DNA of 64,000 nt from Streptomyces sp. NBC_01116 (lineage in GTDB: Bacteria; Actinomycetota; Actinomycetes; Streptomycetales; Streptomycetaceae). Shown here piece by piece: positions 1 through 64,000 of this stretch; the stretch's first letter is position 1, and each line of letters opens with the position of its first letter. The notes beneath the pieces were generated by a model, which searched no databases, was not told where the DNA came from, and saw nothing but the letters and a program-made list of their open reading frames with translations. The translations under genes were made by a program, and so were the position numbers. The DNA is taken from positions 6,619,501 through 6,683,500 of the forward strand of contig NZ_CP108644.1 in assembly GCF_041435495.1 (NCBI RefSeq), written 5' to 3'.

Positions 1-1
1 G

Positions 2-97
2 CCGCCGGGCACGTCTGCCCAGCCGTTCATCGACGCGCTGACCGAGCTGGTCCAGGCGCAGGCCGACGCGACCGGCTTCGTCGTCCTGCACCAGTGA
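2..97 (+). CDS. C-terminal fragment of unknown protein (cut by window edge)
   Basis: An open frame enters from the left edge and ends at a TGA with residues ending TGFVVLHQ. The same frame stays open after the stop (AEILERQF and onward) to a TAG near 158, so the TGA may be a nonsense mutation in a longer decayed gene. Family not recognised; the low confidence reflects the shortness. Confidence 0.25.
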   Translation, partial: PPGTSAQPFIDALTELVQAQADATGFVVLHQ

Positions 98-283
98 GCG
101 GAGATCCTGGAGCGGCAGTTCCCGCCCCACCTGCCCAGTCCCGACAACGTGGCCGAGTAGCCCGGCCTTCACCCCAAGGCAGACTGCACGCCCGCGATCT
201 GCCCCGAGATGGGCTGGAGTGCGGGCCGGTCGTCGGCCGGGAAGCAGCAGGCCGTTGTCAGTGGGCGAGCGGAGAATCACCGG

Positions 284-906
284 ATGGCCCATGAACCGAC
301 GGAGGCCGGCGAGTCCGAGATTCTCGCCGTTTCCTTAGGCACGTACCTGTCCGAGACCGGCTTCTCCCTCACCGGCCTGACCGGCAAGGGCGCGACCCAG
401 TCCATCACCCGGGCGGTGGTGCAGTGGGTGGGAGCGTCCGGATGGAGATGCAGGACAGAGGCGCAGATGCGCTACATCGACCCGCCCCGTCTGACGAACG
501 GCGGCTGCATCGCCTACTGGTCGCCGTCCTAGTCTGCCTACCTCGACCCAAAGACGGCCCGCCGGTCGCCGTGGAGATCGACCGCGCGGACGAGAGCACC
601 GCCGTGGACAAGCTCCGAGACGAAGCACTCCGCGGGCGCCCCGCGCTATGGATCCGCTGGCACGGAGCGCTGCGCGCCGAGCTTCCGGCCGGTGTGGCCC
701 GTCTCCACCTGCCCACGCGGTCCAGCAAAGCGCCCTTGCGGTACTCGCTGGCCCCGGTGACCGGCACCGAGGCGATCACCCTCGGTCCAGCCGTCACCCC
801 CGAGGCCCGAGCGGACGCTCTGCGGCGAGACCAGCAGCGGATCGCGGACGAGAAAGGCGCTGCTGCCCGCCCCCAGGAGCGGGGCCCCACCCGCTGCTAC
901 CGGTAG
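284..906 (+). pseudogene. Frameshifted hypothetical protein
   Basis: Two consecutive plus-strand frames read as one protein broken near 520-535. The first begins MAHEPTEAGESEIL and ends just after RYIDPPRLTNGGCIAYW. The second continues PKDGPPVAVEIDRADEST and ALWIRWHGALRAELP to a TAG at 904. The central VAVEIDR stretch resembles an acidic motif in actinobacterial mobile-element proteins, but I cannot assign a family. The break lacks a slippery site, so decay is more likely than programmed frameshifting. Neighbouring sequence on both sides carries no intact gene. Confidence 0.3.
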
Positions 907-1340
907 AGCGGACACACCACGGGCCCCGGGGGATCAGCACCTTCCCCGGGGCCCGGTATGGGGTCGCGTTGCCTAACGACCACGCCCCCGGCGTCACGCG
1001 GGCGCCGGTTGTGGCTCCTCCAGTACCCCGGCGACCTTCCGCGCCATGTCCGCCACGTGAGGCGGCAGGTAGTCGCCCAGGTGGCTTTGTCGGTGACGAC
1101 CGACTCCATTTCTAGGTGAGCTCTGACTCCAGCGTGTGCCTGTTGGCGCGCGCTGGGATGGAGCGGCGGGTCGGGCGAACGATCGGGATGAGCCTCTGTA
1201 AAGACGTCGGCGGCCTGCACTGTATGGAGGGCGCTTCCCCGGCGCTGGGTCTTCCGCGCTTCTCGTGCCGCTGCCCTCCACCGGTGCGGCGGTGGAGGGC
1301 AGCGGTGGTGCGTGGTACGCGGTTCACCGCGTGGGAGGTA
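907..1340. other. No gene recognised
   Basis: About 430 bases downstream of the minus-strand YVTN gene. Short open frames on both strands have no recognisable motif. An inverted repeat near 1271-1302 (CCCTCCACCG paired with CGGTGGAGGG) probably serves as the terminator of the YVTN gene that ends at 1341. Confidence 0.4.
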
Positions 1341-2759
1341 TCAGGGGCAGGTGACGAGGATGATGGAGATGGCGGTGCAGGTGGCGGTGGCGCTGTCGTT
1401 GGCCGGGTTGGGATCGGTGGGCGCGGACGCGGTCCGCACGCCGGTGACGGTGACCTGGCCGAGGGTCAGCACACTCAGCGGGACGCGGAACGTCTTGTTC
1501 ACGCTCGCCCCGTTGGCGATGGCCCCGTAGGCGCACGTGACCGTGATGCCGGCAACAGTGCAGCCGGGGGAGAGGTTCGTTGCGGTGGTGCCGGCCGGGA
1601 GGGCCGCGGTGAGGGTCGCGGAGGTGACCGCGTCGGGGCCGGTGTTCTGGGCGGTGAGGGTGTAGCTCAGGTAGGGCACGAGGATGCCCAGGTGGGGCTG
1701 CGCGACGAGGTTGACGTCGATGTCGGCCTTCTTCGGTGCGGGCTTGGGGAAGAAGGCGATGTCGTAGGGGCTGTTGAACCCGGTGATGGTGGCCGTGACC
1801 GTGTTGGTCGCGGTGCTGATCACCGAGACGGTGTTGCCGTTCAGGTTGGTGGCGTAGGCGGCGGTGCCGGCGGGGTTGACCCTGGCTTCGGCGGGGGCGG
1901 CGCCCACGGGGACGGTCGCGGTGACCGTGTTGGTCGCCGTGTCGATCACCTTGACGTCGGAGCCGCCGTTGTCGGCGACGTAGGCCCGGGTTCCCGAGGG
2001 GGTGAAGGAGACCCCGTTCGGGGCAGACCCGACCGGGATGGTCGCGGTCACCGTGTTCGTCGCCGTGCTGATCACCGAGACGGAGTTGCTGCTGCTGTTG
2101 TTCGTGACGTAGACCACGGTCCCTGACGGGCTGACCGCCAGACCGGCGGGGCCGTTGCCGACCGGGACGGTCGCGGTGACCGTGTTGGTCGCGGTGCTGA
2201 TCACCGAGACGCTGGCCGCGAGGTTGTTCGTCACGTAGACGGTGGCGCCCGACGGGCTCACCGCCACCCCGTTCGCGCCGTCCCCGACGGGCACGGTCGC
2301 GATGACTGTGTCCGTCGCGGTGTCGATGACGGAGACCGAGTCGCTGCCGGTGTTCGCGACGTAGGCGCGGGTCCCGGACGGGTTGACCGCCACCAACACA
2401 GGCGTGGCTCCGACGGGGACGGTCGCGGTGACCGTGTTCGTCGCGGTGTCGATCACCGAAACGCTGTTGGAGGCGAGGTTGGCGACGTAGGCGCGCGGCT
2501 GCGCCGGGTTGACCGCCACGCCGACGGGCTTGCTGCCGACGGTGACGCTGCCGGTGATCGTGTTCGTGTCCGTGTCGACCACCGAGACGGTGTTACCGCC
2601 GAAGTTGGTCACGTAGGCCAGCGGGCCGTTCGTGGCCTGGGCAGGTGAGGCGAGCGCCACCAGGCCCGAGACGGCCAGAGCGGCGCCGGCGGTGAGGGAG
2701 ATCAGCCGCCGCCCGAAGCTGGACAGGGTGCGGCGTGGTCTGGCAGGTGCAGAAGTCAC
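1341..2759 (-). CDS. Secreted YVTN beta-propeller protein with DUF11-like C-terminus
   Basis: A 472-residue exported protein. Residues 1-42 form a signal peptide: basic RRTLSSFGRR, a hydrophobic core, then an ASPAQA cleavage site. Seven repeats of about 42 residues follow (roughly 45-345), each of the form VAVNPSGTRAYVAN then SVSVIDTATNTVTATVPVG, which is the YVTN propeller pattern; seven units would close one propeller. Residues about 350-465 look like a DUF11 immunoglobulin-like domain (YTLTAQNTGPDAVTSATL). No sorting signal or catalytic motif is visible. A GTG start preceded by AGGGGAAG fits. Role unknown; such proteins are usually surface or extracellular binding proteins. Confidence 0.88.
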   Translation of the reverse strand: MTSAPARPRRTLSSFGRRLISLTAGAALAVSGLVALASPAQATNGPLAYVTNFGGNTVSVVDTDTNTITGSVTVGSKPVGVAVNPAQPRAYVANLASNSVSVIDTATNTVTATVPVGATPVLVAVNPSGTRAYVANTGSDSVSVIDTATDTVIATVPVGDGANGVAVSPSGATVYVTNNLAASVSVISTATNTVTATVPVGNGPAGLAVSPSGTVVYVTNNSSSNSVSVISTATNTVTATIPVGSAPNGVSFTPSGTRAYVADNGGSDVKVIDTATNTVTATVPVGAAPAEARVNPAGTAAYATNLNGNTVSVISTATNTVTATITGFNSPYDIAFFPKPAPKKADIDVNLVAQPHLGILVPYLSYTLTAQNTGPDAVTSATLTAALPAGTTATNLSPGCTVAGITVTCAYGAIANGASVNKTFRVPLSVLTLGQVTVTGVRTASAPTDPNPANDSATATCTAISIILVTCP

Positions 2760-3302
2760 AGGACTTCCCCTTCATCGAGTCCGCACCCGACGGCAGGTCC
2801 GAAGGACCCGGGAACCGGCAGCGGTGCGGTCGCGCGGCCCCACCCCGCGGTCTAGGACCACTGGGTCCGAGGGCCCCGTACAGCGCGCACCGCGCCACCA
2901 CTCTGGGCACGCTGCACACCTCGCGCACCGCTGCGGCAGGAACGAGCACCGCAACAGCCCTACCCCGCCCGCACACCGGCAGAGCCGACGTCCGGCGAAG
3001 TCACCACATCCTTGCGACCCGACAACGTCAGCGATGCAGAACCTCCATAGTTGTCCGCTTCCCGGCAAAAGCTGACGCACCGGTTGCTTGACGCCGCCGG
3101 GAGGGCGGCCGTGTGTGAGTTCTCACCGGGTGGCGGGGCTATGCCAGGCTCGGGGTGTTCGCAGAGCGCCTCCGGATACCTACCACCAGCACATGTGTGC
3201 CTGGTCGTCGGGATAGGCCCCGCGAAGCGGCCCGAACCCCTGTCTCGTTGTACCTGTCGGTGCGGCGTATCCGTCCCAGTGCCGCAACGTCAGGAGAACA
3301 CC
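2760..3302. other. Intergenic region, no gene recognised
   Basis: About 540 bases between the divergent YVTN gene and a small plus-strand ORF. It should carry the promoters of both. Several short overlapping frames exist but none has a convincing start, ribosome site or family motif. Confidence 0.35.
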
Positions 3303-3473
3303 GTGCGCTTGCGTTGGTCCGTCCCGCTGCCCGGTCCGCTGTCCCTCGGCGGTTCCGTCCCTCTCTTCGGGGGCCGGAGCCGAGGCGGTGGTTCCGGTGG
3401 CGGAGCCGCCCTCTTCGTCGGCGTGGTCAAGCTGGTGGTCTACCTGCTGGTAGCCGAGGCGTGGATCGCCTGA
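3303..3473 (+). CDS. Small hypothetical membrane-associated protein
   Basis: A 56-residue ORF starting at GTG, chosen because AGGAG lies 7 bases upstream. The protein begins VRLRWSVPLPGPLSLGG, passes through a Gly/Arg-rich stretch and ends in a hydrophobic segment (ALFVGVVKLVVYLLVAEAWIA region) that could be a C-terminal membrane anchor. Not assigned to a family. The clear ribosome site and G/C-rich third positions argue it is real; length and lack of homology keep confidence moderate. Confidence 0.45.
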   Translation: MRLRWSVPLPGPLSLGGSVPLFGGRSRGGGSGGGAALFVGVVKLVVYLLVAEAWIA

Positions 3474-3798
3474 TGGTCGGTGAAAGGCTGGTACATCCTC
3501 GGTGTCCTCGCGCACCGGAGGATCACCGGCCGGCCCACCCCGATCTGGCGTTCCCCCGGCGGCTGGTGGTAGCCGCCGGAGTCCGCGGCTATGACGGTGA
3601 CCTCGCCGACCGGCTGCCTCTGCTCTCCAGGATCCGTGCCAGCCTCGCAGGTCGCCGCTATAACCAGGTCGGGGTTCGGCCGGTGCGGCGACCTACGGGC
3701 GGGATGTCAGAAATCGTAGGGACCTCTGCCGGCTGGGACGTCGGAGCAGGTGGCTTGCTTGCGAGGACTGGCCGGGAAGGCCGTTTGCGCAGCGGGGG
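3474..3798. other. No gene recognised
   Basis: About 325 bases between the small plus-strand ORF and the 3' end of the minus-strand lectin-like gene. No convincing coding frame or strong terminator was recognised. Confidence 0.3.
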
Positions 3799-4278
3799 TC
3801 AGGCGGCAGCGAGGCTGATCTGGTCCTTGAAGATCACCCAGCGCTGGCCCTGGTCCTTCGCGTCGCACGGCTTGGTCGAGACGTTCGGGGTGTTCCACGC
3901 GTTGCTGAAGCAGTAGGCCGGCGCATACGTGAGGGCGATCTGCTGGCCCGAGACATTCCAGTACTGTCCCTGGTCCTTGGGGTCGCACGGCTTCACCGAG
4001 ACGTCCGCGGCGTTCCAGGTGTTGGCGAGGCAGTAGGCCGGGGCGTTGGTCAGGGAAATCTGGTGGCCCGAAAGGGTCCAGTGCTGGCCCTGGTCCTTCG
4101 CGTCACACGGCTTCGTGGACACGTTCGGGGTGTTCCAGGCATTCGCGAGACAGTACAGCCCGGGAGCACGCAGGGCGGGGGAAGCCGCTTCCACGGCCTG
4201 TGCCCCGGCAGTCGGCAGGAAGGAAGCGGTCAGCGCCAGAGCTGTGAGAGCGAGTGTCTTGCGGAGAGCGATTGCCAT
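3799..4278 (-). CDS. Small secreted protein of three ricin-B-like repeats
   Basis: 159 residues from ATG 4278; an upstream in-frame ATG exists, but the region before MAIALRKTLAL is not signal-like, and AAGGATGG sits 10 bases before this start. Residues 1-32 are a signal peptide with TAGAQA near the cleavage site. The remainder is three near-identical units of about 42 residues, each with a Cys in YCLANAWN, KPCDAKDQGQ and a W at the Q-x-W position typical of ricin-type beta-trefoil subdomains. Each unit has two cysteines. There is no catalytic domain, so this is a stand-alone carbohydrate-binding-like protein by inference. The near identity of units suggests recent internal duplication. Confidence 0.7.
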   Translation of the reverse strand: MAIALRKTLALTALALTASFLPTAGAQAVEAASPALRAPGLYCLANAWNTPNVSTKPCDAKDQGQHWTLSGHQISLTNAPAYCLANTWNAADVSVKPCDPKDQGQYWNVSGQQIALTYAPAYCFSNAWNTPNVSTKPCDAKDQGQRWVIFKDQISLAAA

Positions 4279-4969
4279 GCGAGGAAATCCATCCTTGCTG
4301 GAGAAGTGGGATTCACGCCCGACCTTCGAGATGGATAGGCAACTCGGCGCCGAACGCAGAGTAATTACTAGCACCGCTCAAGGGTTGGCCAATGGTTTCT
4401 GCTTAGAATATTCATCCAAAAGATCCGCTACGTAAGATGACCCGAAAGTCGCTCAAAAGCAGCCAGAAAGTACACCAGGACACCCCAGTTACGGCACCGC
4501 CCCGGGATCCGCTCCACAGACCGGCTTTGACCGGGTGACCTGCGGGTTGACCTGAGAGTCTGGCCCAGATCTCGATCGAGGAGCAGCGACGACCGCTCAC
4601 TGACGCGGAATCGTCTTCCGTAGCGGTTCGGATCCAGTACGTCCCCGAGGATTCGGCCCACGCACGCCGCAGTGCTAATGAAAATCCAGTGCGAAGTGAG
4701 GCCGGCCGGAGGGCGGCAGGACTCGGGTCCTTGCCCGGCTTCACAGCCACCCTCCACGACTGCTTGCGAATGGGAGCATCGGTGGCATCAGATGGGAATC
4801 AGCCATGATGGCCACGTTTGTCCCTGCGCACGCACCCCAGCCGTCGTGATCATGGCTGTCACGAGGTGACCGAGCTGCTGCCACTGGGTGCCAGTCCCGA
4901 AGACACCGGGCTGGCATGGAGGCGCCCGTCTACACCCTCTGACCGAGGGGCCTGAACATCCCCCGTGAG
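4279..4969. other. Intergenic region with decayed sequence
   Basis: About 690 bases upstream of the lectin-like gene. Its promoter should lie close to 4300-4430, which is locally AT-richer than the surroundings. The remainder contains frames on both strands without recognisable motifs. Confidence 0.3.
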
Positions 4970-5429
4970 CTCGACCTCGGTGACCGGGCCCGCGCCCTGG
5001 ACCAGCTCGGTGTCACTCCGATCTTGCTGGTGCTGCTGCTGCCGGGGAAGCTGGAGTCACCGTTGCGGGAAGAGCACGGCATCACCTTTGTTCGAGTACC
5101 TCGTGCTCAGCCACCTCTCCGAGGCCCCGGAGCGGAGGCTGCGAATGGGGGAGCTCGCCTTCCTCGCCAGCGGGTCGCTCTCCCGGCTGTCCAACGTCAT
5201 CAAACGGTGCGAGCAGCGCGGCTGGGTCGTCCGGACCCCTGACCCGGCCGACGGGCGTTACACCCTTGCCGAACTCACCGACGCAGGCTTCGACATCGTG
5301 GACCGGGCGGCACCCACGCACCTGCGCGCGGTACGCAGTCTGGTCCTGGGCTCCCTCAGTACCGCCGACCAGAAGGCCCTCGCCCGGATCGCGGAGAAGA
5401 TGCGTATCGTCCCCGACGACTTCGCATGA
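4970..5429 (+). pseudogene. MarR-family regulator, frameshifted
   Basis: The downstream frame encodes a clear MarR winged helix: FEYLVLSHLSEAP, then MGELAFLASGSLSRLSNVIKR as the recognition region and GWVVRTPDPADGRYTLAELT as the wing, ending MRIVPDDFA. The preceding frame carries LPGKLESPLREEHGIT, the expected N-terminal helix that should run directly into LFEYLVLSHL. The join is broken by one base near 5090, and no start codon with a ribosome site remains, so I call it a pseudogene. A sequencing error cannot be excluded. Confidence 0.6.
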
Positions 5430-5465
5430 GGCCGCTCTATGCGACGATCCGGCGTCACGGCCCAG

Positions 5466-5835
5466 CGCACCGAAGCTGATCGCGGCGGCCAACGAGAGGG
5501 TGCAGGGCGCGAACATCCGCTCCCTGCACGTCCTGGCGCCCGCTCCCGTAGAGGCCGGCCCCGCCACGGCGGCCATCCAATCGGTCCCGCAGCCGACAGC
5601 GCCCGCCGCACCGATGCAGCGGGCAGGTCCGCCGGAGGGATACCGCGAGGTCATCGCCGCCCACCGCGCCACCTGGACCACCACCCGGCAGCACACCCGC
5701 CCCAAGATCCAGAAGGCGGCCGAACGGCAGCTCCGGGAACGGCTCCGGGAACCGGAGGAGAACTTCGCAGACGGCCGCCAGGCCCTCGAGGAGCTCTGTA
5801 CCAAAGTGGCCGCCGAGCGGGCAGGTGCGCCCCAG
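5466..5835 (+). pseudogene. C-terminal remnant resembling a DUF721/DciA-like protein
   Basis: An open stretch with ANERVQGANIRSLHVLAPAP, then a Pro/Ala linker, GYREVIAAHRATW and KAAERQLRERLREPEENF. This order (short beta-strand end, Pro/Ala linker, basic helical tail) resembles the C-terminal part of long DUF721 proteins of Streptomyces as I remember them. The N-terminal domain and start are absent. The assignment is from memory and tentative. Confidence 0.35.
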
Positions 5836-6463
5836 CGAGGCATCCCGGGCACGGGCCCTGCAACGCCTAGCCGCCGAATCGGCAGGGTTGACCACGATCA
5901 CCCCGGCTGCGGCCGCGCCGCAGCGCCTGAACCGTCCGGCGTGAGGCAGGTGTCCGGGGCTGTTCTCAGTGGTTCGCCGCGCGTACGCTCCGGCCATGAC
6001 CACCACACCGAACCCGCGCATCAGCCGGCAGGACCAAGACCCCGGATGGGGCATCATCGCCTCCTGAACGACCGCCGAACTGACTTCCGGGGCCGCGGCG
6101 GCGACATGAGCGGGACTACCGGGGGAGTCCCTGACGATGGCGTTGGGGTGGCACCGGGCCTGGAAGCCAGGTGTCAGATGTACCGGGGGTCGGCGTACTT
6201 GATCGCGCCTTGGACGGTGGAACAGGGCCACTTCCCGTGGCCCGAGAGCGGTCGCTCTCCCAACGGCAGACGAGACCTCGCGAACCTGCGTGCGAGCTTC
6301 ATCGAGGGCGCGGTGGGCCTGTCCTCGCCCGCTGGAGTATCGGTCGCCATTCCCCGTGGGGTTGGGGCTGGATGGGCCTGTGCGACGGGCGGCCCAGGTG
6401 CGTACGTGTTCCTGTCGCTGTTGACGCCCGATGGTCGGGAGTCGCACCTCGTAGGAGACACAG
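5836..6463. other. No intact gene; upstream region of the DUF4394 gene
   Basis: About 630 bases. A long frame continues through it in phase with the DUF721-like remnant, but it has no recognisable domain after about 5835. The promoter of the DUF4394 gene must lie near the right end. Confidence 0.3.
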
Positions 6464-7366
6464 ATGCGCAAAGCAGTTCTCGTCGCGGCCCTGACCGCAG
6501 CGGTGTCCATGGTTGTGCCGGCATCGGCAGGCGCGTGGGCGGCCGGTCCGCTGCCCACGCAGGCCGTACAGGGCGGGCCCGGTGACACGCGGGAGCAGAA
6601 GGCAGGAGACGACGGGCTCGCGGTGATCGGCCTGACCTCCGGTCAGCGGCTGGTGGAGTTCCGCACCGGAGCGCCGTCCGAGCCTTGGCAGCTGGGCAAG
6701 GTCAGTGGGCTGAAGAAGGACACCAAGCTGGTCGGCATCGACTTCCGCGTGCAGAACGCCAAGCTGTACGGGGTCGGCGACAAGGGCGGCATCTACACCC
6801 TGAACACCCGCAACGCGAAGGCGACCAAGGTCTCGCAGTTGACCGTGGCTCCGGCCGGCAACTTCTTCGGAGTCGACTTCAACCCGGCGGCGAACCGGCT
6901 GCGCGTCATCAGCGACACCGGCCAGAACCTGCGCCACAACATCGACGACCCGGCCGCCCCGCTCACCACAACCGTCGACGGCCCGCTGACCAACCCGACG
7001 ACGCCCCCGTCATCGGCCAAGGGTGTGACCGGTGCGGCCTACACGAACAACGACCTCAACGCGGACACCGCGACCTCGCTGTTCGACATCGACACGACGA
7101 ACGACCGGGTCTCGCTCCAGTCGCCCGCCAACGTCGGCACCCTCGCCCCCACCGGGAACCTCGGCGTCAACGCCGGCCCTAACGCCGGATTCGACATCTA
7201 CTTCTCCCACCGGACCCGCACGAACCACGGCTTCGCGGCGCTGAGCGTCAACGGCGCTTACCGCTTCTACGAGGTCAACGTCCTGACCGGCCAGGCCGAG
7301 AGCATCGGAGAGTTCCCCCGAAACCACCAGGTCACCGACGTCGCGCTGCCCCTGAACCAGAGCTGA
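6464..7366 (+). CDS. Secreted DUF4394-domain protein
   Basis: 300 residues from ATG with AGGAG 6 bases upstream. Residues 1-27 are a signal peptide (MRKAVLVAALTAAVSMVVPA, cleavage near AGAWAAG). The rest matches the DUF4394 pattern: VIGLTSGQRLVEFRT, LVGIDFRVQNAKLYGVGD, FFGVDFNPAANRLRVISDTG, QNLRHN and a late GVTGAAYTNND. The family is predicted to fold as a beta-propeller; its biochemical role is unknown. It stands alone and is followed by a strong hairpin. Very likely intact. Confidence 0.85.
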   Translation: MRKAVLVAALTAAVSMVVPASAGAWAAGPLPTQAVQGGPGDTREQKAGDDGLAVIGLTSGQRLVEFRTGAPSEPWQLGKVSGLKKDTKLVGIDFRVQNAKLYGVGDKGGIYTLNTRNAKATKVSQLTVAPAGNFFGVDFNPAANRLRVISDTGQNLRHNIDDPAAPLTTTVDGPLTNPTTPPSSAKGVTGAAYTNNDLNADTATSLFDIDTTNDRVSLQSPANVGTLAPTGNLGVNAGPNAGFDIYFSHRTRTNHGFAALSVNGAYRFYEVNVLTGQAESIGEFPRNHQVTDVALPLNQS

Positions 7367-7377
7367 GAACAAAGGGC

Positions 7378-7406
7378 TTGGTGCCGGCCAGCGAGGCCGG
7401 CACCAA
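7378..7406 (+). terminator. Intrinsic terminator of the DUF4394 gene
   Basis: A perfect 12-bp stem (TTGGTGCCGGCC paired with GGCCGGCACCAA) with a 5-base loop, 12 bases after the stop codon and followed by TTT. Confidence 0.8.
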
Positions 7407-7649
7407 TTTCCCGCCCCACACCAGCTCCTTCCACCACCGCCGTGATCAGCATTCGGACCTGCCGGTAGAGGCGCCGGTGTACAGCTCAGTCAGGTACTCG
7501 CGACAGCACTTCGGACACCGTGTCGGCGTACAGGGCCAGCTCCTCGCACCAATAGGTGAGCGCGTATCGCCATCCGTCTTCGCCGCCGGGGCGGGCTGGG
7601 CCGTCCGCAGGCAGCTGAGCGCGGAGGGAGCGTGCCGAGTTCGGGGCGG

Positions 7650-8126
7650 TCACCGCTCCCGGACGGTGTAGGTCAGATGCGTCACCCTCGGGGAGGGCTC
7701 CGCGCGGACCTGCTCCAGGGCCACGCGGGCCGCGTCCACGCCCTCGAACAGACGGATTCCGGAGCCGAACAGCACAGGCGACAGCGCGATGGAAAACTCG
7801 TCGATCAGGCCGGCGTTCACGTACTCCACGATCGTCGCGCCGCCGCCCGCGACGCGGACGTCGCGATCACCGGCGGCCTCGCGGGCCTGTTCGAGCGCGG
7901 ACTCGATGCCGTCGTTGACGAAGTGGAACGTGGTCCCGCCCGGCAGCACCCGGGGGTCACGCGTGGTGGTGGTGAACCCCTCCGGTCCCCACCAGTGCGG
8001 CAGGTGTCGGACGTCGGTGAACGCCTCGAACACCAGCTCCCGTGGAGCGTCGATGATCTGGGAGACGACGGTCTCACGGTCGGCTGTCGCCGATTGCGCC
8101 GGCGTTCCTTGTCCTGTCCTGCTCAT
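7650..8126 (-). CDS. Chimera: SRPBCC N-terminus fused to RibD/DHFR-like C-terminus
   Basis: 158 residues. Residues 1-55 are the start of an AHSA1-type SRPBCC protein (VSQIIDAPRELVFEAFTDV, HLPHWWGPEGFTTTT). From about residue 57 the sequence switches to the second half of a RibD C-terminal/dihydrofolate-reductase-like protein (GGTTFHFVNDGIESALEQA, DVRVAGGGATIVEYV, LIDEFSIALSPVLFGSGIRL). Neither domain is complete: SRPBCC normally runs about 140 residues, and the RibD-type protein has lost its N-terminal cofactor half. An in-frame deletion between adjacent genes is the simplest origin. The start (ATG 8126) follows the previous reading frame by 3 bases. Probably non-functional as either enzyme. 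Confidence 0.75.
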   Translation of the reverse strand: MSRTGQGTPAQSATADRETVVSQIIDAPRELVFEAFTDVRHLPHWWGPEGFTTTTRDPRVLPGGTTFHFVNDGIESALEQAREAAGDRDVRVAGGGATIVEYVNAGLIDEFSIALSPVLFGSGIRLFEGVDAARVALEQVRAEPSPRVTHLTYTVRER

Positions 8127-8129
8127 CAG

Positions 8130-8246
8130 CTACTCCGCTTCCCTCGTCTGCTTCAGGTCCCGCACGTAGGCGTCCAATCGGTCGAAGCTCTCGTTCCAGA
8201 ACTGCTCGAAACCACCGACGTCAAGCAGGGGAGCCGGGCGGGTCAT
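8130..8246 (-). pseudogene. C-terminal stub of a second SRPBCC protein
   Basis: Reads MTRPAPLLDVGGFEQFW then SFDRLDAYVRDL and stops 3 bases before the chimera. The W-x-x-S-F-D-R-L pattern matches the last helix of AHSA1-type SRPBCC proteins, which often occur as tandem genes. The upstream 100 or more residues are missing. It could be translated from the internal ATG, but a stable fold is unlikely. Confidence 0.45.
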
Positions 8247-8400
8247 GTCCGATGACGATCGTGACGCCTGCTTTCGGCGGACACGGCCCTCGGCGAAGCA
8301 GTCCGGGGCGGTCGGTCGCAGAGCGCGAGACCGCGGTCTGGAAGGTGCGCGAGCGATCGATATCGGTGACCGTAGGAGGTCCCGGTCTCGGGGCTCGCGT

Positions 8401-9135
8401 TCATCCCTTCGGCACACCTGCGTTGTCGAGGGTGGCGTAGACGACGAGGTTGTCCCGGTACTCGCGGCGGCTGCGGTCGTAGGTGCCCGAGCAAGTGATC
8501 AGGTGCAGGGCGGGTGGTCCGCTGGTCGCATAGACCTGGCTGTCGGGGAAGGCGTCCTTCCCGTACTGGCGCAGCGCCCGCACGGTGAAGGTGATGGTGG
8601 ACCGGTCCTCCTGGACCATAGTCACTTCGTCGCCCGGGCCGAGCGTGGAGAGTCCGTGAAAGGCTCCGGGGCCTGTGGCGGAGTCGACATGGCCGACGAC
8701 GACCGTCGCGCCGGGGCCACCGGGGCGGGGGCCGTCGCTCCACCACCCTATGTTTTCGGGCTCGTCGGGAACGCCGAGGCGGCCGTCCTGCTGGACGCGC
8801 AGGCCGATCAGGGGCTGGTCGATTCCGATGGTAGGTATGCGGATGCGGACCGGTGGTGCGGGCGTCAGGTCGCCGGATGTCATGGCTTGGCCGGATCCCG
8901 GGTGAACGGGCAGGCTGCCTCTGTCCATCAGTTTCGGTACCTGTCCGGAGCCGGTGCTCAGAGTGGAGAAGCCGATGCAGGCCAGTGCTGCCCCGACGGC
9001 TATGGCGATCGTTCCAGCGGTTCCCCGCCTGCCGGGTATACGCCGCAGTCGTGGGCGGCGGGTGGTGGTGGCACGGGCCGGTCGCCCGACCCGCCGACGG
9101 CGGATCGGGCGACCGGGTAGGAACGGGCTGTTCAT
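8401..9135 (-). CDS. Class F sortase
   Basis: 244 residues. A basic N-terminus (RRRRVGRPARATTTRRPRLRR) precedes one membrane anchor at about residues 40-58 (TIAIAVGAALACIGFSTL). The catalytic part shows the sortase His in VVVGHVDS, the Cys in LHLITCSGTYD and a downstream Arg (RREYRDNLVVYATL), in the spacing of class F actinobacterial sortases. Transpeptidases of this class attach secreted proteins to the cell wall. Its ATG overlaps the stop of the truncated DUF4331 frame by ATGA, implying coupled translation. No clear LPxTG/LAxTG substrate is visible in the window; the DUF4331 neighbours end in a hydrophobic segment and Arg tail without the pentapeptide. Confidence 0.85.
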   Translation of the reverse strand: MNSPFLPGRPIRRRRVGRPARATTTRRPRLRRIPGRRGTAGTIAIAVGAALACIGFSTLSTGSGQVPKLMDRGSLPVHPGSGQAMTSGDLTPAPPVRIRIPTIGIDQPLIGLRVQQDGRLGVPDEPENIGWWSDGPRPGGPGATVVVGHVDSATGPGAFHGLSTLGPGDEVTMVQEDRSTITFTVRALRQYGKDAFPDSQVYATSGPPALHLITCSGTYDRSRREYRDNLVVYATLDNAGVPKG

Positions 9136-10307
9136 GCCTGGCCGGTGCCGCGTCGTCGGCGCAGTGCCAGCACTCCGGCCACGGCCAGGAGTGCCCCGCC
9201 GCCCAGGGCGGTGACGGGCACGACGGGGAAGCCGTCGCCCGAGGCGAGGCCGCCGAGGCCGGCGCCGACGCCACCGTCGGGGTGGAGCGAGTCAGCCTGG
9301 TTGACGGCCGCGGTGTTGGGCAGCGCCACGTACGGGAAGGTGTCACCCGGCTCGCGGTAGGGCGTGTCGACGGCATCGCCGGCTGCCAGGGCGGGCACGA
9401 TCTTCCCGGTCTGAGCGGCGCCTTCGAGGGCCTGGAGCTCGATGTCGACGACGTCGTCGTTGAGCCGGCGGCCGTTGGGGAAGCCGGCCAGGTCCTTGCC
9501 CAGGACGCCGAGGCGGTTGGGCTTGGCGGCCGGCGGGACGGCCATGTTCAGGCGCAGCATTTCCGCGGGAACGACCGCGGCCTTGTCGACGTCCTGGTTG
9601 AGGCGCTGCGAGTTGAGGTCCGCCTTGATCGGACCGCACTCCTTGCAGATCCCGGTGAGGAAGATCTCGACGAGGTCGTTGCGCGGCGTGGCGGGGGCGG
9701 GGACCTTGTAGATGTTCTGGATGAGCTTGGGGACGATGGGGTCCTTGACCTTGTCGACGACCGGGGTGACGGTGGCGTCCTTCTCCGGGCTGAGCGAGTT
9801 AAAGGCGTCCTTGTACTTCAGCGGCACGACGACCTCGTTGACGAGCGGATTGCCCAGGCGCGAGACCTGCCGCCAGTCGTCGGCGTTTCCGTCCTTGGCG
9901 GGTGTCCCCTGCGCGTCCTTCGCCTTCGCGTCCTCGCTGCCCTTGCCGGCTGCGCCCGTGACGTTCGCTCCTCTACGGTCGGTGGTGGACCACACACCGA
10001 TGACGGGGTTGCGTTTGGCGTCGTCCTTGAGCGCCAGCGTCGACTTGGGCACCTGGACGGCGAGGGTGTTGATGTTGTAGCCGGCCAGTGTGTTGTGGCC
10101 GGTCTCCGAGAGGTCGCCCCCGTACAGGAGGTCGAAGATCCGCAGGTCCAGGAAGAACGGGTCGGACGCCTGGCCGGCGAAGGTCGTGCCGCCGCCCGGC
10201 AGCGGAACCACGGCCTCCTTGCGGAGGGAGGCGTAGTCGGGCATCGACGCCTTGCCGACGTTCGAGGGTGCGACCGGGGAGTCCTTCAGGAGCGTCTTGG
10301 TGTTCCC
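9132..10307 (-). pseudogene. DUF4331-domain protein, 5' end deleted
   Basis: From about 10307 the frame aligns with the internal part of the complete DUF4331 paralogue at 13906-15516 (here TLLKDSPVAPSNVGKAS, there TLLSGMPAAPSRTGKAS; both continue MPDYASLRK, DPFF, VFDLLYGGDLSE in the same order). It ends in a membrane segment (VTALGGGALLAVAGVLAL) and RRRR tail. About the first 190 residues, including signal peptide and the SSHREAP motif, are missing. Upstream of 10307 the sequence belongs to another gene. Without export signal the product should not reach its usual location, but the frame is otherwise undamaged and overlaps the sortase gene. Confidence 0.8.
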
Positions 10308-10702
10308 GCGCGGAGAATCTCTCCGAGGCGCAGGGTGTTCCAGCGGCCCAGCGCGTACGACGGGCTGCCGGGACCGGCGAAGACCCACTCCGCCCTGCGG
10401 ACTCGGTCGCGAACCTTGTCCGCGCCGCCCTCGCCCGAGGGGCCGTCGATCTCAGCGTCCGGAGCGACCGCGGTCGCGAGGCTCACCGAGCGACGGAAGT
10501 ACTCCCTGGCGCGGGTGGAGATGTCGTCGCGGTTGACCTGAAAGCCGTACGGCGTCTCCAAGATCACCGCGTCGGCTGCGCGGGAAAGGTGGGCAGTGAC
10601 CTCCCGATGCAGTGTGACCATGGTCGGGCTCGTCTCGCCGGAGCCCATCAGTACCAGAAGCCCGCGCCTAGCGTTCACATCAAACCCACCGCCTCCGCTC
10701 AT
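10308..10702 (-). pseudogene. Peptidase S51-like / glutamine-amidotransferase-like protein, 3' end deleted
   Basis: About 130 residues: GLLVLMGSGETSPTMVTLHR, AVILETPYGFQVNRDDIS, AEWVFAGPGSPSYALGRW, then it stops shortly after RLGEILRAG in foreign sequence. These motifs match the N-terminal half of actinobacterial S51/cyanophycinase-like proteins (VLMGSGETSPTM is characteristic). The C-terminal half is gone; the frame runs into the DUF4331 remnant at about 10307. ATG 10702 has GGAAGG about 10 bases upstream; ATG 10720 is an alternative. Confidence 0.6.
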
Positions 10703-10795
10703 GGTGAGCAGACCTTCCATGAGTACCCGAGGGAAACCCGCCGCATGCTGATGCTCCGGGCGCGGACGCTTGGTTCGCCAGGTGCAAGGCGGAAG

Positions 10796-12454
10796 TCAGC
10801 CGTTGCCAGCGGCCGCGCGCAGGGTCAGGCCGAGGCCGACGGCGATGACGAGGAGTGAGGTGATGACGGGGCCGGTCCGTGCCAGCTTCCTGAGCAGGGT
10901 GTTGTGGCGGAGGGTCCGGGCCCGGTCGTGGTTCTCGATCCTTTCGCGCAGGCGGACGAGAAGGAGCCCGGCGAGGGTGAGGGTGGCGGCCATGCCGAGT
11001 CCGTAGCCGATGACGAGGAGGACGCCGAAGGCCGTACGTCCGAGGGCAACGGCGCCGAGGAGTACGACGAGGGCGGAGGGGCTGGGGACAAGACCGCCGG
11101 CGATGCCCATACCGATGAGGCCGGACCTGCTCGTACGCCGGGTCTTCTCAGGGGCCCTTGATGTGCCTGACAGGTGGTGCTCGTGGTCCGGCGGGCTGAG
11201 GGTCGCGACCGCGGGGTTCGACCGAAGCTCCTCGGCCGGCGCGCTGTCGATCGCGGGGGCCGGTACGGCGGGCCCGTGGTGGTGGGGACGACCGGGCCCG
11301 TGGTCGTGGTCGTGGCTGTGGTCGTGATGATGGCCGACGCCGCTGTGGCTGTGGCTGTGGCTGTCGCCGTGGTGATGGTGGTTGTGTTGCGGCCTGCCCC
11401 GGACCGCGCCCAGAAGGAGCCAGAGGCCGATGCTGGTGACGAGGAGGCCGCTGGCGGCACCGAGCCACAACAGGACGGTCTCACCCGCCAGATGAGTGGA
11501 GACCGGGAGGGCCAGTCCGAGGACGAGGACGCCTGCGGTGTGGGTGAGGGTGACGGTGGCGCCGACGGTGAGGGCGTCCCGCCGGGTGCCGCGGCGGCCC
11601 GCCAGGTAGGCGGCCATGATGGTCTTGCCGTGGCCGGGCATCGCCGCGTGGGACGCCCCGAGGACGAGCGCCAGGAACAGGGCCAGCAGTCCCACGGGCA
11701 GAGTGATCTCGCGGGCGCCGACGAGCGAGTCGAAGGCCCCGGTGACCTTGGCGAGCGCCTCGCTGACCAGGCCCGCGCCGGGAAGGTCCGCCGCCATCGC
11801 CGGAAGGGCCCCCGCACCCTGCCCGGGTTCGCTGCGCAGTTCTGCCTTGCGCTGGTCCAGCGGGGAGGCGAGGGGGTCCTGCGGGTACTGGCGCAGTTCG
11901 CGGGTGGTGGACGCTGCCGGTACGTCGGTCCGGGTGATCCTGACGCCCTGGCCGGTCGCGGTCATCTCGTGCCAGCCGACGCGCTTGGTGTCGTAGTCCG
12001 TTTCGGCCCGGATGCCGGCGGGCTCGGTGAGGTCGGCCGGGCTGGTCAGCGAGCAGGTGAGGCGGCTGGTCTTGAGGCCCGCTTCCCCGTTCTCGTACAC
12101 CAGGGTGGCCGAGGACCGCCTCCAGTCCGCCTGGGTACCGCCCACGCTCAGGTGGAGCTGTCCGCTCAGGTCCGAGCAGGTCTTCTCGGCGTGGACGCGC
12201 GATTCGTTGTCGCTGACCCTGCCGTTGTGATCGGTGTCGATGGCGGAGCGTTCCTGGAGGGCTGAGATCTCCGCATGGTCGACCACGACGTGGGCGTCGA
12301 TCCGGTCGGGGCGAAGGACGAGGCCGGTGTGGTAGTTGACGCTGAAGTTGCCCAGGGGGTGGGCGGTGGCGGCGGGGGCGGACGCCACGCTCGCGACGGC
12401 GACGAGGGCGCCGGCGGCCAGGGTGGTGAGGGCTCGGCGCAGGGTGTGGTTCAT
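10796..12454 (-). CDS. NicO-family nickel/cobalt transporter with His-rich loop
   Basis: 552 residues. A signal segment (about 1-32, ending ATAHPLGNFSVNYHTG) is followed by an extracytoplasmic domain of about 190 residues with an EF-hand-like DTDHNGRVSD. The membrane part starts near residue 255 (LPVGLLALFLALVLGASHA) and has the family motif HAAMPGHGKTIMAAYLAG. About residues 355-395 form a His/Asp-rich loop that probably binds Ni2+ or Co2+. Two further helices precede the C-terminus. Such proteins export or take up Ni/Co (RcnA/NicO); the direction is not determinable here. The start overlaps the preceding TPR stop by ATGA. It may supply or control metal for DUF4331 proteins, which is inference. 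Confidence 0.88.
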   Translation of the reverse strand: MNHTLRRALTTLAAGALVAVASVASAPAATAHPLGNFSVNYHTGLVLRPDRIDAHVVVDHAEISALQERSAIDTDHNGRVSDNESRVHAEKTCSDLSGQLHLSVGGTQADWRRSSATLVYENGEAGLKTSRLTCSLTSPADLTEPAGIRAETDYDTKRVGWHEMTATGQGVRITRTDVPAASTTRELRQYPQDPLASPLDQRKAELRSEPGQGAGALPAMAADLPGAGLVSEALAKVTGAFDSLVGAREITLPVGLLALFLALVLGASHAAMPGHGKTIMAAYLAGRRGTRRDALTVGATVTLTHTAGVLVLGLALPVSTHLAGETVLLWLGAASGLLVTSIGLWLLLGAVRGRPQHNHHHHGDSHSHSHSGVGHHHDHSHDHDHGPGRPHHHGPAVPAPAIDSAPAEELRSNPAVATLSPPDHEHHLSGTSRAPEKTRRTSRSGLIGMGIAGGLVPSPSALVVLLGAVALGRTAFGVLLVIGYGLGMAATLTLAGLLLVRLRERIENHDRARTLRHNTLLRKLARTGPVITSLLVIAVGLGLTLRAAAGNG

Positions 12455-13806
12455 GGTGTGGTGTCGATTCGCTGGAGCAGGTCGCGGGCGGTGTTGGCGT
12501 GCAGGGGGTGGAAGCCCGGCTCGCGCAGCGCTTCGGTCAGGTCGCGGCGGGCCGCGCCGGGGTCGCCGAGGGCGTGGTGGATGGCGGCGCGGTGGTAGCG
12601 GAAGAGCGCGCTGCGGGTGCCCTGGGCAAGGGCTTTGTCGGCCTGGACGAGGGCTTCGGTGTCCCGGCCGGCCCGGTGCAGGGCCCAGGCGTAGGCGTCG
12701 TGGACGGCGACGAAGGGGCGGTTACGGAGGGTCTCCTCGGCCAGGGTGACAGCGCGTCGCGGGTTGCCGTGATCGGCTTCGAAGAGGATCGCGTCGGTGT
12801 CCGCCGGGTCGTCGGCGGCTTCCCGGATACGGTCCTGCGCGCGCAGGAGGGCGTAACTCTCCTCGGCCCGTTCACGGTGGCCCAGGGCCTGCTCCAGTTC
12901 GCCCAGGCCCAACAGGTAGTGCGGCAGGGGGGCGATCGCGACGGCCGCCCGGTAGTCGGCGACGGCCCGGGTGGTGTCGCCCAGTGCCAGGTAGGCGCGG
13001 GCCCGGGTCTCCAGGAGGGCCGAATCCGTCGGGGCGGTCCTGAGCGCGTTCTGCGTCCTGACCAGGGCCTGGCGGGGGTTCGCGTCCTGGAGGTCAAGGG
13101 CTGCCAGAACACTGTGGGCGAACGACTTGTCGGCCGGGGTGGCCGCTGCCGCCAGCGAGCGTTGCATCAGGGCGCGGGCCCGGTCGGTGTTTCCCTTGAG
13201 CTCGAAGGCGTAGGAGGCGCGGGCGAGGGAGGCGGCGTCCGGGCGTAGATCCGCCATCTTCTGGACGGCCTCGTCGGCTTCGTCGTAGTGGCCGAGTTGG
13301 GTGTGTGCGTCGGCGAGGACTCCGTAGGCGGAGGAACTGTAGGGCCCGCTGGTGGTGGCCTTGCGGGCCCAGCGCAGCGCGGTGGGGAAGTCGTGGCGTG
13401 CCGCGGCCAGGGCGCCCATGGCGGTCTCCGCGTCCGTGTTGTCCACGCTCTGTACGGAGAGAGAGGTACGCAGCGCCTTCTCGGCCCGGTCGTAGGTGGC
13501 CGGGTCGGCGGTGCTGCGCGCCTGCTGGACGTAGGCCATCCCCAGGGCGGCCCAGCCGCCGGGATCCTTCGGCAGGCGGGTCACTCGGGCCTGGAGCGCC
13601 TCGACCGACCCACGGGGTGCCTCGTCCGGCTGGCCGATGTCGGCCGGACTGGGAGCGGTGGTCCCGCCGGGGGTCAGCATGACCGCGCCGACGGCGAACA
13701 TCGTCGCGCCCAGAGCCAGGGTGACCACGATGCTTCGCAGCCGCCTGCCGCCTCGGGAAGGGGCCGGCGGTGGCGTGGACGTGAGTGCGGTGTGGTCCGG
13801 GTGCAA
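12451..13806 (-). CDS. Membrane-anchored tetratricopeptide-repeat protein
   Basis: 451 residues from TTG 13806, chosen because GGGGAGG lies 8 bases upstream; the longer open frame starts before the ribosome site. One membrane helix at about residues 25-45 (IVVTLALGATMFAVGAVML), then about 10 TPR-like units to the end (WAALGMAYVQQARSTAD, YGVLADAHTQLGHYDEADEA, RARAYLALGDTTRAVADYRA). Probably a scaffold outside or at the membrane. It lies between the intact DUF4331 gene (100 bases upstream) and NicO (ATGA overlap), so the three are likely one operon. Confidence 0.85.
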   Translation of the reverse strand: MHPDHTALTSTPPPAPSRGGRRLRSIVVTLALGATMFAVGAVMLTPGGTTAPSPADIGQPDEAPRGSVEALQARVTRLPKDPGGWAALGMAYVQQARSTADPATYDRAEKALRTSLSVQSVDNTDAETAMGALAAARHDFPTALRWARKATTSGPYSSSAYGVLADAHTQLGHYDEADEAVQKMADLRPDAASLARASYAFELKGNTDRARALMQRSLAAAATPADKSFAHSVLAALDLQDANPRQALVRTQNALRTAPTDSALLETRARAYLALGDTTRAVADYRAAVAIAPLPHYLLGLGELEQALGHRERAEESYALLRAQDRIREAADDPADTDAILFEADHGNPRRAVTLAEETLRNRPFVAVHDAYAWALHRAGRDTEALVQADKALAQGTRSALFRYHRAAIHHALGDPGAARRDLTEALREPGFHPLHANTARDLLQRIDTTP

Positions 13807-13905
13807 CGAAAGGTCCTCCCCATGATTCGACGATGCCCGGGCCGGGTTGGTGCTCCCCGGCCCGAACACCTTCGTGGCCTCGATCCGTGTTCTGCTGCGG
13901 CCGGG

Positions 13906-15516
13906 TCAGCTGTCCTTGCCCCGGCGGCGGAGGCGGAAGCCGCCGACGCCGAGAAGGAGCGCGCCCGCGCCGGCGAGCGCGGCGGCCTGGGTGGTCTTCG
14001 TGACGGGGGTCGCCGCGGTGTTCTCCATCGAGGACTGCTCGGCGGTGCGGCCTGCCGCGCCGGGGCCGCGGTTGACGTTCTTGGTGTGCGGCAGCGCGAC
14101 GTAGGGGAACGAGGCGCCGAACGGGACCTCGTTGGCGTCGACCTTGTCGCCGTCCGCGAGTTCGGGGACGAGAACGCCGGTCTGGGCGGCGCCCTCGACG
14201 GCCTGGAGCGAGATGTCGACGACGTCGTCGGCGAGGCGTCGCCCGTTCGGGAAGCCGGCCAGGTCGCCCGCCAGAACTCCGAGGCGCTGGGGCCTGGCGG
14301 TGGGCGGCACCGCCATGTTGAGGCGCAGCTCCTCCGCCGGGACGATCTTCCTGAGCGCCGCGTCCTTGTTGAGGCGGTGTGCGTTCAGATCGGCCTTGAT
14401 CGGGCCGCAGACCTTGCAGATGCCCGTCAGGTAGATCTCGGCGAGGTCGTTACGGGGCGTCGCGGGGGCGGGGATGCCGTAGACCTGCTGGATGAGCTTG
14501 GGCAGGATCGGGTCGTACACCTTGTCGACGACGGGCTGAACGGTTCGGTCCTGGCTCGGGTTGAGGGTGTTGAAGGCGTCCTTGAACTTCAGCGGGACGA
14601 CGACCTCGTTGACCAGCGGGTTCCCGAGGCGGGAGACCTGCTTCCACTGCTTCGCGTCGCCCTTGCCCTTCTTGTCGCGGGAGTCGGTGACGGTGACGCC
14701 CGCGCGATCGGTGGTCGACCACACGCCGACCACCGGGTTGCGAGAGGTGTTGCCCTTGAGGGCCAGCTGCTTCTTGGGGACCTGGATGGCGATGGTGTTG
14801 ACGTTGTAGCCGGCCAGGGTGTCCTGCCCCCGCTCGCTCAGGTCGCCGCCGTAGAGGAGGTCGAAGACGCGCAGGTCGGCGAAGAACGGGTCCTCGGTCT
14901 GCCCCGTGTACGTCTTGCCGCCGCCCGGCAGACCGAACGTCGCCTGCTTCCGCAGCGAGGCGTAGTCGGGCATCGAAGCCTTGCCCGTGCGGGACGGGGC
15001 GGCCGGCATGCCCGACAGGAGCGTTCGGCTCTTTCCTCCGGTCGTGACGACCAGGTCGTAGACCTGGCGGAAGTTCAGGTCCGGGTCGTTCAGCGAGGTG
15101 ACCTGGCCGGTGTTGTAGAGGAACTGGTTCGCGTCATCGCGGTAGCTGCCGCGGAAGCGCCAGCTGTAGGTGACATCGGCGACCCCGTCACCACTGTTGT
15201 CGATCTTGATGTTGTAGCGCAGGTCGTCACCGAACGCGTAGAAGTTCGGGCCGCCGTTGGGCTCCTCCATCGGGATCCAGTTCGCCACCATCGTGACCGT
15301 GTCGGCCTTGTCGGGGCTGGTGAACGCGTACACGTCGGTGTTGTCCGCCCGCGGGTCCCCGGCGATCAGGGGCGCCTCGCGGTGGCTGGAGGCCGCGCTG
15401 AGACCCGGGGCGAGGGTCATCGCTCCGAGTCCTGCGGCCAGGGTGGTGGCACCGAGCACGAGCAGGGACTGGTCCAGGACCCTCCGCGAACGGGGCCTGT
15501 CCTGTGAAACCTTCAC
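13906..15516 (-). CDS. DUF4331-domain membrane-anchored exported protein
   Basis: 536 residues from GTG 15516, selected because AGAAGGAA stands a few bases upstream; the ORF extends further but without signal-like sequence. A signal peptide at residues 1-40 (RRVLDQSLLVLGATTLAAG) is followed by SSHREAPLIAGDPRADNTD, the start of DUF4331, with repeated DVYAF, DDLRYNIKIDNSGDG, DPFFADLRVFDLLYGG and ICKVCGPIKADLNAHRLN. The C-terminus has a single helix (AAALAGAGALLLGVGGF) and RLRRRG tail. The family's function is unknown. It heads a cluster with TPR, NicO, a second DUF4331 and a class F sortase. Confidence 0.88.
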   Translation of the reverse strand: MKVSQDRPRSRRVLDQSLLVLGATTLAAGLGAMTLAPGLSAASSHREAPLIAGDPRADNTDVYAFTSPDKADTVTMVANWIPMEEPNGGPNFYAFGDDLRYNIKIDNSGDGVADVTYSWRFRGSYRDDANQFLYNTGQVTSLNDPDLNFRQVYDLVVTTGGKSRTLLSGMPAAPSRTGKASMPDYASLRKQATFGLPGGGKTYTGQTEDPFFADLRVFDLLYGGDLSERGQDTLAGYNVNTIAIQVPKKQLALKGNTSRNPVVGVWSTTDRAGVTVTDSRDKKGKGDAKQWKQVSRLGNPLVNEVVVPLKFKDAFNTLNPSQDRTVQPVVDKVYDPILPKLIQQVYGIPAPATPRNDLAEIYLTGICKVCGPIKADLNAHRLNKDAALRKIVPAEELRLNMAVPPTARPQRLGVLAGDLAGFPNGRRLADDVVDISLQAVEGAAQTGVLVPELADGDKVDANEVPFGASFPYVALPHTKNVNRGPGAAGRTAEQSSMENTAATPVTKTTQAAALAGAGALLLGVGGFRLRRRGKDS

Positions 15517-15999
15517 GGCATTCCTTCTGTCTGCTGACCCCTGCCGGGCATGCGTCGAGGCATGCGAGAGCGAGGGGCGGGCTGATGGAGATGGCGTCCG
15601 GTGCCGCAGAGGGAGATTGCGAACCGAGCGGTCTGGCAGGAAAGGGCCGATCGACGGGGCGGCTCGAAACGCGGGCCCGTCAGCACCCAAAGACTGCGCA
15701 GCCGTAGACAAGCACGCCGAAACCCAGACCCCCACCCACTCCGACCGGACTCCCAGGTCGGGCACGCGGTCCACGAAGGGTGAACAGGCCGGTGGGAGCG
15801 GTGATGCAGCCGAACGACACCCCAGGAAAATCCGCGACGACACAGGCGCCGACCACTGGGCCGAAAGGGGCACACCCGCCTTATTGCAAGCCACTCGCAA
15901 TAAGATCTGCGGGAGAATTCACTCTTCCGGCGCACCGCGCTCAGTCGAGGGCCCTCAGCCAGGGCCATGATCAATCCCAGCGCTACTCTCTACCGCAAC
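15517..15999. other. Intergenic region upstream of the DUF4331 operon
   Basis: About 480 bases, expected to hold the operon promoter. The frames on both strands lack motifs. It is bounded on the right by a MITE-like repeat. Confidence 0.35.
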
Positions 16000-16095
16000 T
16001 AAGGGCTCGCAGAGAATCAACATGCTGTCGAGCACCCGGCCTGAGCTGCGATGTCAAGACAGACAGCACGCAACTTATTCTTCTGCGAGCCCTAA
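16000..16095. repeat. MITE-like element, about 90 bp with 11-bp terminal inverted repeats
   Basis: GGGCTCGCAGA at 16003-16013 is the exact reverse complement of TCTGCGAGCCC at 16082-16092. A nested pair TGCTGTC (16023-16029) and GACAGCA (16062-16068) extends the symmetry. TAA lies on both sides (16000-16002 and 16093-16095), as expected for a 3-bp target duplication of IS5-type elements. It has no coding capacity. The right TAA is shared with the neighbouring IS. Confidence 0.55.
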
Positions 16096-17144
16096 CGAGC
16101 TCGTGCACGGTAGGCGGTGAGACGTCGAGGCTGTCGGCGGGGCTCGGTGTTCACCTCTGCCGTGTCGACGTCAGGTCCGCGGTCTGCTGATGGGACAGCA
16201 GGCCGGCGACGGCTTGGACGGTGTCGCTCATGTGCTCGCGGCGGCCGAGGTGGCGGGCCAGGGCACGCCAATTCTTCAGATGGGCGATGCCGTGCTCGAC
16301 CCGGATCCGCCTTGAGGAGTGTGCCTTGCGCTGGCGTTCGTACATCTCCTCGTACCAGTCCGGGGCGTTCTTCTTGAACTTGCGGTGTGCTGGTGTCACC
16401 ACCCGGCCGCCGGTCTGCGCGCCAAGGCCCTGGTAGCCGGCATCGGCGAGAATCTCGACCGCGGGCCCGTCGGCCAAGAGCTTGACCAGCCCTAATTGGC
16501 GGGCGTGAGTGATGTCCGCGCAGCTTGCGGGTCGTGCTGGGCTGCACCACAGCACGCGGCCTTCGGCGTCCGTGACCACCATGGACTTGACGGCGTTCTG
16601 CTTGTTCTTGCCGGAGATGAACTTGTCGCGGTCCTTCCGTCCGGCGGCGGGCCGACGGACCCGGATCTCGGTGCCGTCGATGATGCCGGTCGTCCCGCTC
16701 GCGCCGAGGTGGTCGACGACGTCGGCCAGAGTTCGCAGCCGCACGTCGGGGCTGACCGTGCAGCCTCGCTCGGCGAGCAGGGGCCGCACCTCGCCGACGG
16801 CCCGGGTGATGGTGGAGCGGTCCACGCCGAACCAGCAGGCCAGCACGTCGTGGGTGACCCCGTGACGAAGATGGACGAGTGTGGCCAGCAGCCGATCGAC
16901 AAACACCAGCCGGTGCTTTGCGCCGGCGCCCACGGCCCGCTTCCGTGGCCGGGAGGTGAGCCGGGCCTGGTGACGCTCTTGCCACAACGGGCCGATCTCC
17001 TCGACGAGTTCAGCAATCACTCCCACAGGCAGGCCCGTGATCCGCCGATTGCTGATGATCACCGCACGCGTTGAGTTCCCCACCACAAGACCATGATCGA
17101 GGATCAGGAGCTCGACGTCTCACCGCCTACCGTGCACGAGCTCG
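16096..17144 (-). mobile_element. IS5-type insertion sequence, intact, 1,049 bp
   Basis: Perfect 34-bp terminal inverted repeats at 16096-16129 and 17111-17144 (outer ends CGAGCTCGTGCACGG). TAA on both sides (16093-16095, 17145-17147) forms a 3-bp target duplication. It contains one transposase ORF on the minus strand. Intact ends, duplication and ORF suggest recent insertion and possible activity. Confidence 0.92.
16151..17086 (-). CDS. IS5-family DDE transposase
   Basis: 311 residues, undamaged. An N-terminal helix-turn-helix region (LVHLRHGVTHDVLACWFGV, STITRAVGEVRPLL) is followed by the DDE core: D in GIIDGTEIRV, D in EILADAGYQG and E in RVEHGIAHLKNW, with KFISGKNKQNAVK between the first two. 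This is the HARBI1-like/IS5 group architecture. It catalyses cut-and-paste movement of the enclosing element. ATG 17086 lies 59 bases inside the right inverted repeat. Confidence 0.92.
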   Translation of the reverse strand: MVGNSTRAVIISNRRITGLPVGVIAELVEEIGPLWQERHQARLTSRPRKRAVGAGAKHRLVFVDRLLATLVHLRHGVTHDVLACWFGVDRSTITRAVGEVRPLLAERGCTVSPDVRLRTLADVVDHLGASGTTGIIDGTEIRVRRPAAGRKDRDKFISGKNKQNAVKSMVVTDAEGRVLWCSPARPASCADITHARQLGLVKLLADGPAVEILADAGYQGLGAQTGGRVVTPAHRKFKKNAPDWYEEMYERQRKAHSSRRIRVEHGIAHLKNWRALARHLGRREHMSDTVQAVAGLLSHQQTADLTSTRQR

Positions 17145-17367
17145 TAAAGGCTGTTGCAAAACTGGATGAACGACGAATATCCGCCATGATCCGAGTTCTC
17201 ACAGGGGCGTCAACTTGCCCGCTTCTGGGAGTGCTCGTGACGCCGACTGTGAAGTGCTCCGCGACCTTCAACCTCCTTCTGTAACGGCCTTTAGGGCGGG
17301 TATCGGAAGTCTCAGGTAAGAGATGTTCGAGGGACATCTGTGGGTCAGAACGCTCGGATGGCCTGTT

Positions 17368-17873
17368 CGAGACCCCCCGGTTAGTCGTGCGTCGTTGGCG
17401 CGCGGATGACGTTGTGCCCATGGCTGCTTTCAATGCGGATCCCGAGGTGATGCGGTGGATCGGTGATGGCAGTGTCCGTGACGAACAGCAGACTCGCCGT
17501 GAGGTTGAGGCGATGGAGCGCGAGTGGGACAGGCAGGGCTTCGGCCTGTTCGCCATGGAGATCCGCTCGACGGGCGAACAGGCCGGGTCACCGGTCTTTC
17601 GGTTCCCGACTTCATGCCGGAGCTCTTGCCTGCGGTTGAGATTGGCTGGCTGCTGGGGCGTGCCTACTGGGGGCAGGGCCTGGCCACGGAGGCCGCTGCG
17701 GCTGCAGGCTGGGCCGGATTGGCAGCATCGTCCAGTTCGACAACGGCGCCTCTGAACGAATCGTGACGAAACTGGGGATGCATCCGGTCGGTGAGACCGT
17801 CGATCCCAGTTGTGGTCGTCGAGTGCGGGTGTTCGAACTGTCATCGGACCAGTACGTCACGACCACTCGTTGA
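17368..17873 (+). pseudogene. GNAT acetyltransferase, frameshifted
   Basis: Three frames together give a RimJ/RimL-type GNAT protein: LFETPRLVVRRWRADDVV, ADPEVMRWIGDGSV, then after a shift near 17590 EIGWLLGRAYWGQGLATEA (the acetyl-CoA-binding region), and after another shift near 17710 SERIVTKLGMHPVGETVD. Sequence between the last two pieces is shortened. At least two frameshifts make it non-functional. The 3' end runs into an IS5 transposase remnant on the other strand. Confidence 0.7.
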
Positions 17874-18022
17874 TGGCAGCACCGAGAACTGTCGCCTCAT
17901 GGCGAACTGCCAGCTTGTCGTAGTGTGTGGCGACAGCACGATTCCTCTTGAGGCGGTTGATGCCGCACTCGACGGAATGGCGCTTGCGGTAGTCGTCCGG
18001 GTCGAAGCGCGGCGGTCGGCCT
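17857..18022 (-). pseudogene. C-terminal remnant of an IS5-family transposase
   Basis: Reads [20 protein letters not shown] then [20 protein letters not shown] and ends AAINEWS with a stop. The E of [10 protein letters not shown] is the last catalytic residue of the family. Everything N-terminal is missing or scrambled, so it is an old IS scar, different from the intact IS 0.7 kb to the left. Confidence 0.75.
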
Positions 18023-18555
18023 CCGCGGGCGGCCCGTTGTCGGCGACCGCGCAGCCGGCCGGGACGACCCAGCCCCGGTCGTCCGCGTAGGCGCCGAGGT
18101 CGTCGAGAACCAGGTGCTCGACGACCCGCAGCGGCGCCACCGCGTCAGCGCGACCGCAGGGCGCGGCCCGACGGCCGGCGTCGCAGAGTCCGCCGGTCCG
18201 CGGTGGCTTGTGGCAGGCAGGTGCGGCAGCGACAACCAACCGGTGCGGCGGCTGAAGACGGACACGCTCAGGCGCGCGCCTGGGCCGACCTGTCGGTCCG
18301 ATCCCCGGACGGCGCTTCTTGCTCCGGCACATCCGTGGCACTCGGGCTTACCCGGCGGTCGATGTCGCTGTCCGTGCCTGTTCGTCACCGGGCGGTCCAC
18401 TCTTCAGTTGTGGTGGATCGAGTGCTAGCAGGTTCAACTATGGCTCCAGAAGGGTGTTTTCGGTGCCCAGCAGGGCGAGGCGGTCTGATGGTCGATGCCG
18501 GGGCTGTAAGAGTTCGCGCTGTCCACTACCTGTTACGCCTTCAAGAGGGAGCACC
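18023..18555. other. Degraded sequence between IS remnant and small secreted gene
   Basis: About 530 bases. Minus-strand frames may be decayed upstream transposase or other sequence; no domain can be read. The promoter for the secreted protein at 18556 should lie near the right end. Confidence 0.3.
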
Positions 18556-18807
18556 ATGCTTCGTCGTATCGCGTTCACCCTGGCCACCGTCGCCGCCGCC
18601 GGCTTCGTCGCCACCGCTCCCGCCGTCGCCAACGACTGGGAGGGCGGCAAGGCCGAGGCCGGTTACCAGCACGTCGAGGGCCACCGCGCCAGCGCCGAGT
18701 ACCTGAACCTCGGCGGCCCGTACGGCATCACCTACGCCAACGAGAACAGGGAGCACTTCGAGGCCGAGCGCGGCTACTTCGCCGCCCAGTACCTGCACGG
18801 CCGCTAG
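18556..18807 (+). CDS. Small secreted protein, unknown function
   Basis: 83 residues from ATG with AGAGGGAG 6 bases upstream. Signal peptide MLRRIAFTLATVAAAGFVAT with cleavage near APAVAND. The mature part of about 57 residues is polar and rich in Tyr, His, Glu and Gly (AGYQHVEGHRASAEYLN, ENREHFEAERGYFAAQY), with no cysteine. Not recognised. It has its own terminator and no operon partner. Confidence 0.65.
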   Translation: MLRRIAFTLATVAAAGFVATAPAVANDWEGGKAEAGYQHVEGHRASAEYLNLGGPYGITYANENREHFEAERGYFAAQYLHGR

Positions 18808-18819
18808 GAATCGCCAGTC

Positions 18820-18851
18820 GCAGGGCCCGTCCCTCGGGGGGCGGGCCCTGC
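18820..18851 (+). terminator. Intrinsic terminator after the small secreted gene
   Basis: GCAGGGCCCG pairs with CGGGCCCTGC across a 12-base loop, 12 bases after the stop codon. Confidence 0.7.
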
Positions 18852-19313
18852 GCGCGTGCCGCTTGGCGAAGAGGTGGCGGCCAGCGGGACGCCAGCGGCG
18901 ACGACGAGGGACCGGGGGAGCACCTGTCCGGCAGGGCGAGTCGCGTCGGGTGCGCTCCTTTTCCCGCCCGGGACCGGATCGGTGACCTGGAACGATCCGG
19001 CCCCGGGCGAAGCGGGTTCCGGAGCGTTCGGCTCGTGATCACGGGGTTCCGGCCGCGCTTCCTTCTGGATGCGGCGTGCGGGCAGCTGAAGCGCCCGCGT
19101 ACAGGTCTTGAGGCCATGCCAGTTAGCTCGAATTATGCCAAATGGGTTTATGTAAGGTCTTATTCCGGATTTTGACCGATCCGGACGCTGTGCAGCCACG
19201 GATGACGAGTGACGGCCGGGTTGAGCGAGGAGGACCTGGTCGCCACCGCCCGGATGGATGCAAGTCCGCCGGGCGGGGATTTCGCTGCTCGCACCGATCG
19301 AAGGACACAGTTC
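18852..19313. other. Intergenic region
   Basis: About 460 bases with no recognisable gene. A locally AT-rich patch near 19115-19180 may carry the promoter of the next secreted-protein gene. Confidence 0.3.
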
Positions 19314-19712
19314 ATGCGCAAGATCGTCAAGGCTCTGACCGTTGCTGCGGCCGCCGTCCCGCTGGTTCTGGGTGCGGCCGGCCTGGCAGCTGCCGACTCC
19401 GGCCCGGTGTTCGCGGGCCAGTACCAGTCGGCCGACCGCAACGGTGCGGAGCCCGGCAGCCTGCTGAGCGGCTTCCTCGGTGGCGACCGCTCCGGCATGC
19501 GGAACGGCAATGACCGGGACTACCGCAACGACGGCAACCACGACTCGGGTCCCGTGTTCGCGAAGAGCCACAAGAAGGCCGGCCCGTGGGGTGCTTCGTC
19601 CAAGCTGGTCGCCTCCGGCTTCGACCGCGACGGCGAAGCCTTCTACATCGACAGCGACAAGATGGCCGGCCCGAACGGCGCCTCGTTCTCCCAGACCGCC
19701 GCGCGTTCCTGA
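19314..19712 (+). CDS. Small secreted protein with repeated SGPVFA motif
   Basis: 132 residues from ATG; GAAGGA lies about 7 bases upstream. Signal peptide MRKIVKALTVAAAAVPLVLG, cleavage near GLAAADS. The mature protein begins SGPVFAGQYQSADRNG and the same SGPVFA recurs about 60 residues later before KSHKKAGPWGASSKLV; a third part has DKMAGPNGASFSQ. It is Asp/Asn/Gly-rich in the middle (NGNDRDYRNDGNHD). No cysteine or catalytic motif. Function unknown. Confidence 0.65.
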   Translation: MRKIVKALTVAAAAVPLVLGAAGLAAADSGPVFAGQYQSADRNGAEPGSLLSGFLGGDRSGMRNGNDRDYRNDGNHDSGPVFAKSHKKAGPWGASSKLVASGFDRDGEAFYIDSDKMAGPNGASFSQTAARS

Positions 19713-19726
19713 GCCGGCACGGAGAA

Positions 19727-19767
19727 CACCGGGTTGGCCGTCGCGCCAATCGGCGGCCAACCCGGTG
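19727..19767 (+). terminator. Intrinsic terminator
   Basis: CACCGGGTTGGCC (19727-19739) pairs perfectly with GGCCAACCCGGTG (19755-19767), 15 bases after the stop codon of the SGPVFA protein gene. Confidence 0.75.
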
Positions 19768-19810
19768 ATTGCCACCGTGACAGCTCATGAAAAGCCTGTT
19801 CCCGGCGGCT

Positions 19811-19891
19811 CTTGAGGTGCGGAGACCTCAAGTCTGTTGAGGACGGAGGGTGATGGTGTCCGGACGCCCTCCAGGTGTCCGGACACCATCA
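19811..19891. repeat. Two tandem hairpins
   Basis: First: CTTGAGGT (19811-19818) with ACCTCAAG (19825-19832), loop 6. Second: TGATGGTGTCCGGAC (19851-19865) with GTCCGGACACCATCA (19877-19891), a 15-bp perfect stem with loop 11. They lie between the secreted-protein terminator and the convergent oxidoreductase gene, so they may be terminators or nucleoid/repressor sites. Confidence 0.6.
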
Positions 19892-20083
19892 CCACTTTTC
19901 CCGGGATGGCCACTGGGATCCGCCGACAGAATCCAGGAGCTACCGGCTACCGAAAACCGGCTGTCGGTAGCGGGAGAGCGGAGTGCCTCTTGCCCGCCGG
20001 TGACATCTTTTGTCCGGCGGAATGGTATCGGGCTGCGTATCGCGCGGACAGCGGCAGGGGCTGTCTCCGGCGGGTCCGGCTGT

Positions 20084-21670
20084 TCAGTCGATGGTGACGA
20101 CGACGGAGGGCCAGCCGCTGGCTCCGTCGGGAACTGTGCCGGTGCGCTTCTCCGTCTGGACCCGGCCGCCGCGTTCGGTGGCGCGGACGGTCAGGGTGTG
20201 GCTGCCGGAGGTCGCCTTCCACGGGTAGGACCACTGCCGCCAGGTGTCGATCGTGGCTTCGGTCGCGAGGTCGGCGTCCTGCCAGGGTCCGTCGTCGACC
20301 CGTACCTGCACACGGTCGATGCCGCGGTGCTGGGCCCAGGCGACCCCGGCGACCATCACCGTCCCGGCCTCGGAGCGGGACAGCGGCTTGGGTACGTCGA
20401 TCCGCGACTCCGTCTTGATGGGAGCCTTGCGGGCCCAGGTGCGCTTGACCCAGTACGGGTCGTAGTCGGCGAAGGTGGTGAGCTCGATGTCCTCGATCCA
20501 CTTGCAGGCCGAGACGTACCCGTACAGGCCCGGGATGATCATGCGGACGGGGAAGCCGTGGGTGAAGGGCAGCGGCTGCCCGTTCATCCCGACCGCCAGC
20601 ATCGCGTCACGCCCGTCCATGGCGGCCTCCACCGGGGAGCCCAGCGTCATACCGTCGACGGAGCGAGAGACGAGCTGATCGGCGGGACCACCCTTCGAGG
20701 GAGGTCTGACACCGGCTTCGGCCAGCACGTCGGCCAGCCGTACGCCCAGCCACCGTGCGTTGCCGACGTACGGCCCGCCGACCTCGTTGGATACGCAGGT
20801 CAAGGTGATGTCCCGCTCGATCAGTTCACGCCGCAGCAGGTCCTCGAAGGTGAGGGTGACCGGGCGGGTGACACCCTTGCCGTGGATGCGCAGCCGCCAG
20901 GTGTCGGCGTCCACCTTCGGCACGACCAGCGCTGTGTCGACGCGGTAGAACGCCTTGTTCGACGTGGTGAAGCGGCTGATACCCGGAACCTTGAGCTGAG
21001 TGCCGGGCGGCAGCGGAGGCGCGGGCGAAGCCGGTGCGGGCAGTCTCACCGCGTTCCGTGACTTGACCGCCGCTTGCGAGGCGTTGCCGGTGAGGTAGCG
21101 GCCGAGCGCTCCCACGCCGAGGGAGGTGACCGCCGCCGCCGAGGCGCCGATGACGAACCCGCGGCGGTCCCAGCCCGCTCCGCGATCAGGGTCCGCCGTG
21201 GTCCTGCCGGCGCGAGGTGGCTGGGTGAGCCGCCCGATGAGGTAGTAGAGCAGCGCCGCTGCCACCACGGCGCCGACCACCGAGGGGAGCGCGTCGGTGA
21301 ACCCCGACGAGTCCGGCCGGGTCAGCGCGGCGGCCGCGCCGATCACCCCGAAGATCAGGACCCCTGCGGCGCCGGCCCGCCGGAACCGGAGTGCCACCAC
21401 GCCCAGCACGATGGCCAACGCGGCCAGCGCGGCGAGAATCCCCAGTTGGAGGACCAGTTTGTCGTCCTCGCCGAAGTGGCGGATCGCCCAGTCCTTCACC
21501 GGCGTCGGCGTACGGTCGACCACCGCCCCGCCGACCGCTGTGAGCGGCCCGGCCTCCGGGCGGACGGCGACGGAGACCAGCTCGGCGACCGCGAGTGCCG
21601 CGAATCCCGCGAGCAGCCCGCTCAGCGCTCCGAGCGGCAGACGGACCACGAGCCGGGGAGAAGTCGTCAT
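20084..21670 (-). CDS. Membrane-anchored molybdopterin-dependent (sulfite-oxidase-fold) oxidoreductase
   Basis: 528 residues. Four hydrophobic helices occupy about residues 10-150. A basic DRRGFVIGASAAAVTSLGVG at about 180 starts a fifth, Tat-like helix, which could place the catalytic part outside. The catalytic domain has the Mo-ligand Cys in ITLTCVSNEVGG, the substrate/cofactor loop GMTLGSPVEAAMDGRDAM and FTHGFPVRMIIPGLYGY, followed by a C-terminal Mo-co dimerisation domain (SHTLTVRATERGGRVQ). The oxidised substrate is unknown. The fasciclin gene 150 bases upstream on the same strand suggests co-expression; mycobacteria also keep fasciclin and redox genes together under SigK, but no sigma factor is present here. 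Confidence 0.9.
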   Translation of the reverse strand: MTTSPRLVVRLPLGALSGLLAGFAALAVAELVSVAVRPEAGPLTAVGGAVVDRTPTPVKDWAIRHFGEDDKLVLQLGILAALAALAIVLGVVALRFRRAGAAGVLIFGVIGAAAALTRPDSSGFTDALPSVVGAVVAAALLYYLIGRLTQPPRAGRTTADPDRGAGWDRRGFVIGASAAAVTSLGVGALGRYLTGNASQAAVKSRNAVRLPAPASPAPPLPPGTQLKVPGISRFTTSNKAFYRVDTALVVPKVDADTWRLRIHGKGVTRPVTLTFEDLLRRELIERDITLTCVSNEVGGPYVGNARWLGVRLADVLAEAGVRPPSKGGPADQLVSRSVDGMTLGSPVEAAMDGRDAMLAVGMNGQPLPFTHGFPVRMIIPGLYGYVSACKWIEDIELTTFADYDPYWVKRTWARKAPIKTESRIDVPKPLSRSEAGTVMVAGVAWAQHRGIDRVQVRVDDGPWQDADLATEATIDTWRQWSYPWKATSGSHTLTVRATERGGRVQTEKRTGTVPDGASGWPSVVVTID

Positions 21671-21819
21671 ATCGCTGATTCGAACCCACCGCGTCTGCTT
21701 TTGCCTGACCCGTCGGGCTACTGGGACCGGATGCCACCCGCATGCGCCATTCGACCGTGCCTGGGCGGGCCCAGCGCCTCACCGGCGCCGGACCCGCCCG
21801 CGGTGGCTGCCAGGGGCCA

Positions 21820-22410
21820 CTACTTCGGGGGCATGAGGACCGTGTCGACGATGTTGACGGTGGCGTTGGCCGTGGGGACACTTCCGCACACGATCTTTGA
21901 GGTGCCGTTGACCGTGATGCTGTCCCCGGAACCGGCCGTGGTGAGCGTGCCGCCCTCCAGCGTCTTGAACGAGCCCTTGTACAGCTGCTGCTGTGTCAGC
22001 TTCTCGCCGACGACGTGGTAGGTCAGCACCTTGGTGAGCTGGGCCTTGTCGGCGAGGAGCTTGTCGAGATCCGCCTTCGGGATCTTCGCGAACGCTTCGT
22101 TGGACGGAGCGAACACGGTGATGTTCTTCGCGTTGTTGAGGGTGTCGACGAGTCCGGCCTTCTTAACCGCGGCCGTCAGGGTCGACAGCTCCGGGTTGTT
22201 CGACGCAGCGGTCGCCACCGGATCCTTCGCCATACCCGTCAGACTGCCGGAACCTTCCTTGGGCACCGATGCGCAGGCCGGCCCGTAGGGATCGGCTGGG
22301 GCACTCGCGGTGTCCGCGAACGCCTGCGGGGCCATCACGCCGAGCGTGACCGGCAGAATCACTGCGGAGGCACCGGAGATCACGGTGCGCGACAAACGAA
22401 GGCTCTTCAC
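21820..22410 (-). CDS. Secreted fasciclin (FAS1) domain protein
   Basis: 196 residues from GTG 22410; GGAGG lies 9 bases upstream and fixes the start although the frame is open further. Signal peptide KSLRLSRTVISGASAVILP, cleavage near PQAFADTAS. One FAS1 domain follows: LSTLTAAVKKAGLVDTLNN, NITVFAPSNEAFAKIP, LTKVLTYHVVGEKLT and NIVDTVLMPPK, all hallmark positions. Two cysteines (ACASVP, KIVCGSV) may form a disulfide, as in MPT70-like proteins. Probably an adhesion-type or redox-associated exported protein. Confidence 0.9.
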   Translation of the reverse strand: MKSLRLSRTVISGASAVILPVTLGVMAPQAFADTASAPADPYGPACASVPKEGSGSLTGMAKDPVATAASNNPELSTLTAAVKKAGLVDTLNNAKNITVFAPSNEAFAKIPKADLDKLLADKAQLTKVLTYHVVGEKLTQQQLYKGSFKTLEGGTLTTAGSGDSITVNGTSKIVCGSVPTANATVNIVDTVLMPPK

Positions 22411-22787
22411 GAGATGATTCCTCCTCTGCGGTGGGCAGCAGCCCACGAGAGTCAGGTGGAGTGTGCGACGGCCAGAGGGGCCACATGGTGGTGTCTTCTC
22501 CTCAGCCGGTTCGCCGATTGCCTCTCGGACGGCTGCGAAGCCACCACGGTCACGTCTCTCATCGTTACAGAAACATGCGTCTCCCGCCTCTCCGGAGCGA
22601 AGGGCACTGCCGTCCGCGTCCTCGTGGTCCCCGTCCGGCAGCGGCTGGTCCGGTTGAGCGGGTTTCCGGGGTTCTGGTACCCATCCTTTGCGGGGGCAGC
22701 TCCGAATCATCTGTGACAGGCCGATGGCCGGGGCGTCCGGTGCCCTCGTGCCGGGCGGATGTCGGTGAGCTGGGGCCGGAGGGCCGC
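22411..22787. other. Divergent promoter region, fasciclin / DUF4383
   Basis: About 375 bases between the divergent fasciclin and DUF4383 genes. No specific operator was identified; frames here have no motifs. Confidence 0.35.
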
Positions 22788-23294
22788 ATGATGGCAGTCA
22801 CGCATGGACGGCACGTGCCGCGGGCGCGCGTCAGGCTCGACGAGCACGTGCCGGTGGATCACCGTCTGAGCCGCGTCTATCGCGCCGGGGCCGGAATCTT
22901 CGGAGCATTCCTTATCGCGTTCGGTGTCCTTGGTCTGATGCACCGGATCGGCTTCTTCGGTACCGGAGGTGACACCGTCATCGGTCTGAACACGAACGGG
23001 GCCCTGAGCACCCTGTCCATCGTGTTCGGCGCCCTGTTGCTGGTCGGGGCGATCGTCGGCGGGAACCGCGCGTCCACCCTCAACATGATCATCGGTATCG
23101 GGTTCGTCCTCAGCGGCTTCGTGAACCTCGCCCTGCTCGGGACCGACTACAACGTTCTCGCCTTCCAGTTGCAGAACGTCATGTTCAGCTTCGTCGTCGG
23201 CGTCGTGCTGATGACCTTCGGGATGTATGGCCGGGTCAGCGGGCGCCTTCCCCACGACAACCCCTACTGGAAGGCACGTAACCCGGGCAGCTAG
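22788..23294 (+). CDS. DUF4383 membrane protein
   Basis: 168 residues. GGAGGG precedes tandem ATGs at 22788 and 22791; either could be used. Four hydrophobic helices (GAGIFGAFLIAFGVLGLMHR, TLSIVFGALLLVGAIVGG, MIIGIGFVLSGFVNLALLG, VMFSFVVGVVLMTFGMYG) and the NVLAFQLQNV motif identify DUF4383. Function unknown. Its TAG stop is part of the CTAG where the IS701-type element is inserted, so the coding sequence survives intact but its downstream region has been replaced. Confidence 0.85.
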   Translation: MMAVTHGRHVPRARVRLDEHVPVDHRLSRVYRAGAGIFGAFLIAFGVLGLMHRIGFFGTGGDTVIGLNTNGALSTLSIVFGALLLVGAIVGGNRASTLNMIIGIGFVLSGFVNLALLGTDYNVLAFQLQNVMFSFVVGVVLMTFGMYGRVSGRLPHDNPYWKARNPGS

Positions 23295-23316
23295 TACTCC
23301 AGTCTGGTTTCGTGGC

Positions 23317-24666
23317 CTATCCAGCAGGTTCGTCGAGAGACCGCCGACGGTAGTGGCTGCGCCGGGCTGTTGCCTGGTGGCGTCTGCGCCAGATGGACCA
23401 GTGCAGCAGCCTGGCTGCGGTCGCGGCTGGCGGAGCGAAGACCGCGGTGAGCAGATGGCGGATCTCGGGGACGGTCAGGGAGATCGGGTCGCTGTCCTGA
23501 GTCGGGAAGTTCCGGCCAGCGGGTCGGCCGGGGGCCGCGTCGGCGGCGACGGCGGTCAGGAAGGCCAGGGCGAGCATGGCGAGCGTGATGTGCCGGTGCC
23601 ACGATGTCCAGTGCCTGACCTGATAGTGGTCGAGTCCGACCTGGCCCTTGGCGGCCTGGAAACACTCCTCGATGCTCCAGCGGACACCGGCGACGCGGAC
23701 GAGTTCGGCCAGTGTCGCGGTGGTGGGTGACCAGCACAGGTAGAAGGCGAGTTCGCCGGTGGTCCGGTTGCGGCGGATCAGCAGGTGGCGGTGACTTCCG
23801 GTGCCGATGTGGATCCAGGCCCAGTCGTAGTGGCGGTAGCCTTTCGCGCCTCTTCCGGCGCTGTGTCGTTGCCAGGCCGTGGCGGGCAGGCGCCCGGCGA
23901 CGGTGTCCGCGCGGACTGTGGTGCGGCCGTGATTGATCCTCACCCGGGCCGAACAGGCGACGGCCAGCACGTAGCCGGTGCCGCGTGCTTCCAGAACGGT
24001 CCGCAGGTGGGGGTCCTGGCCGTAGGCTTCGTCGCCGGTCACCCAGGAGGCGGCGATCCCGGCGTCCAGCGCGGCGGTGATCATCTCCCCGGCCAGGCGG
24101 GGCTTGGTCGCGAACTCCACCGTCTCGGGTATTCCTGCCTCACGGCGGCGCTCGGGATCGGTGCTCCAGGAATGCTCGGGCAGGTAGAGCCGGCGGTCGA
24201 TCAGGGCCCGGCCCCGGGTGGTGGCCAGGGAGAGGAACACACCGACCTGGGCGTTCTCGATGCGTCCGGCGGTGCCCGTGTACTGCCTCTGCACTCACGC
24301 CGAGGACCGGCCCTTTTTCAGGAAACCGGTCTCGTCGACGACGAGAACAGCATCGTCGGTGCCGAGGTGTTCGGCGGCGTAGGAACGCAGGTCGTCGCGG
24401 ACCGCATCGGCGTCCCATCGGGCATACCTCAGCAGACGCTGCAGGGGCCCGGGCCGCTTATGCCCCGCTCGTTCGGCCAGCTGCCAGCAGTTCTTCCGCT
24501 CGACGCCCGTCAGTAGCCCGAGCAGGTAGGAACGGGCCGCCGCCCGGGGCTCAACGCGCCCGAACCTGCCCGCGATCCGGGCCATGACCTGGTCGAACAT
24601 CGCCCGCCATCGGTCAGGGTCTACGCTATGGCCTGCGGCCACCGCACGATCTTCGGGAGTCCACAC
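23317..24666 (-). pseudogene. IS701-family transposase split by an in-frame TGA, copy 1
   Basis: Part one (24666-24295, 123 residues) contains the first catalytic Asp in VLVVDETGFLKKG and ends RSSA, then TGA. Part two (24294-23317) resumes in the same frame with GTG, VQRQYTGTAGRIENAQVGVF, then the second Asp in WVTGDEAYGQD and the Glu in WSIEECFQAAKGQVGL. In the family the residue at the TGA is normally Gly, so one base change explains the stop. The sequence TGAGTG would allow restart on the second part. I label it a pseudogene, but both copies share the stop, so function as two polypeptides or by read-through is possible. Confidence 0.8.
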
Positions 24667-24758
24667 AACCCCTGATCATCTCGCGGCGGCCGCCCGCGTC
24701 AGGCGCTGCCGTACTGGCCGTCGTCGCCTGGGCCATCGAGAGACTGCACACCGGAGTA

Positions 24759-25478
24759 CTAATCCGCTTGCAGTACGAAGAACAGGAAGCGCGGCTCGGC
24801 CGCGATGGCCTCGGGGAACAGCTCGCGGGCGGCGGGATCAGGCTCCGGCTCGCTGATGACCGTAATCCGGAAACCGGCCCCGGTGAAAGCCTCAATCATC
24901 GCGTGCAGCGGCCTGTTCCAGCGACTCACCAGGGTGGTCTGGCCGCCCATGCTCCACTCTACGGTCCACTTGGTGGTGTCGAAGTAGTCGCACTCGGCCT
25001 CGCGACCGGCCTCACGGTGAATGAGGTTGACGGCAAAGGGATGGTCGACAGACGCGATCAGCCGACCGCCGGGCCTGAGTACGCGTCGCAGCTCGGCCAG
25101 CGCCGGCCCCCAGTCCTCCAGGTAGTGCAGCACCAGCGACGCCACTACATCATCGAACGTGTCATCAGGGTAGGGAAGCGGGCTGCCCAGCTCCGCCACC
25201 TGCAGATCCGCACCGTCGCCGAGCCGCTGCCGAGCCAGCCCCAGCATCCCGGCACTCGAGTCGAAACCACTCACAATGGCGCCACGGTCACGCAGCGCGG
25301 CAAACAAGGCCCCCGAGCCACAGCCCGCGTCGAGGATCCGCCGGCCAGCCACGTCTCCAGCGAGGGTCAGCATCGCGGGACGCTCGTAGTAGGCATTGAC
25401 CAGGTTGGTTTCGTTCGCAGCCGTGTACGCCTCGGCGAAGCTGTTGTAGTCGTTGGTCTTCGACGGATCCACACTCAC
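24759..25478 (-). CDS. Class I SAM-dependent methyltransferase (IS passenger), copy 1
   Basis: About 239 residues from GTG 25478; the frame is open upstream to 25616, and no good ribosome site decides the start. Motif I is RRILDAGCGSGALFAALRD, with SGFDSSAGMLGLARQRL next, then PDDTFDDVVASLVLHYLEDW (motif II region) and LRRVLRPGGRLIASVDHPF. Rossmann-fold small-molecule type, substrate unknown. The stop codon TAG is formed at the border with the internal IS end. It is not a transposition gene, so it is cargo. Confidence 0.85.
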   Translation of the reverse strand: MSVDPSKTNDYNSFAEAYTAANETNLVNAYYERPAMLTLAGDVAGRRILDAGCGSGALFAALRDRGAIVSGFDSSAGMLGLARQRLGDGADLQVAELGSPLPYPDDTFDDVVASLVLHYLEDWGPALAELRRVLRPGGRLIASVDHPFAVNLIHREAGREAECDYFDTTKWTVEWSMGGQTTLVSRWNRPLHAMIEAFTGAGFRITVISEPEPDPAARELFPEAIAAEPRFLFFVLQAD

Positions 25479-25925
25479 CGAGGACGGTGAAACCAACCTG
25501 GTGGAAAACGTGTGCGCTTGGTGCTCGCCTGAGGTCATGGTGCAGGAGACGTGTGCTGCAGTAGATCGGTTCCTGGCCCGACCATCAATATGCGTGCCCA
25601 CAGAGCCCGCCTGCAACTGCGGCTCGAATCAACGAATTTCGGGCACGTCCGGGCGCAGTCGACCCGCACGTGATCACGAAACCACACTGGAGTACTAGCC
25701 GCAGAAATCCGCAGGGCACTCGCCGCTGTGACCTGACCCACCCCTCCGGGCTCCTGCTCCTTTGGCGGGGTGCGGCTGCTGTCAGGACAAAATCGCTCGC
25801 CACTGCGTAAGGGTGTCGCGCAGTTGCTGCGTTCCGGTCACCCGTTCGGCATGAAGACGTCGATCTGCATTTCCATATCGGCCCTGGCGTGGCTCTGACC
25901 AGCGACGGGTTTACCTCGGCGCGCT

Positions 25926-25960
25926 GCCCGTCGTCGTCCGTGCTCCGGACGACGACGGGC
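25926..25960 (-). terminator. Terminator of the bacteriocin/ABC operon
   Basis: GCCCGTCGTCGTCCG (25926-25940) pairs perfectly with CGGACGACGACGGGC (25946-25960), 15-bp stem, 5-base loop, 6 bases beyond the stop of the ATPase gene. Confidence 0.8.
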
Positions 25961-25966
25961 TGACGG

Positions 25967-26647
25967 TCAGGTGGTGTGGAGGGTGGCGGTCGGTCGCCGC
26001 GGGGCACGATCGTTCTCACCCAGGGCGAAGACTCTGTCGCACTGCTCGCGAACGGAGTTGCTGTGGGTGGCGATGACGACAGCACATCCGGCCTCGCTCA
26101 TTGTGCGGAGAACATCGACGACCATGTTCGCGTTGGCGTCGTCGAGGGCACCGGTCGGCTCGTCCGCGAGCACCAGAGCGGGCTGCTTGACCATGAGCCG
26201 AGCAAGGGCCACTCGCTGTTGTTCCCCGCCACTGAGACGGTGGACTGTCTCCTTCTCCCTACCGCCAAGGCCGACGCGGTCCAAGGCCTCAGTGATGGTT
26301 GTGCCCGGCTGGTCCGGTGAGGGCCGGCGCGGCTTTACGGCCACTTTGAGGTTCTCGGAAACGGTTGCGTTCTCGATCAGCGCATAGTTCTGGAATAGGT
26401 AGCCGAGCACGTTGCGGCGGAACCCGCGGGTTTCGCGCCGGCCGAATCGGGTGATGTCCTTGCCCTCGTACCGCACTGCCCCCGTGCTCGGCTTGTCAAG
26501 CAGACCGAGACAGTTGAGGAGGGTGGACTTGCCCGAGCCGCTGGGCCCGACGAGCGCGAGCATCTCTCCGCGACTGAGGGTGAAGGTGACCTCGGACCAC
26601 AGAGTCCGGGAACCGTAGGACTTCGAGAGATTCTCGATATCGATCAC
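25967..26647 (-). CDS. ABC transporter ATPase of a lactococcin-972-type module
   Basis: 226 residues from GTG 26647 (GGAG 7 bases upstream). Walker A LVGPSGSGKSTLLNCLG, Q-loop LFQNYALIENATV, signature LSGGEQQRVALARL, Walker B ALVLADEPTGALDD, H-loop VIATHSN. This is the MacB/LolD class, which drives membrane partners with large extracytoplasmic parts. It sits 43 bases after the permease-like gene and shares its terminator. Its likely job is to work with that membrane protein in export of, or immunity to, the bacteriocin. Confidence 0.92.
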   Translation of the reverse strand: MIDIENLSKSYGSRTLWSEVTFTLSRGEMLALVGPSGSGKSTLLNCLGLLDKPSTGAVRYEGKDITRFGRRETRGFRRNVLGYLFQNYALIENATVSENLKVAVKPRRPSPDQPGTTITEALDRVGLGGREKETVHRLSGGEQQRVALARLMVKQPALVLADEPTGALDDANANMVVDVLRTMSEAGCAVVIATHSNSVREQCDRVFALGENDRAPRRPTATLHTT

Positions 26648-26690
26648 GACAATGCTCCTGCTGATGGAAAGGGGATCGCATGTACGGGCC

Positions 26691-28793
26691 TCATACCTCG
26701 GTCGCCCCTTCCCTGACGATACGGCCGTGGAAGAGTGCGAGGGCAAGGAGCACAGCGCCGAATTCGACAACCACCAGTCCGGCGATGATGCCCAGGTCCA
26801 GTCCGGTGAGATCGACGAGCGGCCGGGAAAGGGGAGCACCGGACGCGGCGATCCGTTCCAGGTCCTTGTTTTGCAGCCATGCTTCAAAGGGCACCCGGGT
26901 GGCCAGCAGGAACGCGATGGCCGCCTCCACGCCGAGGATGAACCGGTGGGTGGCCGTGTACTTCCATCCATTGATGTGGCGCGCGAAGATGGCCCGGGAG
27001 TTCTTGCGCGCGTAAATCACACAGATCCCGACGCCGGCGATGAGGAGGACTGTGACCGTCAGCGCGAGGTTGAAGAGCTGCACCCGGAACTCAGATACCA
27101 CCTCCCTCATCTTCAGCGCGGAGTTCTGAGCGACGGGGCGTAGCGCCACGACGTATGTGCCCAGCCTGTTCCCCTCAATGGCGCTCACGACATCGTCAGG
27201 GTTGGGAAAGACGATCCCCTCCTGCGCAGCGAACGCGGTGTAGCCGTCGTCGGACACGAACTGTGAGCCGTTCGGGACTACGACCAGGACCGGGTCCTGT
27301 ACATGGGAGCGGTCCTCCTTCTGGCTGTGCGCCGCGTTGTAGACCTGATTTCCGGTGTTGTAGGTGAAGACGCTCTGGCCACTCTTGGCCGGGTGCACAT
27401 CCAGTTGGGTTCGGGAATCAAAATCTGGACCCAGCACTCCGACGACCGCCTTGGTGAGGGCCGCCCCGTGTCCGCCGAGGGATTTGGGAACGATGAGCCG
27501 TACCCTGCCCCCGCTTGCGGCCCTACCGCTCTGGGCCACGGGCATGTAGCGCTGTCCCGTCGGGTCGAGGATGGGCTGTTCAGTGAGGAAAGTTTCGTTC
27601 ACGACGAGTACTTCCCCTGGTGGGAGTTGTGAGCCCGGCACCAGGCTCTGGAGGTCTCGGCGCCCGGCGAGAATGACCTCCCCGTTGCCGTCCGCCCGGC
27701 GCAGCCAAGGGCCGATCTCCTCGATTACTCTCTCCTTCTCGCCGGAGAGGCCTCCGTTGAGGCGGATGGTGACGGCGTCACCCGCCTCGGCGTAGGCAGT
27801 CCTGTTTTCCTGACGCGTCTCCATGTCCCTGGCGACCAGCGCGACGTCGGTGGCGACGCTGAGTGCGAGCAGCAGAGCGGGAATGCGCACCAGGTACACG
27901 CCGACGGATGCTGCCCGGGCGGGCAAGGCACCCTTCACCGCTCGCAAAACGTCGACCTTGAACGTAAGCGCGATCACTGCCACATGAGTGGTCAGCACGA
28001 GGAGAAGGAGCAGTCCGGCCAAGGCGGCGGCGAGGGCGGCGAAGAGGGAGAGCCAGGCGAAGCCGTTGTAGAAGCCGAGGAAGGTGAGTGCCACCGCAGT
28101 CACGGCACCGAGCGCCACCGCCCAGGGCGCCAGCAATTGCCTCAGGTCACGGACGAGGAGATCCACTAGGGAGAAGCCCTGCAACCGCAGAATCCCATAG
28201 GTCCTCGCGGACAGCAGCACACTCGCGCCGGTCAGGGTCACCGCAGCGAGAGCGATCGCCCAGAAAGACCAGTACATGACGCTATTGGTGTAGGCGGTTG
28301 CCAGTGCGCTGCCCGAGAGCGGGTGGGACACGTCAGCCCGCAGGCCGAGGCCGGAGAGCTCTGCGACCAGCGAGTCCGCGGCCTGTGGCGGCCCGAACAC
28401 ATAGTAGTGGCCCCGCGGATCGCGCTGCCCGATGTCGGTAATCGGGTGCACGTCCGTGGTGAGGCTTGAACTGAACTCCGGGTAGCCGTCGTTCAGCCAC
28501 GCGCTGACGCCCGACGGGTCTTCGCCTGCGGCCATATACAGATGGCGGCGGCCATCGGGCTCCCTCAGGTCCGGTACCTCACGAGCAACCGTGACGTCGT
28601 GGTCCTCGGCGAACGACGCGATCGACCGGGCGACCTGGGCGCCACTCGTCGAATCCTCGGAGTCGAAGACGAAGATCACGGCCGAGTTGCCCAGCACTCC
28701 GTCCTCGTCCAGTTCCCGTATGAACAGGAAGGCCAGCACAGCTGCGAAGAACAGCACGGCGACGTGGACAAACTTGATACCTCGGTGCAGCAT
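26691..28793 (-). CDS. Bacteriocin-associated integral membrane protein (DUF1430 / bact_immun_7tm type)
   Basis: 700 residues from ATG 28793; AGGA lies 5 bases upstream, and the open frame before it is not membrane-like. One helix near residues 10-27 (HVAVLFFAAVLAFLFI), an extracytoplasmic part of about 170 residues, a helix group at about 190-330 (SVMYWSFWAIALAAVTLTG), a second extracytoplasmic part (about 340-560), then FtsX-like helices near 580-690 (LTVTVLLIAGVGICVIYA). This layout is that of the membrane protein encoded beside lactococcin-972-family bacteriocins, with the ATPase next. It is proposed to be the export/immunity permease; which of the two is not shown by sequence. Confidence 0.85.
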   Translation of the reverse strand: MLHRGIKFVHVAVLFFAAVLAFLFIRELDEDGVLGNSAVIFVFDSEDSTSGAQVARSIASFAEDHDVTVAREVPDLREPDGRRHLYMAAGEDPSGVSAWLNDGYPEFSSSLTTDVHPITDIGQRDPRGHYYVFGPPQAADSLVAELSGLGLRADVSHPLSGSALATAYTNSVMYWSFWAIALAAVTLTGASVLLSARTYGILRLQGFSLVDLLVRDLRQLLAPWAVALGAVTAVALTFLGFYNGFAWLSLFAALAAALAGLLLLLVLTTHVAVIALTFKVDVLRAVKGALPARAASVGVYLVRIPALLLALSVATDVALVARDMETRQENRTAYAEAGDAVTIRLNGGLSGEKERVIEEIGPWLRRADGNGEVILAGRRDLQSLVPGSQLPPGEVLVVNETFLTEQPILDPTGQRYMPVAQSGRAASGGRVRLIVPKSLGGHGAALTKAVVGVLGPDFDSRTQLDVHPAKSGQSVFTYNTGNQVYNAAHSQKEDRSHVQDPVLVVVPNGSQFVSDDGYTAFAAQEGIVFPNPDDVVSAIEGNRLGTYVVALRPVAQNSALKMREVVSEFRVQLFNLALTVTVLLIAGVGICVIYARKNSRAIFARHINGWKYTATHRFILGVEAAIAFLLATRVPFEAWLQNKDLERIAASGAPLSRPLVDLTGLDLGIIAGLVVVEFGAVLLALALFHGRIVREGATEV

Positions 28794-28890
28794 CGGCTTC
28801 CTATGTCGGACCACTAGGTCGGGCTTGCGAAATTGCCCGGGACCGATGAGAAGTGGCGGGAGAGAGACGGCGGGCGACAGGTGAAGGACC

Positions 28891-28929
28891 ACCGTGAGCC
28901 CCGGTGACGACGTCACCGGGGCTCACGGT
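28891..28929 (-). terminator. Long perfect palindrome between bacteriocin and permease genes
   Basis: 28891-28909 and 28911-28929 are exact reverse complements (19 bp, outer ends ACCGTGAGCC and GGCTCACGGT) with one central base. It lies 11 bases after the bacteriocin stop. A hairpin there would stabilise the bacteriocin mRNA and reduce transcription into the transporter genes. No long U-tract follows, so it may act as a partial terminator. Confidence 0.75.
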
Positions 28930-28940
28930 AGTGTGCGGGA

Positions 28941-29234
28941 TCAGAGCGCGCAGCCCTTGTCCCAGTACGCCTTGCCCGTACCGCCGTTGAGCTCCGCCGA
29001 CGCCAGGGCCCACGGGCCGGGCGCGGTGCAGCCACTGTAGGACCAGTAGTCGCCATCGGCCGAGGACGAGTGGTTCACGGAAGCGTGCTTGTAGTTCGAC
29101 CACACGCTGCAACAGCCCGTGCCGTACGACCACTGACCGCCGCCGATGTTGACGGCGGCCATCGCCGGCGCGCCTGCCGCCACGGTAAGTGCGACAGCCG
29201 CGAACATGACCTTGAGCGCGTTCTTCGATCTCAA
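28941..29234 (-). CDS. Lactococcin-972-family bacteriocin precursor
   Basis: 97 residues from TTG 29234; AGGAG is 7 bases upstream and the N-terminus RSKNALKVMFAAVALTVAAG is a good signal peptide (cleavage near APAMA). The mature part of about 70 residues begins VNIGGGQWSYG and contains SNYKHASVNHSSSADGDYW, matching the family pattern G-x-W-x-Y-G then S-x-Y-x-H and H-S-S. Unlike lactococcin 972 itself it has four cysteines (GTGCCSVW, YSGC, KGCAL), allowing two disulfides. Lactococcin 972 blocks septum formation by binding lipid II; whether this protein does so is inference. The following permease and ATPase genes support the call. Confidence 0.85.
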   Translation of the reverse strand: MRSKNALKVMFAAVALTVAAGAPAMAAVNIGGGQWSYGTGCCSVWSNYKHASVNHSSSADGDYWSYSGCTAPGPWALASAELNGGTGKAYWDKGCAL

Positions 29235-29667
29235 AGCTGAACTCCTAGTCCTTAACGGGGGGCGCACGGCGCGCAGCCCCCTTTGATGAGAACAGGACAA
29301 GAGTGTGGCTGCGTGAAATAATCTTTGATAGCTCAAGATCATGTGACGCAAACCACAGGAGTGATCTTCAGCCAAAGCGGAAAGGGACATCTGGAACGGT
29401 TTCACCCGTCCGCTCCTCCGGCCTGCTTGTGCGCGTTTCCGTGTGCTCCAAGCGCGGGGTGACAGAAGTGGCCTTGCTCTTCACAGGCGAGGGTTGTCGC
29501 CCCTTCGTGAACCGCGCAGACTGACCCGGTCACCCGTCAGTGTGATCGTTCGTCAACCCCGGCCCCCCCCCCACACACACACGATCGTCGGCCGACGACA
29601 CTCCTGCTGACGCCCATCCGTCGCAGACTGCGGTCCGCGCTTCTCACGTCGGGTCCTGAAGATCTCT
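29235..29667. other. Divergent promoter region with C-tract and AC repeat
   Basis: About 430 bases between the bacteriocin gene (minus) and the glycosyltransferase gene (plus). The segment 29300-29350 is AT-rich (AAATAATCTTTGATAGC), suiting a bacteriocin promoter. At 29563-29572 is a run of ten C, directly followed by five AC units to 29582, about 85 bases before the glycosyltransferase start; such slippage-prone tracts are unusual here. Confidence 0.6.
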
Positions 29668-31128
29668 ATGAATCCCCCCATAGTCCCTCTGCGGCACCGT
29701 CTGCCCATTTGGCTGATACCCGTTCTGTGGACCTTCGCCCTTGGCTGCTGGGGTTTGTCTCGCCAGCACAGTCTCTGGAGGGACGAGGCAGCGACCTGGC
29801 AGGTGGCCGAGCGATCAACTGCCCAGATATGGCACATGTTCGGACAGGTCGACGCCGTTCACGGGCTCTACTACCTACTCATGCACGGCCTTTTCGCATG
29901 CTTCGGCCCCAGTACGACGACGCTGAGGCTGCCGTCCGTCCTCGCCATGGCGGTAGCAGCGGGGTGCGCGGCCGTCATCGGTCGCCGACTGGCTGGTGGC
30001 TGGGCCGGGCTGGGAGGTGGCCTTACGTTCGGGCTCCTGCCGGCCGTGCAGTTCCAGTTGCAGGAAGGCCGCCCGTATGCGCTTGTCACGGCCGGGGCAG
30101 GGATCTCGACACTCCTGCTGACGACCGCGCTCACCAGTCGGCATCACCGGCGGAGGCTCTGGGCGGCGTACGGGGGCACCGTGCTCGTCTGCGGACTGCT
30201 GAACTGGTTGTCGCTGCTGCTCCTGCCTGCTCACTTTGCGACCCTGGTGTGGAGGCAAGCCGGGCGTGGATTGTGGAAACGCTGGGCGGCGGCCTCTGCG
30301 GTCGGCGCGGTGTGTGTATTGCCGCTGATTCTCTTCACCCGGAGCCAGTCGCAGCAGGTGTCCTGGATACCGCCGTTGTCGTGGCACATGATGCTCGGCC
30401 CGGCGGTTCTGCTGGCGATCGGCGGACTCGCAGCGCTGACGGACCGGCGGCGGAAAGGCGGCCAGTCCCTCGCGGCAGTCGGGCTCCCTCTTCTGGCGGT
30501 GCCGCAGGTCGCCCTGCTCGGCATCTCGCTGATCCGGCCGATGTTCCTGGAGCGCTACATTCTCTTCAGCTTCATGGGTCTGGCCCTGCTGATCGGTGCC
30601 GCACTGGGCGCTGCGGTACGAGCGGCGACGCCGAGGTTTCCCAGGGCCTACGTGTGCGTGCTCCCTGCGGTGCTGACCGTGGCGACAGTGGCGCTGTTGC
30701 CGCAGTCAGTGTCCAAGCGGTCCCCCGAGAGTCGGGTGGATGACGTTTTGGCGATCGCGTCGGATGTGCGGCGGCTCAAGCGTCCCGGCGACGGCGTGCT
30801 CTTCGTGCCCGCCGCGCGGCGCGACACCAAGTCGGTCTCCCCCGACGCCTTCACCGGTCTCAGGGACATCGCGCTGATGGAAAGTCCGGCGGTGTCTGGG
30901 ACGCTCAAGGGTGTGGAGGCAAACCCGGCGCGGATCCGCGCCGCGATGCTTGCCCAGATGGAGATACTGCTGGTCACGGATGCCCCGGAGGCCGCGACGT
31001 CCGTGACGTCCCCCCGGGACAAGGCAAAGCTCTCGGTGCTGGACGAACACTTCAAGGCGGTAGCGACCGAGCAGGTCCGCGGTCGGCAGGTGACGGTGTA
31101 CCGGAGGCTCGGACCCGCCACCTCCTGA
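29668..31128 (+). CDS. GT-C (GT39-like) membrane glycosyltransferase
   Basis: 486 residues with about 9-10 helices (LPIWLIPVLWTFALGCWGL first). The first extracytoplasmic loop has the acidic motif LWRDEAATWQVAERS, where the Asp/Glu pair coordinates the polyprenyl-phosphate sugar donor. QEGRPYALVTAGAG resembles the conserved loop of ArnT/PMT relatives. The C-terminal 140 residues are soluble. Probably transfers a sugar, perhaps mannose, from a lipid carrier outside the membrane; the acceptor is unknown. It is not obviously connected to the divergent bacteriocin operon. The ATG at 29668 has no strong ribosome site. Confidence 0.82.
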   Translation: MNPPIVPLRHRLPIWLIPVLWTFALGCWGLSRQHSLWRDEAATWQVAERSTAQIWHMFGQVDAVHGLYYLLMHGLFACFGPSTTTLRLPSVLAMAVAAGCAAVIGRRLAGGWAGLGGGLTFGLLPAVQFQLQEGRPYALVTAGAGISTLLLTTALTSRHHRRRLWAAYGGTVLVCGLLNWLSLLLLPAHFATLVWRQAGRGLWKRWAAASAVGAVCVLPLILFTRSQSQQVSWIPPLSWHMMLGPAVLLAIGGLAALTDRRRKGGQSLAAVGLPLLAVPQVALLGISLIRPMFLERYILFSFMGLALLIGAALGAAVRAATPRFPRAYVCVLPAVLTVATVALLPQSVSKRSPESRVDDVLAIASDVRRLKRPGDGVLFVPAARRDTKSVSPDAFTGLRDIALMESPAVSGTLKGVEANPARIRAAMLAQMEILLVTDAPEAATSVTSPRDKAKLSVLDEHFKAVATEQVRGRQVTVYRRLGPATS

Positions 31129-31237
31129 GCCGACCCCGTGGCCGCGATACGGTCCAACTGGGTAGGGAGGGCGACTATGGAGCCGGTTTCGTCATTAAAA
31201 GCAGGTCCGAACCGCAGCTTCCCGGGATGGCCGGAGG

Positions 31238-32784
31238 TCAGCCCCACAGCTTGCGAGTAAACTCTGCCGCCCACTGCATCCGTTCGCGGTGCGTCTCGTT
31301 GGGTGTGCAGCGGGCCTCCGGCGGGGCCTGGCACTTCGGGCACCGGACTTCCCGGGCGTGCCAGGTCCGGGCCGCCGTGCCACCGGCCGGTTGTTCGCTC
31401 CGCTTCTCCCGGCGCTGCCGTGGCGGCCGGGAGCGGGCGTCGCTGTGGTGCAGGACTCTGCGCAGGCGTTCGTCGTGCGGAAGTTGCCGCGTCCGGCCGG
31501 GGCCGACCCGGTCGTCGTTGTCGCACGGCCTCCCGGCCCCGGCGTGGCACCGCGGGCAGGTTTTGCTGTACCAGTCCGCGCGCGCCACCTGTTGGTACAG
31601 GCGGGGCTCGCCCTTTTGCTGCTGTACGTTTCGGCCGCGGTCGGGTGTCGGGTCCGGGGCAAGTTCCTTCTGTGCGGGAAGCACGTGTGCCGGCGTCTTT
31701 CGCTCGCGCTGCACGCGGGCCTTCCACGCCTCGATCTGGTTGGTCTCGCTGCGCGAGAGCTGATCACCAGCTTTGGCGGCCAGGTCGGTGAGCATGGCGA
31801 CCCTGCGCCGCTTCTCCGTGCCCAGCATGGTGCCGCCGTGGCGACGCAGGGTGCGCAAGGTCGTGCGTACCTGCTCAAGCGCCTGTGTTTTCTGCCGGGC
31901 CGTTCTCCGACGGGCCTCTTCCTTGGCTTCGGCCGCGGCGTTGAGCCTGCGGGCGGCTTCTTCCTGTTCCCGAAGCACTCCAGAGAGGAAGGTGGCGGCC
32001 GCCCCGGCCGTCTGGGTTTCGGTGTCGGTGCGGTCGTGGGCCGCGATCGCGTTGACCCGGGTCAGCAGCCCGCGGGCCTCCTGGACGTTTCCGTCGGCCA
32101 CGGCTTCGCCCAGCCGTAAGAACATCTCCTGCCGGACTACGGCCTGCTCCTGCAGCCAGATCCTGGCGTCCTGGAGGACGATGTCGATCTGGGCCCGGGT
32201 CTCCTGATCCACCCCGTCCAGGGTGGCCAGGGCGTGGCTCACCCTGGCCACCACGACCACGGACGGGCGAACGCCTCGGTCCCGATCCGCACGCGGCGCG
32301 CCGTTCCCTCGCTGTCGAGACGGATCCGGTGCACGTACCAGCGGCGGACCAGCGTGTCCCGGTCCACGGGGACCATGGTGCCGAGCACCGGCTCCACCGC
32401 GTCGTCCCACACCGGGACCACCGCCTGGTCCAGATGTACCCGCAGGGCACCGTGCCGCCACCGGACGTCGACGACGGAGCCCAGCGGCCCGCACCCGGGG
32501 CGGGTGTAGGTGAAGGTGGCCTGCTCTCCCCGGTTGGCGAGCCAGGCCGCGGCCGCCGACTTCACGTACAGGTGGTCCGCGCTGTTCACACCGCGGGCGG
32601 CGCGCCCGCACACGTGCGGGAGTCCGTCCGGATCGGGGTGATGGGCGAAGTGGCACGCTCTGTCGGTGTAGAGCTTCGTGGTCAGCTGGCCGCCGCAGCC
32701 CCCGAGCAGGGTGCCGCACCAGAAGGTGTCGCGCTCGTGCGCATGACGGAAGGCGTCCAGCTCGATCGCCTCCATCGGCAGCAT
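31238..32784 (-). pseudogene. Competence protein CoiA-like gene, frameshifted
   Basis: The first frame (32784-32239) reads MEAIELDAFRHAHERDTFWC, GGCGGQLTTKLYTDRACHFA, HHPDPDGLPHVCG and SADHLYVKSAAAAWLANRG, the zinc-binding/nuclease-like start of CoiA-like proteins. It stops after ARPWSWWPG near 32240. The adjacent frame continues with VVVVARVSHALATLDGVDQ, a long charged helical region and zinc-finger-like CPRCHAGAGRPC and CPKCQAPPEARC, ending FTRKLWG at 31238. One base change near 32255 would restore a protein of about 510 residues. The frame is open up to the IS copy 2 border at 32814, so the N-terminus may also have been trimmed. Confidence 0.65.
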
Positions 32785-33030
32785 CAGCGGCTGCTCCGAG
32801 TCCGCCCCGCCTAGTACTCCAGTGTGGTTTCGTGATCACGTGCGGGTCGACTGCGCCCGGACGTGCCCGAAATTCGTTGATTCGAGCCGCAGTTGCAGGC
32901 GGGCTCTGTGGGCACGCATATTGATGGTCGGGCCAGGAACCGATCTACTGCAGCACACGTCTCCTGCACCATGACCTCAGGCGAGCACCAAGCGCACACG
33001 TTTTCCACCAGGTTGGTTTCACCGTCCTCG

Positions 33031-33750
33031 GTGAGTGTGGATCCGTCGAAGACCAACGACTACAACAGCTTCGCCGAGGCGTACACGGCTGCGAACGAAA
33101 CCAACCTGGTCAATGCCTACTACGAGCGTCCCGCGATGCTGACCCTCGCTGGAGACGTGGCTGGCCGGCGGATCCTCGACGCGGGCTGTGGCTCGGGGGC
33201 CTTGTTTGCCGCGCTGCGTGACCGTGGCGCCATTGTGAGTGGTTTCGACTCGAGTGCCGGGATGCTGGGGCTGGCTCGGCAGCGGCTCGGCGACGGTGCG
33301 GATCTGCAGGTGGCGGAGCTGGGCAGCCCGCTTCCCTACCCTGATGACACGTTCGATGATGTAGTGGCGTCGCTGGTGCTGCACTACCTGGAGGACTGGG
33401 GGCCGGCGCTGGCCGAGCTGCGACGCGTACTCAGGCCCGGCGGTCGGCTGATCGCGTCTGTCGACCATCCCTTTGCCGTCAACCTCATTCACCGTGAGGC
33501 CGGTCGCGAGGCCGAGTGCGACTACTTCGACACCACCAAGTGGACCGTAGAGTGGAGCATGGGCGGCCAGACCACCCTGGTGAGTCGCTGGAACAGGCCG
33601 CTGCACGCGATGATTGAGGCTTTCACCGGGGCCGGTTTCCGGATTACGGTCATCAGCGAGCCGGAGCCTGATCCCGCCGCCCGCGAGCTGTTCCCCGAGG
33701 CCATCGCGGCCGAGCCGCGCTTCCTGTTCTTCGTACTGCAAGCGGATTAG
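33031..33750 (+). CDS. Class I SAM-dependent methyltransferase (IS passenger), copy 2
   Basis: Same protein as the copy-1 methyltransferase (DAGCGSGALF, VLRPGGRLIAS, HPFAVNLIHREAG). Start again uncertain: GTG 33031 or 33037, with an open frame back to 32893. A perfect 14-bp inverted repeat (33007-33020 and 33097-33110) brackets the start. The duplicate means the host carries two doses of the gene. Confidence 0.85.
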   Translation: MSVDPSKTNDYNSFAEAYTAANETNLVNAYYERPAMLTLAGDVAGRRILDAGCGSGALFAALRDRGAIVSGFDSSAGMLGLARQRLGDGADLQVAELGSPLPYPDDTFDDVVASLVLHYLEDWGPALAELRRVLRPGGRLIASVDHPFAVNLIHREAGREAECDYFDTTKWTVEWSMGGQTTLVSRWNRPLHAMIEAFTGAGFRITVISEPEPDPAARELFPEAIAAEPRFLFFVLQAD

Positions 33751-33842
33751 TACTCCGGTGTGCAGTCTCTCGATGGCCCAGGCGACGACGGCCAGTACGG
33801 CAGCGCCTGACGCGGGCGGCCGCCGCGAGATGATCAGGGGTT

Positions 33843-35192
33843 GTGTGGACTCCCGAAGATCGTGCGGTGGCCGCAGGCCATAGCGTAGACCCTGACCGAT
33901 GGCGGGCGATGTTCGACCAGGTCATGGCCCGGATCGCGGGCAGGTTCGGGCGCGTTGAGCCCCGGGCGGCGGCCCGTTCCTACCTGCTCGGGCTACTGAC
34001 GGGCGTCGAGCGGAAGAACTGCTGGCAGCTGGCCGAACGAGCGGGGCATAAGCGGCCCGGGCCCCTGCAGCGTCTGCTGAGGTATGCCCGATGGGACGCC
34101 GATGCGGTCCGCGACGACCTGCGTTCCTACGCCGCCGAACACCTCGGCACCGACGATGCTGTTCTCGTCGTCGACGAGACCGGTTTCCTGAAAAAGGGCC
34201 GGTCCTCGGCGTGAGTGCAGAGGCAGTACACGGGCACCGCCGGACGCATCGAGAACGCCCAGGTCGGTGTGTTCCTCTCCCTGGCCACCACCCGGGGCCG
34301 GGCCCTGATCGACCGCCGGCTCTACCTGCCCGAGCATTCCTGGAGCACCGATCCCGAGCGCCGCCGTGAGGCAGGAATACCCGAGACGGTGGAGTTCGCG
34401 ACCAAGCCCCGCCTGGCCGGGGAGATGATCACCGCCGCGCTGGACGCCGGGATCGCCGCCTCCTGGGTGACCGGCGACGAAGCCTACGGCCAGGACCCCC
34501 ACCTGCGGACCGTTCTGGAAGCACGCGGCACCGGCTACGTGCTGGCCGTCGCCTGTTCGGCCCGGGTGAGGATCAATCACGGCCGCACCACAGTCCGCGC
34601 GGACACCGTCGCCGGGCGCCTGCCCGCCACGGCCTGGCAACGACACAGCGCCGGAAGAGGCGCGAAAGGCTACCGCCACTACGACTGGGCCTGGATCCAC
34701 ATCGGCACCGGAAGTCACCGCCACCTGCTGATCCGCCGCAACCGGACCACCGGCGAACTCGCCTTCTACCTGTGCTGGTCACCCACCACCGCGACACTGG
34801 CCGAACTCGTCCGCGTCGCCGGTGTCCGCTGGAGCATCGAGGAGTGTTTCCAGGCCGCCAAGGGCCAGGTCGGACTCGACCACTATCAGGTCAGGCACTG
34901 GACATCGTGGCACCGGCACATCACGCTCGCCATGCTCGCCCTGGCCTTCCTGACCGCCGTCGCCGCCGACGCGGCCCCCGGCCGACCCGCTGGCCGGAAC
35001 TTCCCGACTCAGGACAGCGACCCGATCTCCCTGACCGTCCCCGAGATCCGCCATCTGCTCACCGCGGTCTTCGCTCCGCCAGCCGCGACCGCAGCCAGGC
35101 TGCTGCACTGGTCCATCTGGCGCAGACGCCACCAGGCAACAGCCCGGCGCAGCCACTACCGTCGGCGGTCTCTCGACGAACCTGCTGGATAG
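33843..35192 (+). pseudogene. IS701-family transposase split by an in-frame TGA, copy 2
   Basis: Identical organisation to copy 1: GTG 33843, TGA at 34212-34214, immediately followed by GTG in the same frame, then the part with the second Asp and the Glu. The shared defect shows the copies derive from one another after the mutation, or were homogenised by recombination. Confidence 0.8.
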
Positions 35193-35267
35193 GCCACGAA
35201 ACCAGACTGGAGTACTAGCCCGAATAGCCCGCCCGGTCCGGCCTGCTGCAACCTGCATGGCCTGACG

Positions 35268-37094
35268 TCAACTGTTCCGCCGTGGCCGTTCGGCATGGCC
35301 GATGGCGCGTGCCGCGTTGATCAGGCCGATATGACTGAACGCCTGCGGATAGTTGCCCAGCGCCTCCCCGGTGGTCGGTGAGATCTCCTCGGCGAGGAGA
35401 CCGACCTCGTTGGCGCAGGAGAGCGCGGTTTCGAAGACTTCGCGTGCGCGTGGCACTTCGTCGATGAGGGCCAGGGCGTGGGCGAGCCAGAAAGTGCACA
35501 GCAGGAACGCCCCCTCCTCGGATGCGAAGTCGTCCCGGAGATAGCGACGAACGTGTCCGCGGGCGTCTGTCAGCTTGCTGGCGATCGCTGCCACGGTGGT
35601 GCGGATGCGAGGGTCGTCGCCGGGGAGGAAGCCGACGAGGGGGAGCATGAGGGCTGAGGCATCCAGTTCGCTGGATCCGAACGCCTGGGTGAAGGCGCCG
35701 AGATGCGGGTTCCACCCTTCGTCCTCAATGGCCCTGCGAATGTGCTGGCGGGTGTGTCGCCAGGCCGTGACCTGCGTGGGCGTGGCTCCGAGGGCGGGTG
35801 CGAGGTCGATGGCCCGGTCGAGGGCGACCCAGCACATGAGTTTCGAGTAGAGGAAGTGGCGGCTGGGGCCTCGTACTTCCCAGATCCCCTGGTCTGGCTC
35901 GCGCCAGCGTCGAGCGGCGGTCTCAGCGGCTTGGAGGAGGAAGCTGCGGGTGGGCGGGGCGAACCATTCGGTGCGGGGGTGAGTTTGATGTGCGGCGTCC
36001 AGGAGCTCGCCGTAGACGTCGAGCTGGTGCTGGCGCCACGCGTCGTTGCCGGTTCGGACCGGTGTGCTGCCCCGCCATCCGGAGAGGTGGGGCAGGGTGC
36101 GTTCGCTGAGGTCTCTTTCGCCGCCGATGCCGTATATCACCTGGAGGTTGGCGCCTCGTTCCAGTTGGGTGGCTGCGGCCTGTGCGAGGAATCCGAAGTA
36201 GGTGGCCTTCTCCTTCTCGCAGGCGGAGGTGGACAGGGCCTGGAGGGTGAAGCTGGCGTCGCGGACCCATGTGTAGCGGTAGTCCCAGTTGCGGTCGGCC
36301 CCGATGCTCTCCGGGAGGGAGGTGGTGGCCGCTGCGACGATGGCTCCGGTGGGTGTGAAGCTCAGTCCTTGCAGCACGCGTCCGCTGTGGGCGACCTCGT
36401 CTTTCCACGGGCCTTGATAGCCCTGATGGATCCGAGTCCAGGATCTCCACCCCTTGACCGTGTCGTTGAGCCGGCGGTTGATGCGTCCACCCGGCCAGGG
36501 ATCCGGTTCCGCATCACCCCAGGCGGGCAGAGAGGACAGGGCGAATTCGATCCGCTTCCCCGCCTTGAGTACGGTCTCGCCGCGGGCGGTGGAGCCGTCG
36601 ATCCGCAAGGGGAGCGGTGTGGACAGCACGAGCCGCTGCGCGCCTCCGTACGCGCTGAGCCCGCCGCGTACGGCGGACAGCAGGGGGTGGACGAGGCCGA
36701 ACTCGGGGCGCGGAGCGAAGCTGGTCTCCACCGCGACCGATCCGCTGGTACAGGTGATCCGGCGCAGCAGGACGCCCGGGGAAGAGGCTCCCAGCGCGTG
36801 GCCGCGCTCACGGTGGCCCATGGCCAGGGCGTCGAGGAGCATCACCGTGCCGGAGGGAGTGCGGAAGGTGGTCTCCAGTACCAGGCTTTCGGGTACGTAG
36901 CGGCGGGTGACCCTGCTTGTCCCGCAAGGGCGGATCGTCCAGTGTCCTGCTGCTTCGTCGAGCAGACGGCCGAAGACCGCAGGGCTGTCGAAGCGCGGGA
37001 GGCACAGCCAGTCCACAGAGCCTTCCGTGGACACCAGTGCAGCAGAGCGGCAGTCCGACAGCAGCGCGTAGTCACCGATGGGCCGTGAACTCAT
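35268..37094 (-). CDS. Glycoside hydrolase family 15 protein (glucoamylase/trehalase-like)
   Basis: 608 residues from ATG 37094. No signal peptide, so probably cytoplasmic. An N-terminal beta-domain (IGDYALLSDCRSAALVSTEG, VDWLCLPRFDSPAVF) leads to an (alpha/alpha)6 barrel with WDYRYTWVRDASFTLQAL, a catalytic-acid candidate in QGIWEVRG and the general-base candidate in LLAEEISPTTGEALGNYPQA. Actinobacterial enzymes of this type hydrolyse trehalose or alpha-glucans. It ends 50 bases from IS copy 2 and appears complete. Confidence 0.88.
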   Translation of the reverse strand: MSSRPIGDYALLSDCRSAALVSTEGSVDWLCLPRFDSPAVFGRLLDEAAGHWTIRPCGTSRVTRRYVPESLVLETTFRTPSGTVMLLDALAMGHRERGHALGASSPGVLLRRITCTSGSVAVETSFAPRPEFGLVHPLLSAVRGGLSAYGGAQRLVLSTPLPLRIDGSTARGETVLKAGKRIEFALSSLPAWGDAEPDPWPGGRINRRLNDTVKGWRSWTRIHQGYQGPWKDEVAHSGRVLQGLSFTPTGAIVAAATTSLPESIGADRNWDYRYTWVRDASFTLQALSTSACEKEKATYFGFLAQAAATQLERGANLQVIYGIGGERDLSERTLPHLSGWRGSTPVRTGNDAWRQHQLDVYGELLDAAHQTHPRTEWFAPPTRSFLLQAAETAARRWREPDQGIWEVRGPSRHFLYSKLMCWVALDRAIDLAPALGATPTQVTAWRHTRQHIRRAIEDEGWNPHLGAFTQAFGSSELDASALMLPLVGFLPGDDPRIRTTVAAIASKLTDARGHVRRYLRDDFASEEGAFLLCTFWLAHALALIDEVPRAREVFETALSCANEVGLLAEEISPTTGEALGNYPQAFSHIGLINAARAIGHAERPRRNS

Positions 37095-37155
37095 GTCTGT
37101 CCTGCCTGCTGCGCGTGATGGGAGGACCGCTGCCTCGCCGGTCGCGACCGGCGGT

Positions 37156-37716
37156 TCACTGGGCGGTTCCGTCGCCGGGATCGCGGTTGCCCTGTTCCGG
37201 CCGGGGCGCGGCCGATCGCCCCACACCCGGGTTCTGCGTGGGTCGGGAGCGCGCCGTACGGAACAGCAGGGCGAGGGCGGAGAGGGCGAAGAAGACCGCG
37301 GTGATCAGCAGCCAGCGGCCGAGGTACACGTCGGTGGAGAGCGTCGTGTACAAGGTGAACCGATGGCTCACCCGTCCCAGGATCAGGGGAAAGTACGTCA
37401 GGAGCAGCACACCGGAGAGGAAGACCGGAACCCGGACGTAGTTGATCCGCCCTTGCGTGGGGCGAGCCGCGTGGCTTGTGGCCACGGGGTTCCGGCGCAT
37501 GCCCAGCAGCATCCGGGCCCCGCGATCGGTAACGGTGTACAGAGGGAGGAACACCAGGTCGTGCAGCAGGGCTGCCCCGACGAACCACAGGACCACCTTC
37601 CACGGCTCGGCGCCCGCCAGCAGCCGGATACCGGCATAGCCGGTCAGCGCGAACGAGCACAGCACCAGTACCAGATGTAGGGGAGAGGCTCCGTACACCC
37701 TGCGGAAGCGGCTCAT
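37156..37716 (-). CDS. Small four-helix membrane protein, partner of the b561/molybdopterin protein
   Basis: 186 residues. Hydrophobic segments: SPLHLVLVLCSFALTGYAGI, VVLWFVGAALLHDLVFLPLY, VFLSGVLLLTYFPLIL and WLLITAVFFALSALALLF, then a polar Pro/Arg tail. Starts within ATGA of the upstream oxidoreductase gene, so it is translationally coupled. Family not recognised; co-occurrence suggests a subunit or assembly partner. Confidence 0.75.
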   Translation of the reverse strand: MSRFRRVYGASPLHLVLVLCSFALTGYAGIRLLAGAEPWKVVLWFVGAALLHDLVFLPLYTVTDRGARMLLGMRRNPVATSHAARPTQGRINYVRVPVFLSGVLLLTYFPLILGRVSHRFTLYTTLSTDVYLGRWLLITAVFFALSALALLFRTARSRPTQNPGVGRSAAPRPEQGNRDPGDGTAQ

Positions 37717-39299
37717 ACGTTCTCCCCGAAGGTCAGCCGAGTGACCCATTTGGTGTTGTGGACACCTGGGTTGGCCGGGACGATGATCCGCGCGGGAAAG
37801 CCGTGATCCGGCGACAGATCGGCACCGTTGACCCGCAACGCCAGCAGCGAGCGAGGGTCCCGGACCTGGTTGTCGCGCAACGTGGTCGAGCGAAACGACC
37901 CGCTGAGCTGAGCGGACTGGACGAAGACACCCGGCGGGCGGAGGGTGAACCCGACAAGTGCGGCCAGATCCGACAGCCGGACGCCGCTCCACTCCTGATC
38001 CTCGGTGGACCACCCTTCCACGCAGGCGATCGGCAGCGCCGCTCCGTGCTGCGGCAGCGCCAGGACCTCCTCCCGGGTGAGGACACGCTCTCGGCCCCCG
38101 CCCCGAACGACAAGACGCCAGGCCACGCCCATGTCAACGGCCCGGATGCCCACACTGGCCGCAGTCTTGTTGACCTGGAAGCCATTGGGGCCGGGCCCGG
38201 GATCCTGGCCCTGCGGCGCGAGCAGAGCGGTGGGCCGGAGCCAGCCCCCGATGCTCTGCCCGGCCGTCACGGCGAGCAGCACCAGGGAGCCGGCCCCCAC
38301 CATCCCCAGCGCACCCCGGCGGGACATGGTCGGTACGGCGGGGCGAGGGCTGACCAGGCCCGTGGGGTCCGAAGGGGACGTCCCACCCGTCCTGGACTGC
38401 CCGCGCAACTCGTCACGGAGACCGCCGCTGCGCAGCATCCGGACGGTCAGGGGAATCCGGAAGGCGATATGAACGACGAAAGCGCCGATGAAGACCCAGG
38501 CCCCGTAGAAGTGGAGCGGGTAGAAGGATCCGGGAAAAATATAGTCCAATTGAACGTCGAGTACCCCGGTGGCGAACTCGAACAGCACGCCGCCCACCAG
38601 TAGGAGTACCGAGAGCCGCTCCAGCGCGTGGCCGACCGATTTCACCGGGGGCCAGGAAAACAACTTGGGGACCACCGACCAGAGCTTTGCGAGAAGCACA
38701 GGAATCAGTGCGATGCCGAGTGTCACGTGGACACCCTGCGTAAGCCGATAGAGCCAGTGCGGATCCGTAGGCCAGGAGAACAAGTAGAACCCCAGCCAGC
38801 CTCGGTCCGGGGTCTTGTCATTGGCTCCCAGGTCAGGGTTGTACGCCGCGTACGAGAGCAGCCCGGTGACGAACATCAAAGGAATGCCCACCAGCAGCAC
38901 CGCACCGAGCACGGACGTCAGCCACGGCCCACGGAGCGGGCTGCGCCAGAATCCCGGCCGTGTCGGACCGAACGGCGGCCCGTTCCGCAACAGCCCCACC
39001 AGACGCACCCGCGATGAACCCTGTGCCGGGCCCATCTGCAGGGACGAGCCGGACCTGGGACCCGGTGGCGCCGCTTCGCCCCGCCGGCCTCTCTCCATCG
39101 GGCCGACGGAGACGCCGCCATCGGCGCTCGTGCCCCCTTGGTCGCCCATCCGGCCCGAGGTGGGGAGGCCGGCCTCAAGGGACCCTTCGGCAGGTGAAGC
39201 CTCCGGCAGGACCGGCGGCCCGTCGGATCCGGACCCGCCCACGCTCCCTCGCGGTACCTCCTCCTCCGGGCGTCGGTGCCGTTTTTTCGAGTCACCCAT
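37713..39299 (-). CDS. Cytochrome b561-like / molybdopterin (SUOX-fold) fusion oxidoreductase
   Basis: 528 residues from ATG 39299 (AAGGA upstream). Residues 1-110 are a polar, Gly/Pro-rich cytoplasmic tail. Then five helices (LTSVLGAVLLVGIPLMFVTG, YRLTQGVHVTLGIALIPVLL, FYGAWVFIGAFVVHIAFRI) with His residues suited to two b-type haems. A basic SRRGALGMVGAGSLVLLAV segment precedes the SUOX-fold domain (LPIACVEGWSTEDQEWSGV with the Mo-ligand Cys, and DHGFPARIIVPANPGVHNTK). Electrons from substrate oxidation outside could pass through haem into the quinone pool. Different architecture from the oxidoreductase at 20084-21670. Confidence 0.87.
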   Translation of the reverse strand: MGDSKKRHRRPEEEVPRGSVGGSGSDGPPVLPEASPAEGSLEAGLPTSGRMGDQGGTSADGGVSVGPMERGRRGEAAPPGPRSGSSLQMGPAQGSSRVRLVGLLRNGPPFGPTRPGFWRSPLRGPWLTSVLGAVLLVGIPLMFVTGLLSYAAYNPDLGANDKTPDRGWLGFYLFSWPTDPHWLYRLTQGVHVTLGIALIPVLLAKLWSVVPKLFSWPPVKSVGHALERLSVLLLVGGVLFEFATGVLDVQLDYIFPGSFYPLHFYGAWVFIGAFVVHIAFRIPLTVRMLRSGGLRDELRGQSRTGGTSPSDPTGLVSPRPAVPTMSRRGALGMVGAGSLVLLAVTAGQSIGGWLRPTALLAPQGQDPGPGPNGFQVNKTAASVGIRAVDMGVAWRLVVRGGGRERVLTREEVLALPQHGAALPIACVEGWSTEDQEWSGVRLSDLAALVGFTLRPPGVFVQSAQLSGSFRSTTLRDNQVRDPRSLLALRVNGADLSPDHGFPARIIVPANPGVHNTKWVTRLTFGENV

Positions 39300-40280
39300 G
39301 GGGATTCCTTGTGGTTCAACAGGCGGACGACAACCGAATGACATCGAATATTAGCCCTGAACAACGCACTTCCCGGGCAATTGAGGGGGCTGCAAACAAA
39401 ATAACACCCAACCCTCGGTAGCGCTGTCGGACTATCTAAGGAAGTCCCGGTGATAGAAGATCGCTGCGAGAAGAATGGGCGATCTCGGGTTCACGCTGCG
39501 GAAATGCTCTCCTTTTTTGCTGTGCGCGGGCTGGCCAGAATGCGCATGCCGCCCGACGCGTCGCGGACTGCCGTGGCCGAACGGAGGCGCTGAGCATGCT
39601 GGTCCGGGCCGACGGCGAGTGGCCGGTCATCCACCAGTACCTGTCCTGCGGTGAACTCAGCGCCAACCGGATCGACAGCGACGACAACGCACTGGTACTG
39701 GTGCACCTGCCGCCAGCGGATGGTCGACCGACAGGGGGCACAGGAGAAGGTCACAGAGCGCATCGGCAAGTCGCAGATGTACGTCTCCAGACAACGTGGT
39801 CCAGGCCGAGCTCGCCGCCGGTGCGGATCGCTGCCCGCGCCGACGAGCTTCAGGCGATGCCGCCCCGGCCGCTTTCGACACTGCGGCCGCTCCGTGGCAC
39901 GAGGCCCTCGAGGACCTGGACGAAAGACGTCCTCGCCGAGGCCAGCGCCGCTGCCCGTCCGACACCACGATCGAGGACAGCTCCGGGGCGCGGCGGCGCC
40001 ACTGCTGGGCGTTGTCGTCGTGGCGTCCGAGAAAGAGGGCCGTGTACTCGATTTCCTGCTCGGTGGTGGTGGACGGCTCTGCAGTGGACGGTCCATTGGG
40101 CTGCACAAGTTTCGCCCCGATGACGCGCGACCGAGCGCAGGGAGTTCTACGCCGGGGGGGACGGCGGGGTGGCCGTCCTCCCGGCAGTGCCTGCTGAGTG
40201 AAGGGGCCTGGAGGGTATGGGTGAGCGGCTGCTGGTTGTGCCTGCACCGTCGTGGAGCACCTGCCCGTTTCGATGGCCAC
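39300..40280. other. No intact gene; possible decayed sequence
   Basis: About 980 bases. 39340-39430 is AT-richer and should hold the promoter of the b561 operon. From 39590 to 40280 frames on both strands look coding-like in base use but contain no recognisable family; likely remnants. The permease promoter should be at the right end. Confidence 0.35.
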
Positions 40281-42233
40281 ATGACCTTTGATCGGCTGAC
40301 GTACCGCGTCAAGCGGCGGCTCCTCGGAAAGCCGCTCACGACCGAACGTGCCGGTGAGGAGAAGCTGGGCAATCGGACGGCGCTCGGTGTGCTCGCGTCC
40401 GACTGCATCAGTTCGTCGGCCTACGGATCCGAGCAGATGCTCCGGGTCCTCGTGCCGGTCGTCGGAGCAGCCGCCTTCACCCTGGTCCTGCCGGTGACCG
40501 GTGCGATCCTGCTGGTCCTGCTGCTTCTGACGATCTCCTACAGCGATGTCGTCACGATCTACACCCGGGCCGGCGGCTCCTACGTGGTCGCCCGGGAGAA
40601 CTTCGGGCCGAACGTCGCGCAGGTCGCCGCCGTGGCGCTGCTGGTCGACTACGTCGTCACCGTCGCCGTCCAGGTGTCGGCCGGCACGAACGCGCTGGTC
40701 TCCCTCGCCCATCTGGTCGGCAACGGCTGGACAGGGCTGGACCATCTCCAGCTCCCGTTCTCCGTGCTGGTGATCGTGCTGCTCGCGTACGGGAATCTGC
40801 GCGGAGTCCGCGAGGCCGGCCGCATGTTCGCGCTGCCCGCCTACCTCTTCATCGCCGCGATGGGCCTGGTCTTCCTCGCCGCGGCGGTACGCGCACTGAC
40901 AGGCGAGCTGCCGCACGCCGACCTGACCGCTCCAGGGGCGGTACCACTCGGAGCCCCGAGCGACGGGTGGCTCTACGGTGCTTCGCTCTTCATCGTGCTG
41001 CGTTCCTTCGCCAACGGCGGCTCATCGCTCACCGGGCTCGAAGCGATCTCGAACGGCATCTCCGCCTTCCGTGAACCGCAGGGCCGCAACGCCCGGCGCA
41101 CCCTCATCACCATGAGCTGCGTGCTCGCCGTCCTGGTTCTGGGCGTCTCTGCCCTCGCTCATTTCACCCACGCCGTCCCGTACACCGACGGGACGCCAAC
41201 TGTCATCGCACAGGAAGCGCGGCTCGCCTTCGGGAACGGGACGGTGGGGACGATCGGGCTGGTCTTCGTGCAGCTGGCGACCGCCCTGGTCCTCTACACC
41301 GGTGCCAACACCCCCTTCACCGGCTTCCCGTACCTGGCCAGCTTCGTCGCACAGGACCGGTTCCTGCCACGTGTGCTCACCCGGCGCGGGCACCGGCTGG
41401 CCTTCTCCAACGGCATCATCACCCTCTCCTCTCTCTCACTCGCCATCCTTCTCGTCACGGGCGCCAGCGTGGACAGGCTCGTTGCCCTGTACGCGATCGG
41501 CGTGTTCACCGCCTTCACCATGGCCGGAGCTGGCCTCACCGCCTACCACCTGCGCAGGCGTGAACCACGGCGCCGACTGAAGATCACGGTCAACGCACTC
41601 GCGGCGGTGGTCTCCGCCGCCGTGGTGCTGATCTTCGCCGTCACGAAGTTCACCGAAGGCGCCTGGCTCGTCGTCATCGTCTTTCCGCTCGGGGTCTGGG
41701 TATTGATCCGGATCAACCGCGAGTACCGGCGTGAGGCCGCCGCGCTGGAGCGGCTGCCCGCGGGCGCGGACCGGCCGCGCACACGTCGCCACCAGGTGTT
41801 CGTCCTGGTCGAGACGCTGGACCTGGCCACGTTGAAAGCCCTGCGGTACGCCCACGAACTGCGGCCCGACGCCGTCCGGGCCGTGCACTTCGCCATCGAC
41901 GAGGCACACGCACGCCGGCTGTCAGTCCTCTGGGCGTCGACGTCCGCGACCTCGGCGGAGTTGGAACTGGTGGCCTGCCCGGACCGCCGACTACGTCATG
42001 CGATGCGGGAACTGGCCATGCGGACCACGCAGGACGGGAAGACGTCTTTGACGGTGCTCGTGCCCCGTCGGCTGTACGCCAACGCCCTGGGCAAACTCCT
42101 CCACCGGGGCACCGGCGAGAAGATGGCACGGACCCTGGAGCAACTGCCGCACGTCGCGGTCACGATTCTCCCGTTCAACGCATCGCACGCCATCCAGGCT
42201 CTGGAGGCGCACCGGCTGCCGGACCTGGAATGA
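40281..42233 (+). CDS. APC-superfamily permease with C-terminal cytosolic domain
   Basis: 650 residues from ATG 40281; the open frame extends upstream but is not protein-like, and no strong ribosome site was seen. Begins YRVKRRLLGKPLTTERAGEE, then NRTALGVLASDCISSSAYGS and SYSDVVTIYTRAGGSYVVAR, the substrate-binding first helices of the family, with about 12 helices to residue 455. The last 190 residues (RRHQVFVLVETLDLATLKAL to ASHAIQALEAHRLPDLE) form a soluble domain found in long actinobacterial APC permeases. Substrate (amino acid or K+) unknown. A ghost of a second copy lies 1.5 kb downstream. Confidence 0.87.
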   Translation: MTFDRLTYRVKRRLLGKPLTTERAGEEKLGNRTALGVLASDCISSSAYGSEQMLRVLVPVVGAAAFTLVLPVTGAILLVLLLLTISYSDVVTIYTRAGGSYVVARENFGPNVAQVAAVALLVDYVVTVAVQVSAGTNALVSLAHLVGNGWTGLDHLQLPFSVLVIVLLAYGNLRGVREAGRMFALPAYLFIAAMGLVFLAAAVRALTGELPHADLTAPGAVPLGAPSDGWLYGASLFIVLRSFANGGSSLTGLEAISNGISAFREPQGRNARRTLITMSCVLAVLVLGVSALAHFTHAVPYTDGTPTVIAQEARLAFGNGTVGTIGLVFVQLATALVLYTGANTPFTGFPYLASFVAQDRFLPRVLTRRGHRLAFSNGIITLSSLSLAILLVTGASVDRLVALYAIGVFTAFTMAGAGLTAYHLRRREPRRRLKITVNALAAVVSAAVVLIFAVTKFTEGAWLVVIVFPLGVWVLIRINREYRREAAALERLPAGADRPRTRRHQVFVLVETLDLATLKALRYAHELRPDAVRAVHFAIDEAHARRLSVLWASTSATSAELELVACPDRRLRHAMRELAMRTTQDGKTSLTVLVPRRLYANALGKLLHRGTGEKMARTLEQLPHVAVTILPFNASHAIQALEAHRLPDLE

Positions 42234-42476
42234 GACCGATGTGCGCGGGTCCCGTTCCATCCTGACGGCTGCCCGCTCGCATCCATGCCCGTCCCCCGGT
42301 GCCCCGCCCGGCCGGGTGGCAAAGAGGGATCAGTGCGCGACCGGACCTTCGTACTGCGGGGAGAGATCGTAGTCCTCGACGAGCAGGAGAAATCGCGCCT
42401 CCGGTCGCCACCTCATCACGTCGCCGTCATTCTGTTGATGGAAAAGGGTCCTCAAGGGATTGGTAGCCACAAATCG

Positions 42477-42872
42477 ATGCGGGACATCTCCAACGGATAC
42501 ACGGGCCACAGCAGCGCTGACAGGACCCGCATCCTGGCCCGCGCGCTTCCGCCCCTCCTTGTGGTTCTCGGGATCGCCTGGCAGGCGGTCACACCGCAGG
42601 AGATCACCGGCACCCCGTTCTTTACCGCGGCCCCCCTTGTCGCAGCCCCTCTCTTCGCTCGGTGGGTAGCGGCGTTCTTCGGTGCTGTCGGCATCCTGGC
42701 CGCCGTCCTGCTCCACGTCGTGGGCGGAAAGGTGACACAGGACGCCGCTGCCCAGTACCTCACGACGGAGCTGGCCACCATCGCCTTCGCAACCGTCTTC
42801 GCGGTCCTGATCCACGGAGTCGTGGAGCGTGCCCGAAACCAGGCCGCTACCGCGCGAGGAGTGGCCGAGTGA
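42477..42872 (+). pseudogene. N-terminal membrane part of a PP2C-type phosphatase, truncated by IS remnant
   Basis: About 131 residues: ILARALPPLLVVLGIAWQAV, FFTAAPLVAAPLFARWVAAF, GILAAVLLHVVGG and FATVFAVLIHGVVERARNQA, ending AATARGVAE. Streptomyces PP2C/SpoIIE-type phosphatases start with this three- to four-helix unit followed by ASARGVAEAAQ and the catalytic domain. Here the frame stops at the border with an IS5 remnant, so the catalytic part is lost. The start is uncertain (ATG 42477 chosen). Confidence 0.55.
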
Positions 42873-43130
42873 GTCTGCGGTAGCAGATGAAGGTGCAGGC
42901 GATGCTCGTGAAGGCGAGGAAGTGGTCGGCTGTGCGTCCGTAGCGTCGGTGGAGGCGGCGGCAGCCGGCGAGCCAGGCCATGGTGCGTTCCACGGGTCCA
43001 GCAGTGGCGGCCCAGCCGTTGCCAGGACTCGACCCCTTCCGGGCGATGCGGTGAGTGATGCCCCGCTCGCGTAACCATCGCCGCAGATGAACGTAGTCGT
43101 AGCCCTTGTCGGCGTGGAGTTTGCTGGGCG
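42847..43130 (-). pseudogene. C-terminal fragment of an IS5-family transposase
   Basis: Reads KLHADKGYDYVHLRRWLRER, GITHRIARKG, then two nearby frameshifts (the piece VESWQRLGRHCW sits in another frame), VERTMAWLAGCRRLHRRYGR and FLAFTSIACTFICYRRL. This includes the second Asp and the Glu region of the IS5 group. Both ends are truncated: it cuts the PP2C gene on one side and a zinc-ribbon gene on the other. Confidence 0.75.
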
Positions 43131-43350
43131 GATCAGGGCCTGGCTGTATGTGCCCGTCGACGTAGGAGCCGTTGCGGGTGCAGGTCCAGTCCGTGCGCAG
43201 GGCACAGTCGTGGCAGGCGAGGGTTCCGACCATGTCGGGGAAGCGGCGCTGCCATTCCGCGTTCAGCTTGTAGATGTCCCGGGTGAGCGGGATGTTCTTG
43301 CCGCACCGGCAGCACCGGATACGGAACGGGACAGGTACTACGGATCTCCT
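43131..43350 (-). pseudogene. Zinc-ribbon protein fragment
   Basis: PFRIRCCRCGKNIPLTRDIY, KLNAEWQRRFPDMVGTLACH, DCALRTDWTCTRNGSYVDGH, then foreign IS sequence. Two Cys pairs (CCRC and CHDC) can bind Zn. AGGAG precedes the frame, but the codons at start distance are GTA GTA, so the initiation codon may be lost. It resembles small proteins of actinomycete mobile elements; not assigned further. Confidence 0.5.
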
Positions 43351-43728
43351 GATCACTCGGGGGGCCGGAGGGAACTGCCGACAGTCTGCCCGGCGAGGAG
43401 TACGAGTCGGCCCAGCGCTTGGCGGCGGTACGGACCGCAGCTTTCCGCACGTCGATGGGGGCTTCCGTCGGCATCCGGGCGGAGGCGTGGAACCTGAGGT
43501 CACTGAGCGCTTCGTGCCGCTCCTGCCAGGGCAGATCGAGGAGGTCCCGCTCGTTGAGCGTGAAGGGGCCCTACTTCTGCACCAGCACCGTGCATGATGC
43601 AGCTGAGTACGGCGTTCTTCTTCGTTTCCACCGACACATTCCCCATGTTGAGGATGCGCGGGAATCCTTGCTCGCCTCGGGGCTTACGTGGCTTGCGGGC
43701 CTTGTCCCACCCCATTGCGCCCGCCCCC
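43351..43728. other. Decayed sequence with coding-like minus-strand pieces
   Basis: A minus-strand stretch reads FTLNERDLLDLPWQERHEAL then DVRKAAVRTAAKRWADSY. It looks protein-coding but has stops and frame changes and no family I can name. Confidence 0.3.
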
Positions 43729-43848
43729 GGCGAGAAGATGTCGAGGATGCTGTAGCAATTGCCGTACGTCGTGGTCACGATCGTGCCGTTCAACGCATCG
43801 CACGCCATCCACGCCCTGGAGTCGGACCGTCTGCCCGACATGGACTGA
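43729..43848 (+). pseudogene. 3' remnant of a second APC permease
   Basis: Reads GEKMSRML, TAG, QLPYVVVTIVPFNASHAIHA then LESDRLPDMD and TGA. It matches the last 39 residues of the permease at 40281-42233 (GEKMARTLEQLPHVAVTILP, FNASHAIQALEAHRLPDLE) with conservative changes. The TAG replaces the Glu codon GAG. Everything upstream is missing. Confidence 0.85.
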
Positions 43849-43869
43849 GGCGGGGCGGCGCTGCGTGGT

Positions 43870-44135
43870 TGACCCACGGTCTGCCCTGCGGGCCAACTAC
43901 TGCGCACATGAGGTCTCCGGCCGCTCGCCCTCACTGCCGGTGAGCTTCGCAGGGCGGTGCCGTGATCAGGCACCACGATTCCCCGGAGAGGCCGCCAGAT
44001 GGTCAGGCCCTTCACGTCGGGCAGGTCCGTTCCGCTCAGGTCCACACTGCCCAGGTCCGCGTTATTCAGGTTCCCTTCACGCAGACTCGCTCCGTTGCCG
44101 AGAACGTTCTGCTGCTGGTCTCCACTCCAGAGCAC
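43870..44135 (-). pseudogene. Pentapeptide-repeat protein fragment (tentative)
   Basis: SLREGNLNNADLGSVDLSGT then DLPDVKGL contains four to five A(D/N)LxX-like units. It lacks a proper start and the remainder is unrelated. The assignment rests only on the repeat pattern. Confidence 0.3.
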
Positions 44136-44173
44136 CCGGCGACTGCTGATCGCGCAGAAGAACGAAGTGTGCG

Positions 44174-44428
44174 TCAGCCAACGTCCGCAGCCCGTAGGTC
44201 GATCAGCTGCTCCAGCGCCTTGTTCTCCTCCGGCTCGTCATCGGCCTCGTGAACGAGCGGGTTGCGGATCGCCGCGTACATCCTGCGGGCGAACGCGGGC
44301 CGCGCCGGACCCCTCGGTGCCTTCGGGCGAGGGAACCACGGACCGATGCGAGCGGCACGAGAGCGCAACAGCCGCCAGGGGCGCGGATACGCCGGAAGCC
44401 GAACATCGTATGGCAAAACCTTTACCAA
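44174..44428 (-). pseudogene. C-terminal fragment resembling TIGR02391 (Ymh-type) proteins
   Basis: FARRMYAAIRNPLVHEADDE then PEENKALEQL matches the RNPxxH motif of the TIGR02391 C-terminal helical domain, seen in hypothetical and abortive-infection-like proteins. The N-terminal part and the usual C-terminal LARW end are missing. Confidence 0.4.
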
Positions 44429-44446
44429 GCGTGAGTCACGGGTGTC

Positions 44447-44460
44447 TAAGGTTTACCTAA
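44447..44460. promoter_or_regulatory. Possible iron-regulator (DmdR/IdeR) site, distal
   Basis: TAAGGTTTACCTAA is a near-palindrome with the AGGT/ACCT arms of IdeR/DmdR boxes but shorter spacing than the 19-bp consensus. It is 430 bases from efeO. Weak. Confidence 0.25.
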
Positions 44461-44817
44461 CCTCATGGCCAACTCTTGCTCGGCTTCCGATACGCAAACG
44501 GGATCAATGGCCTGTTGACGGGGTTGGAAGGCCGTGGGCGCGGCGATGGGGAACCGGGTCACCGGCAGTGCGACCACACGTGTGTCGCGTCCGTCGGGGA
44601 GGCGGGCGCGTTTCGGTCATCGGCCAGGTCCGAGCGCGTTTTCGGGCTCATCGGGTCGGGCCCGGGCGGGGCGGATGGCGGAAGTGAAGACGTGTCCGGA
44701 GCCCACCGGGAAGGCGACGCACTCCGTCTCGCGATGAGGGCGAGAGACACCCGGGGCGCCCGGACCGCGTGTCTGTCCGCCCGAGTGACGGCTCCGGCGG
44801 CAGGGCTCTCCGTCAAG

Positions 44818-44831
44818 TAAGGGTCGGCTAA
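44818..44831. promoter_or_regulatory. Possible iron-regulator site, proximal to efeO
   Basis: TAAGGGTCGGCTAA partly matches an IdeR/DmdR-type box and lies at promoter distance (57 bases) from the efeO ATG. The match is imperfect; the position is the main argument. Confidence 0.3.
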
Positions 44832-44887
44832 ATTGAGCTCGCCTCGTCCGAGGTCAGAGCCCCTACCCACCATTCTCCGGAGCCCGC

Positions 44888-46036
44888 ATGCGCCCCGTCC
44901 GCTTCTCCGCCGTCGCCACCGTGGCGGCCGTGACTGCCCTGACCGCTGTGACGGGGTGCGCCGAGAAAGCCGACGCCGGCGGCGACGGCGCGGTGAAGGT
45001 CACCGCCACCGACACCTCCTGCGAGGTCTCGAAGAGGACGTTCCCCTCCGGCCATCTCCAGCTCGCCGTCGAGAACAAGGGCTCGAAGGTCACCGAGGTC
45101 TATGTGCTCTACCCCGACGACCGCATAGTCACCGAGCGCGAGAACATCGGTCCCGGTACGAAGGCGAACATCACGGCAGAGATCAAGCCCGGTCCGTACG
45201 AGATCGCCTGCAAGCCCGGCATGAAGGGTGACGGAATCCGGCAGAAGGTCGAGGCGACCGGTGGCAAGGCCGTCAAGCGCGACCCCGAGCTGGACGCCGC
45301 GGTCGCGGCCTACCGGCAGTACACGCTCGACCAGGCGGAGGAGACCCTCCCCAAGGCCCAGGTGTTCGCCGACGCGGTCAAGGCCGGAGACGTCGAGGCC
45401 GCGAAGAAGGCTTACGCGGAATCGCGCATCGGCTGGGAGCGCACCGAGCCCGTCGCGGAATCGTTCGGCGACATCGACCCGAAGGTCGACCTCCGCGAGG
45501 ACGGGCTGGAGGAGGGCCAGGACCTGGAGAAGGACTGGACCGGCTGGCACCGCCTGGAGCGGTCCCTGTGGCAGGACAAGAAGATCACCGCGCGCGACAA
45601 GGAACTCGCCGACCTGCTCATCAAGGACCTGACCGTCTGGCAGAAGAAGGTCGGCACGGCGGAGATAACCCCGACGTCGATGGCCAACGGCGCCAAGGAA
45701 CTCCTCGACGAGGTCGCCACCGGCAAGGTCACCGGCGAGGAGGAGCGCTACAGCCACACCGACCTGGTCGACTTCAAGGCGAACGTGGAGGGCGCGCAGA
45801 AGTCCTACGAGCTGCTGAAGCCGGTCGCCTCGAAGAACGACGCGGCGCTCACCGAGGAACTGGACACCCGGTTCGCCGAGCTGAACACGCTGCTGGACAA
45901 GTACCGCGCGGACAAGAACAGTTACGTCTTCACCTCGTACGACAAGGTGGGCAAGGCGGAGCGCAAGGAGCTGTCCGACGGCGTCAACGCGCTCGCGGAG
46001 CCGCTGTCGAAGCTCGCCGCCGCTGTGGCGAAGTAA
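44888..46036 (+). CDS. efeO: Iron-uptake lipoprotein EfeO
   Basis: 382 residues. Lipoprotein signal peptide with lipobox TAVTGC at about residue 24. An N-terminal cupredoxin-like domain (about 35-120: FPSGHLQLAVENKGSKVTEV, CKPGMKGDG) is followed by an M75/imelysin-like helical domain with the HxxE iron motif in WTGWHRLERSLWQ. EfeO is thought to bind iron outside and hand it to EfeB/EfeU. First gene of efeO-efeB-efeU; 27 bases separate it from efeB. Confidence 0.93.
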   Translation: MRPVRFSAVATVAAVTALTAVTGCAEKADAGGDGAVKVTATDTSCEVSKRTFPSGHLQLAVENKGSKVTEVYVLYPDDRIVTERENIGPGTKANITAEIKPGPYEIACKPGMKGDGIRQKVEATGGKAVKRDPELDAAVAAYRQYTLDQAEETLPKAQVFADAVKAGDVEAAKKAYAESRIGWERTEPVAESFGDIDPKVDLREDGLEEGQDLEKDWTGWHRLERSLWQDKKITARDKELADLLIKDLTVWQKKVGTAEITPTSMANGAKELLDEVATGKVTGEEERYSHTDLVDFKANVEGAQKSYELLKPVASKNDAALTEELDTRFAELNTLLDKYRADKNSYVFTSYDKVGKAERKELSDGVNALAEPLSKLAAAVAK

Positions 46037-46063
46037 CCGGCCGGCGAGAGCGGAGCAACGGTC

Positions 46064-47338
46064 ATGACGGACACGTCCCACGGTCCGGCCGATACCGCGG
46101 CCCCTTCGAGGGCGGGGCGCCCCTCCCGGCGGTCGGTGATCGGCTGGGGCGGCGCCGGGCTCGTGCTGGGCGCGGGAGCCGCGGGCGGAACCGCGATGAC
46201 GCTCGCCGGAGGCGCGGAGCCGGCCGAAGAGGCCGGTGCCGCGGTGCCGTTCCACGGCGAGCACCAGGCGGGCATCGCCACGGCCGTTCCCGACCGGCTC
46301 CACTTCGCGGCCTTCGACGTCACGACCCGGGACCGGGCCGCACTCGTCCAGCTCCTCAAGGACTGGACGGCCGCGGCCACCCGGATGACCCAAGGGCACG
46401 CGGTCGGCGACGGAGCTTTCGAGGGCCTGCCCGAAGCGCCCCCGGACGACACGGGCGAAGCCCTGGGCCTCAAGCCGTCCCGCCTCACCCTGACCGTGGG
46501 CTTCGGCCCCTCCCTGTTCGCCGCGGGCCGCTTCGGCCTGGAGCGCCGCAGACCCGGAGCACTGGTCGAGCTGCCCAAGTTCCCCGGCGACAACCTCGAC
46601 GCCGCACGCAGCGCAGGAGACCTGTGCGTCCAGGCATGCGCCGACGACCCCCAGGTCGCGGTGCACGCCATCCGCAACCTCGCCCGCATCGGCTTCGGCA
46701 GGGTCGCGGTCCGCTGGTCGCAACTCGGCTTCGGCAAGACCTCCTCGACCACACCCGACGCACAGACACCGCGCAACCTCTTCGGATTCAAGGACGGAAC
46801 CAGCAACGTCTCCGGCACCGACCGGGCGATGCTGGAGCGCCATGTCTGGGTACCCCCGGCCGACGGCCCCGACTGGATGGCCAAGGGGTCCTATCTCGTG
46901 GCACGCCGGATCCGGATGCACATCGAGACCTGGGACCGCACCTCCTTGCAGGAACAGGAGGACGTCATCGGCAGGAACAAGGGCGAAGGCGCACCCGCGG
47001 GCAAGACGCGTGAACACGACACCCCGTTCCTCAAGGCCATGCTGCCCACCGCGCATGTGCGCCTCGCACACCCGGACTCCAACGGGGGAGCGAGGATGCT
47101 GCGCCGCGGCTACTCCTTCACCGACGGGACCGACGGCCTCGGACGTCTGGACGCCGGCCTGTTCTTCCTCGCCTACCAGCGCGATGTACGGGACGCGTTC
47201 ATCCCCGTACAGCGGAACCTGGCGCGCAACGACGCGCTCAACGAGTACATCCAGCACGTGGGTTCGGCCGTCTTCGCGATACCCCCGGGCGTCCTGGACG
47301 AGGACGACTGGTGGGGCCGAGGGCTGTTCTCCTCATGA
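46064..47338 (+). CDS. efeB: Tat-exported Dyp-type haem peroxidase EfeB
   Basis: 424 residues. The twin-arginine signal SRRSVIGWGGAGLVLGAG at about residues 19-36 exports folded, haem-loaded protein. Dyp hallmark GFKDGTSNVSG carries the catalytic Asp; the proximal-His candidate and distal Arg lie in the C-terminal half (MLPTAHVRLAHPDSN, MLRRGYSFTDG). In EfeUOB it oxidises Fe(II) or, as argued for some species, releases iron from haem. 19 bases before efeU. Confidence 0.93.
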   Translation: MTDTSHGPADTAAPSRAGRPSRRSVIGWGGAGLVLGAGAAGGTAMTLAGGAEPAEEAGAAVPFHGEHQAGIATAVPDRLHFAAFDVTTRDRAALVQLLKDWTAAATRMTQGHAVGDGAFEGLPEAPPDDTGEALGLKPSRLTLTVGFGPSLFAAGRFGLERRRPGALVELPKFPGDNLDAARSAGDLCVQACADDPQVAVHAIRNLARIGFGRVAVRWSQLGFGKTSSTTPDAQTPRNLFGFKDGTSNVSGTDRAMLERHVWVPPADGPDWMAKGSYLVARRIRMHIETWDRTSLQEQEDVIGRNKGEGAPAGKTREHDTPFLKAMLPTAHVRLAHPDSNGGARMLRRGYSFTDGTDGLGRLDAGLFFLAYQRDVRDAFIPVQRNLARNDALNEYIQHVGSAVFAIPPGVLDEDDWWGRGLFSS

Positions 47339-47357
47339 ACACAGCGGAGGGACCGGC

Positions 47358-48248
47358 ATGTTCGGCAACTATCTGATCGGCCTGCGCGAAGGGCTGGAGG
47401 CGAGTCTCGTCGTCTGCATCCTCGTCGCCTACCTGGTCAAGACCAAGCGTCGGGACGCGCTGAAGCCGGTATGGGCCGGCATCGGCGTCGCGTGCGCGAT
47501 CTCGCTCGCCTTCGGCGCGGTACTGGAGTTCGGCTCCCAGGAACTGACCTTCGAGGCTCAGGAGTTGCTCGGCGGATCCCTGTCGATCATCGCGGTGGGC
47601 CTGGTCACCTGGATGGTCTTCTGGATGCGGCGCACCGCCCGTCACCTCAAGGCGGACCTCCACGGGAAGCTGGACGCCGCGCTGCAGATGGGAGCGGGGG
47701 CCCTGGTCGCGACAGCCCTGCTCGCCGTGGGGCGAGAGGGCCTGGAAACCGCCCTGTTCGTCTGGGCCTCGGTCCGCGCCAGCGGCGAAGGCACTTCGGC
47801 ACCGCTCATCGGCGTGCTGCTGGGCATCGCGACGGCCATCGTGCTCGGCTACCTGTTCTACCGGGGCGCTCTCAAGATCAACCTGGCAAAGTTCTTCACC
47901 TGGACCGGCGGCATGCTCGTGATCGTCGCCGCGGGTGTACTCGCCTACGGAGTCCACGACCTGCAGGAGGCACGCTTCCTGGGCGGGCTGGCCGACAAGG
48001 CGTTCGACGTCAGCGCCACCATTCCGCCCGACAGTTGGTTCGGCACGCTCCTCAAGGGCGTCTTCAACTTCCAGCCGGACCCGACCGTTCTCCAGGTCGT
48101 GGTGTGGTCTCTGTATCTGATGGTGACCATGTCCTTCTTCCTCGCGCCGCAGCGGCCCTCGTGGAAGGTGCCCTCGACCGTGCCGACACCGGTAGGGGAG
48201 CGCACTCAGACGCCGAGTAGAGCCTCGCAGAAACGGCCAGGTGCTTAG
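47358..48248 (+). CDS. efeU: FTR1-family iron permease EfeU
   Basis: 296 residues from ATG with GGAGG 8 bases upstream. Seven helices with the two REGLE iron motifs (GLREGLEASLVVCILVAYL and LAVGREGLETALFVWAS), which form the Fe(III) path. A C-terminal polar tail follows the last helix. Completes the operon: EfeO binds, EfeB oxidises, EfeU transports. Confidence 0.93.
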   Translation: MFGNYLIGLREGLEASLVVCILVAYLVKTKRRDALKPVWAGIGVACAISLAFGAVLEFGSQELTFEAQELLGGSLSIIAVGLVTWMVFWMRRTARHLKADLHGKLDAALQMGAGALVATALLAVGREGLETALFVWASVRASGEGTSAPLIGVLLGIATAIVLGYLFYRGALKINLAKFFTWTGGMLVIVAAGVLAYGVHDLQEARFLGGLADKAFDVSATIPPDSWFGTLLKGVFNFQPDPTVLQVVVWSLYLMVTMSFFLAPQRPSWKVPSTVPTPVGERTQTPSRASQKRPGA

Positions 48249-49316
48249 ACCGTGTCCTACGTGGTGAGGCGGATGAGTCGCTTGTAGCTCGGTGGTGCGC
48301 GCAGGGTCAGACGGTGGAGGCGCCTCCTCCATGGCGCGGGGCGGCGAACAGGTCCGCGAGCCCGCCCCGGCCCCGTCGGCTCCCTCCGTTTCCGTCGCCG
48401 CGCGCACGTAGCGCACACTATGCCCGTAACGACGTGACCCGTATGCCGGATTTGTGTGTCGCGCGCTGTTGAGCTGCACGTATTTCCACATGCTTTCGTG
48501 TCCACATGTTTCGCGATGACGCATCATGTGGAGTGCGTGGCGATTCTGGAGCCGGTGAAGAAGGACGCCTGACCTGGGGTTTCCTGGTCTTCGTGAGCTG
48601 CTCGACCTGTTTCCGGGCCAGCAACGCGTGAGGGCGCGTCGGTCCTGCTGAATCAACCTGACCTGCGGTTTCAGTACGGGACGTCGCGGTCCTAGCTAGC
48701 GGCATCAGGGCTTTCCTCGGGCTGCTGACGCTCAATTGACGCACGTTCTGAAGCCCCGTCACGTTGGCCCGGCCGCGTCCACGGACGCGGCCGGGCCAAC
48801 GGCTTGGTCGCCGACCCGCAAGCCGCCGGCCCTATGACATCGCGAATGCCAAGCCTGATTTTTGGCTGATGACACTCACTCATTGCCGGGTGTCGCCCCA
48901 GTAGCGATTTCTCAGCGTCACTGACCACAGCCATTCTCGACGAGCGGCTGCTGGACTTCGAGGTCCTGTCCATTAAGGCGTTGCTCGCCGGCTTCAGGAC
49001 TTGCGGCCCGTGGCCCGAGAACATGCCGCCGTCGGACTGGTGGGCGGACTTCGGACTGCCCGCGACAGGGGCGACGGAGCCCGCCGGGAACAGCGGTGGG
49101 CAGCTGGCGGCGGTCGCCCGGGAGTTTTCGGTCCGCGCAGTCGCGCCCCGAGAATGAGTTGACAGTTATCGGCTCAAGATCTAGGGTCCATGACCCGTAC
49201 TGCTTGATCCAGCTATGATCGACGCAGTTCTCGCCGACAGCCGAGGTGCCGTTCTTCGGCAGGTCGGGCCTTACTAGGATTACTCCAACCGATTGCGGCC
49301 CGACGGGCTTCCTGAA
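48249..49316. other. Long intergenic region with a tiny ORF and possible remnant
   Basis: About 1.07 kb between efeU and the first helicase gene. It holds an 18-codon ORF (separate entry), TGACCTGSGGTTT-type repeats at 48570 and 48659, and a plus-strand open piece (about 48930-49157) reading ILDERLLDFEVLSIKALLAG and ENMPPSDWWADFGLPATG. That piece is coding-like but has no start or family. Confidence 0.4.
48516..48572 (+). CDS. Tiny 18-residue ORF, paired with one at 55667
   Basis: Encodes MTHHVECVAILEPVKKDA. The related MTQHVGCVATLEPVAKGA is encoded at 55667-55723 in the same orientation; many differences are at third positions, which suggests peptide-level conservation. No ribosome site is obvious. 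TCCACATG (48501-48508) and CATGTGGA (48525-48532) form an inverted repeat over the start. It may be a leader peptide or the start of a lost gene. Confidence 0.35.
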   Translation: MTHHVECVAILEPVKKDA

Positions 49317-49359
49317 CAGGACATGCCCCCACCCGCACGAGTCACTCGTGCCCTGGGGG
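49317..49359 (+). promoter_or_regulatory. Conserved start-codon hairpin, copy 1
   Basis: A 25-bp stretch (49317-49341) is identical to the reverse complement of 53846-53870. It folds as an outer stem CCCCCA/TGGGGG (49326-49331 with 49354-49359) and an inner stem GCACGAG/CTCGTGC. The candidate GTG start at 49348 lies in the inner stem. Confidence 0.7.
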
Positions 49360-51492
49360 AACCACCTCGTGTCCATGCTCCTGCTGAAACTGTCGGCGGA
49401 GGATCTGCTCACTCTGAATTCGCGTCGCAGAATGGTTCCGCACCTTGCTGCCCGATGGCGCCACTTCAGGGGCGCGGACGCCTCATTGTCGGAACGTTCC
49501 GCGTGGGCGGAAAGCCTGGTGAGCCTGGCGAACGACCTGGTCGCGGCGGAGCGCGGCAACGTGGAGATGATCGTCGAATGTGCCGCCACGCTCGACGAGG
49601 TGAACCGGTCCGAGAACCCACGCCTCATCGACGTCGTTCTGGTGGGCCGACACCCGGAACGCAACGTGCCGTCGGTCCAGTTGGTCGAGCTGAAGCGCTG
49701 GTCGACGGTGACCAGGGTGGAGCAGGCCACGGCAGACCTGCTCTACGTGCCGGCCATGGACGAGGTGAAGCAGCACCCTGCACTGCAATTGCGCTCGTAT
49801 TACGAGGCGTTCACGAGTGACAGGGGCCCCTTCCGGCGCTCGGACTTCGAATGCGGAGGTTTCGCCTACCTGCACAACGCCGCGGATGATTCGGTTCGGC
49901 CCTTGACCGACGTGGACGCGCCGACAGGTGCCTACGCCCGCGTGTACACGAGAGACCGGCGCGCACAATTGCTGTCCGACCTCCAGCGGAACTTCGCCGT
50001 TGAAGGCGCGGCCTCAGAGGCCGAGAGGATGCTGCAGAACATGGGGTTGCGCAACACCCCGCTGCTCGACGCGATGATCTGGTCCCGCGGGGCCGACACC
50101 GTTTTCACCCTCCGTGGGCGCCAGAAGGCAGTCGCCGACCAGGTCCTGGAATCGGCCGCCAAGGTTCTACCGGATCCCGAGCGTCCCACCTTGGTCCCGG
50201 ACGAGCAACGGGTGATCTTCCTGGTGACCGGTGGCGCCGGAACGGGAAAGAGCGCGATCGGACTGCAGATCAAAGCGGAGCTGGAGGCACAAGGCCGCAC
50301 GGTCAACTACGCAAGCGGCAGTAGGGCGTTCAACGGCGCGCTTCAAGAGCACGTCGGATACGGAGACCGGGAGTTCAGGGAGTCGTTCACGTACTTCAGC
50401 AATTTCGTCAGACCACCGGAGCCACCCCTGGACGTGTTGATCTGCGATGAGGCACACCGACTACGCGACCGCTCGACGAATCGATTCTGGAAGCCCGAGG
50501 ACTGGGGCACGGGGCCACAGGTGGACGAGCTCCTCGCCGCGTCGCGACTGACGGTCTTCTTCATGGATGAAGGGCAGTCGGTGAGGCCGAACGAGGTCGG
50601 TACCGTACAGCTGATCAAGGAGGCTGCTGCCCGCCACGATGCCCGCCTTGTTGAGGTCGGGCTTCGCGAGCAGTTCCGCTGTGGCGGCAGCGACGCCTAC
50701 CCCCGTTGGGTGCGCGCCGTGCTCGGTGTGACGGACGAGGAGGCCGAGTGCTGGCGCCCGGACGGCCTGATGCACGTCGAAGTGGCGGACACCCCTGAGG
50801 AACTCGAACGGATCATCCGTGCCGAAGCGCTGGCCGGTGCGTCTGCGCGCATGGTCGCCGGCTATTGCTGGCCTTGGACCAAGCCACTCGGCAAGGAGAG
50901 GCGGCTGGAGGCCGATGTGCGCATCGGCAACTGGCACCGGCCGTGGAACGCGGACAGCGACACCTTCTGCGCTGACGACGTGCCCCCGTCCAAGATATGG
51001 TCCGTGCACGAGAACGGCCTCGGCCAGATCGGTTGTGTCTATACGGCGCAGGGCCTCGAATGGGACTGGTGCGGCGTCATCATGGGCGAGGACATGGTGC
51101 GCCGAGACGGCCAATGGGTGTTTCGTCGGGGCAAGGAGCGCAAGGACGAGGAGTCCGACGCCAAGCGGGTGGCTTGCCCCGGCTCGTTCGACCCGAAGGT
51201 GAAGGCGGGCAGTGTCGACGACGAGGAATTCGCCAGACTCGTCCGCCACGCTTATCACGTGCTGATGACCCGGGCCAGCCGGGCAACCGTGCTCTATTCC
51301 ACAGACGAGGAGACCCGGACCTACCTCAAGGAACTCGTCGGGCCGGTCGAGATCCACGCGTTGCGTCCTACGCGGGAGAATCTGCCTGCCGAGGCGCGTA
51401 AGCCGCACCTGCCCCGGCCCAGCAGGGGAAGACGTGGCAAGAGGAATCGGAAGGGGCGCAAGTCGCAGGGGCCCGATCTGACGCTGTTCTGA
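49348..51492 (+). CDS. PD-(D/E)XK-like nuclease / DUF2075 helicase protein I
   Basis: 714 residues from GTG 49348, chosen by homology with the paralogue start; ATG 49375 is an alternative. An N-terminal nuclease-like motif: Asp in PRLIDVVLVG and E-x-K in SVQLVELKRW (about residues 95-115). The helicase domain has Walker A LVTGGAGTGKSAIGL (about 290), Walker B DVLICDEAHRLRD, and late motifs EQFRCGGSDAYPRWV and GCVYTAQGLEWDWCGV. This is DUF2075, the Schlafen-group-3-like DNA/RNA helicase. A basic tail (GRRGKRNRKGRKSQG) may bind nucleic acid. Its place beside a BREX remnant points to phage defence, which is inference. Confidence 0.85.
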   Translation: MPWGNHLVSMLLLKLSAEDLLTLNSRRRMVPHLAARWRHFRGADASLSERSAWAESLVSLANDLVAAERGNVEMIVECAATLDEVNRSENPRLIDVVLVGRHPERNVPSVQLVELKRWSTVTRVEQATADLLYVPAMDEVKQHPALQLRSYYEAFTSDRGPFRRSDFECGGFAYLHNAADDSVRPLTDVDAPTGAYARVYTRDRRAQLLSDLQRNFAVEGAASEAERMLQNMGLRNTPLLDAMIWSRGADTVFTLRGRQKAVADQVLESAAKVLPDPERPTLVPDEQRVIFLVTGGAGTGKSAIGLQIKAELEAQGRTVNYASGSRAFNGALQEHVGYGDREFRESFTYFSNFVRPPEPPLDVLICDEAHRLRDRSTNRFWKPEDWGTGPQVDELLAASRLTVFFMDEGQSVRPNEVGTVQLIKEAAARHDARLVEVGLREQFRCGGSDAYPRWVRAVLGVTDEEAECWRPDGLMHVEVADTPEELERIIRAEALAGASARMVAGYCWPWTKPLGKERRLEADVRIGNWHRPWNADSDTFCADDVPPSKIWSVHENGLGQIGCVYTAQGLEWDWCGVIMGEDMVRRDGQWVFRRGKERKDEESDAKRVACPGSFDPKVKAGSVDDEEFARLVRHAYHVLMTRASRATVLYSTDEETRTYLKELVGPVEIHALRPTRENLPAEARKPHLPRPSRGRRGKRNRKGRKSQGPDLTLF

Positions 51493-51540
51493 ACGCGCTT
51501 TCGCGTTCGGTGTGAGTGGCGGGCTCACCGGGCCCGCCAC
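51491..51540 (+). terminator. Two hairpins after DUF2075 gene I
   Basis: GAACGCG/CGCGTTC with a 4-base loop (51491-51508), then GTGGCGGGC/GCCCGCCAC with a 7-base loop (51516-51540). They lie between convergent genes and may serve both. Confidence 0.7.
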
Positions 51541-51549
51541 CCGCCTGCT

Positions 51550-51678
51550 CTAGAAGAGCAGACCCGCAATCGACAGCAAGGCCGTCACCACAAGATTGGT
51601 GACGACTCCGACGGCGATCTCGATCAGGATCTCGCGGATCCGTTCACGACGCGCAGGCTTGTACTCGACCGAGGTCAT
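51550..51678 (-). CDS. Small single-helix membrane peptide (DUF6408-like?)
   Basis: 42 residues from ATG 51678, with GGAG 6 bases upstream; the longer frame to 51783 is less likely. A polar, basic start MTSVEYKPARRERIREILIE is followed by one helix AVGVVTNLVVTALLSIAGLL. It resembles short Streptomyces proteins I recall as DUF6408, not verified. Located between the two convergent nuclease/helicase genes. Confidence 0.5.
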   Translation of the reverse strand: MTSVEYKPARRERIREILIEIAVGVVTNLVVTALLSIAGLLF

Positions 51679-51945
51679 GGCCGCTCCAATGCAGTGAGAT
51701 CGGAATGGCAGGGGGACGCCCTGCGGGCATCCACGCTCGCGTCGTGTGTCGCCACACGACGGGCACAACCATTCGTCGCTCACGGGTCATTGGGGCATGC
51801 GTACCGACCCTTGCCTCGTACCCTCCGGGAAGGTGCGCAGCGCGATCATGCTATCTCGCGGCCTCGCCCGCGCGTCGTGGTTTTCGCAGTGTTCCAGTGG
51901 TCGAGAGCGCCCTGATTTTCGCGGCGCCTCGAAGGCGGTTGGTGC

Positions 51946-53838
51946 TCAAGGTGTCGGAGGGATCAGCGTGCGGAGCTTCTCGCGGGTCTCGGGATCCGTC
52001 GAATAGACGACCGTCCCGATCATGCCCCGGGTGAGAAGCACCTTGTACGTATTGCGCACGAGGCGATCCACGTCGTCGTCCGATGTCGCCTTCGTGAACG
52101 ATGGATCCTTCGACGCTGTGCGGTCCACCACCCAGTGGTCGGTCCGCCAGACGAGGTCCGGGCCCATGATGACACCCGACCAGTCGTACTCGAAGCCCTG
52201 CGCGGTGTACACACATCCGACCTGCCCGAACCCCTCGGGGGTGGTGGCCCACAGTGGCGCCGGCGGTGCGCCGAGCAGGGCTCGGTCACCGTAGAGGTTC
52301 CACGGCCTCGCCCAGTCACCGATGACCACGTCGGTGGGCAGCGCGTTCATACTGGAAGTGATCTTCGTCGTCCACTTCCAGCAGTAGCCCGCGGACATGC
52401 GGGCGCTATAGCCCTGCGCCCGTTGAGCGGCCAGGAAGTCTTCGAGTTCCTGCGGGGTGTCGACGGTCATCAAACGCACCTTGTCGTCCGGCTCCCACAC
52501 GGTGGGATCTTGACCTTCGAGCCCCAGAAGGTCGACGACCCACTGCATGTACGCGTCGCTGCCACCACATCGGAACTGACTGTCCAGTTCCACCACGGTG
52601 CATGCGAGCCCCAATGCGGCGGCTGCTTCCCGAATCTGCTCCTCCGTCCCCATCTCGCCCGGTCGGACCACTTGGTGCTGGTCCAGCAGGAAGACCGGAA
52701 CCCGAGCCGCTGCCATCAGCTCCGCCACCTGCGGTCGGCCCGTACGGAGCGTCGCCTTCGTGTAGCGGTTGGCGGAGGTCTTGCGCAAGCGGTGCGCCTC
52801 GTCGCAGACAAGGACGTCGAGATCGTTGGGCCCAGCCTCCATGAAGCTGTTGAAATAGCGGAAAAGCCGCTGCACTTCGGGCTTCCGGGTGCCGGCGATC
52901 TTGCGCATCGTCTTGGTGAACGACTGCGAGCCGGTGGCGTGCAGGGCGGGCACCCCGCGCCGGTAGAGGTCTCCGAGGAGAGACAGGGCGATCACACTCT
53001 TGCCGGAGCCCGGCCCCCCGGTCACCACGACGACCCGTTTGTGATCCGCTTGTCGCGCCCGCCGCACTGCGGCCATGACCGTCTCGTAGGCGAGCCGCTG
53101 TTCATCGAGCAGGACGAACTGTTCCCGGTCGCGCACCTCTGCGGCGGCAACGGCCATCAGCTGCCTCGACGGCCTGACCTTGGCCTGCAGCAAGGCATCG
53201 GCCGCATCCGCACCGGGTTTCGCGGCCAGGCGCGAACGCAGGTAGCTCAGGAAGGCGCCGCGCTGATCACCGGTGAACATCCGGCCGCGATCGTCTTCTG
53301 CGACATGGCGGAGGCCCGCCACTTTGGCCTCCGTCGCGTTGTGCAGGTATGCCACGCCGACGACCGACTTCGGACTGTTTTCCAGAGCCCCGTTGAACGA
53401 GACCAGGTAGTCACAGTAGCCGCGCACCTGCTCGATCGGATTGAGGATCGGATGGTCGTAGGCGTCGATATGGCAGAGCAGCGGATCCTCCGGCTCGGGG
53501 TGGGCTTCGCTCCACTGCTTCAGTTCGACCACCACGTACGACGCCTCACCGGTGGCTGGATGCACGCCGGCCAGTATCACGTCAGCGCGCTTGCTGGTCA
53601 GCGGCAGCCCGTACTCCAGCAGCATTTCCACTTCGCCGAGCCCGGCTTCCACGAGCACGTTGGTGAGTGCCGGGATGCTGCGCTCCCAAGCCCGAACCTC
53701 CGCCGGCTGGGGACGGTGACGGTGCTGGTGCAGGAAGTTCTCCGCCAGGAGCCGCGCCAATCGGCCCTCGACGTGGGTGCGGGTGGCCAGTGACGCCGCA
53801 GACTCACGGAACAGCAAGAGAATGCCCCCAGGCAGCAC
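51946..53838 (-). CDS. PD-(D/E)XK-like nuclease / DUF2075 helicase protein II
   Basis: 630 residues from GTG 53838. Nuclease-like motif: Asp in SKRADVILAGVHP and E-x-K in SYVVVELKQWSEAHP (about residues 85-115). Helicase: Walker A VVTGGPGSGKSVIALSLLG (about 275), Walker B DVLVCDEAHRLRKTSANRY, SQFRCGGSDAYMQWV and GCVYTAQGFEYDWSGVIMG. Same architecture and many identical motif blocks as protein I but clearly diverged; lacks its basic tail. The two genes face each other. The start codon lies in a hairpin shared with gene I. Confidence 0.85.
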   Translation of the reverse strand: MLPGGILLLFRESAASLATRTHVEGRLARLLAENFLHQHRHRPQPAEVRAWERSIPALTNVLVEAGLGEVEMLLEYGLPLTSKRADVILAGVHPATGEASYVVVELKQWSEAHPEPEDPLLCHIDAYDHPILNPIEQVRGYCDYLVSFNGALENSPKSVVGVAYLHNATEAKVAGLRHVAEDDRGRMFTGDQRGAFLSYLRSRLAAKPGADAADALLQAKVRPSRQLMAVAAAEVRDREQFVLLDEQRLAYETVMAAVRRARQADHKRVVVVTGGPGSGKSVIALSLLGDLYRRGVPALHATGSQSFTKTMRKIAGTRKPEVQRLFRYFNSFMEAGPNDLDVLVCDEAHRLRKTSANRYTKATLRTGRPQVAELMAAARVPVFLLDQHQVVRPGEMGTEEQIREAAAALGLACTVVELDSQFRCGGSDAYMQWVVDLLGLEGQDPTVWEPDDKVRLMTVDTPQELEDFLAAQRAQGYSARMSAGYCWKWTTKITSSMNALPTDVVIGDWARPWNLYGDRALLGAPPAPLWATTPEGFGQVGCVYTAQGFEYDWSGVIMGPDLVWRTDHWVVDRTASKDPSFTKATSDDDVDRLVRNTYKVLLTRGMIGTVVYSTDPETREKLRTLIPPTP

Positions 53839-53870
53839 GAAGTAGCTCGTGCGGGTGGGGGCATGTCCTG
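53822..53870 (-). promoter_or_regulatory. Conserved start-codon hairpin, copy 2
   Basis: Outer stem ATGCCCCCA (53822-53830) with TGGGGGCAT (53856-53864), inner stem GCACGA (53835-53840) with TCGTGC (53847-53852). GTG start at 53836-53838 within the inner stem. Loop differs from copy 1 while both stems are kept. Confidence 0.7.
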
Positions 53871-53963
53871 GTTCCGCGAATGCGGAGTGGAAGCCTGTCG
53901 GGCCGCTGAGTCTGTCGCGGCCATTCTAGAGCAGGCAGCGGATCAAGAGCCTGGCCTCACGTT

Positions 53964-55425
53964 TCAACGGGTGGACGCGGTGTGGAACCGTACCGTGTCG
54001 TGCGAGGCCGCTCGCGCGCCGTCGAAGTCGGCCAGTCGCGCGGCAACGGTGGCCACCGCGAGACGCTGGGGGAGCGCTGCTGAGAACTTCAGGCCGTGTA
54101 CGGCTCGGTGATCGACATCGGGCAACACCAGCGCGTTTCCGCCGTCGGCATCCGCACTCGCCACATGTCGGGTGTCAGGTCTTCCCTCAGCCGCACGTAG
54201 CAGTCCGTCGGTCGTTGAACGGGGTCACTGATCGACGGAAGGGTGGTGGCCAGTGTCGCGTTCGCCCGGTAGCCGGCCCACGTCCACCAACGCACATCCG
54301 TTCCCCGGCGGGTGATCAGGGAGCCGTCAGCATCCGTGATCTGTGGAGCATCTTCCTCACGCCACTCGGTCAGGCACGCCTCGGCCCGACGGGTCAGAGA
54401 AACCAAGGGGTCTGCTCCGAGAAGTACGTCGCGCATCGAGCGGGTCAAGGCTTACGAGCGACCGGCGAGGGAACCGCCCGTCCATTTGGCGACGCCACCA
54501 CCGTCGGCCGGCTCGACGAAGGCCCGCTTGCGCCCCCAGTCGATGAACGTCACTTGCCAGCTGCGTCCGCCGAGCAGCAACAGGCGCGGGCCCGGCCGCT
54601 CTTCCATCCGGACGGAAGGGGCCGTCTGCCCGATCTCGGTACGACCGGACAGAACCGTGAACCCCGGGGGAGCGGGGAAGGAAGCGGTCAATTCGATGAA
54701 GTGACGCCGGCCGAGGCGTCGCTCCGCCTCGGGGCCGATGAAGAGCATGCCGGCGTCCTCGTCGAGGAATCCTTCGTTCACCAGGTGTCGCAGGATGGGA
54801 GCCGCTGAGCGGTCGAACGGGGCCAGCCCGTTCCACACTTCTTGCCATGTGCCGGTCACCGATGCGGTGCTGCTGGAGCGTGGCAGCGAGCAGCTGTTGC
54901 GCCACGAGATCGCGAGGTTCTGGAGGCGGTGTTACCGGTTCGACCCAGCCGCGGCCCCAGAGCAGCAGGAGAACGGCGGCTCGCAGCAGGGTGTCCTTGC
55001 CGGTGGCGAGGAACAGACAGTTGCGGGTGGTCCCCGAGCGCCTGTCGGTACGGCCGATGCGCTGGAGGAACGATGCCACGGTGCGGGGCGAGTCGATCTG
55101 GATGACGCGATCCAGGTCGCTCACGTCGATGCAGTTCCAGTGTGGAGGTGGAGACGATGACACAGTCTCGTGCCTCTGCGAGGGCCTGTTCCGACCTGGC
55201 TCTTTCGTCGGCCGAGAGCGAGGCGTGCGAGAGGAACACCGTCACTTCGCGCGCCCGCAGGGCGGCTCCCAGCTCCTCCACCTGTCGTCTGGACTCGCAG
55301 GACACCAGCCGCTTCTCTCCTCGGTGCAAGGCGGCGATCAGCTTGGACGCGTTGTCGAGCGACCCTACGTAGTCCAGCTCCACCTCGCCTGGAGGCCGGA
55401 GGTTCCCGGTCGTGAGGGCGACGGT
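53964..55425 (-). pseudogene. Lhr/BrxHI-like ATP-dependent helicase, 3' half, decayed
   Basis: Successive minus-strand frames give a helicase C-terminal half: GEVELDYVGSLDNASKLIAA, SCESRRQVEELGAALRAREV, ARDCVIVSTSTLEL, then after a shift near 55140 DLDRVIQIDSPRTVASFLQR and IGRTDRRSGTTRNCLFLATG (motif VI region, with Asp for the usual Gly), then TFIDWGRKRAFVEPADGGGV. A TAA interrupts at 54452, and the final LKFSAALPQRLAVATVAARL is in another frame. Motifs I-III are deleted. At least three frameshifts and a nonsense codon mean it is dead. BrxHI of type 2 BREX is such an Lhr-type helicase. Confidence 0.75.
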
Positions 55426-55544
55426 CGGGGCTGCAGCAGAGGTGCGGGTGAGGTCGGGGGCTACGAGACGCCCCGGCGCTTGCCTGCACCCGATCCCTCT
55501 TGGTCTACACGGCACGGGCCAAGCAGCTCAAGGACATGGTGTAC

Positions 55545-55640
55545 GCAGCCATGGGCGACGTGGCCGTGGTCGCTGGTGAGGATCACCGCCATGCACTGGG
55601 CCGCCGCGACCCGCAGCAGATCGCGCAGCCGCCCTATCGG
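55545..55640 (-). pseudogene. PglZ-like fragment
   Basis: RLRDLLRVAAAQCMAVILTS followed by DHGHV matches the alkaline-phosphatase-fold motif of PglZ proteins, where the DHGH residues bind metal. Only about 30 residues survive. It lies directly upstream of the helicase remnant on the same strand, the order of pglZ then brxHI in type 2 BREX with brxD missing. Confidence 0.5.
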
Positions 55641-55666
55641 CTTCCCTACCGTATGACGCCATCTCA

Positions 55667-55723
55667 ATGACGCAGCATGTTGGGTGCGTCGCGACCCTTG
55701 AGCCTGTGGCAAAGGGTGCGTGA
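55667..55723 (+). CDS. Tiny 18-residue ORF, paired with one at 48516
   Basis: Encodes MTQHVGCVATLEPVAKGA. Same length as the 48516 ORF, and both stops are followed by a TGACCTG-x-x-GTTT motif (here TGACCTGCAGTTT). No ribosome site seen. May mark the right boundary of the defence-like island. Confidence 0.35.
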   Translation: MTQHVGCVATLEPVAKGA

Positions 55724-55774
55724 CCTGCAGTTTTGTGTGCGCGCACTATGTGCGGTGTGGGCGTTACGGGCAAT

Positions 55775-55790
55775 ATCTTGACGTCAAGAT
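55775..55790. promoter_or_regulatory. 16-bp perfect palindrome, candidate operator
   Basis: ATCTTGACGTCAAGAT is fully symmetrical and resembles MarR-type operators in actinobacteria. No regulator gene adjoins it; the nearest genes are remnants. Confidence 0.45.
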
Positions 55791-56155
55791 GACGCTCATT
55801 ACGGAGTTTCCGCAGCAGCCAGGAGAGTTGAGCATGGCCATGGCGTGTTCACCGAGGTAGCGGGTCTTGACGTGATCGCGATTGTGGCGTCGCCGTCAGC
55901 CGCGCGGGTGCTTGCCGCGCGCCTGGGAATGGAACGCACCGGCCGGCGCCCTGGTAAGCGCCTTGTCGGCCCATCACTTGATGTCGTCTGCGGTGAGGGC
56001 TGTCGTGCCGGCCCCGTCTGGCTCGGCGAAGCCGGCCGTCTCACCCGGCCGATCCTGCGTCGGGACTTGTGAGCCGTTTGAGCGCTCTTTGTAGGGCGAC
56101 GCCCAGCATGGTCCCTGGCAGGCCGCAGTGGGCGGGCTCCAGGCGAGGAGACGCA
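55791..56155. other. Intergenic region upstream of the thioesterase gene
   Basis: About 365 bases; short frames without motif. Marks the transition from the defence-like island to the metabolite cluster. Confidence 0.35.
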
Positions 56156-56956
56156 GTGGACAGCGAGTGGTTGCGAAGGTTCGTCCCCCCGGGCGGGCGG
56201 CCTCCTGCCGGTGAGGGGGCGGTGCGCTTGGTCTGCTTCCCGCACGCGGGCGGGGCGGCCAGTACCTACCTTCCCCTCTCCAACGGCCTGGCGCCGGACG
56301 TCGACGTGGTCGCCGTGCAGTATCCGGGGCGACAGGACCGGCTCCGGCAGGAGCCGTTCACCGACATCCACCGGCTCGCCGAGCGCCTGGCCGAGGTCAT
56401 CGCCGCCGCGGACGACGTCCCCCTGGCGTTCTTCGGGCACAGCATGGGAGCCGTTCTCGCCTACGAGACGGCCCGGCGGCTCATCGAGCGGGGGCGGCCC
56501 GGTCCCTCCCACCTCTTCCTGTCGGGCAGAGGCGCGCCCGACACGCGGCCCGAGGCCCTGGAGCGGCTCCGCACGGACGCCGACATTCTTCAGGTCGTGC
56601 GCCGGTTGGGCGGGACTGTTCCGCGTCTGTTGGAGGACCCTGACCTGCGCGAGATGGTCATGCCCGCGCTGCGCGCCGACTACCGGGCGATCGACTCCTA
56701 CTCCTGGAAGGCCGGCCCGCCTCTGGACGTGCCCATCTCGGTCCTGATCGGTGACCGGGACCCGCTCATCTCCGTGGAGAGCACCGTCGGCTGGAGGGAC
56801 CGCACCACGGCCGGCACGACGACGCACGTCTTCGCCGGAGGCCACTTCTACCTCGACGAACGCCTTCCCGAGGTGGTGGAGGCGATCCTGGACGGTCTGG
56901 GACCGCTCGTCGGGACCGCGGTCGGACCTGCCTCCTCGGCACGGGGCGGCGGCTGA
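56156..56956 (+). CDS. Type II thioesterase
   Basis: 266 residues from GTG 56156 (GAGGAG 6 bases upstream). Alpha/beta-hydrolase: VRLVCFPHAGGAASTYLPLS (oxyanion region), nucleophile Ser in FFGHSMGAVLAYETARRL, Asp in LIGDRDPLIS, His in FAGGHFYLDERLP. Such enzymes remove wrong or stalled acyl groups from PKS/NRPS carrier domains. The assembly line must lie outside this window, probably to the right. First gene of the cluster edge. Confidence 0.9.
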   Translation: MDSEWLRRFVPPGGRPPAGEGAVRLVCFPHAGGAASTYLPLSNGLAPDVDVVAVQYPGRQDRLRQEPFTDIHRLAERLAEVIAAADDVPLAFFGHSMGAVLAYETARRLIERGRPGPSHLFLSGRGAPDTRPEALERLRTDADILQVVRRLGGTVPRLLEDPDLREMVMPALRADYRAIDSYSWKAGPPLDVPISVLIGDRDPLISVESTVGWRDRTTAGTTTHVFAGGHFYLDERLPEVVEAILDGLGPLVGTAVGPASSARGGG

Positions 56957-57154
56957 CCGGCCGCGTTGCCGCCGGCGGACACGCGGAGCCGCGTGCCGGT
57001 GGAACGCGGTCCCCACCCGGCTTTGTGCCTCCTTTGTGAGGGCTTGAAGCGTGGCCGGGGAGCATGACACCTGTTCCTGGCCGGTGCCCCGGGCCGCCTC
57101 GCGGCCGTCCCGCGGACCACCGGCCCGTGGTTCTGACACACAGCTGGGGGAGCT

Positions 57155-59401
57155 ATGCAATTCCGCATTCTGGGTCCGGTGGAGGTAGTCGGGGGCGGGG
57201 GATCGGTGGCGCTGGGCGGCACCAAGCAGCGCGCCACACTCGGCTCGCTGCTGTTGCAGGCGAACAGGGTGGTCGCCACCAGCCAGCTGCTGAACTCCCT
57301 CTGGGAGGTGGACGACGCCCCGGTGACCGCTCGCAAGATCCTTCAGAACGCCATCTACGGACTGCGCGGCGTCCTCTCGGGCGGCTCCGCCGACGCACGG
57401 AGCGTCAAGCTGCTGACACAGCCCCCCGGTTACATGCTGCGCGTCGATCCGCGGCAGGTGGATCTGTACCTCTTCCAGCAGTTGGTCGCGGAGGGCCGAC
57501 AGCAGCTGCACAGCGACCCCGAGGCGGCGTCCCGTCTGCTGCACGAAGCGCTCGGCCTGTGGAGGGGGCCGGTCCTCGCCGACCTGGTGGAGGCGGGCAT
57601 GGAATGGCCCGAGCTCGCCGCGTTGGAGAAGTCGCGGCTCGACGCCACGGAGGACTACGTCGACGCACAGCTCGCCTGCGGACGTCATCACGCGGTCCTG
57701 GCCGACCTGGAACGGATGGTGCAGGCGGAACCGCTGCGCGAGCGGTCCTGCGCCCAGCTCATGCTCGCGCTGTACCGGTGCGGACGTCAGGCCGACGCGC
57801 TCAGTCTCTACGGCCGGGTCCGCTCCGTCCTCATCGAGGACCTCGGGCTGGAGCCCGGCCGCGGGCTGCAGAAGTTGCAGCAGGCGATCCTCACGCAGGA
57901 CAGCGCGCTGTCCCTGGAGCCTGCCGGTGCGCGCGCCGCTGCCACCGTCTCCTTCGACGCCCGGGGCCAGGCACCGTCCGGACGCCGCGAGCCGGCCCCG
58001 GCCATCGGCGGCGGCGCCGCCCACGGCGGGCCCTCGCTCGCGGCCCCGGCCGCCCCGTCGGAGCGCTGCCGGACGATCCCGGACGCGGCGCCGTCCGGTG
58101 GCGCGCCGCAGGAGCCGCCGCGTCCGGTCGGCACCGAGCGGCTCCGGGTCGGCGTCCTGTCGGTGCGGACGAGGCTGGCCGTCCCGCTCGGCGCGAGCGG
58201 CCGGGAGGACCTGGACGACCTCCTCGACGGCGCCGCATCCGTGGTCAGGCAGCAGATCGAGCGGTTCGGGGGCTCGGTGACCGCGTCCATCGGGTCCACC
58301 ACGCTGGCTCTCTTCGGCCTGAACGCCCCCGGGGAGGACGACGTGGTGCAGGCGGTCCGCGCGGCCCTGGCCGTACGGGACGTCCTCGATGTGTTCGACG
58401 GGGCCGGCGCCGACGGGGGAGGGCTGAGCATGTGCGCGGCCGTCGACATGGGTGAGGTGCTGCTGCGGCAGCGCCGTCCCGGGGACGCGCCCACGATCGT
58501 CGGCGCCGTGCTGGACGCGTCGCAGAGCCTGCTGTCCGACACGGACGCGGGCGAGGTCCGGGTCAGTGACGCCGTACGGCGGGGAACCGAGGACGTCTTC
58601 GTCTCCGTGCCGACGGAGACGCCGACGGGCGCCGGATGGCAGGTGATCGGGATAGTCGACGAGCAGCTCGGCAAGCCGGAGGCCGACGCCTCCGCCCGGA
58701 GCTATGAACTCGACTTCCTGCAGGAGCTGGTGCGACGGACCCAGCGCTGTTCGGCACCCCATCTGGTCACGCTGCTCGGGGAACGCGGCTCCGGCAAGAC
58801 CCGTCTGCTCCGGGACCTCCGGCACCGGATCACCACCCGGTCCGAGCCGGCCCGATGCCTGAACGGCCGCACCCACGCCTCGTCCGGCGAACACCCGCTG
58901 CTGGCCCAGGCCCAGCTCCTCGCCGACTACTGCGGTGTCCGGCCCGGAGCCGACGTCGCCGAGGCGCGGGCGGCCGTCGACCGCGCCGTACGGTCCCTGG
59001 CCCCTTCACCGCCGACGGCCAGCCGGATGACCGCGCAGCTGGCGCGGTTGTTCGACCCGTCCGCGGTGAGGCACGAGACCGGGCCCGTGCTGGAAGCCTG
59101 GTGCGACTTCTTCCGCGAGGCCGCGCGTCGGTCCCCGCTCGTCCTCTGCCTCGACGACGTCCACCAGGCGGACGACGCGGTCCTGCGGGCTGTCGAGGAA
59201 CTGGCCGAGTCGGCGGACGGCGCTCTGGTCGTCGTGGCCGCCGCCGACCCCAGCCTGCTGCGGCGCAGGCCGACGTGGGCCGGCGGCAAGAGCCATGCCA
59301 CCACGGTCACCCTGGACCGCTCGGAAGCGTTCACGAACGAACAGTTGGTCTCGTTCCTGCTGTCCGCCGCCGGAAGCGCCCTCCCGCAGATGTGCGGCTG
59401 A
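57155..59401 (+). CDS. SARP-family regulator with cyclase-like and ATPase regions
   Basis: 748 residues. OmpR-type winged helix at about 1-95 (MQFRILGPVEVVGGGGSVAL, KILQNAIYGLRGVL), bacterial transcriptional activation domain at about 100-245 (QVDLYLFQQLVAEGRQQL, YGRVRSVLIEDLGLEPG). After a Pro/Ala linker, residues about 335-480 resemble a class III nucleotide-cyclase fold (GVLSVRTRL, FGGSVTASIGSTTLALFGLN, EDDVVQAVRAALAVRDVLDV). Then an ATPase with Walker A LLGERGSGKTRLLRDL and Walker B LVLCLDDVHQADD. The protein stops soon after the ATPase, without the long TPR part of SARP-LAL proteins. Likely pathway activator. Confidence 0.85.
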   Translation: MQFRILGPVEVVGGGGSVALGGTKQRATLGSLLLQANRVVATSQLLNSLWEVDDAPVTARKILQNAIYGLRGVLSGGSADARSVKLLTQPPGYMLRVDPRQVDLYLFQQLVAEGRQQLHSDPEAASRLLHEALGLWRGPVLADLVEAGMEWPELAALEKSRLDATEDYVDAQLACGRHHAVLADLERMVQAEPLRERSCAQLMLALYRCGRQADALSLYGRVRSVLIEDLGLEPGRGLQKLQQAILTQDSALSLEPAGARAAATVSFDARGQAPSGRREPAPAIGGGAAHGGPSLAAPAAPSERCRTIPDAAPSGGAPQEPPRPVGTERLRVGVLSVRTRLAVPLGASGREDLDDLLDGAASVVRQQIERFGGSVTASIGSTTLALFGLNAPGEDDVVQAVRAALAVRDVLDVFDGAGADGGGLSMCAAVDMGEVLLRQRRPGDAPTIVGAVLDASQSLLSDTDAGEVRVSDAVRRGTEDVFVSVPTETPTGAGWQVIGIVDEQLGKPEADASARSYELDFLQELVRRTQRCSAPHLVTLLGERGSGKTRLLRDLRHRITTRSEPARCLNGRTHASSGEHPLLAQAQLLADYCGVRPGADVAEARAAVDRAVRSLAPSPPTASRMTAQLARLFDPSAVRHETGPVLEAWCDFFREAARRSPLVLCLDDVHQADDAVLRAVEELAESADGALVVVAAADPSLLRRRPTWAGGKSHATTVTLDRSEAFTNEQLVSFLLSAAGSALPQMCG

Positions 59402-59421
59402 CGGGCGGCCCGGCGTACGTC

Positions 59422-59922
59422 TCAGGGCGCCGGCGTCACCCATCCGTCGTGGGCCCGCCGCAGCAGGCTGCGGGTTCCCAGCCCCAGAGCCTTCATCAGC
59501 CGGGCGGGCTCGATGCCGGGACTCGGCGCGTCGTCGCGGAGCATCACGCGGGCGGCACTCGCCACGACCAGGCCGTTCAGAGCGACAGCCTGCGGCCGGG
59601 GCAGCGCCGGGAGAACGACGGCCGGGGCGGGGCGCCCCGTCCGGCCGTCGGCGAGAGCCTTCCGCAGCATGTCCCCCGCGTGGCGCAGCAGCGTGGAGCG
59701 CGCCTCAGGATCATGGAGCTCGGCGGGGTCCAGGACTGCGGTGAGCGATTCGTCGACCGCCGCGAGCACCGCACGGGCGAAAGGAGTTCCGGGTGAGGCC
59801 TCGCTCCGTCGCCTGGCGGCTGCCGCCGAGCGTGCCAACCCCTCGTTGAGCGTCTCGACGAACCACTCCCCGGCCAGGACCGCGAGGTCACGGTCTCTTT
59901 CCGTTCCACCTCCGGTGCGCAT
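59422..59922 (-). CDS. Hypothetical protein, all-helical
   Basis: 166 residues from ATG 59922. Mostly Ala/Arg/Leu-rich helices: AVLAGEWFVETLNEGLARSA, FARAVLAAVDESLTAVLDPA, ALGLGTRSLLRRAHDGW. No motif recognised; the layout could suit the ligand-binding half of a regulator, but no DNA-binding part is present. It follows the flavin reductase gene by 13 bases on the same strand, so probably co-transcribed. Confidence 0.55.
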   Translation of the reverse strand: MRTGGGTERDRDLAVLAGEWFVETLNEGLARSAAAARRRSEASPGTPFARAVLAAVDESLTAVLDPAELHDPEARSTLLRHAGDMLRKALADGRTGRPAPAVVLPALPRPQAVALNGLVVASAARVMLRDDAPSPGIEPARLMKALGLGTRSLLRRAHDGWVTPAP

Positions 59923-59935
59923 GACGAGGTCCGCC

Positions 59936-60484
59936 TCACGTCCTGGCCGAGGCCGGCGACGCGGAGCGGAGCCGCTGGAAGGCGCCGTCGAAGAACAGCA
60001 GACCGGAGTCCTTCGGACCGACGCGTGCTCCCAGCACATCGCCGATGAATATCGAGTGGTCGCCCGATGTGTGGGAGTCGGACAGTTCGCACTCGAGCCA
60101 GGCGAGTGCGCCGGTCAGCAGTGGGGCTCCGGTGAGGGGCCCGGGCTTCCAGGCGACACCGTCGTACTGGGTCGGACCCAAGGGCCTCTTCTTGTCCGCG
60201 AAATAGCGCGCCAGTTCCTCCTGTTCGGCGCTGAGAACCGAGATCCCGAAACGGCGTTCCTTGGTGATCGCCTCATGCATGACCGCGCTGTGCGCCACGC
60301 AGCAGAGAATGGACGGCGGTACGAGAGAGACCGAACTGAAAGCGTTCGCCGTCATCCCGTGAACACTCTCACCGCCGACGCTCATCACGATGACGCCCGT
60401 CGCGAACCGCGCCATCGCTGCCCGCAGATCTGACGGTTCCATGTCCCCACCCACAGCTGCTTCCTCGGTCGTTGTCGCCCGCAT
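59936..60484 (-). CDS. Flavin reductase family protein
   Basis: 182 residues from ATG 60484 (GGAGG 7 bases upstream). FMN-binding split-barrel: RAAMARFATGVIVMSVGG, HGMTANAFSSVSLVPPSILC, RFGISVLSAEQEELARYFAD, LAWLECELSDSHTSGDHSIF (with the GDH motif). Such proteins supply reduced flavin to two-component monooxygenases in natural-product pathways; the partner is outside the window. Confidence 0.9.
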   Translation of the reverse strand: MRATTTEEAAVGGDMEPSDLRAAMARFATGVIVMSVGGESVHGMTANAFSSVSLVPPSILCCVAHSAVMHEAITKERRFGISVLSAEQEELARYFADKKRPLGPTQYDGVAWKPGPLTGAPLLTGALAWLECELSDSHTSGDHSIFIGDVLGARVGPKDSGLLFFDGAFQRLRSASPASART

Positions 60485-60809
60485 ACCGAATCCTCCAGCA
60501 GACTCAGTGGAATACAGATCGGATTTCTTCGGCGCCCGTGGTGTTTCCGGCCGCCGATGCACCGTATCCGCGGACATCCCACCTCCCGGTCACTGCCCAG
60601 TCTGCGTCCGGCGGTCGATTCCCACCGCCGTGGGATTGTTCGACCCGCCGTCACCGAGGAGCCCGCGGTGCGGTGCGGTGGGGCCGCGGCGAATTACCGC
60701 GCGCTTACTGCGAGGCGCATGACCGCCCGTACGCTGCGCATTCCGTGCCGCCCCGGGAGTCCGTGCCCGGGGCGGGCGACGCTGCCCGATCATCGTGCGA
60801 GAGGCGACC
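60485..60809. other. Divergent promoter region
   Basis: About 325 bases between the divergent flavin reductase and aldo/keto reductase genes; no operator recognised. Confidence 0.35.
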
Positions 60810-61796
60810 ATGCGCTACACCCACCTCGGCCGAACCGCTCTTCAGATCAGTGGGATCTGCCTGGGCACGCTGAATCTCGGTGTCCGGGCAGACGAGCCCG
60901 AAAGCTACGCCATTCTGGATACCGCCGTCGATTACGGAATCAATTTCGTCGACACGGCCAACCAGTACGGATGGCAGAAGTACAAGGGCTTCTCGGAGGA
61001 ATTCCTCGGATCGTGGTTCGCCCAGGGTGGTGGCCGGCGCGAGAAGACGGTTCTCGCGACCAAGGTCGGCAATCCGATGAGCGAGTGGCCCAACGAGTCG
61101 GGTCTTTCGGCGCGGCACATCATCGCGTCCTGCGAGGCGTCGCTGCGACGCCTGGGGACGGACTGGATCGACCTCTACCAGATGCACCACATAGACCGGC
61201 ATGCCCCGTGGCCCGAGGTGTGGCAGGCGATGGAAACGCTCACCCAGCAGGGAAAGGTGCGCTACGTCGGCTCATCGAACTTCGCCGGATGGCACATCGC
61301 GGAGGCTCAGGAGAGCGCCGAGCGCCGGAACTTCCTCGGTCTCGTCTCGGAGCAGAGCGTCTACAACCTCGTCACGCGCCATATCGAGCTGGAAGTCATT
61401 CCGGCCTGCGTGCGGTACGGCGTGGCGGTGCTGCCGTGGTCGCCGCTGCACGGCGGACTGCTCAGCGGTGTTCTGCGGAAGCTGTCCGAGGACCGGGCGA
61501 TGAAGAGCGGCCAGGGGCGGGCGGCCGAGGCGATGGAGCTTCACCGGGACGCGATCGCGGCGTACGAGAAGCTCTGCGCGGAGATCGACGCCGAGCCCGC
61601 GGAGGTCGGTCTGGCGTGGGTCATGTCCCGCCCCGGGGTCACGGCCCCCGTGGTCGGCCCCCGTTCGGTCGAGCAACTGGACAGCGCGGTGCGGGCGATG
61701 GACCTGCGGTTGTCGGACGACGTCCTCAAGCGTCTCGACGCCCTGTTCCCCCCGGTGGGGAAGGGCGGGCCGGGGCCGGAGGCGTGGGCCTGGTAG
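60810..61796 (+). CDS. Aldo/keto reductase
   Basis: 328 residues from ATG 60810 (GAGAGG upstream; GTG 60795 is a weaker alternative). TIM-barrel AKR: start MRYTHLGRTALQISGICLGT, catalytic tetrad candidates Asp and Tyr in NFVDTANQYGWQKYK, Lys in VLATKVGN, His in IDLYQMHHIDR; NADPH site SWVMSRPGV-like (VGLAWVMSRPGVTAPVVGPR). The class includes deoxysugar and polyketide ketoreductases, fitting the cluster. 97 bases before the SDR gene. Confidence 0.9.
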   Translation: MRYTHLGRTALQISGICLGTLNLGVRADEPESYAILDTAVDYGINFVDTANQYGWQKYKGFSEEFLGSWFAQGGGRREKTVLATKVGNPMSEWPNESGLSARHIIASCEASLRRLGTDWIDLYQMHHIDRHAPWPEVWQAMETLTQQGKVRYVGSSNFAGWHIAEAQESAERRNFLGLVSEQSVYNLVTRHIELEVIPACVRYGVAVLPWSPLHGGLLSGVLRKLSEDRAMKSGQGRAAEAMELHRDAIAAYEKLCAEIDAEPAEVGLAWVMSRPGVTAPVVGPRSVEQLDSAVRAMDLRLSDDVLKRLDALFPPVGKGGPGPEAWAW

Positions 61797-61893
61797 CGCC
61801 CTTACGGGCCCGCGGAAAACGTGTCCCGGCGTGCCTGTTCCCGGGCTTCTCCGGCTCTGCCGCAGGCCGCGGACCATCTGTCAGAATCCAGCC

Positions 61894-62658
61894 ATGAGTA
61901 ATGATCTTCTTATCGGCAAAGTCACGCTCATCACGGGTGCGAGCAGCGGGATAGGGGCAGCCGCCGCCCGCGTCTTCGCGGCGGAGGGCGCCTCGGTGGT
62001 GCTGACCGCTCGCAGGGAGGACCGGCTCGCCGCGCTGGTCCACGAACTCAGGGGCAAGGGAGCCGAAGCCGCGTACGTCGTGAGCGACGTCACGACGGGC
62101 GAAGGGGCCGCCGCTGCGGTCGATCTCGCTCTGTCGGAGTTCGGCCGGCTCGACGCGGCGTTCAACAACGCGGGAATCGGCGGCGACCGAACGCCCCTCC
62201 ACCTGATGACGGACGACGTCTACGACAGCATCATGGACGTGAACGTGCGTGGCGTCTTCAACTGCCTGCGCGCCGAGATAGCCGCGATGCTGCCGGGCGG
62301 TGGCGGGACCATCGTCAACAACAGCAGTGTGGGCGGCCTCGTCGCGATCCCGACCGCCGCCCCCTACATCGCTTCGAAGCACGCGGTCGTGGGCCTCACC
62401 CGCGCTGCGGCGGACGAGTACGCCAAGCAGGGGATACGGGTGAACGCCGTCGCCCCGGGGACCACGCGCAGCGAGATCACCGCGGACTGGTTCGGCCGCA
62501 ACCCCGGCCTGGAGGAGCTGGTCAACTCCATGACTCCCCAGGGGCGTACGGCCGAACCGGAAGAGGTCGCCGCCGCTGCCGCGTGGCTGCTGAGCGACCG
62601 GTGCCCCTTCCTCACCGGAACGGTGCTGCCGGTGGACGGAGGCTTCGTCAACCAGTGA
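61894..62658 (+). CDS. Short-chain dehydrogenase/reductase
   Basis: 254 residues. NAD(P) motif VTLITGASSGIGAAAARVF, NNAG in AAFNNAGIGGD, catalytic Ser in NNSSVGGL and YxxxK in APYIASKHAVVG, C-terminal GTVLPVDGGF. Complete classical SDR; TARRED after strand 2 suggests NADP preference. The gene converges with the AfsA-like gene and their ends overlap by 11 bases. Confidence 0.92.
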   Translation: MSNDLLIGKVTLITGASSGIGAAAARVFAAEGASVVLTARREDRLAALVHELRGKGAEAAYVVSDVTTGEGAAAAVDLALSEFGRLDAAFNNAGIGGDRTPLHLMTDDVYDSIMDVNVRGVFNCLRAEIAAMLPGGGGTIVNNSSVGGLVAIPTAAPYIASKHAVVGLTRAAADEYAKQGIRVNAVAPGTTRSEITADWFGRNPGLEELVNSMTPQGRTAEPEEVAAAAAWLLSDRCPFLTGTVLPVDGGFVNQ

Positions 62659-63613
62659 GTCCGTCATGCGGCGCCGGCCGGCCGGCCGGGCGTCCGCGGT
62701 CGGCGCCGCCGTTCCGTTCCGGGTGCAGAATGTCGGCGTGGAACTTGGTGACGCCGCCCTGGACGCCGCTGACGCGCACGGTGGAGCGGGAGCCCGGCGC
62801 GGACCGCAACGTGGCTTCCAGCCAGCAGGGTTCGTCGAACTCGACGTAGTGCAGGTAGGAGACGGACACCCGTGAGGGCATCACGGGGTCCGGCCCGAGC
62901 ACGGCCCGCGCCACCTGGTCGGCGGCCTCCAGCAGAGCCAGTCCCGGTACGTGGTCGACCGGGTGGTCGAACAGGTGCAGGTCCCGCACATCGTTGCGGA
63001 GCTGCCAGCGACGGGGCCGCTCGGTCGCCGCGATGGCGACCTCGGTCTCCGAGCGCCGCCCGAGGAGGGACGGGGCCACCGGGGCGGGAAGGGGCCAGAC
63101 ACCCCAGTCCACGGTGGCGTGTTCGCCGCGCAGCCTTCGGTAGACGGCGGGGGAGACCCATCCGAACTCCGCCTCCGCCCGCGCGACGGTCACCTCGCCG
63201 TGGAGGATGCGGAATCGCATGTGCAGTGCCCTGCCGGCTCTGGTCACGTCCACCAGGACCCGCAGCGGTGTGGTCCGCGCCGGCGACGCCCGGAGTTCGG
63301 GGGACAGCGCGAACTCCAGTGAGTTGAGCAGCGTCTGGTGCGAGAGGGGCACGCCGTACTCGGCGTGCGCCAAGGTCAGGCCGCACTGCCGGACGGTCTG
63401 GGCGACCAGTCGCGGGTCGTAAGGGAGGGAGCAGGAAAGGGGCGGCCACCGGACCGACACGGCGAACAGGTCGGGCCCGATCTGGCCCCAGTTGGTCACC
63501 AGAACGGAATCCTGGTGATGAAGATGGGTGTAGGCGGCAAGTCGTGACGGGTCACCCGATGTGTGACCCCTGGAACTTTCCTGGTTCTTCGCAGTAGTGC
63601 TCACGTCGGACAC
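62648..63613 (-). CDS. AfsA-family gamma-butyrolactone biosynthesis protein
   Basis: 321 residues from GTG 63613. Two AfsA hot-dog repeats: first at about 35-165 (VLVTNWGQIGPDLFAVSVRW, QTVRQCGLTLAHAEYGVPLS), second at about 200-305 (RDLHLFDHPVDHVPGLALLE, with the conserved FDHPxDHVPG motif). AfsA joins a beta-keto acyl chain to dihydroxyacetone phosphate, the first step to A-factor-like signals. It is divergent from the receptor gene. Confidence 0.92.
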   Translation of the reverse strand: MSDVSTTAKNQESSRGHTSGDPSRLAAYTHLHHQDSVLVTNWGQIGPDLFAVSVRWPPLSCSLPYDPRLVAQTVRQCGLTLAHAEYGVPLSHQTLLNSLEFALSPELRASPARTTPLRVLVDVTRAGRALHMRFRILHGEVTVARAEAEFGWVSPAVYRRLRGEHATVDWGVWPLPAPVAPSLLGRRSETEVAIAATERPRRWQLRNDVRDLHLFDHPVDHVPGLALLEAADQVARAVLGPDPVMPSRVSVSYLHYVEFDEPCWLEATLRSAPGSRSTVRVSGVQGGVTKFHADILHPERNGGADRGRPAGRPAPHDGLTG

Positions 63614-63653
63614 AAGCCCCCCGGACCTTGTCGATGCTTAAGCGGTGCGTCGT

Positions 63654-63679
63654 AAACTACCGGCCGACGGTCCGGTTTT
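63654..63679. promoter_or_regulatory. Candidate autoregulatory element (ARE)
   Basis: AAACTACCGGCCGACGG followed by TCCGGTTTT is an imperfect palindrome with the AAAC and CGGTTTT arms of gamma-butyrolactone receptor boxes. It lies midway between the divergent afsA-like and receptor genes. Confidence 0.5.
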
Positions 63680-63737
63680 CTTCGCACATCAGTGTGAGTT
63701 CAAGCACTGGTCAACAACGCACAAAGGGGGTAAAGAG

Positions 63738-64000
63738 TTGGCAATACAGGAGCGGGCGCTGCATACACGCAAAGTCATCCTGGAGGCCGCGGCGGAGCTT
63801 TTCAACGAACTCGGGTACGAGGCCACCACGATCGCCGCGCTCATCGATCGCCTGCCGGTGACAAGAGGCGGCGTGTACTTCCACTTCACTTCGAAGGCAT
63901 CTCTGGCGGAGGGCGTGCTCGCCGAAGCCGTCACCACCGAGGGCGTGGTCGAGCAGCAGTTCAAGCTGCAGGAGTGGGCGGACCTGGGGCTGCTGCTCGC
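63738..64000 (+). CDS. TetR-family gamma-butyrolactone receptor (partial, runs off the window)
   Basis: The first 87 residues from TTG 63738. Helix-turn-helix: KVILEAAAELFNELGYEATT then IAALIDRLPVTRGGVYFHFT and SKASLAEGVLAEA, typical of ScbR/ArpA receptors (RGGVYFHF). The ligand domain begins at the edge. It represses targets through ARE sites until the butyrolactone binds. TTG start is preceded by AGGGGG about 9 bases upstream. Confidence 0.85.
   Translation, partial: MAIQERALHTRKVILEAAAELFNELGYEATTIAALIDRLPVTRGGVYFHFTSKASLAEGVLAEAVTTEGVVEQQFKLQEWADLGLLL

Follow-up and report, generated by a model that had tools for sequence, protein, structure and literature searches.

The elements described below have their closest known relatives in two families of insertion sequences (IS), the ISAzo13 family and the IS5 family. 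IS5-type transposases are expected to grip the ends of their own elements via an N-terminal helix-turn-helix region, and iso-IS231 elements insert into the terminal repeats of the transposon Tn4430, with which they are not known to share a transposase domain. The ISAzo13 family, which includes ISScl2 of Streptomyces clavuligerus and ISRop2 of Rhodococcus opacus, is reported to be over-represented in Actinobacteria, with the orientations of neighbouring genes normally spread (PMC9208149). IS1202-family elements of the ISAjo2 type target pdif/dif sites (PMC10132070), ISPpu9 and ISPa11 target REP sequences (PMC1525189) and iso-IS231 elements are, by the title of a work cited in PMC6542083, associated with Tn4430. 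The ISAjo2-type elements resemble those studied here in their fixed relation to a recognised site and differ in that the target is a Xer recombination site; the REP-targeting IS resemble them in their repeat-directed insertion and differ in that the repeat is a short extragenic palindrome and no captured transposase domain is mentioned in the abstract; and the iso-IS231 elements are alike in being associated with the ends of another transposon.

Three elements in a row were found at positions 16000–17290 of the window, by which we mean the whole stretch of 64,000 nucleotides of Streptomyces sp. NBC_01116 that was analysed. The order, confirmed base by base, is TAA (16000–16002, the outer target duplication), a 90-bp unit on the forward strand (16003–16092), a TAA common to this unit and the next (16093–16095), an IS5-type element of 1049 bp on the reverse strand with 34-bp perfect inverted repeats (16096–17144) and a TAA (17145–17147) common to the latter and a third element; the preliminary description had given the arrangement up to this TAA correctly to the base. 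The 90-bp unit carries perfect terminal inverted repeat tips of 11 bp, GGGCTCGCAGA, at 16003–16013 on the forward strand and at 16082–16092 on the reverse strand, and its left 25 bases are those of ISAzo13-family element ends. The IS5-type element, our neighbour type A, encodes a transposase of 311 amino acids (16151–17086, reverse strand) with the Pfam domains DDE_Tnp_4 and HTH_Tnp_4, the latter at residues 58–109. Its match to PF13359 (79.4 bits) and the 34-bp repeats are those of an IS5-type element, and it is called no more than IS5-type because it misses the NCBIfam cut-offs for IS5 equivalogs (69.2 bits against NF033581, cut-off 140). The flank after the last TAA, AGGCTGTTGCAAAAC, had also been suspected to be an IS-like end, and it is indeed the start of a 143-bp MITE (type C; 17148–17290, forward strand) with the imperfect inverted ends AGGCTGTTGCAAAAC and AGGCCGTTACAGAAG, which is followed by TTA and set between TA(A) and (T)TA. 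Each of the three elements has a TNA in common with the next one.

By itself the 11-bp tip is no rarity, the window containing 4 matches at one mismatch or fewer where 3.25 are expected, and the second end of the third element, with 4 matches in the window at up to three mismatches and 1.6 expected, would not stand out alone. The third element has one relative, 80% identical, among 362 genomes when its own is set aside; this relative, in a genome of the same genus (G071), has almost perfect ends and adjoins another type C end. In an empty-site comparison, homology of the region to its nearest relatives ends at about position 15944, 56 bp ahead of the cluster, and resumes near 18416 in L346, the sole relative in which resumption was seen. 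Directly after the cluster, at 17387–17866, lie short reading frames of a GNAT acetyltransferase, probably a pseudogene.

The window holds several other repeats. A perfect inverted repeat of 2412 nt (23290–25701 and 32808–35219), with its own inverted ends of 24–28 nt and its copies 7.1 kb apart, probably represents two identical insertion sequences bracketing a segment in the manner of a composite transposon. Two diverged copies (72–79%) of a DUF4331 gene region lie at 9366–10228 and 14137–14957, with a spacing of 4.7–4.8 kb, and five overlapping direct repeats at 1763–2606, 68–74% identical to the reference copy and mostly spaced at 126 nt, probably encode a repeat protein.

To judge from its sequence, the 90-bp unit is an ISAzo13-type MITE, having the ends of full-length members of the family, no coding capacity and dispersed copies with target duplications. 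The genome contains five full copies, that of the window and four others which are identical among themselves (90/90 bases) and 84% identical to the window copy, two short matches of 29 and 17 nt being left out of the count. Chance symmetry is ruled out by the fivefold occurrence of the full-length unit. The searches suggested in the preliminary description, for further copies and for a full-length IS with the same ends, yielded these four copies, matches in related genomes and ISAzo13-family elements of about 1.75 kb in other Streptomyces; its view that the first two elements of the cluster do not derive from each other also holds, the 90-bp unit being ISAzo13-type and the 1049-bp unit IS5-type.

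At an E value of 1e-5 the unit matched 17 of 295 genomes of the genus, some of them via the ends of full-length elements only. The first 28 bases of the query, TAA included, were matched at 100% in five genomes, and several matches in the genus comprised the first 26–28 bases only; most of the loci that were read further proved to be ends of elements of 1.57–1.77 kb with the same inverted repeats. In G113, G123 and G248 the second end of an element of 1.57–1.76 kb was located, and in four loci (L033, L040, L041 and L042) a credible second end was looked for and none was found. The left-end pattern, allowing up to two mismatches, occurred in 77 of 392 genomes of the genus; its reversed form, used as a control, gave no match. 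The transposase at L034 scored 590 bits against NF033519 (cut-off 200) and 486 bits against PF07592 (cut-off 26.9), scores that assign it to the ISAzo13 family. A single PF07592 match (487.5 bits) is present in the own genome of the window, in an intact frame of 579 amino acids, and the ends of this element differ slightly from those of the MITE. A transposase of the ISAzo13 family would move the 90-bp MITE in trans.

The 61 complete ISAzo13 elements that we collected combine terminal inverted repeats with a short TNA duplication; an identical T.A stands on both sides in 42 of them, and in 16 of the 19 others a TAA at one end is paired with a TTA at the opposite end. The ends of the window MITE are identical to those of ISAzo13 elements with type A-like modules (see below) and it is placed at a type A end; the tip of the four other MITEs is a different one, and these are placed at type B ends. 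A 40-bp form consisting of two ISAzo13 ends back to back was observed at five loci in four genomes (L095, L114, L159, L172 and L173).

All six ISAzo13-type copies found in the own genome, five MITEs and one full-length IS, adjoin the end of another element through a common TNA. In the four other MITEs the same MITE end is followed by TAA and then by a GGGCTGTCCCGYAA-like type B end, which belongs in three cases to an element of about 160 bp and in one to a longer element with a transposase gene; the sole full-length ISAzo13 copy also adjoins a type B end. The type B pattern, with up to three mismatches, has 66 matches in the genome, and TAA/TTA sites number about 15,300, as extrapolated from 112 in the window; on this basis, five of six copies at type B ends correspond to a binomial p of about 1e-11.

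The wider sample comprised 116 stretches around ISAzo13-type ends and at least 80 named loci. Among MITEs with both ends, 14 of 19 (five of the 19 being from the own genome) adjoin a recognised IS end, and one further MITE with a damaged end adjoins type D. For the complete ISAzo13 elements, 31 of 61 adjoin an IS5-type end, one adjoins a second ISAzo13 end and in 29 no neighbour was recognised. The figure of 31 is made up of 28 correct regular-expression calls and three loci which the patterns missed and which were added by eye (L158, L248 and L118); the calls at L163, L084 and L300 were false. The regular expressions alone gave 29 of 61, one of them false, compared with 46 of 861 TAA/TTA sites taken as controls from these loci, and 32 of the 46 control matches stem from the broad type A pattern.

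The patterns for the end types were defined after the flanks had been seen, and the one test free of chosen motifs is that of recurrent flanks, in which the first 20 outer bases of a boundary were required to recur elsewhere, the same genome included, with at most five mismatches. Such recurrence was found at 42 of 205 boundaries; when 205 boundaries were drawn 50 times from 2,930 control TAA/TTA boundaries, the number averaged 2.66 and never exceeded 8. A loose search for inverted-repeat partners in the flanks had too high a background, with 29 of 172 boundaries and 131 of 2188 control sides positive. In its strict form, with three NBC_01549 loci of identical flanks merged, 10 of 134 boundaries were positive as compared with 28 of 2190 controls (p 3e-5), and many of these control matches fell on the distal ends of these very neighbours or on other probable IS ends. 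Insertions of ISAzo13 elements and their MITEs are enriched at the ends of other IS. Among the 32 elements with a recognised neighbour, the neighbour lies 3' of the transposase gene in 23, 5' of it in 8 and on both sides in one. As 29 of the 61 complete elements have no recognised neighbour, the preference is perhaps partial; alternatively, neighbours have been lost or have escaped recognition. A recurrent flank of another kind, type G (CTACCCGGCCTTGG), lies directly at ISAzo13 ends in L078, L117, L209, L351 (both sides) and L356; in L351 it contains an inner hairpin, GGCCTTGGGTCAAGGCC. This flank may be an IS end or a terminator, and type G was left out of the typed counts for that reason.

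The preliminary description had offered two explanations for the side-by-side insertions. The preferred TNA hotspot is supported and can be specified further: it is a TNA next to another element's terminal inverted repeat, in most cases that of an IS5-family member. A failure of target-site immunity is not borne out: the neighbours come from different families, a single complete ISAzo13 element among 61 adjoins another ISAzo13 end (L254) and nothing was found that points to immunity.

In the own genome the MITEs inserted after their neighbours, since the four MITEs are identical over all 90 bases while their neighbours differ. The three short neighbours and the neighbour of the full-length IS are 89–98% alike and occur in both orientations, and the fourth MITE has a longer neighbour. 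When type B boundaries were read in the own genome (37 boundaries, from 30 of the 66 places), two had an ISAzo13 neighbour and 35 none that was recognised. A plasmid of Streptomyces sp. NBC_01166 contains an IS5 element, related to that of the window (84% over the match), which carries ISAzo13 copies at both ends, each joined via a TNA and both annotated with the same protein accession, and in L171 MITEs lie on both sides of an IS5 derivative.

The transposases of these elements extend beyond the described family. The ISAzo13 model stops at residue 424 of 582 in the L034 protein, and residues 502–552 match HTH_Tnp_4. Residues 451–579 align with residues 11–135 of the IS5 transposase of the window (16682–17056, reverse strand) at 47% identity over 129 amino acids (blastp, 96 bits); this C-terminal module is homologous to the N-terminal region of IS5-type transposases. 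Most of the actinobacterial ISAzo13 transposases examined have one or two such modules behind the catalytic domain. The proteins resemble those of the known ISAzo13 family members ISScl2, which is 77% identical over the catalytic part, and ISRop2 in matching NF033519 and PF07592; the 387-aa family model does not cover the C-terminal module, and intact non-actinobacterial members measure no more than 399–415 aa. IS5-family elements with HTH_Tnp_4 and DDE_Tnp_4 domains are alike in their N-terminal region, homologous to the module, and differ in that they figure here mainly as targets.

Among at least 80 named actinobacterial loci, one closed extension of 60–200 aa was present in 67 and one of about 290 aa in five, and in the remaining eight of those listed it was short, open at a contig end or longer. 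An extension of about 290 aa was noted at L244, L246, L251, L255, L258 and L352; L244, L258 and L352 each proved to contain two IS5-like modules in tandem, as L246, L251 and L255 presumably do. ISRop2 of Rhodococcus (697 aa) has two modules as well. Compared with a seventh member, six show 73–84% identity in the catalytic part, but their modules have diverged strongly.

Elements without the module were also found. Twelve plasmid regions outside Streptomyces comprised two Rhodococcus copies (697 aa, two modules) and ten non-actinobacterial ones, and the module-less form is represented by six intact annotated copies of 399–415 aa from Proteobacteria and Cyanobacteria (Mesorhizobium, Rhizobium, Skermanella, Oscillatoria and Anabaena), namely L353 and L359 from one strain, L355, L360, L361 and L362. 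The unannotated L354 and L363, the fragment L364 and the truncated L358, which has an IS6-family transposase 174 bp away, were left out. HTH_Tnp_4 was not found in the two module-less members scanned with Pfam, and a transposase gene lay beside none of the six copies, the criterion being annotation rather than end motifs, and with two copies coming from one strain. A phylum-wide search for ISAzo13 gave matches in 11 of 296 genomes, mostly fragments; those in L261, L263, L275 and L281 end 5–33 aa behind the catalytic part, and a search for element ends in these four loci found none.

A tree was constructed from 56 modules and 11 IS5 domains. One clade of 16 rows, the GRPPR clade (SH-aLRT 98), has nine type B neighbours and seven without neighbour, another of 10 rows (SH-aLRT 100) has the neighbours D, D, D2, E and F and five without, and the copies in NBC_01549 adjoin type A ends. 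Neighbour labels, "none" included, required 22 changes on the tree compared with a mean of 26.8 for shuffled labels, none of 200 shuffles being as low, with near-copies inflating the clustering. Considering typed rows (24, with the six copies of NBC_01549 taken as one), type B neighbours occur in 9 of 9 rows within the GRPPR clade versus 1 of 15 outside it. The module clade tracks the kind of end hit, if loosely. With 89 bits, the best score of the NBC_01549 module in the panel is that against the IS5 next to its copies, the window IS5 giving 64; several modules with other neighbours or none also score best against the NBC_01549 IS5. The L185 module scores 40 bits against its own neighbour IS5 and 71 against the window IS5, and the L187 module 66 against its own neighbour and 76 against another IS5. 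Type A-like modules occur at ends of types B, D2, E, F and C (L039) as well, modules of the type B clade are not clearly nearer to IS5-B than to IS5-A domains, and in L178 and L351 the Pfam match to HTH_Tnp_4 lies under the gathering score. As type D and F neighbours carry DUF4096 (PF13340) transposases instead of HTH_Tnp_4, the module need not derive from the element that it adjoins. Moreover, module, catalytic domain and ends have a common history, so that the module is a candidate for the deciding part rather than proven to be it.

The data show that these insertions adjoin other elements, and do so more often than control sites; that the MITEs of the own genome came after their neighbours; that the module is homologous to the IS5 region; and that its clades are loosely associated with targets. 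The likeliest explanation, in which our confidence is moderate, is that the module directs ISAzo13 elements and their MITEs to the ends of IS5-family elements; that it binds these ends and chooses the target is what we infer from its homology. The module would dock on the inverted repeat that terminates a resident element of the IS5 family, placing the catalytic core at the TNA immediately outside; the ISAzo13 element or its MITE would insert into this TNA, duplicating it and leaving equal TNAs on both sides. Insertion of this kind fits the same T.A found on both sides in 42 of the 61 complete elements. Our confidence is lowered by the modules of L185 and L187, which are not nearest to their own neighbours, and by the module-less matches within the phylum.

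Other explanations have to be weighed against this proposal. A targeting module would be unnecessary if each insertion simply left a new TNA in tolerated, intergenic and AT-richer DNA, which would thereby become a general hotspot. The IS5 element of the window adjoining a type C MITE and the relative of this MITE in G071 adjoining a type C end accord with such a process, and type A elements adjoin a non-ISAzo13 IS end in 3 of 30 loci (29 with a readable boundary), so that a weak general hotspot effect exists too. However, this rate is far lower than the 29 of 61 obtained for ISAzo13 elements by regular expression (p 4e-4), the type B boundaries in the own genome gave 0 of 35 with the two ISAzo13 neighbours set aside, and module-less ISAzo13 copies were beside a transposase gene, by annotation, in 0 of 6 cases; we consider a general hotspot unlikely as the main cause. 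Recognition of IS5 ends by the ISAzo13 transposase as if they were its own, both often starting with the G-rich GGGCT or GAGCTCG, gains some appeal from the tips of type B (TAAGGGCTG) and ISAzo13 (TAAGGGCTY), which have eight bases in common, TNA included. ISAzo13 elements should then often be found beside ISAzo13 ends, yet the count is 1 of 61, and types C, D and E are without the common tip, which makes such an error very improbable.

The two partners could also have come together differently. If IS5-family elements sought the TNA next to ISAzo13 ends, the final structure, with equal TNAs at every junction, would be the same as in the opposite order, but the own genome shows identical MITEs next to neighbours that differ from each other and lie in either orientation, ISAzo13 copies sit on both ends of a single IS5, and ISAzo13 neighbours occur at 2 of 37 type B boundaries as against IS or MITE neighbours at 6 of 6 ISAzo13-type copies; we regard this order as highly improbable. 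Lastly, pairs might move as one unit, the adjacency having been made once and then copied, as the joining of the same pair of ends in 3 of 6 copies in NBC_01549 could suggest. There, however, the junction TNA varies between TTA and TAA and both ISAzo13 ends and both IS5 ends are used, and in the own genome the neighbours vary in sequence, kind and orientation, leaving joint movement with hardly any probability.

Returning to targeting by the module, we tentatively suggest, with some doubt, that actinobacterial ISAzo13 elements captured the end-binding region of IS5-type transposases and that lineages with diverged or tandem modules were re-aimed at different families of IS ends. In the titles and beginnings of abstracts of the open-licence PubMed Central literature, a preference of ISAzo13 for IS ends was not found; relative to these sources the target class, the common domain and the association of module and target are new, IS with special targets being already known. 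If the proposal is true, one DDE transposase would include an exchangeable targeting domain acquired from a rival family, in a natural, modular and protein-guided form of retargeting which parks elements in sites that are already occupied and harmless. This would explain the side-by-side pile-up of IS elements in Actinobacteria, and it would show how a mobile element can find safe sites and provide a compact natural model for the retargeting of transposases.

Follow-up and report, generated by a model that had tools for sequence, protein, structure and literature searches.

Two convergent genes in the window (the whole 64,000-nucleotide stretch of Streptomyces sp. NBC_01116 DNA that was analysed, to which all unprefixed positions refer) are both preceded by a 5'-leader element of ~70-100 nt. 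It is probably a riboswitch-like cis-regulatory RNA of Actinomycetes, which would control the translation of DNA-targeting defence genes. The element starts with GCGGCCCGACGGGCUUCC, continues with a variable hairpin and GGACAYGCCCCCACCCGC, and ends with a hairpin that sequesters a GGGGG Shine-Dalgarno (SD) sequence.

The two genes and their leaders

Gene A (49369..51492, + strand) and gene B (51946..53817, - strand) encode proteins with a PD-(D/E)XK-like N-terminus and an SLFN-g3 helicase, and they do converge, as the sequence-only reading of this DNA had it. The helicase half of the nuclease/helicase identity proposed there is secure: the full-length SLFN-g3 helicase domain PF09848 scored 309.6 bits in A and 302.2 bits in B (Pfam gathering cut-off 24), with E-values of 1e-89 or better. 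The nuclease half is likely, as E68, D79 and E98-L-K100 are invariant in 28 homologues together with the Walker motifs, which fits a PD-(D/E)XK-type nuclease joined to an SF1 helicase, although none of the Pfam nuclease models matched either protein. The predicted structure (mean pLDDT 84.9) has an alpha-beta fold at the N-terminus, and helicases (RecD2, SLFN11, Dna2) dominated the matches of a fold search carried out with it. A search by sequence for solved relatives of the proteins found none, and the PADLOC model PDC-S41 matched over part of the length only (E 1e-8 and 1e-20). Just upstream of this region, positions 48762-48801 form a perfect, terminator-like 19-bp inverted repeat with a 2-nt loop.

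In the leader of gene A (+ strand), the 5' aptamer-like domain spans 49295..49336 and is predicted to contain three stems: P1 (GCGG 49295-49298 with CCGC 49333-49336), P2 (GGGC 49305-49308 with GCCC 49325-49328) and P3 (UCC 49310-49312 with GGA 49319-49321). CGAC 49301-49304 and CCA 49329-49331 are conserved and unpaired in it. The SD-sequestering hairpin (49326..49359) pairs CCCCCA 49326-49331 with TGGGGG 49354-49359 and has an inner stem of GCACGAG 49335-49341 and CTCGTGC 49345-49351; the SD-like GGGGG (49355..49359) lies 9 nt before the start codon. In the leader of gene B (- strand), the 5' domain spans 53851..53906. Its P1 consists of GCGG 53906-53903 and CCGC 53854-53851, its P2 of (A)GGC 53896-53893 and GCC(C) 53862-53859, where the first pair is an A-C mismatch, and its P3 of UCC 53891-53889 and GGA 53868-53866, joined by a hairpin linker (53888-53869). 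The corresponding SD-sequestering hairpin (53825..53861) pairs CCCCCA 53861-53856 with TGGGGG 53830-53825, and GCACGA 53852-53847 with TCGTGC 53840-53835 in the inner stem.

The 25-nt identity between 49317-49341 (+) and 53846-53870 (-), which the sequence-only reading had pointed out, is real. Between A and B, the 30 nt around it are 93% alike; another box of 18 nt, which lies farther upstream at 49295-49312 and 53889-53906, shows 94% likeness. The nested stems described there, with CCCCCA:UGGGGG as the outer and GCACGA(G):(C)UCGUGC as the inner one, belong to the minimum free energy (MFE) fold of both leaders. However, the element proved to be longer: it begins at GCGG (49295 for A; 53906, - strand, for B), and this shared hairpin makes up just its 3' part. 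A covariance model found the two copies in the window with 69.4 and 64.5 bits (E ~1e-11 and 1e-10), both being among the sequences from which the model was built, and the next best match in the window had an E-value of 0.8; the likeness is not due to chance. A recent duplication had been named as an objection and was considered as the origin of the likeness. It was rejected: the proteins are 37% identical, and the linker between the conserved boxes is 6 nt long in A versus 20 nt in B, so the duplication is old. By their sequences, A and B are old paralogues.

Among 80 relatives of B, the consensus of the 5' part reads -10 box, about 6-18 nt, GCGGCCCG(A/C)CGGGCUUCC and a variable linker, and that of the 3' part GGACAYGCCCCCACCCGCACGAG-loop-CUYGUGC-NNNN-UGGGGG, 5 to 9 nt and the start codon. 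Of 161 leaders, 129 have a TANNNT motif whose end lies 8-20 nt ahead of GCGG, whereas shifted control windows gave 3 and 2 such cases. The predicted -10 boxes are TAGGAT 49275..49280 (+) for gene A and TAGAAT 53923..53928 (-) for gene B. Since the distance to the -10 box is so narrow, the element should form the extreme 5' end of the transcript, and transcription would begin just upstream of GCGG. The objection that it might begin downstream of the hairpin is not borne out so far, as both predicted boxes precede the element.

The start codons had been placed inside the hairpin, and this part of the earlier proposal had to be abandoned. Among 78 homologues of B, the reading frame of the hairpin GTG (53838 for B) agrees with that of the gene in 45 and is shifted in the other 33 (+1 in 4, +2 in 29), and the codon is missing in one further homologue. 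With such a variable frame it was rejected as a start codon, the actual starts being GTG 49369 (or possibly ATG 49375) for A and TTG 53817 for B. The spacing between the G-run and the start is 5-9 nt in 79 homologues of B; hence, the G-run is the SD site and the hairpin belongs to the untranslated leader. The same stretch could in principle be read as an upstream ORF (M-P-P-P-A-R...) that regulates translation via polyproline stalling, as both window copies contain GGACAUG CCC CCA CCC GCA CGA, which encodes MPPPAR. However, the AUG is often ACG, AGG or AAG in other elements, and insertions such as CAUACCGC disrupt the frame. As alignments show that the start is not conserved, we rejected this ORF as a general mechanism and give it a negligible probability.

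Conservation of P1-P3 and the competing SD hairpin

The sequence-only reading had suggested a covariance model as a test in homologues, and covariation was indeed found. In a MAFFT alignment, 97% of the P1-P3 cells pair and five pairs are changed on both sides, with 12 double-change cells in all; shuffled controls have 1.9 of them and slid ones no more than 3. A second alignment of 95 distinct class-wide sequences, which was made by the covariance model and is hence biased towards it, contains double changes in 7 of 11 pairs. They amount to 26 cells, whereas shuffling gave 2.5 (0/500) and sliding no more than 8. P1 occurs as ACGG:CCGU (L176, L177), GCGC:GCGC (L233-L235, L270) and UCGG:CCGA (L160), P2 as AGGC:GCCU (L097, L109, L145, L160, L192, L213, L219), and P3 as UCU:AGA (L151), UUC:GAA (L156) and wholly different stems (L158, L217). 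In P2, A-U replaces G-C mostly where the middle strand has a U; 14 elements, that of gene B among them, have mismatched A and C as the first pair. The unpaired bases that precede P2 (C, G, A, C) and those that follow it (A, C, C, A) show 92-100% conservation, and in this they resemble those of ligand-binding aptamers. The covariation supports a structured, conserved 5'-leader RNA.

The spacer between the two boxes ranges from ~3 to 54 nt, and linkers of at least 14 nt fold better than shuffles, 43 of 75 being at or below the 5% shuffle rank. This bears on the suggestion that the element acts as DNA, either as an operator for a transcription factor or as a selfish mobile repeat, in which the hairpins are incidental. 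A palindrome near a promoter and identical stretches in two copies would suit such a site. However, the element lies downstream of the -10 box, its stems show compensatory changes, and the spacer is not only variable but also self-complementary in most of the long cases. Furthermore, the 8.7-Mb genome contains only two exact matches to the 16-mer GGACATGCCCCCACCC, and the only two genomic copies of the element both precede SLFN-g3 genes. A DNA site is highly improbable for these reasons, more so than any of the other explanations discussed below.

The strand GCCCCCACCCGC closes P2 and P1, yet its partners in the MFE fold are UGGGGG and the CUCGUGC arm. As the 3' strand of P1-P3 is also the anti-SD strand, the two folds are mutually exclusive. 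In L145, L213 and L192 all three strands have changed together in the order A..U..A (AGGC / GCCUCC / GGAG), and the change in L292 is similar; such triple changes are expected if one strand takes part in two competing pairings. For the SD hairpin alone, double-change cells in the MAFFT alignment were not above the slid controls, and its covariation is modest.

The SD hairpin is the local MFE structure in almost all of 116 diverse leaders (mean z -2.3, with 66 of them below -2), and its energy is about -20 to -27 kcal/mol in most. In constrained folding, the SD-hidden fold had -38.7 kcal/mol versus -27.2 kcal/mol for the P1-P3 fold in leader A, and -44.5 kcal/mol versus -28.0 kcal/mol in leader B. 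By this calculation the SD-hidden fold is 11-16 kcal/mol more stable, and the default state should therefore be OFF. For the same reason, the switch would need cotranscriptional trapping of P1-P3 or a strong binder. The modelling points to mutually exclusive folds, one of which would control the SD.

The great stability of the SD hairpin might also suggest an RNA thermometer or a purely structural throttle, which senses nothing and simply keeps expression low. A thermometer, however, would have to melt at growth temperature, for which the hairpin is much too stable. Both versions also leave the near-invariant 5' domain, the covariation and the conserved unpaired loop unexplained, and we regard them as very unlikely.

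Distribution and downstream genes

Across Streptomycetaceae, 79 of the 80 genes most closely related to B have the element immediately before them. In a sample of the class Actinomycetes (395 genomes, 137 genera), a covariance model of the 5' domain only, which was built from mostly Streptomycetaceae sequences, detected it in 40 genomes and 23 genera. A second model found it in 20 of 166, 56 of 201, 25 of 150 and 4 of 22 genomes of four orders or families, which were picked because they had matches. Outside the Actinomycetes, a phylum sample of 346 genomes gave a single dubious match. A 79-genome class sample was searched by a Pfam model instead of the RNA model, and the strong SLFN-g3 genes in it carry the element (L280-L289, and also the partial L292). 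The exception is one strong-scoring gene (in genome G337); the element is also absent from the lower-scoring G308 and G320. The gene in G337 (L299), a strong SLFN-g3 gene with no detectable element, belongs to an actinomycete with a 1.4-Mb genome.

Carriage by phages was considered and rejected, as the core pattern had no exact match among 2.9 million viral contigs. An unverified 9-kb scaffold from the human gut labelled 'Bacteriophage sp.' (L298; MT836681.1) has an SLFN-g3 gene that is 55% identical and has the element directly upstream; it may be a mislabelled bacterial fragment. The Streptantibioticus cattleyicolor megaplasmid (NC_016113.1:770802-770848 and NC_017585.1:1042253-1042299) contains a partial element of 92% identity under no annotated feature. 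We also observed that SLFN-g3 genes with the element are often paired, either in tandem (~2.1 kb) or, as in the window, convergently (~3.5-4.5 kb); L045, L115, L119 and L246 are examples.

Nearly all of the genes behind the element are of the SLFN-g3 type. A minority code for EVE-HNH or EVE-like proteins (L157, L160, L159, L219, L226, L272), where EVE was assigned below the Pfam cut-off or by eye, and HNH is above the cut-off in L160, L226 and L272. In L244, the HNH protein behind the element matches a PADLOC type IV restriction model with an E-value of 8e-62. The downstream genes belong to or resemble SLFN-g3 helicases (PF09848; PADLOC candidate PDC-S41), type IV restriction enzymes such as ScoMcrA (PMC3009677) and EVE-HNH proteins, the last being predicted modification-dependent restriction enzymes (PMC7641849). 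In three cases (L244, L272 and L159, at G1201:C364, G1343:C71 and G670:C1, respectively), the unrelated HNH or EVE-HNH gene is divergent from an SLFN-g3 gene about half a kilobase (~0.5 kb) away, and each of the two has its own leader. Such a pair looks like a two-gene defence module. In addition, a 48-bit match with P1 ACGG:CCGU (L250:1903-1962, + strand) precedes the gene of a CBS-domain protein (2004-2777), the C-terminus of which, with RNRFAHHH, looks HEPN-like by eye. This locus has no clear SD hairpin, and the gene is a possible further target. No metabolic genes that would hint at a ligand were linked to the element.

As unrelated families share one 5' domain, a common signal acting in trans is suggested rather than self-binding. 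The earlier suggestion that the hairpin is bound or cut by the proteins encoded behind it found no support in this comparison, as SLFN-g3, EVE-HNH and type IV restriction-like HNH proteins all have the same leader. A broader version of this idea is that the leader is bound by a common RNA-binding protein or by the encoded helicase or nuclease, which represses translation or frees the SD. Autoregulation via 5' leaders is frequent among nucleic-acid-binding proteins (PMC11109978 uses it as a category), SLFN-g3 and EVE proteins are themselves predicted to bind nucleic acids, and strong sequence conservation is compatible with a protein site as well. On the other hand, unrelated families have the same 5' domain, and the ability to bind it would have to have arisen convergently if every product acted on its own leader; a shared host protein could still play the role. 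We consider a protein-bound leader unlikely, albeit the most serious of the competing explanations.

Proposed mechanism and implications

The translational switch, which the sequence-only reading had put forward, gained support from the sequestration of the SD, the covariation, the element's place at the predicted transcript's 5' end and the class-wide conservation. The riboswitch-like leader would work as follows. As the RNA emerges, the stacked stem P1-P3 with its conserved internal loop (CGAC / CCA) would form first. If a signal held P1-P3 during transcription, the SD would stay accessible and translation would be ON. Without the signal, the SD hairpin would take over, and expression would be OFF by default. 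Both the ON direction and the trigger are our inference; the latter could be a small molecule or ion, an RNA or a shared host protein. Since DNA is the predicted target of the controlled genes, foreign DNA or infection stress is a plausible cue, and the trigger might report foreign or phage DNA or the resulting stress. As for the link to defence that had been suggested earlier, its support comes from gene content. A more specific possibility, which we offer tentatively, is an RNA sensor of a metabolite or nucleotide signal of phage or foreign DNA that switches on unrelated families of DNA-targeting defence genes, in other words an innate-immunity riboswitch.

Translational T-box leaders of Actinobacteria are also 5' leaders with a conformation that hides the SD. 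In contrast to them, the element has no match in Rfam, and there are no aminoacyl-tRNA or amino-acid genes downstream of it. The Rfam search covered positions 49000-54200 of the window (E up to 10) and 14 diverse loci (E up to 1), and for the families including T-box, ykkC and guanidine-III the element remained below the family thresholds. Autoregulatory leaders of the ribosomal-protein type are similar to it in that a structured 5' leader precedes the gene of a nucleic-acid-binding protein, but they are linked to one protein family, whereas the element is common to unrelated proteins. Also close in layout are SD-sequestering translational riboswitches and candidates such as the Streptomyces dauA and livJ motifs (PMC11109978), which likewise have a 5' leader, a conserved aptamer-like domain and the SD in a stem. 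Candidates of this type belong to metabolism and transport genes and are genus-wide, whereas the element belongs to defence nucleases and is class-wide. Of the Streptomyces candidates that we found in the main text of that paper, none precedes such defence nuclease genes. Our literature search, outside of which lay preprints, subscription papers and supplements, found no description of the element, nor of an RNA leader shared by the SLFN-g3, type IV restriction enzyme or EVE-HNH families. An SD-sequestering leader RNA is of a known kind, while a class-wide leader for unrelated defence nucleases appears to be new.

How bacteria silence toxic defence nucleases and yet rouse them early enough is still largely unanswered. 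If the proposal is true, an RNA switch common to unrelated defence genes throughout a class would be a new layer of their control, and it would help to trace the signal by which infection is reported. The element would also serve as a sequence marker for more defence genes, as it already has for EVE-HNH and perhaps for the CBS-domain protein.
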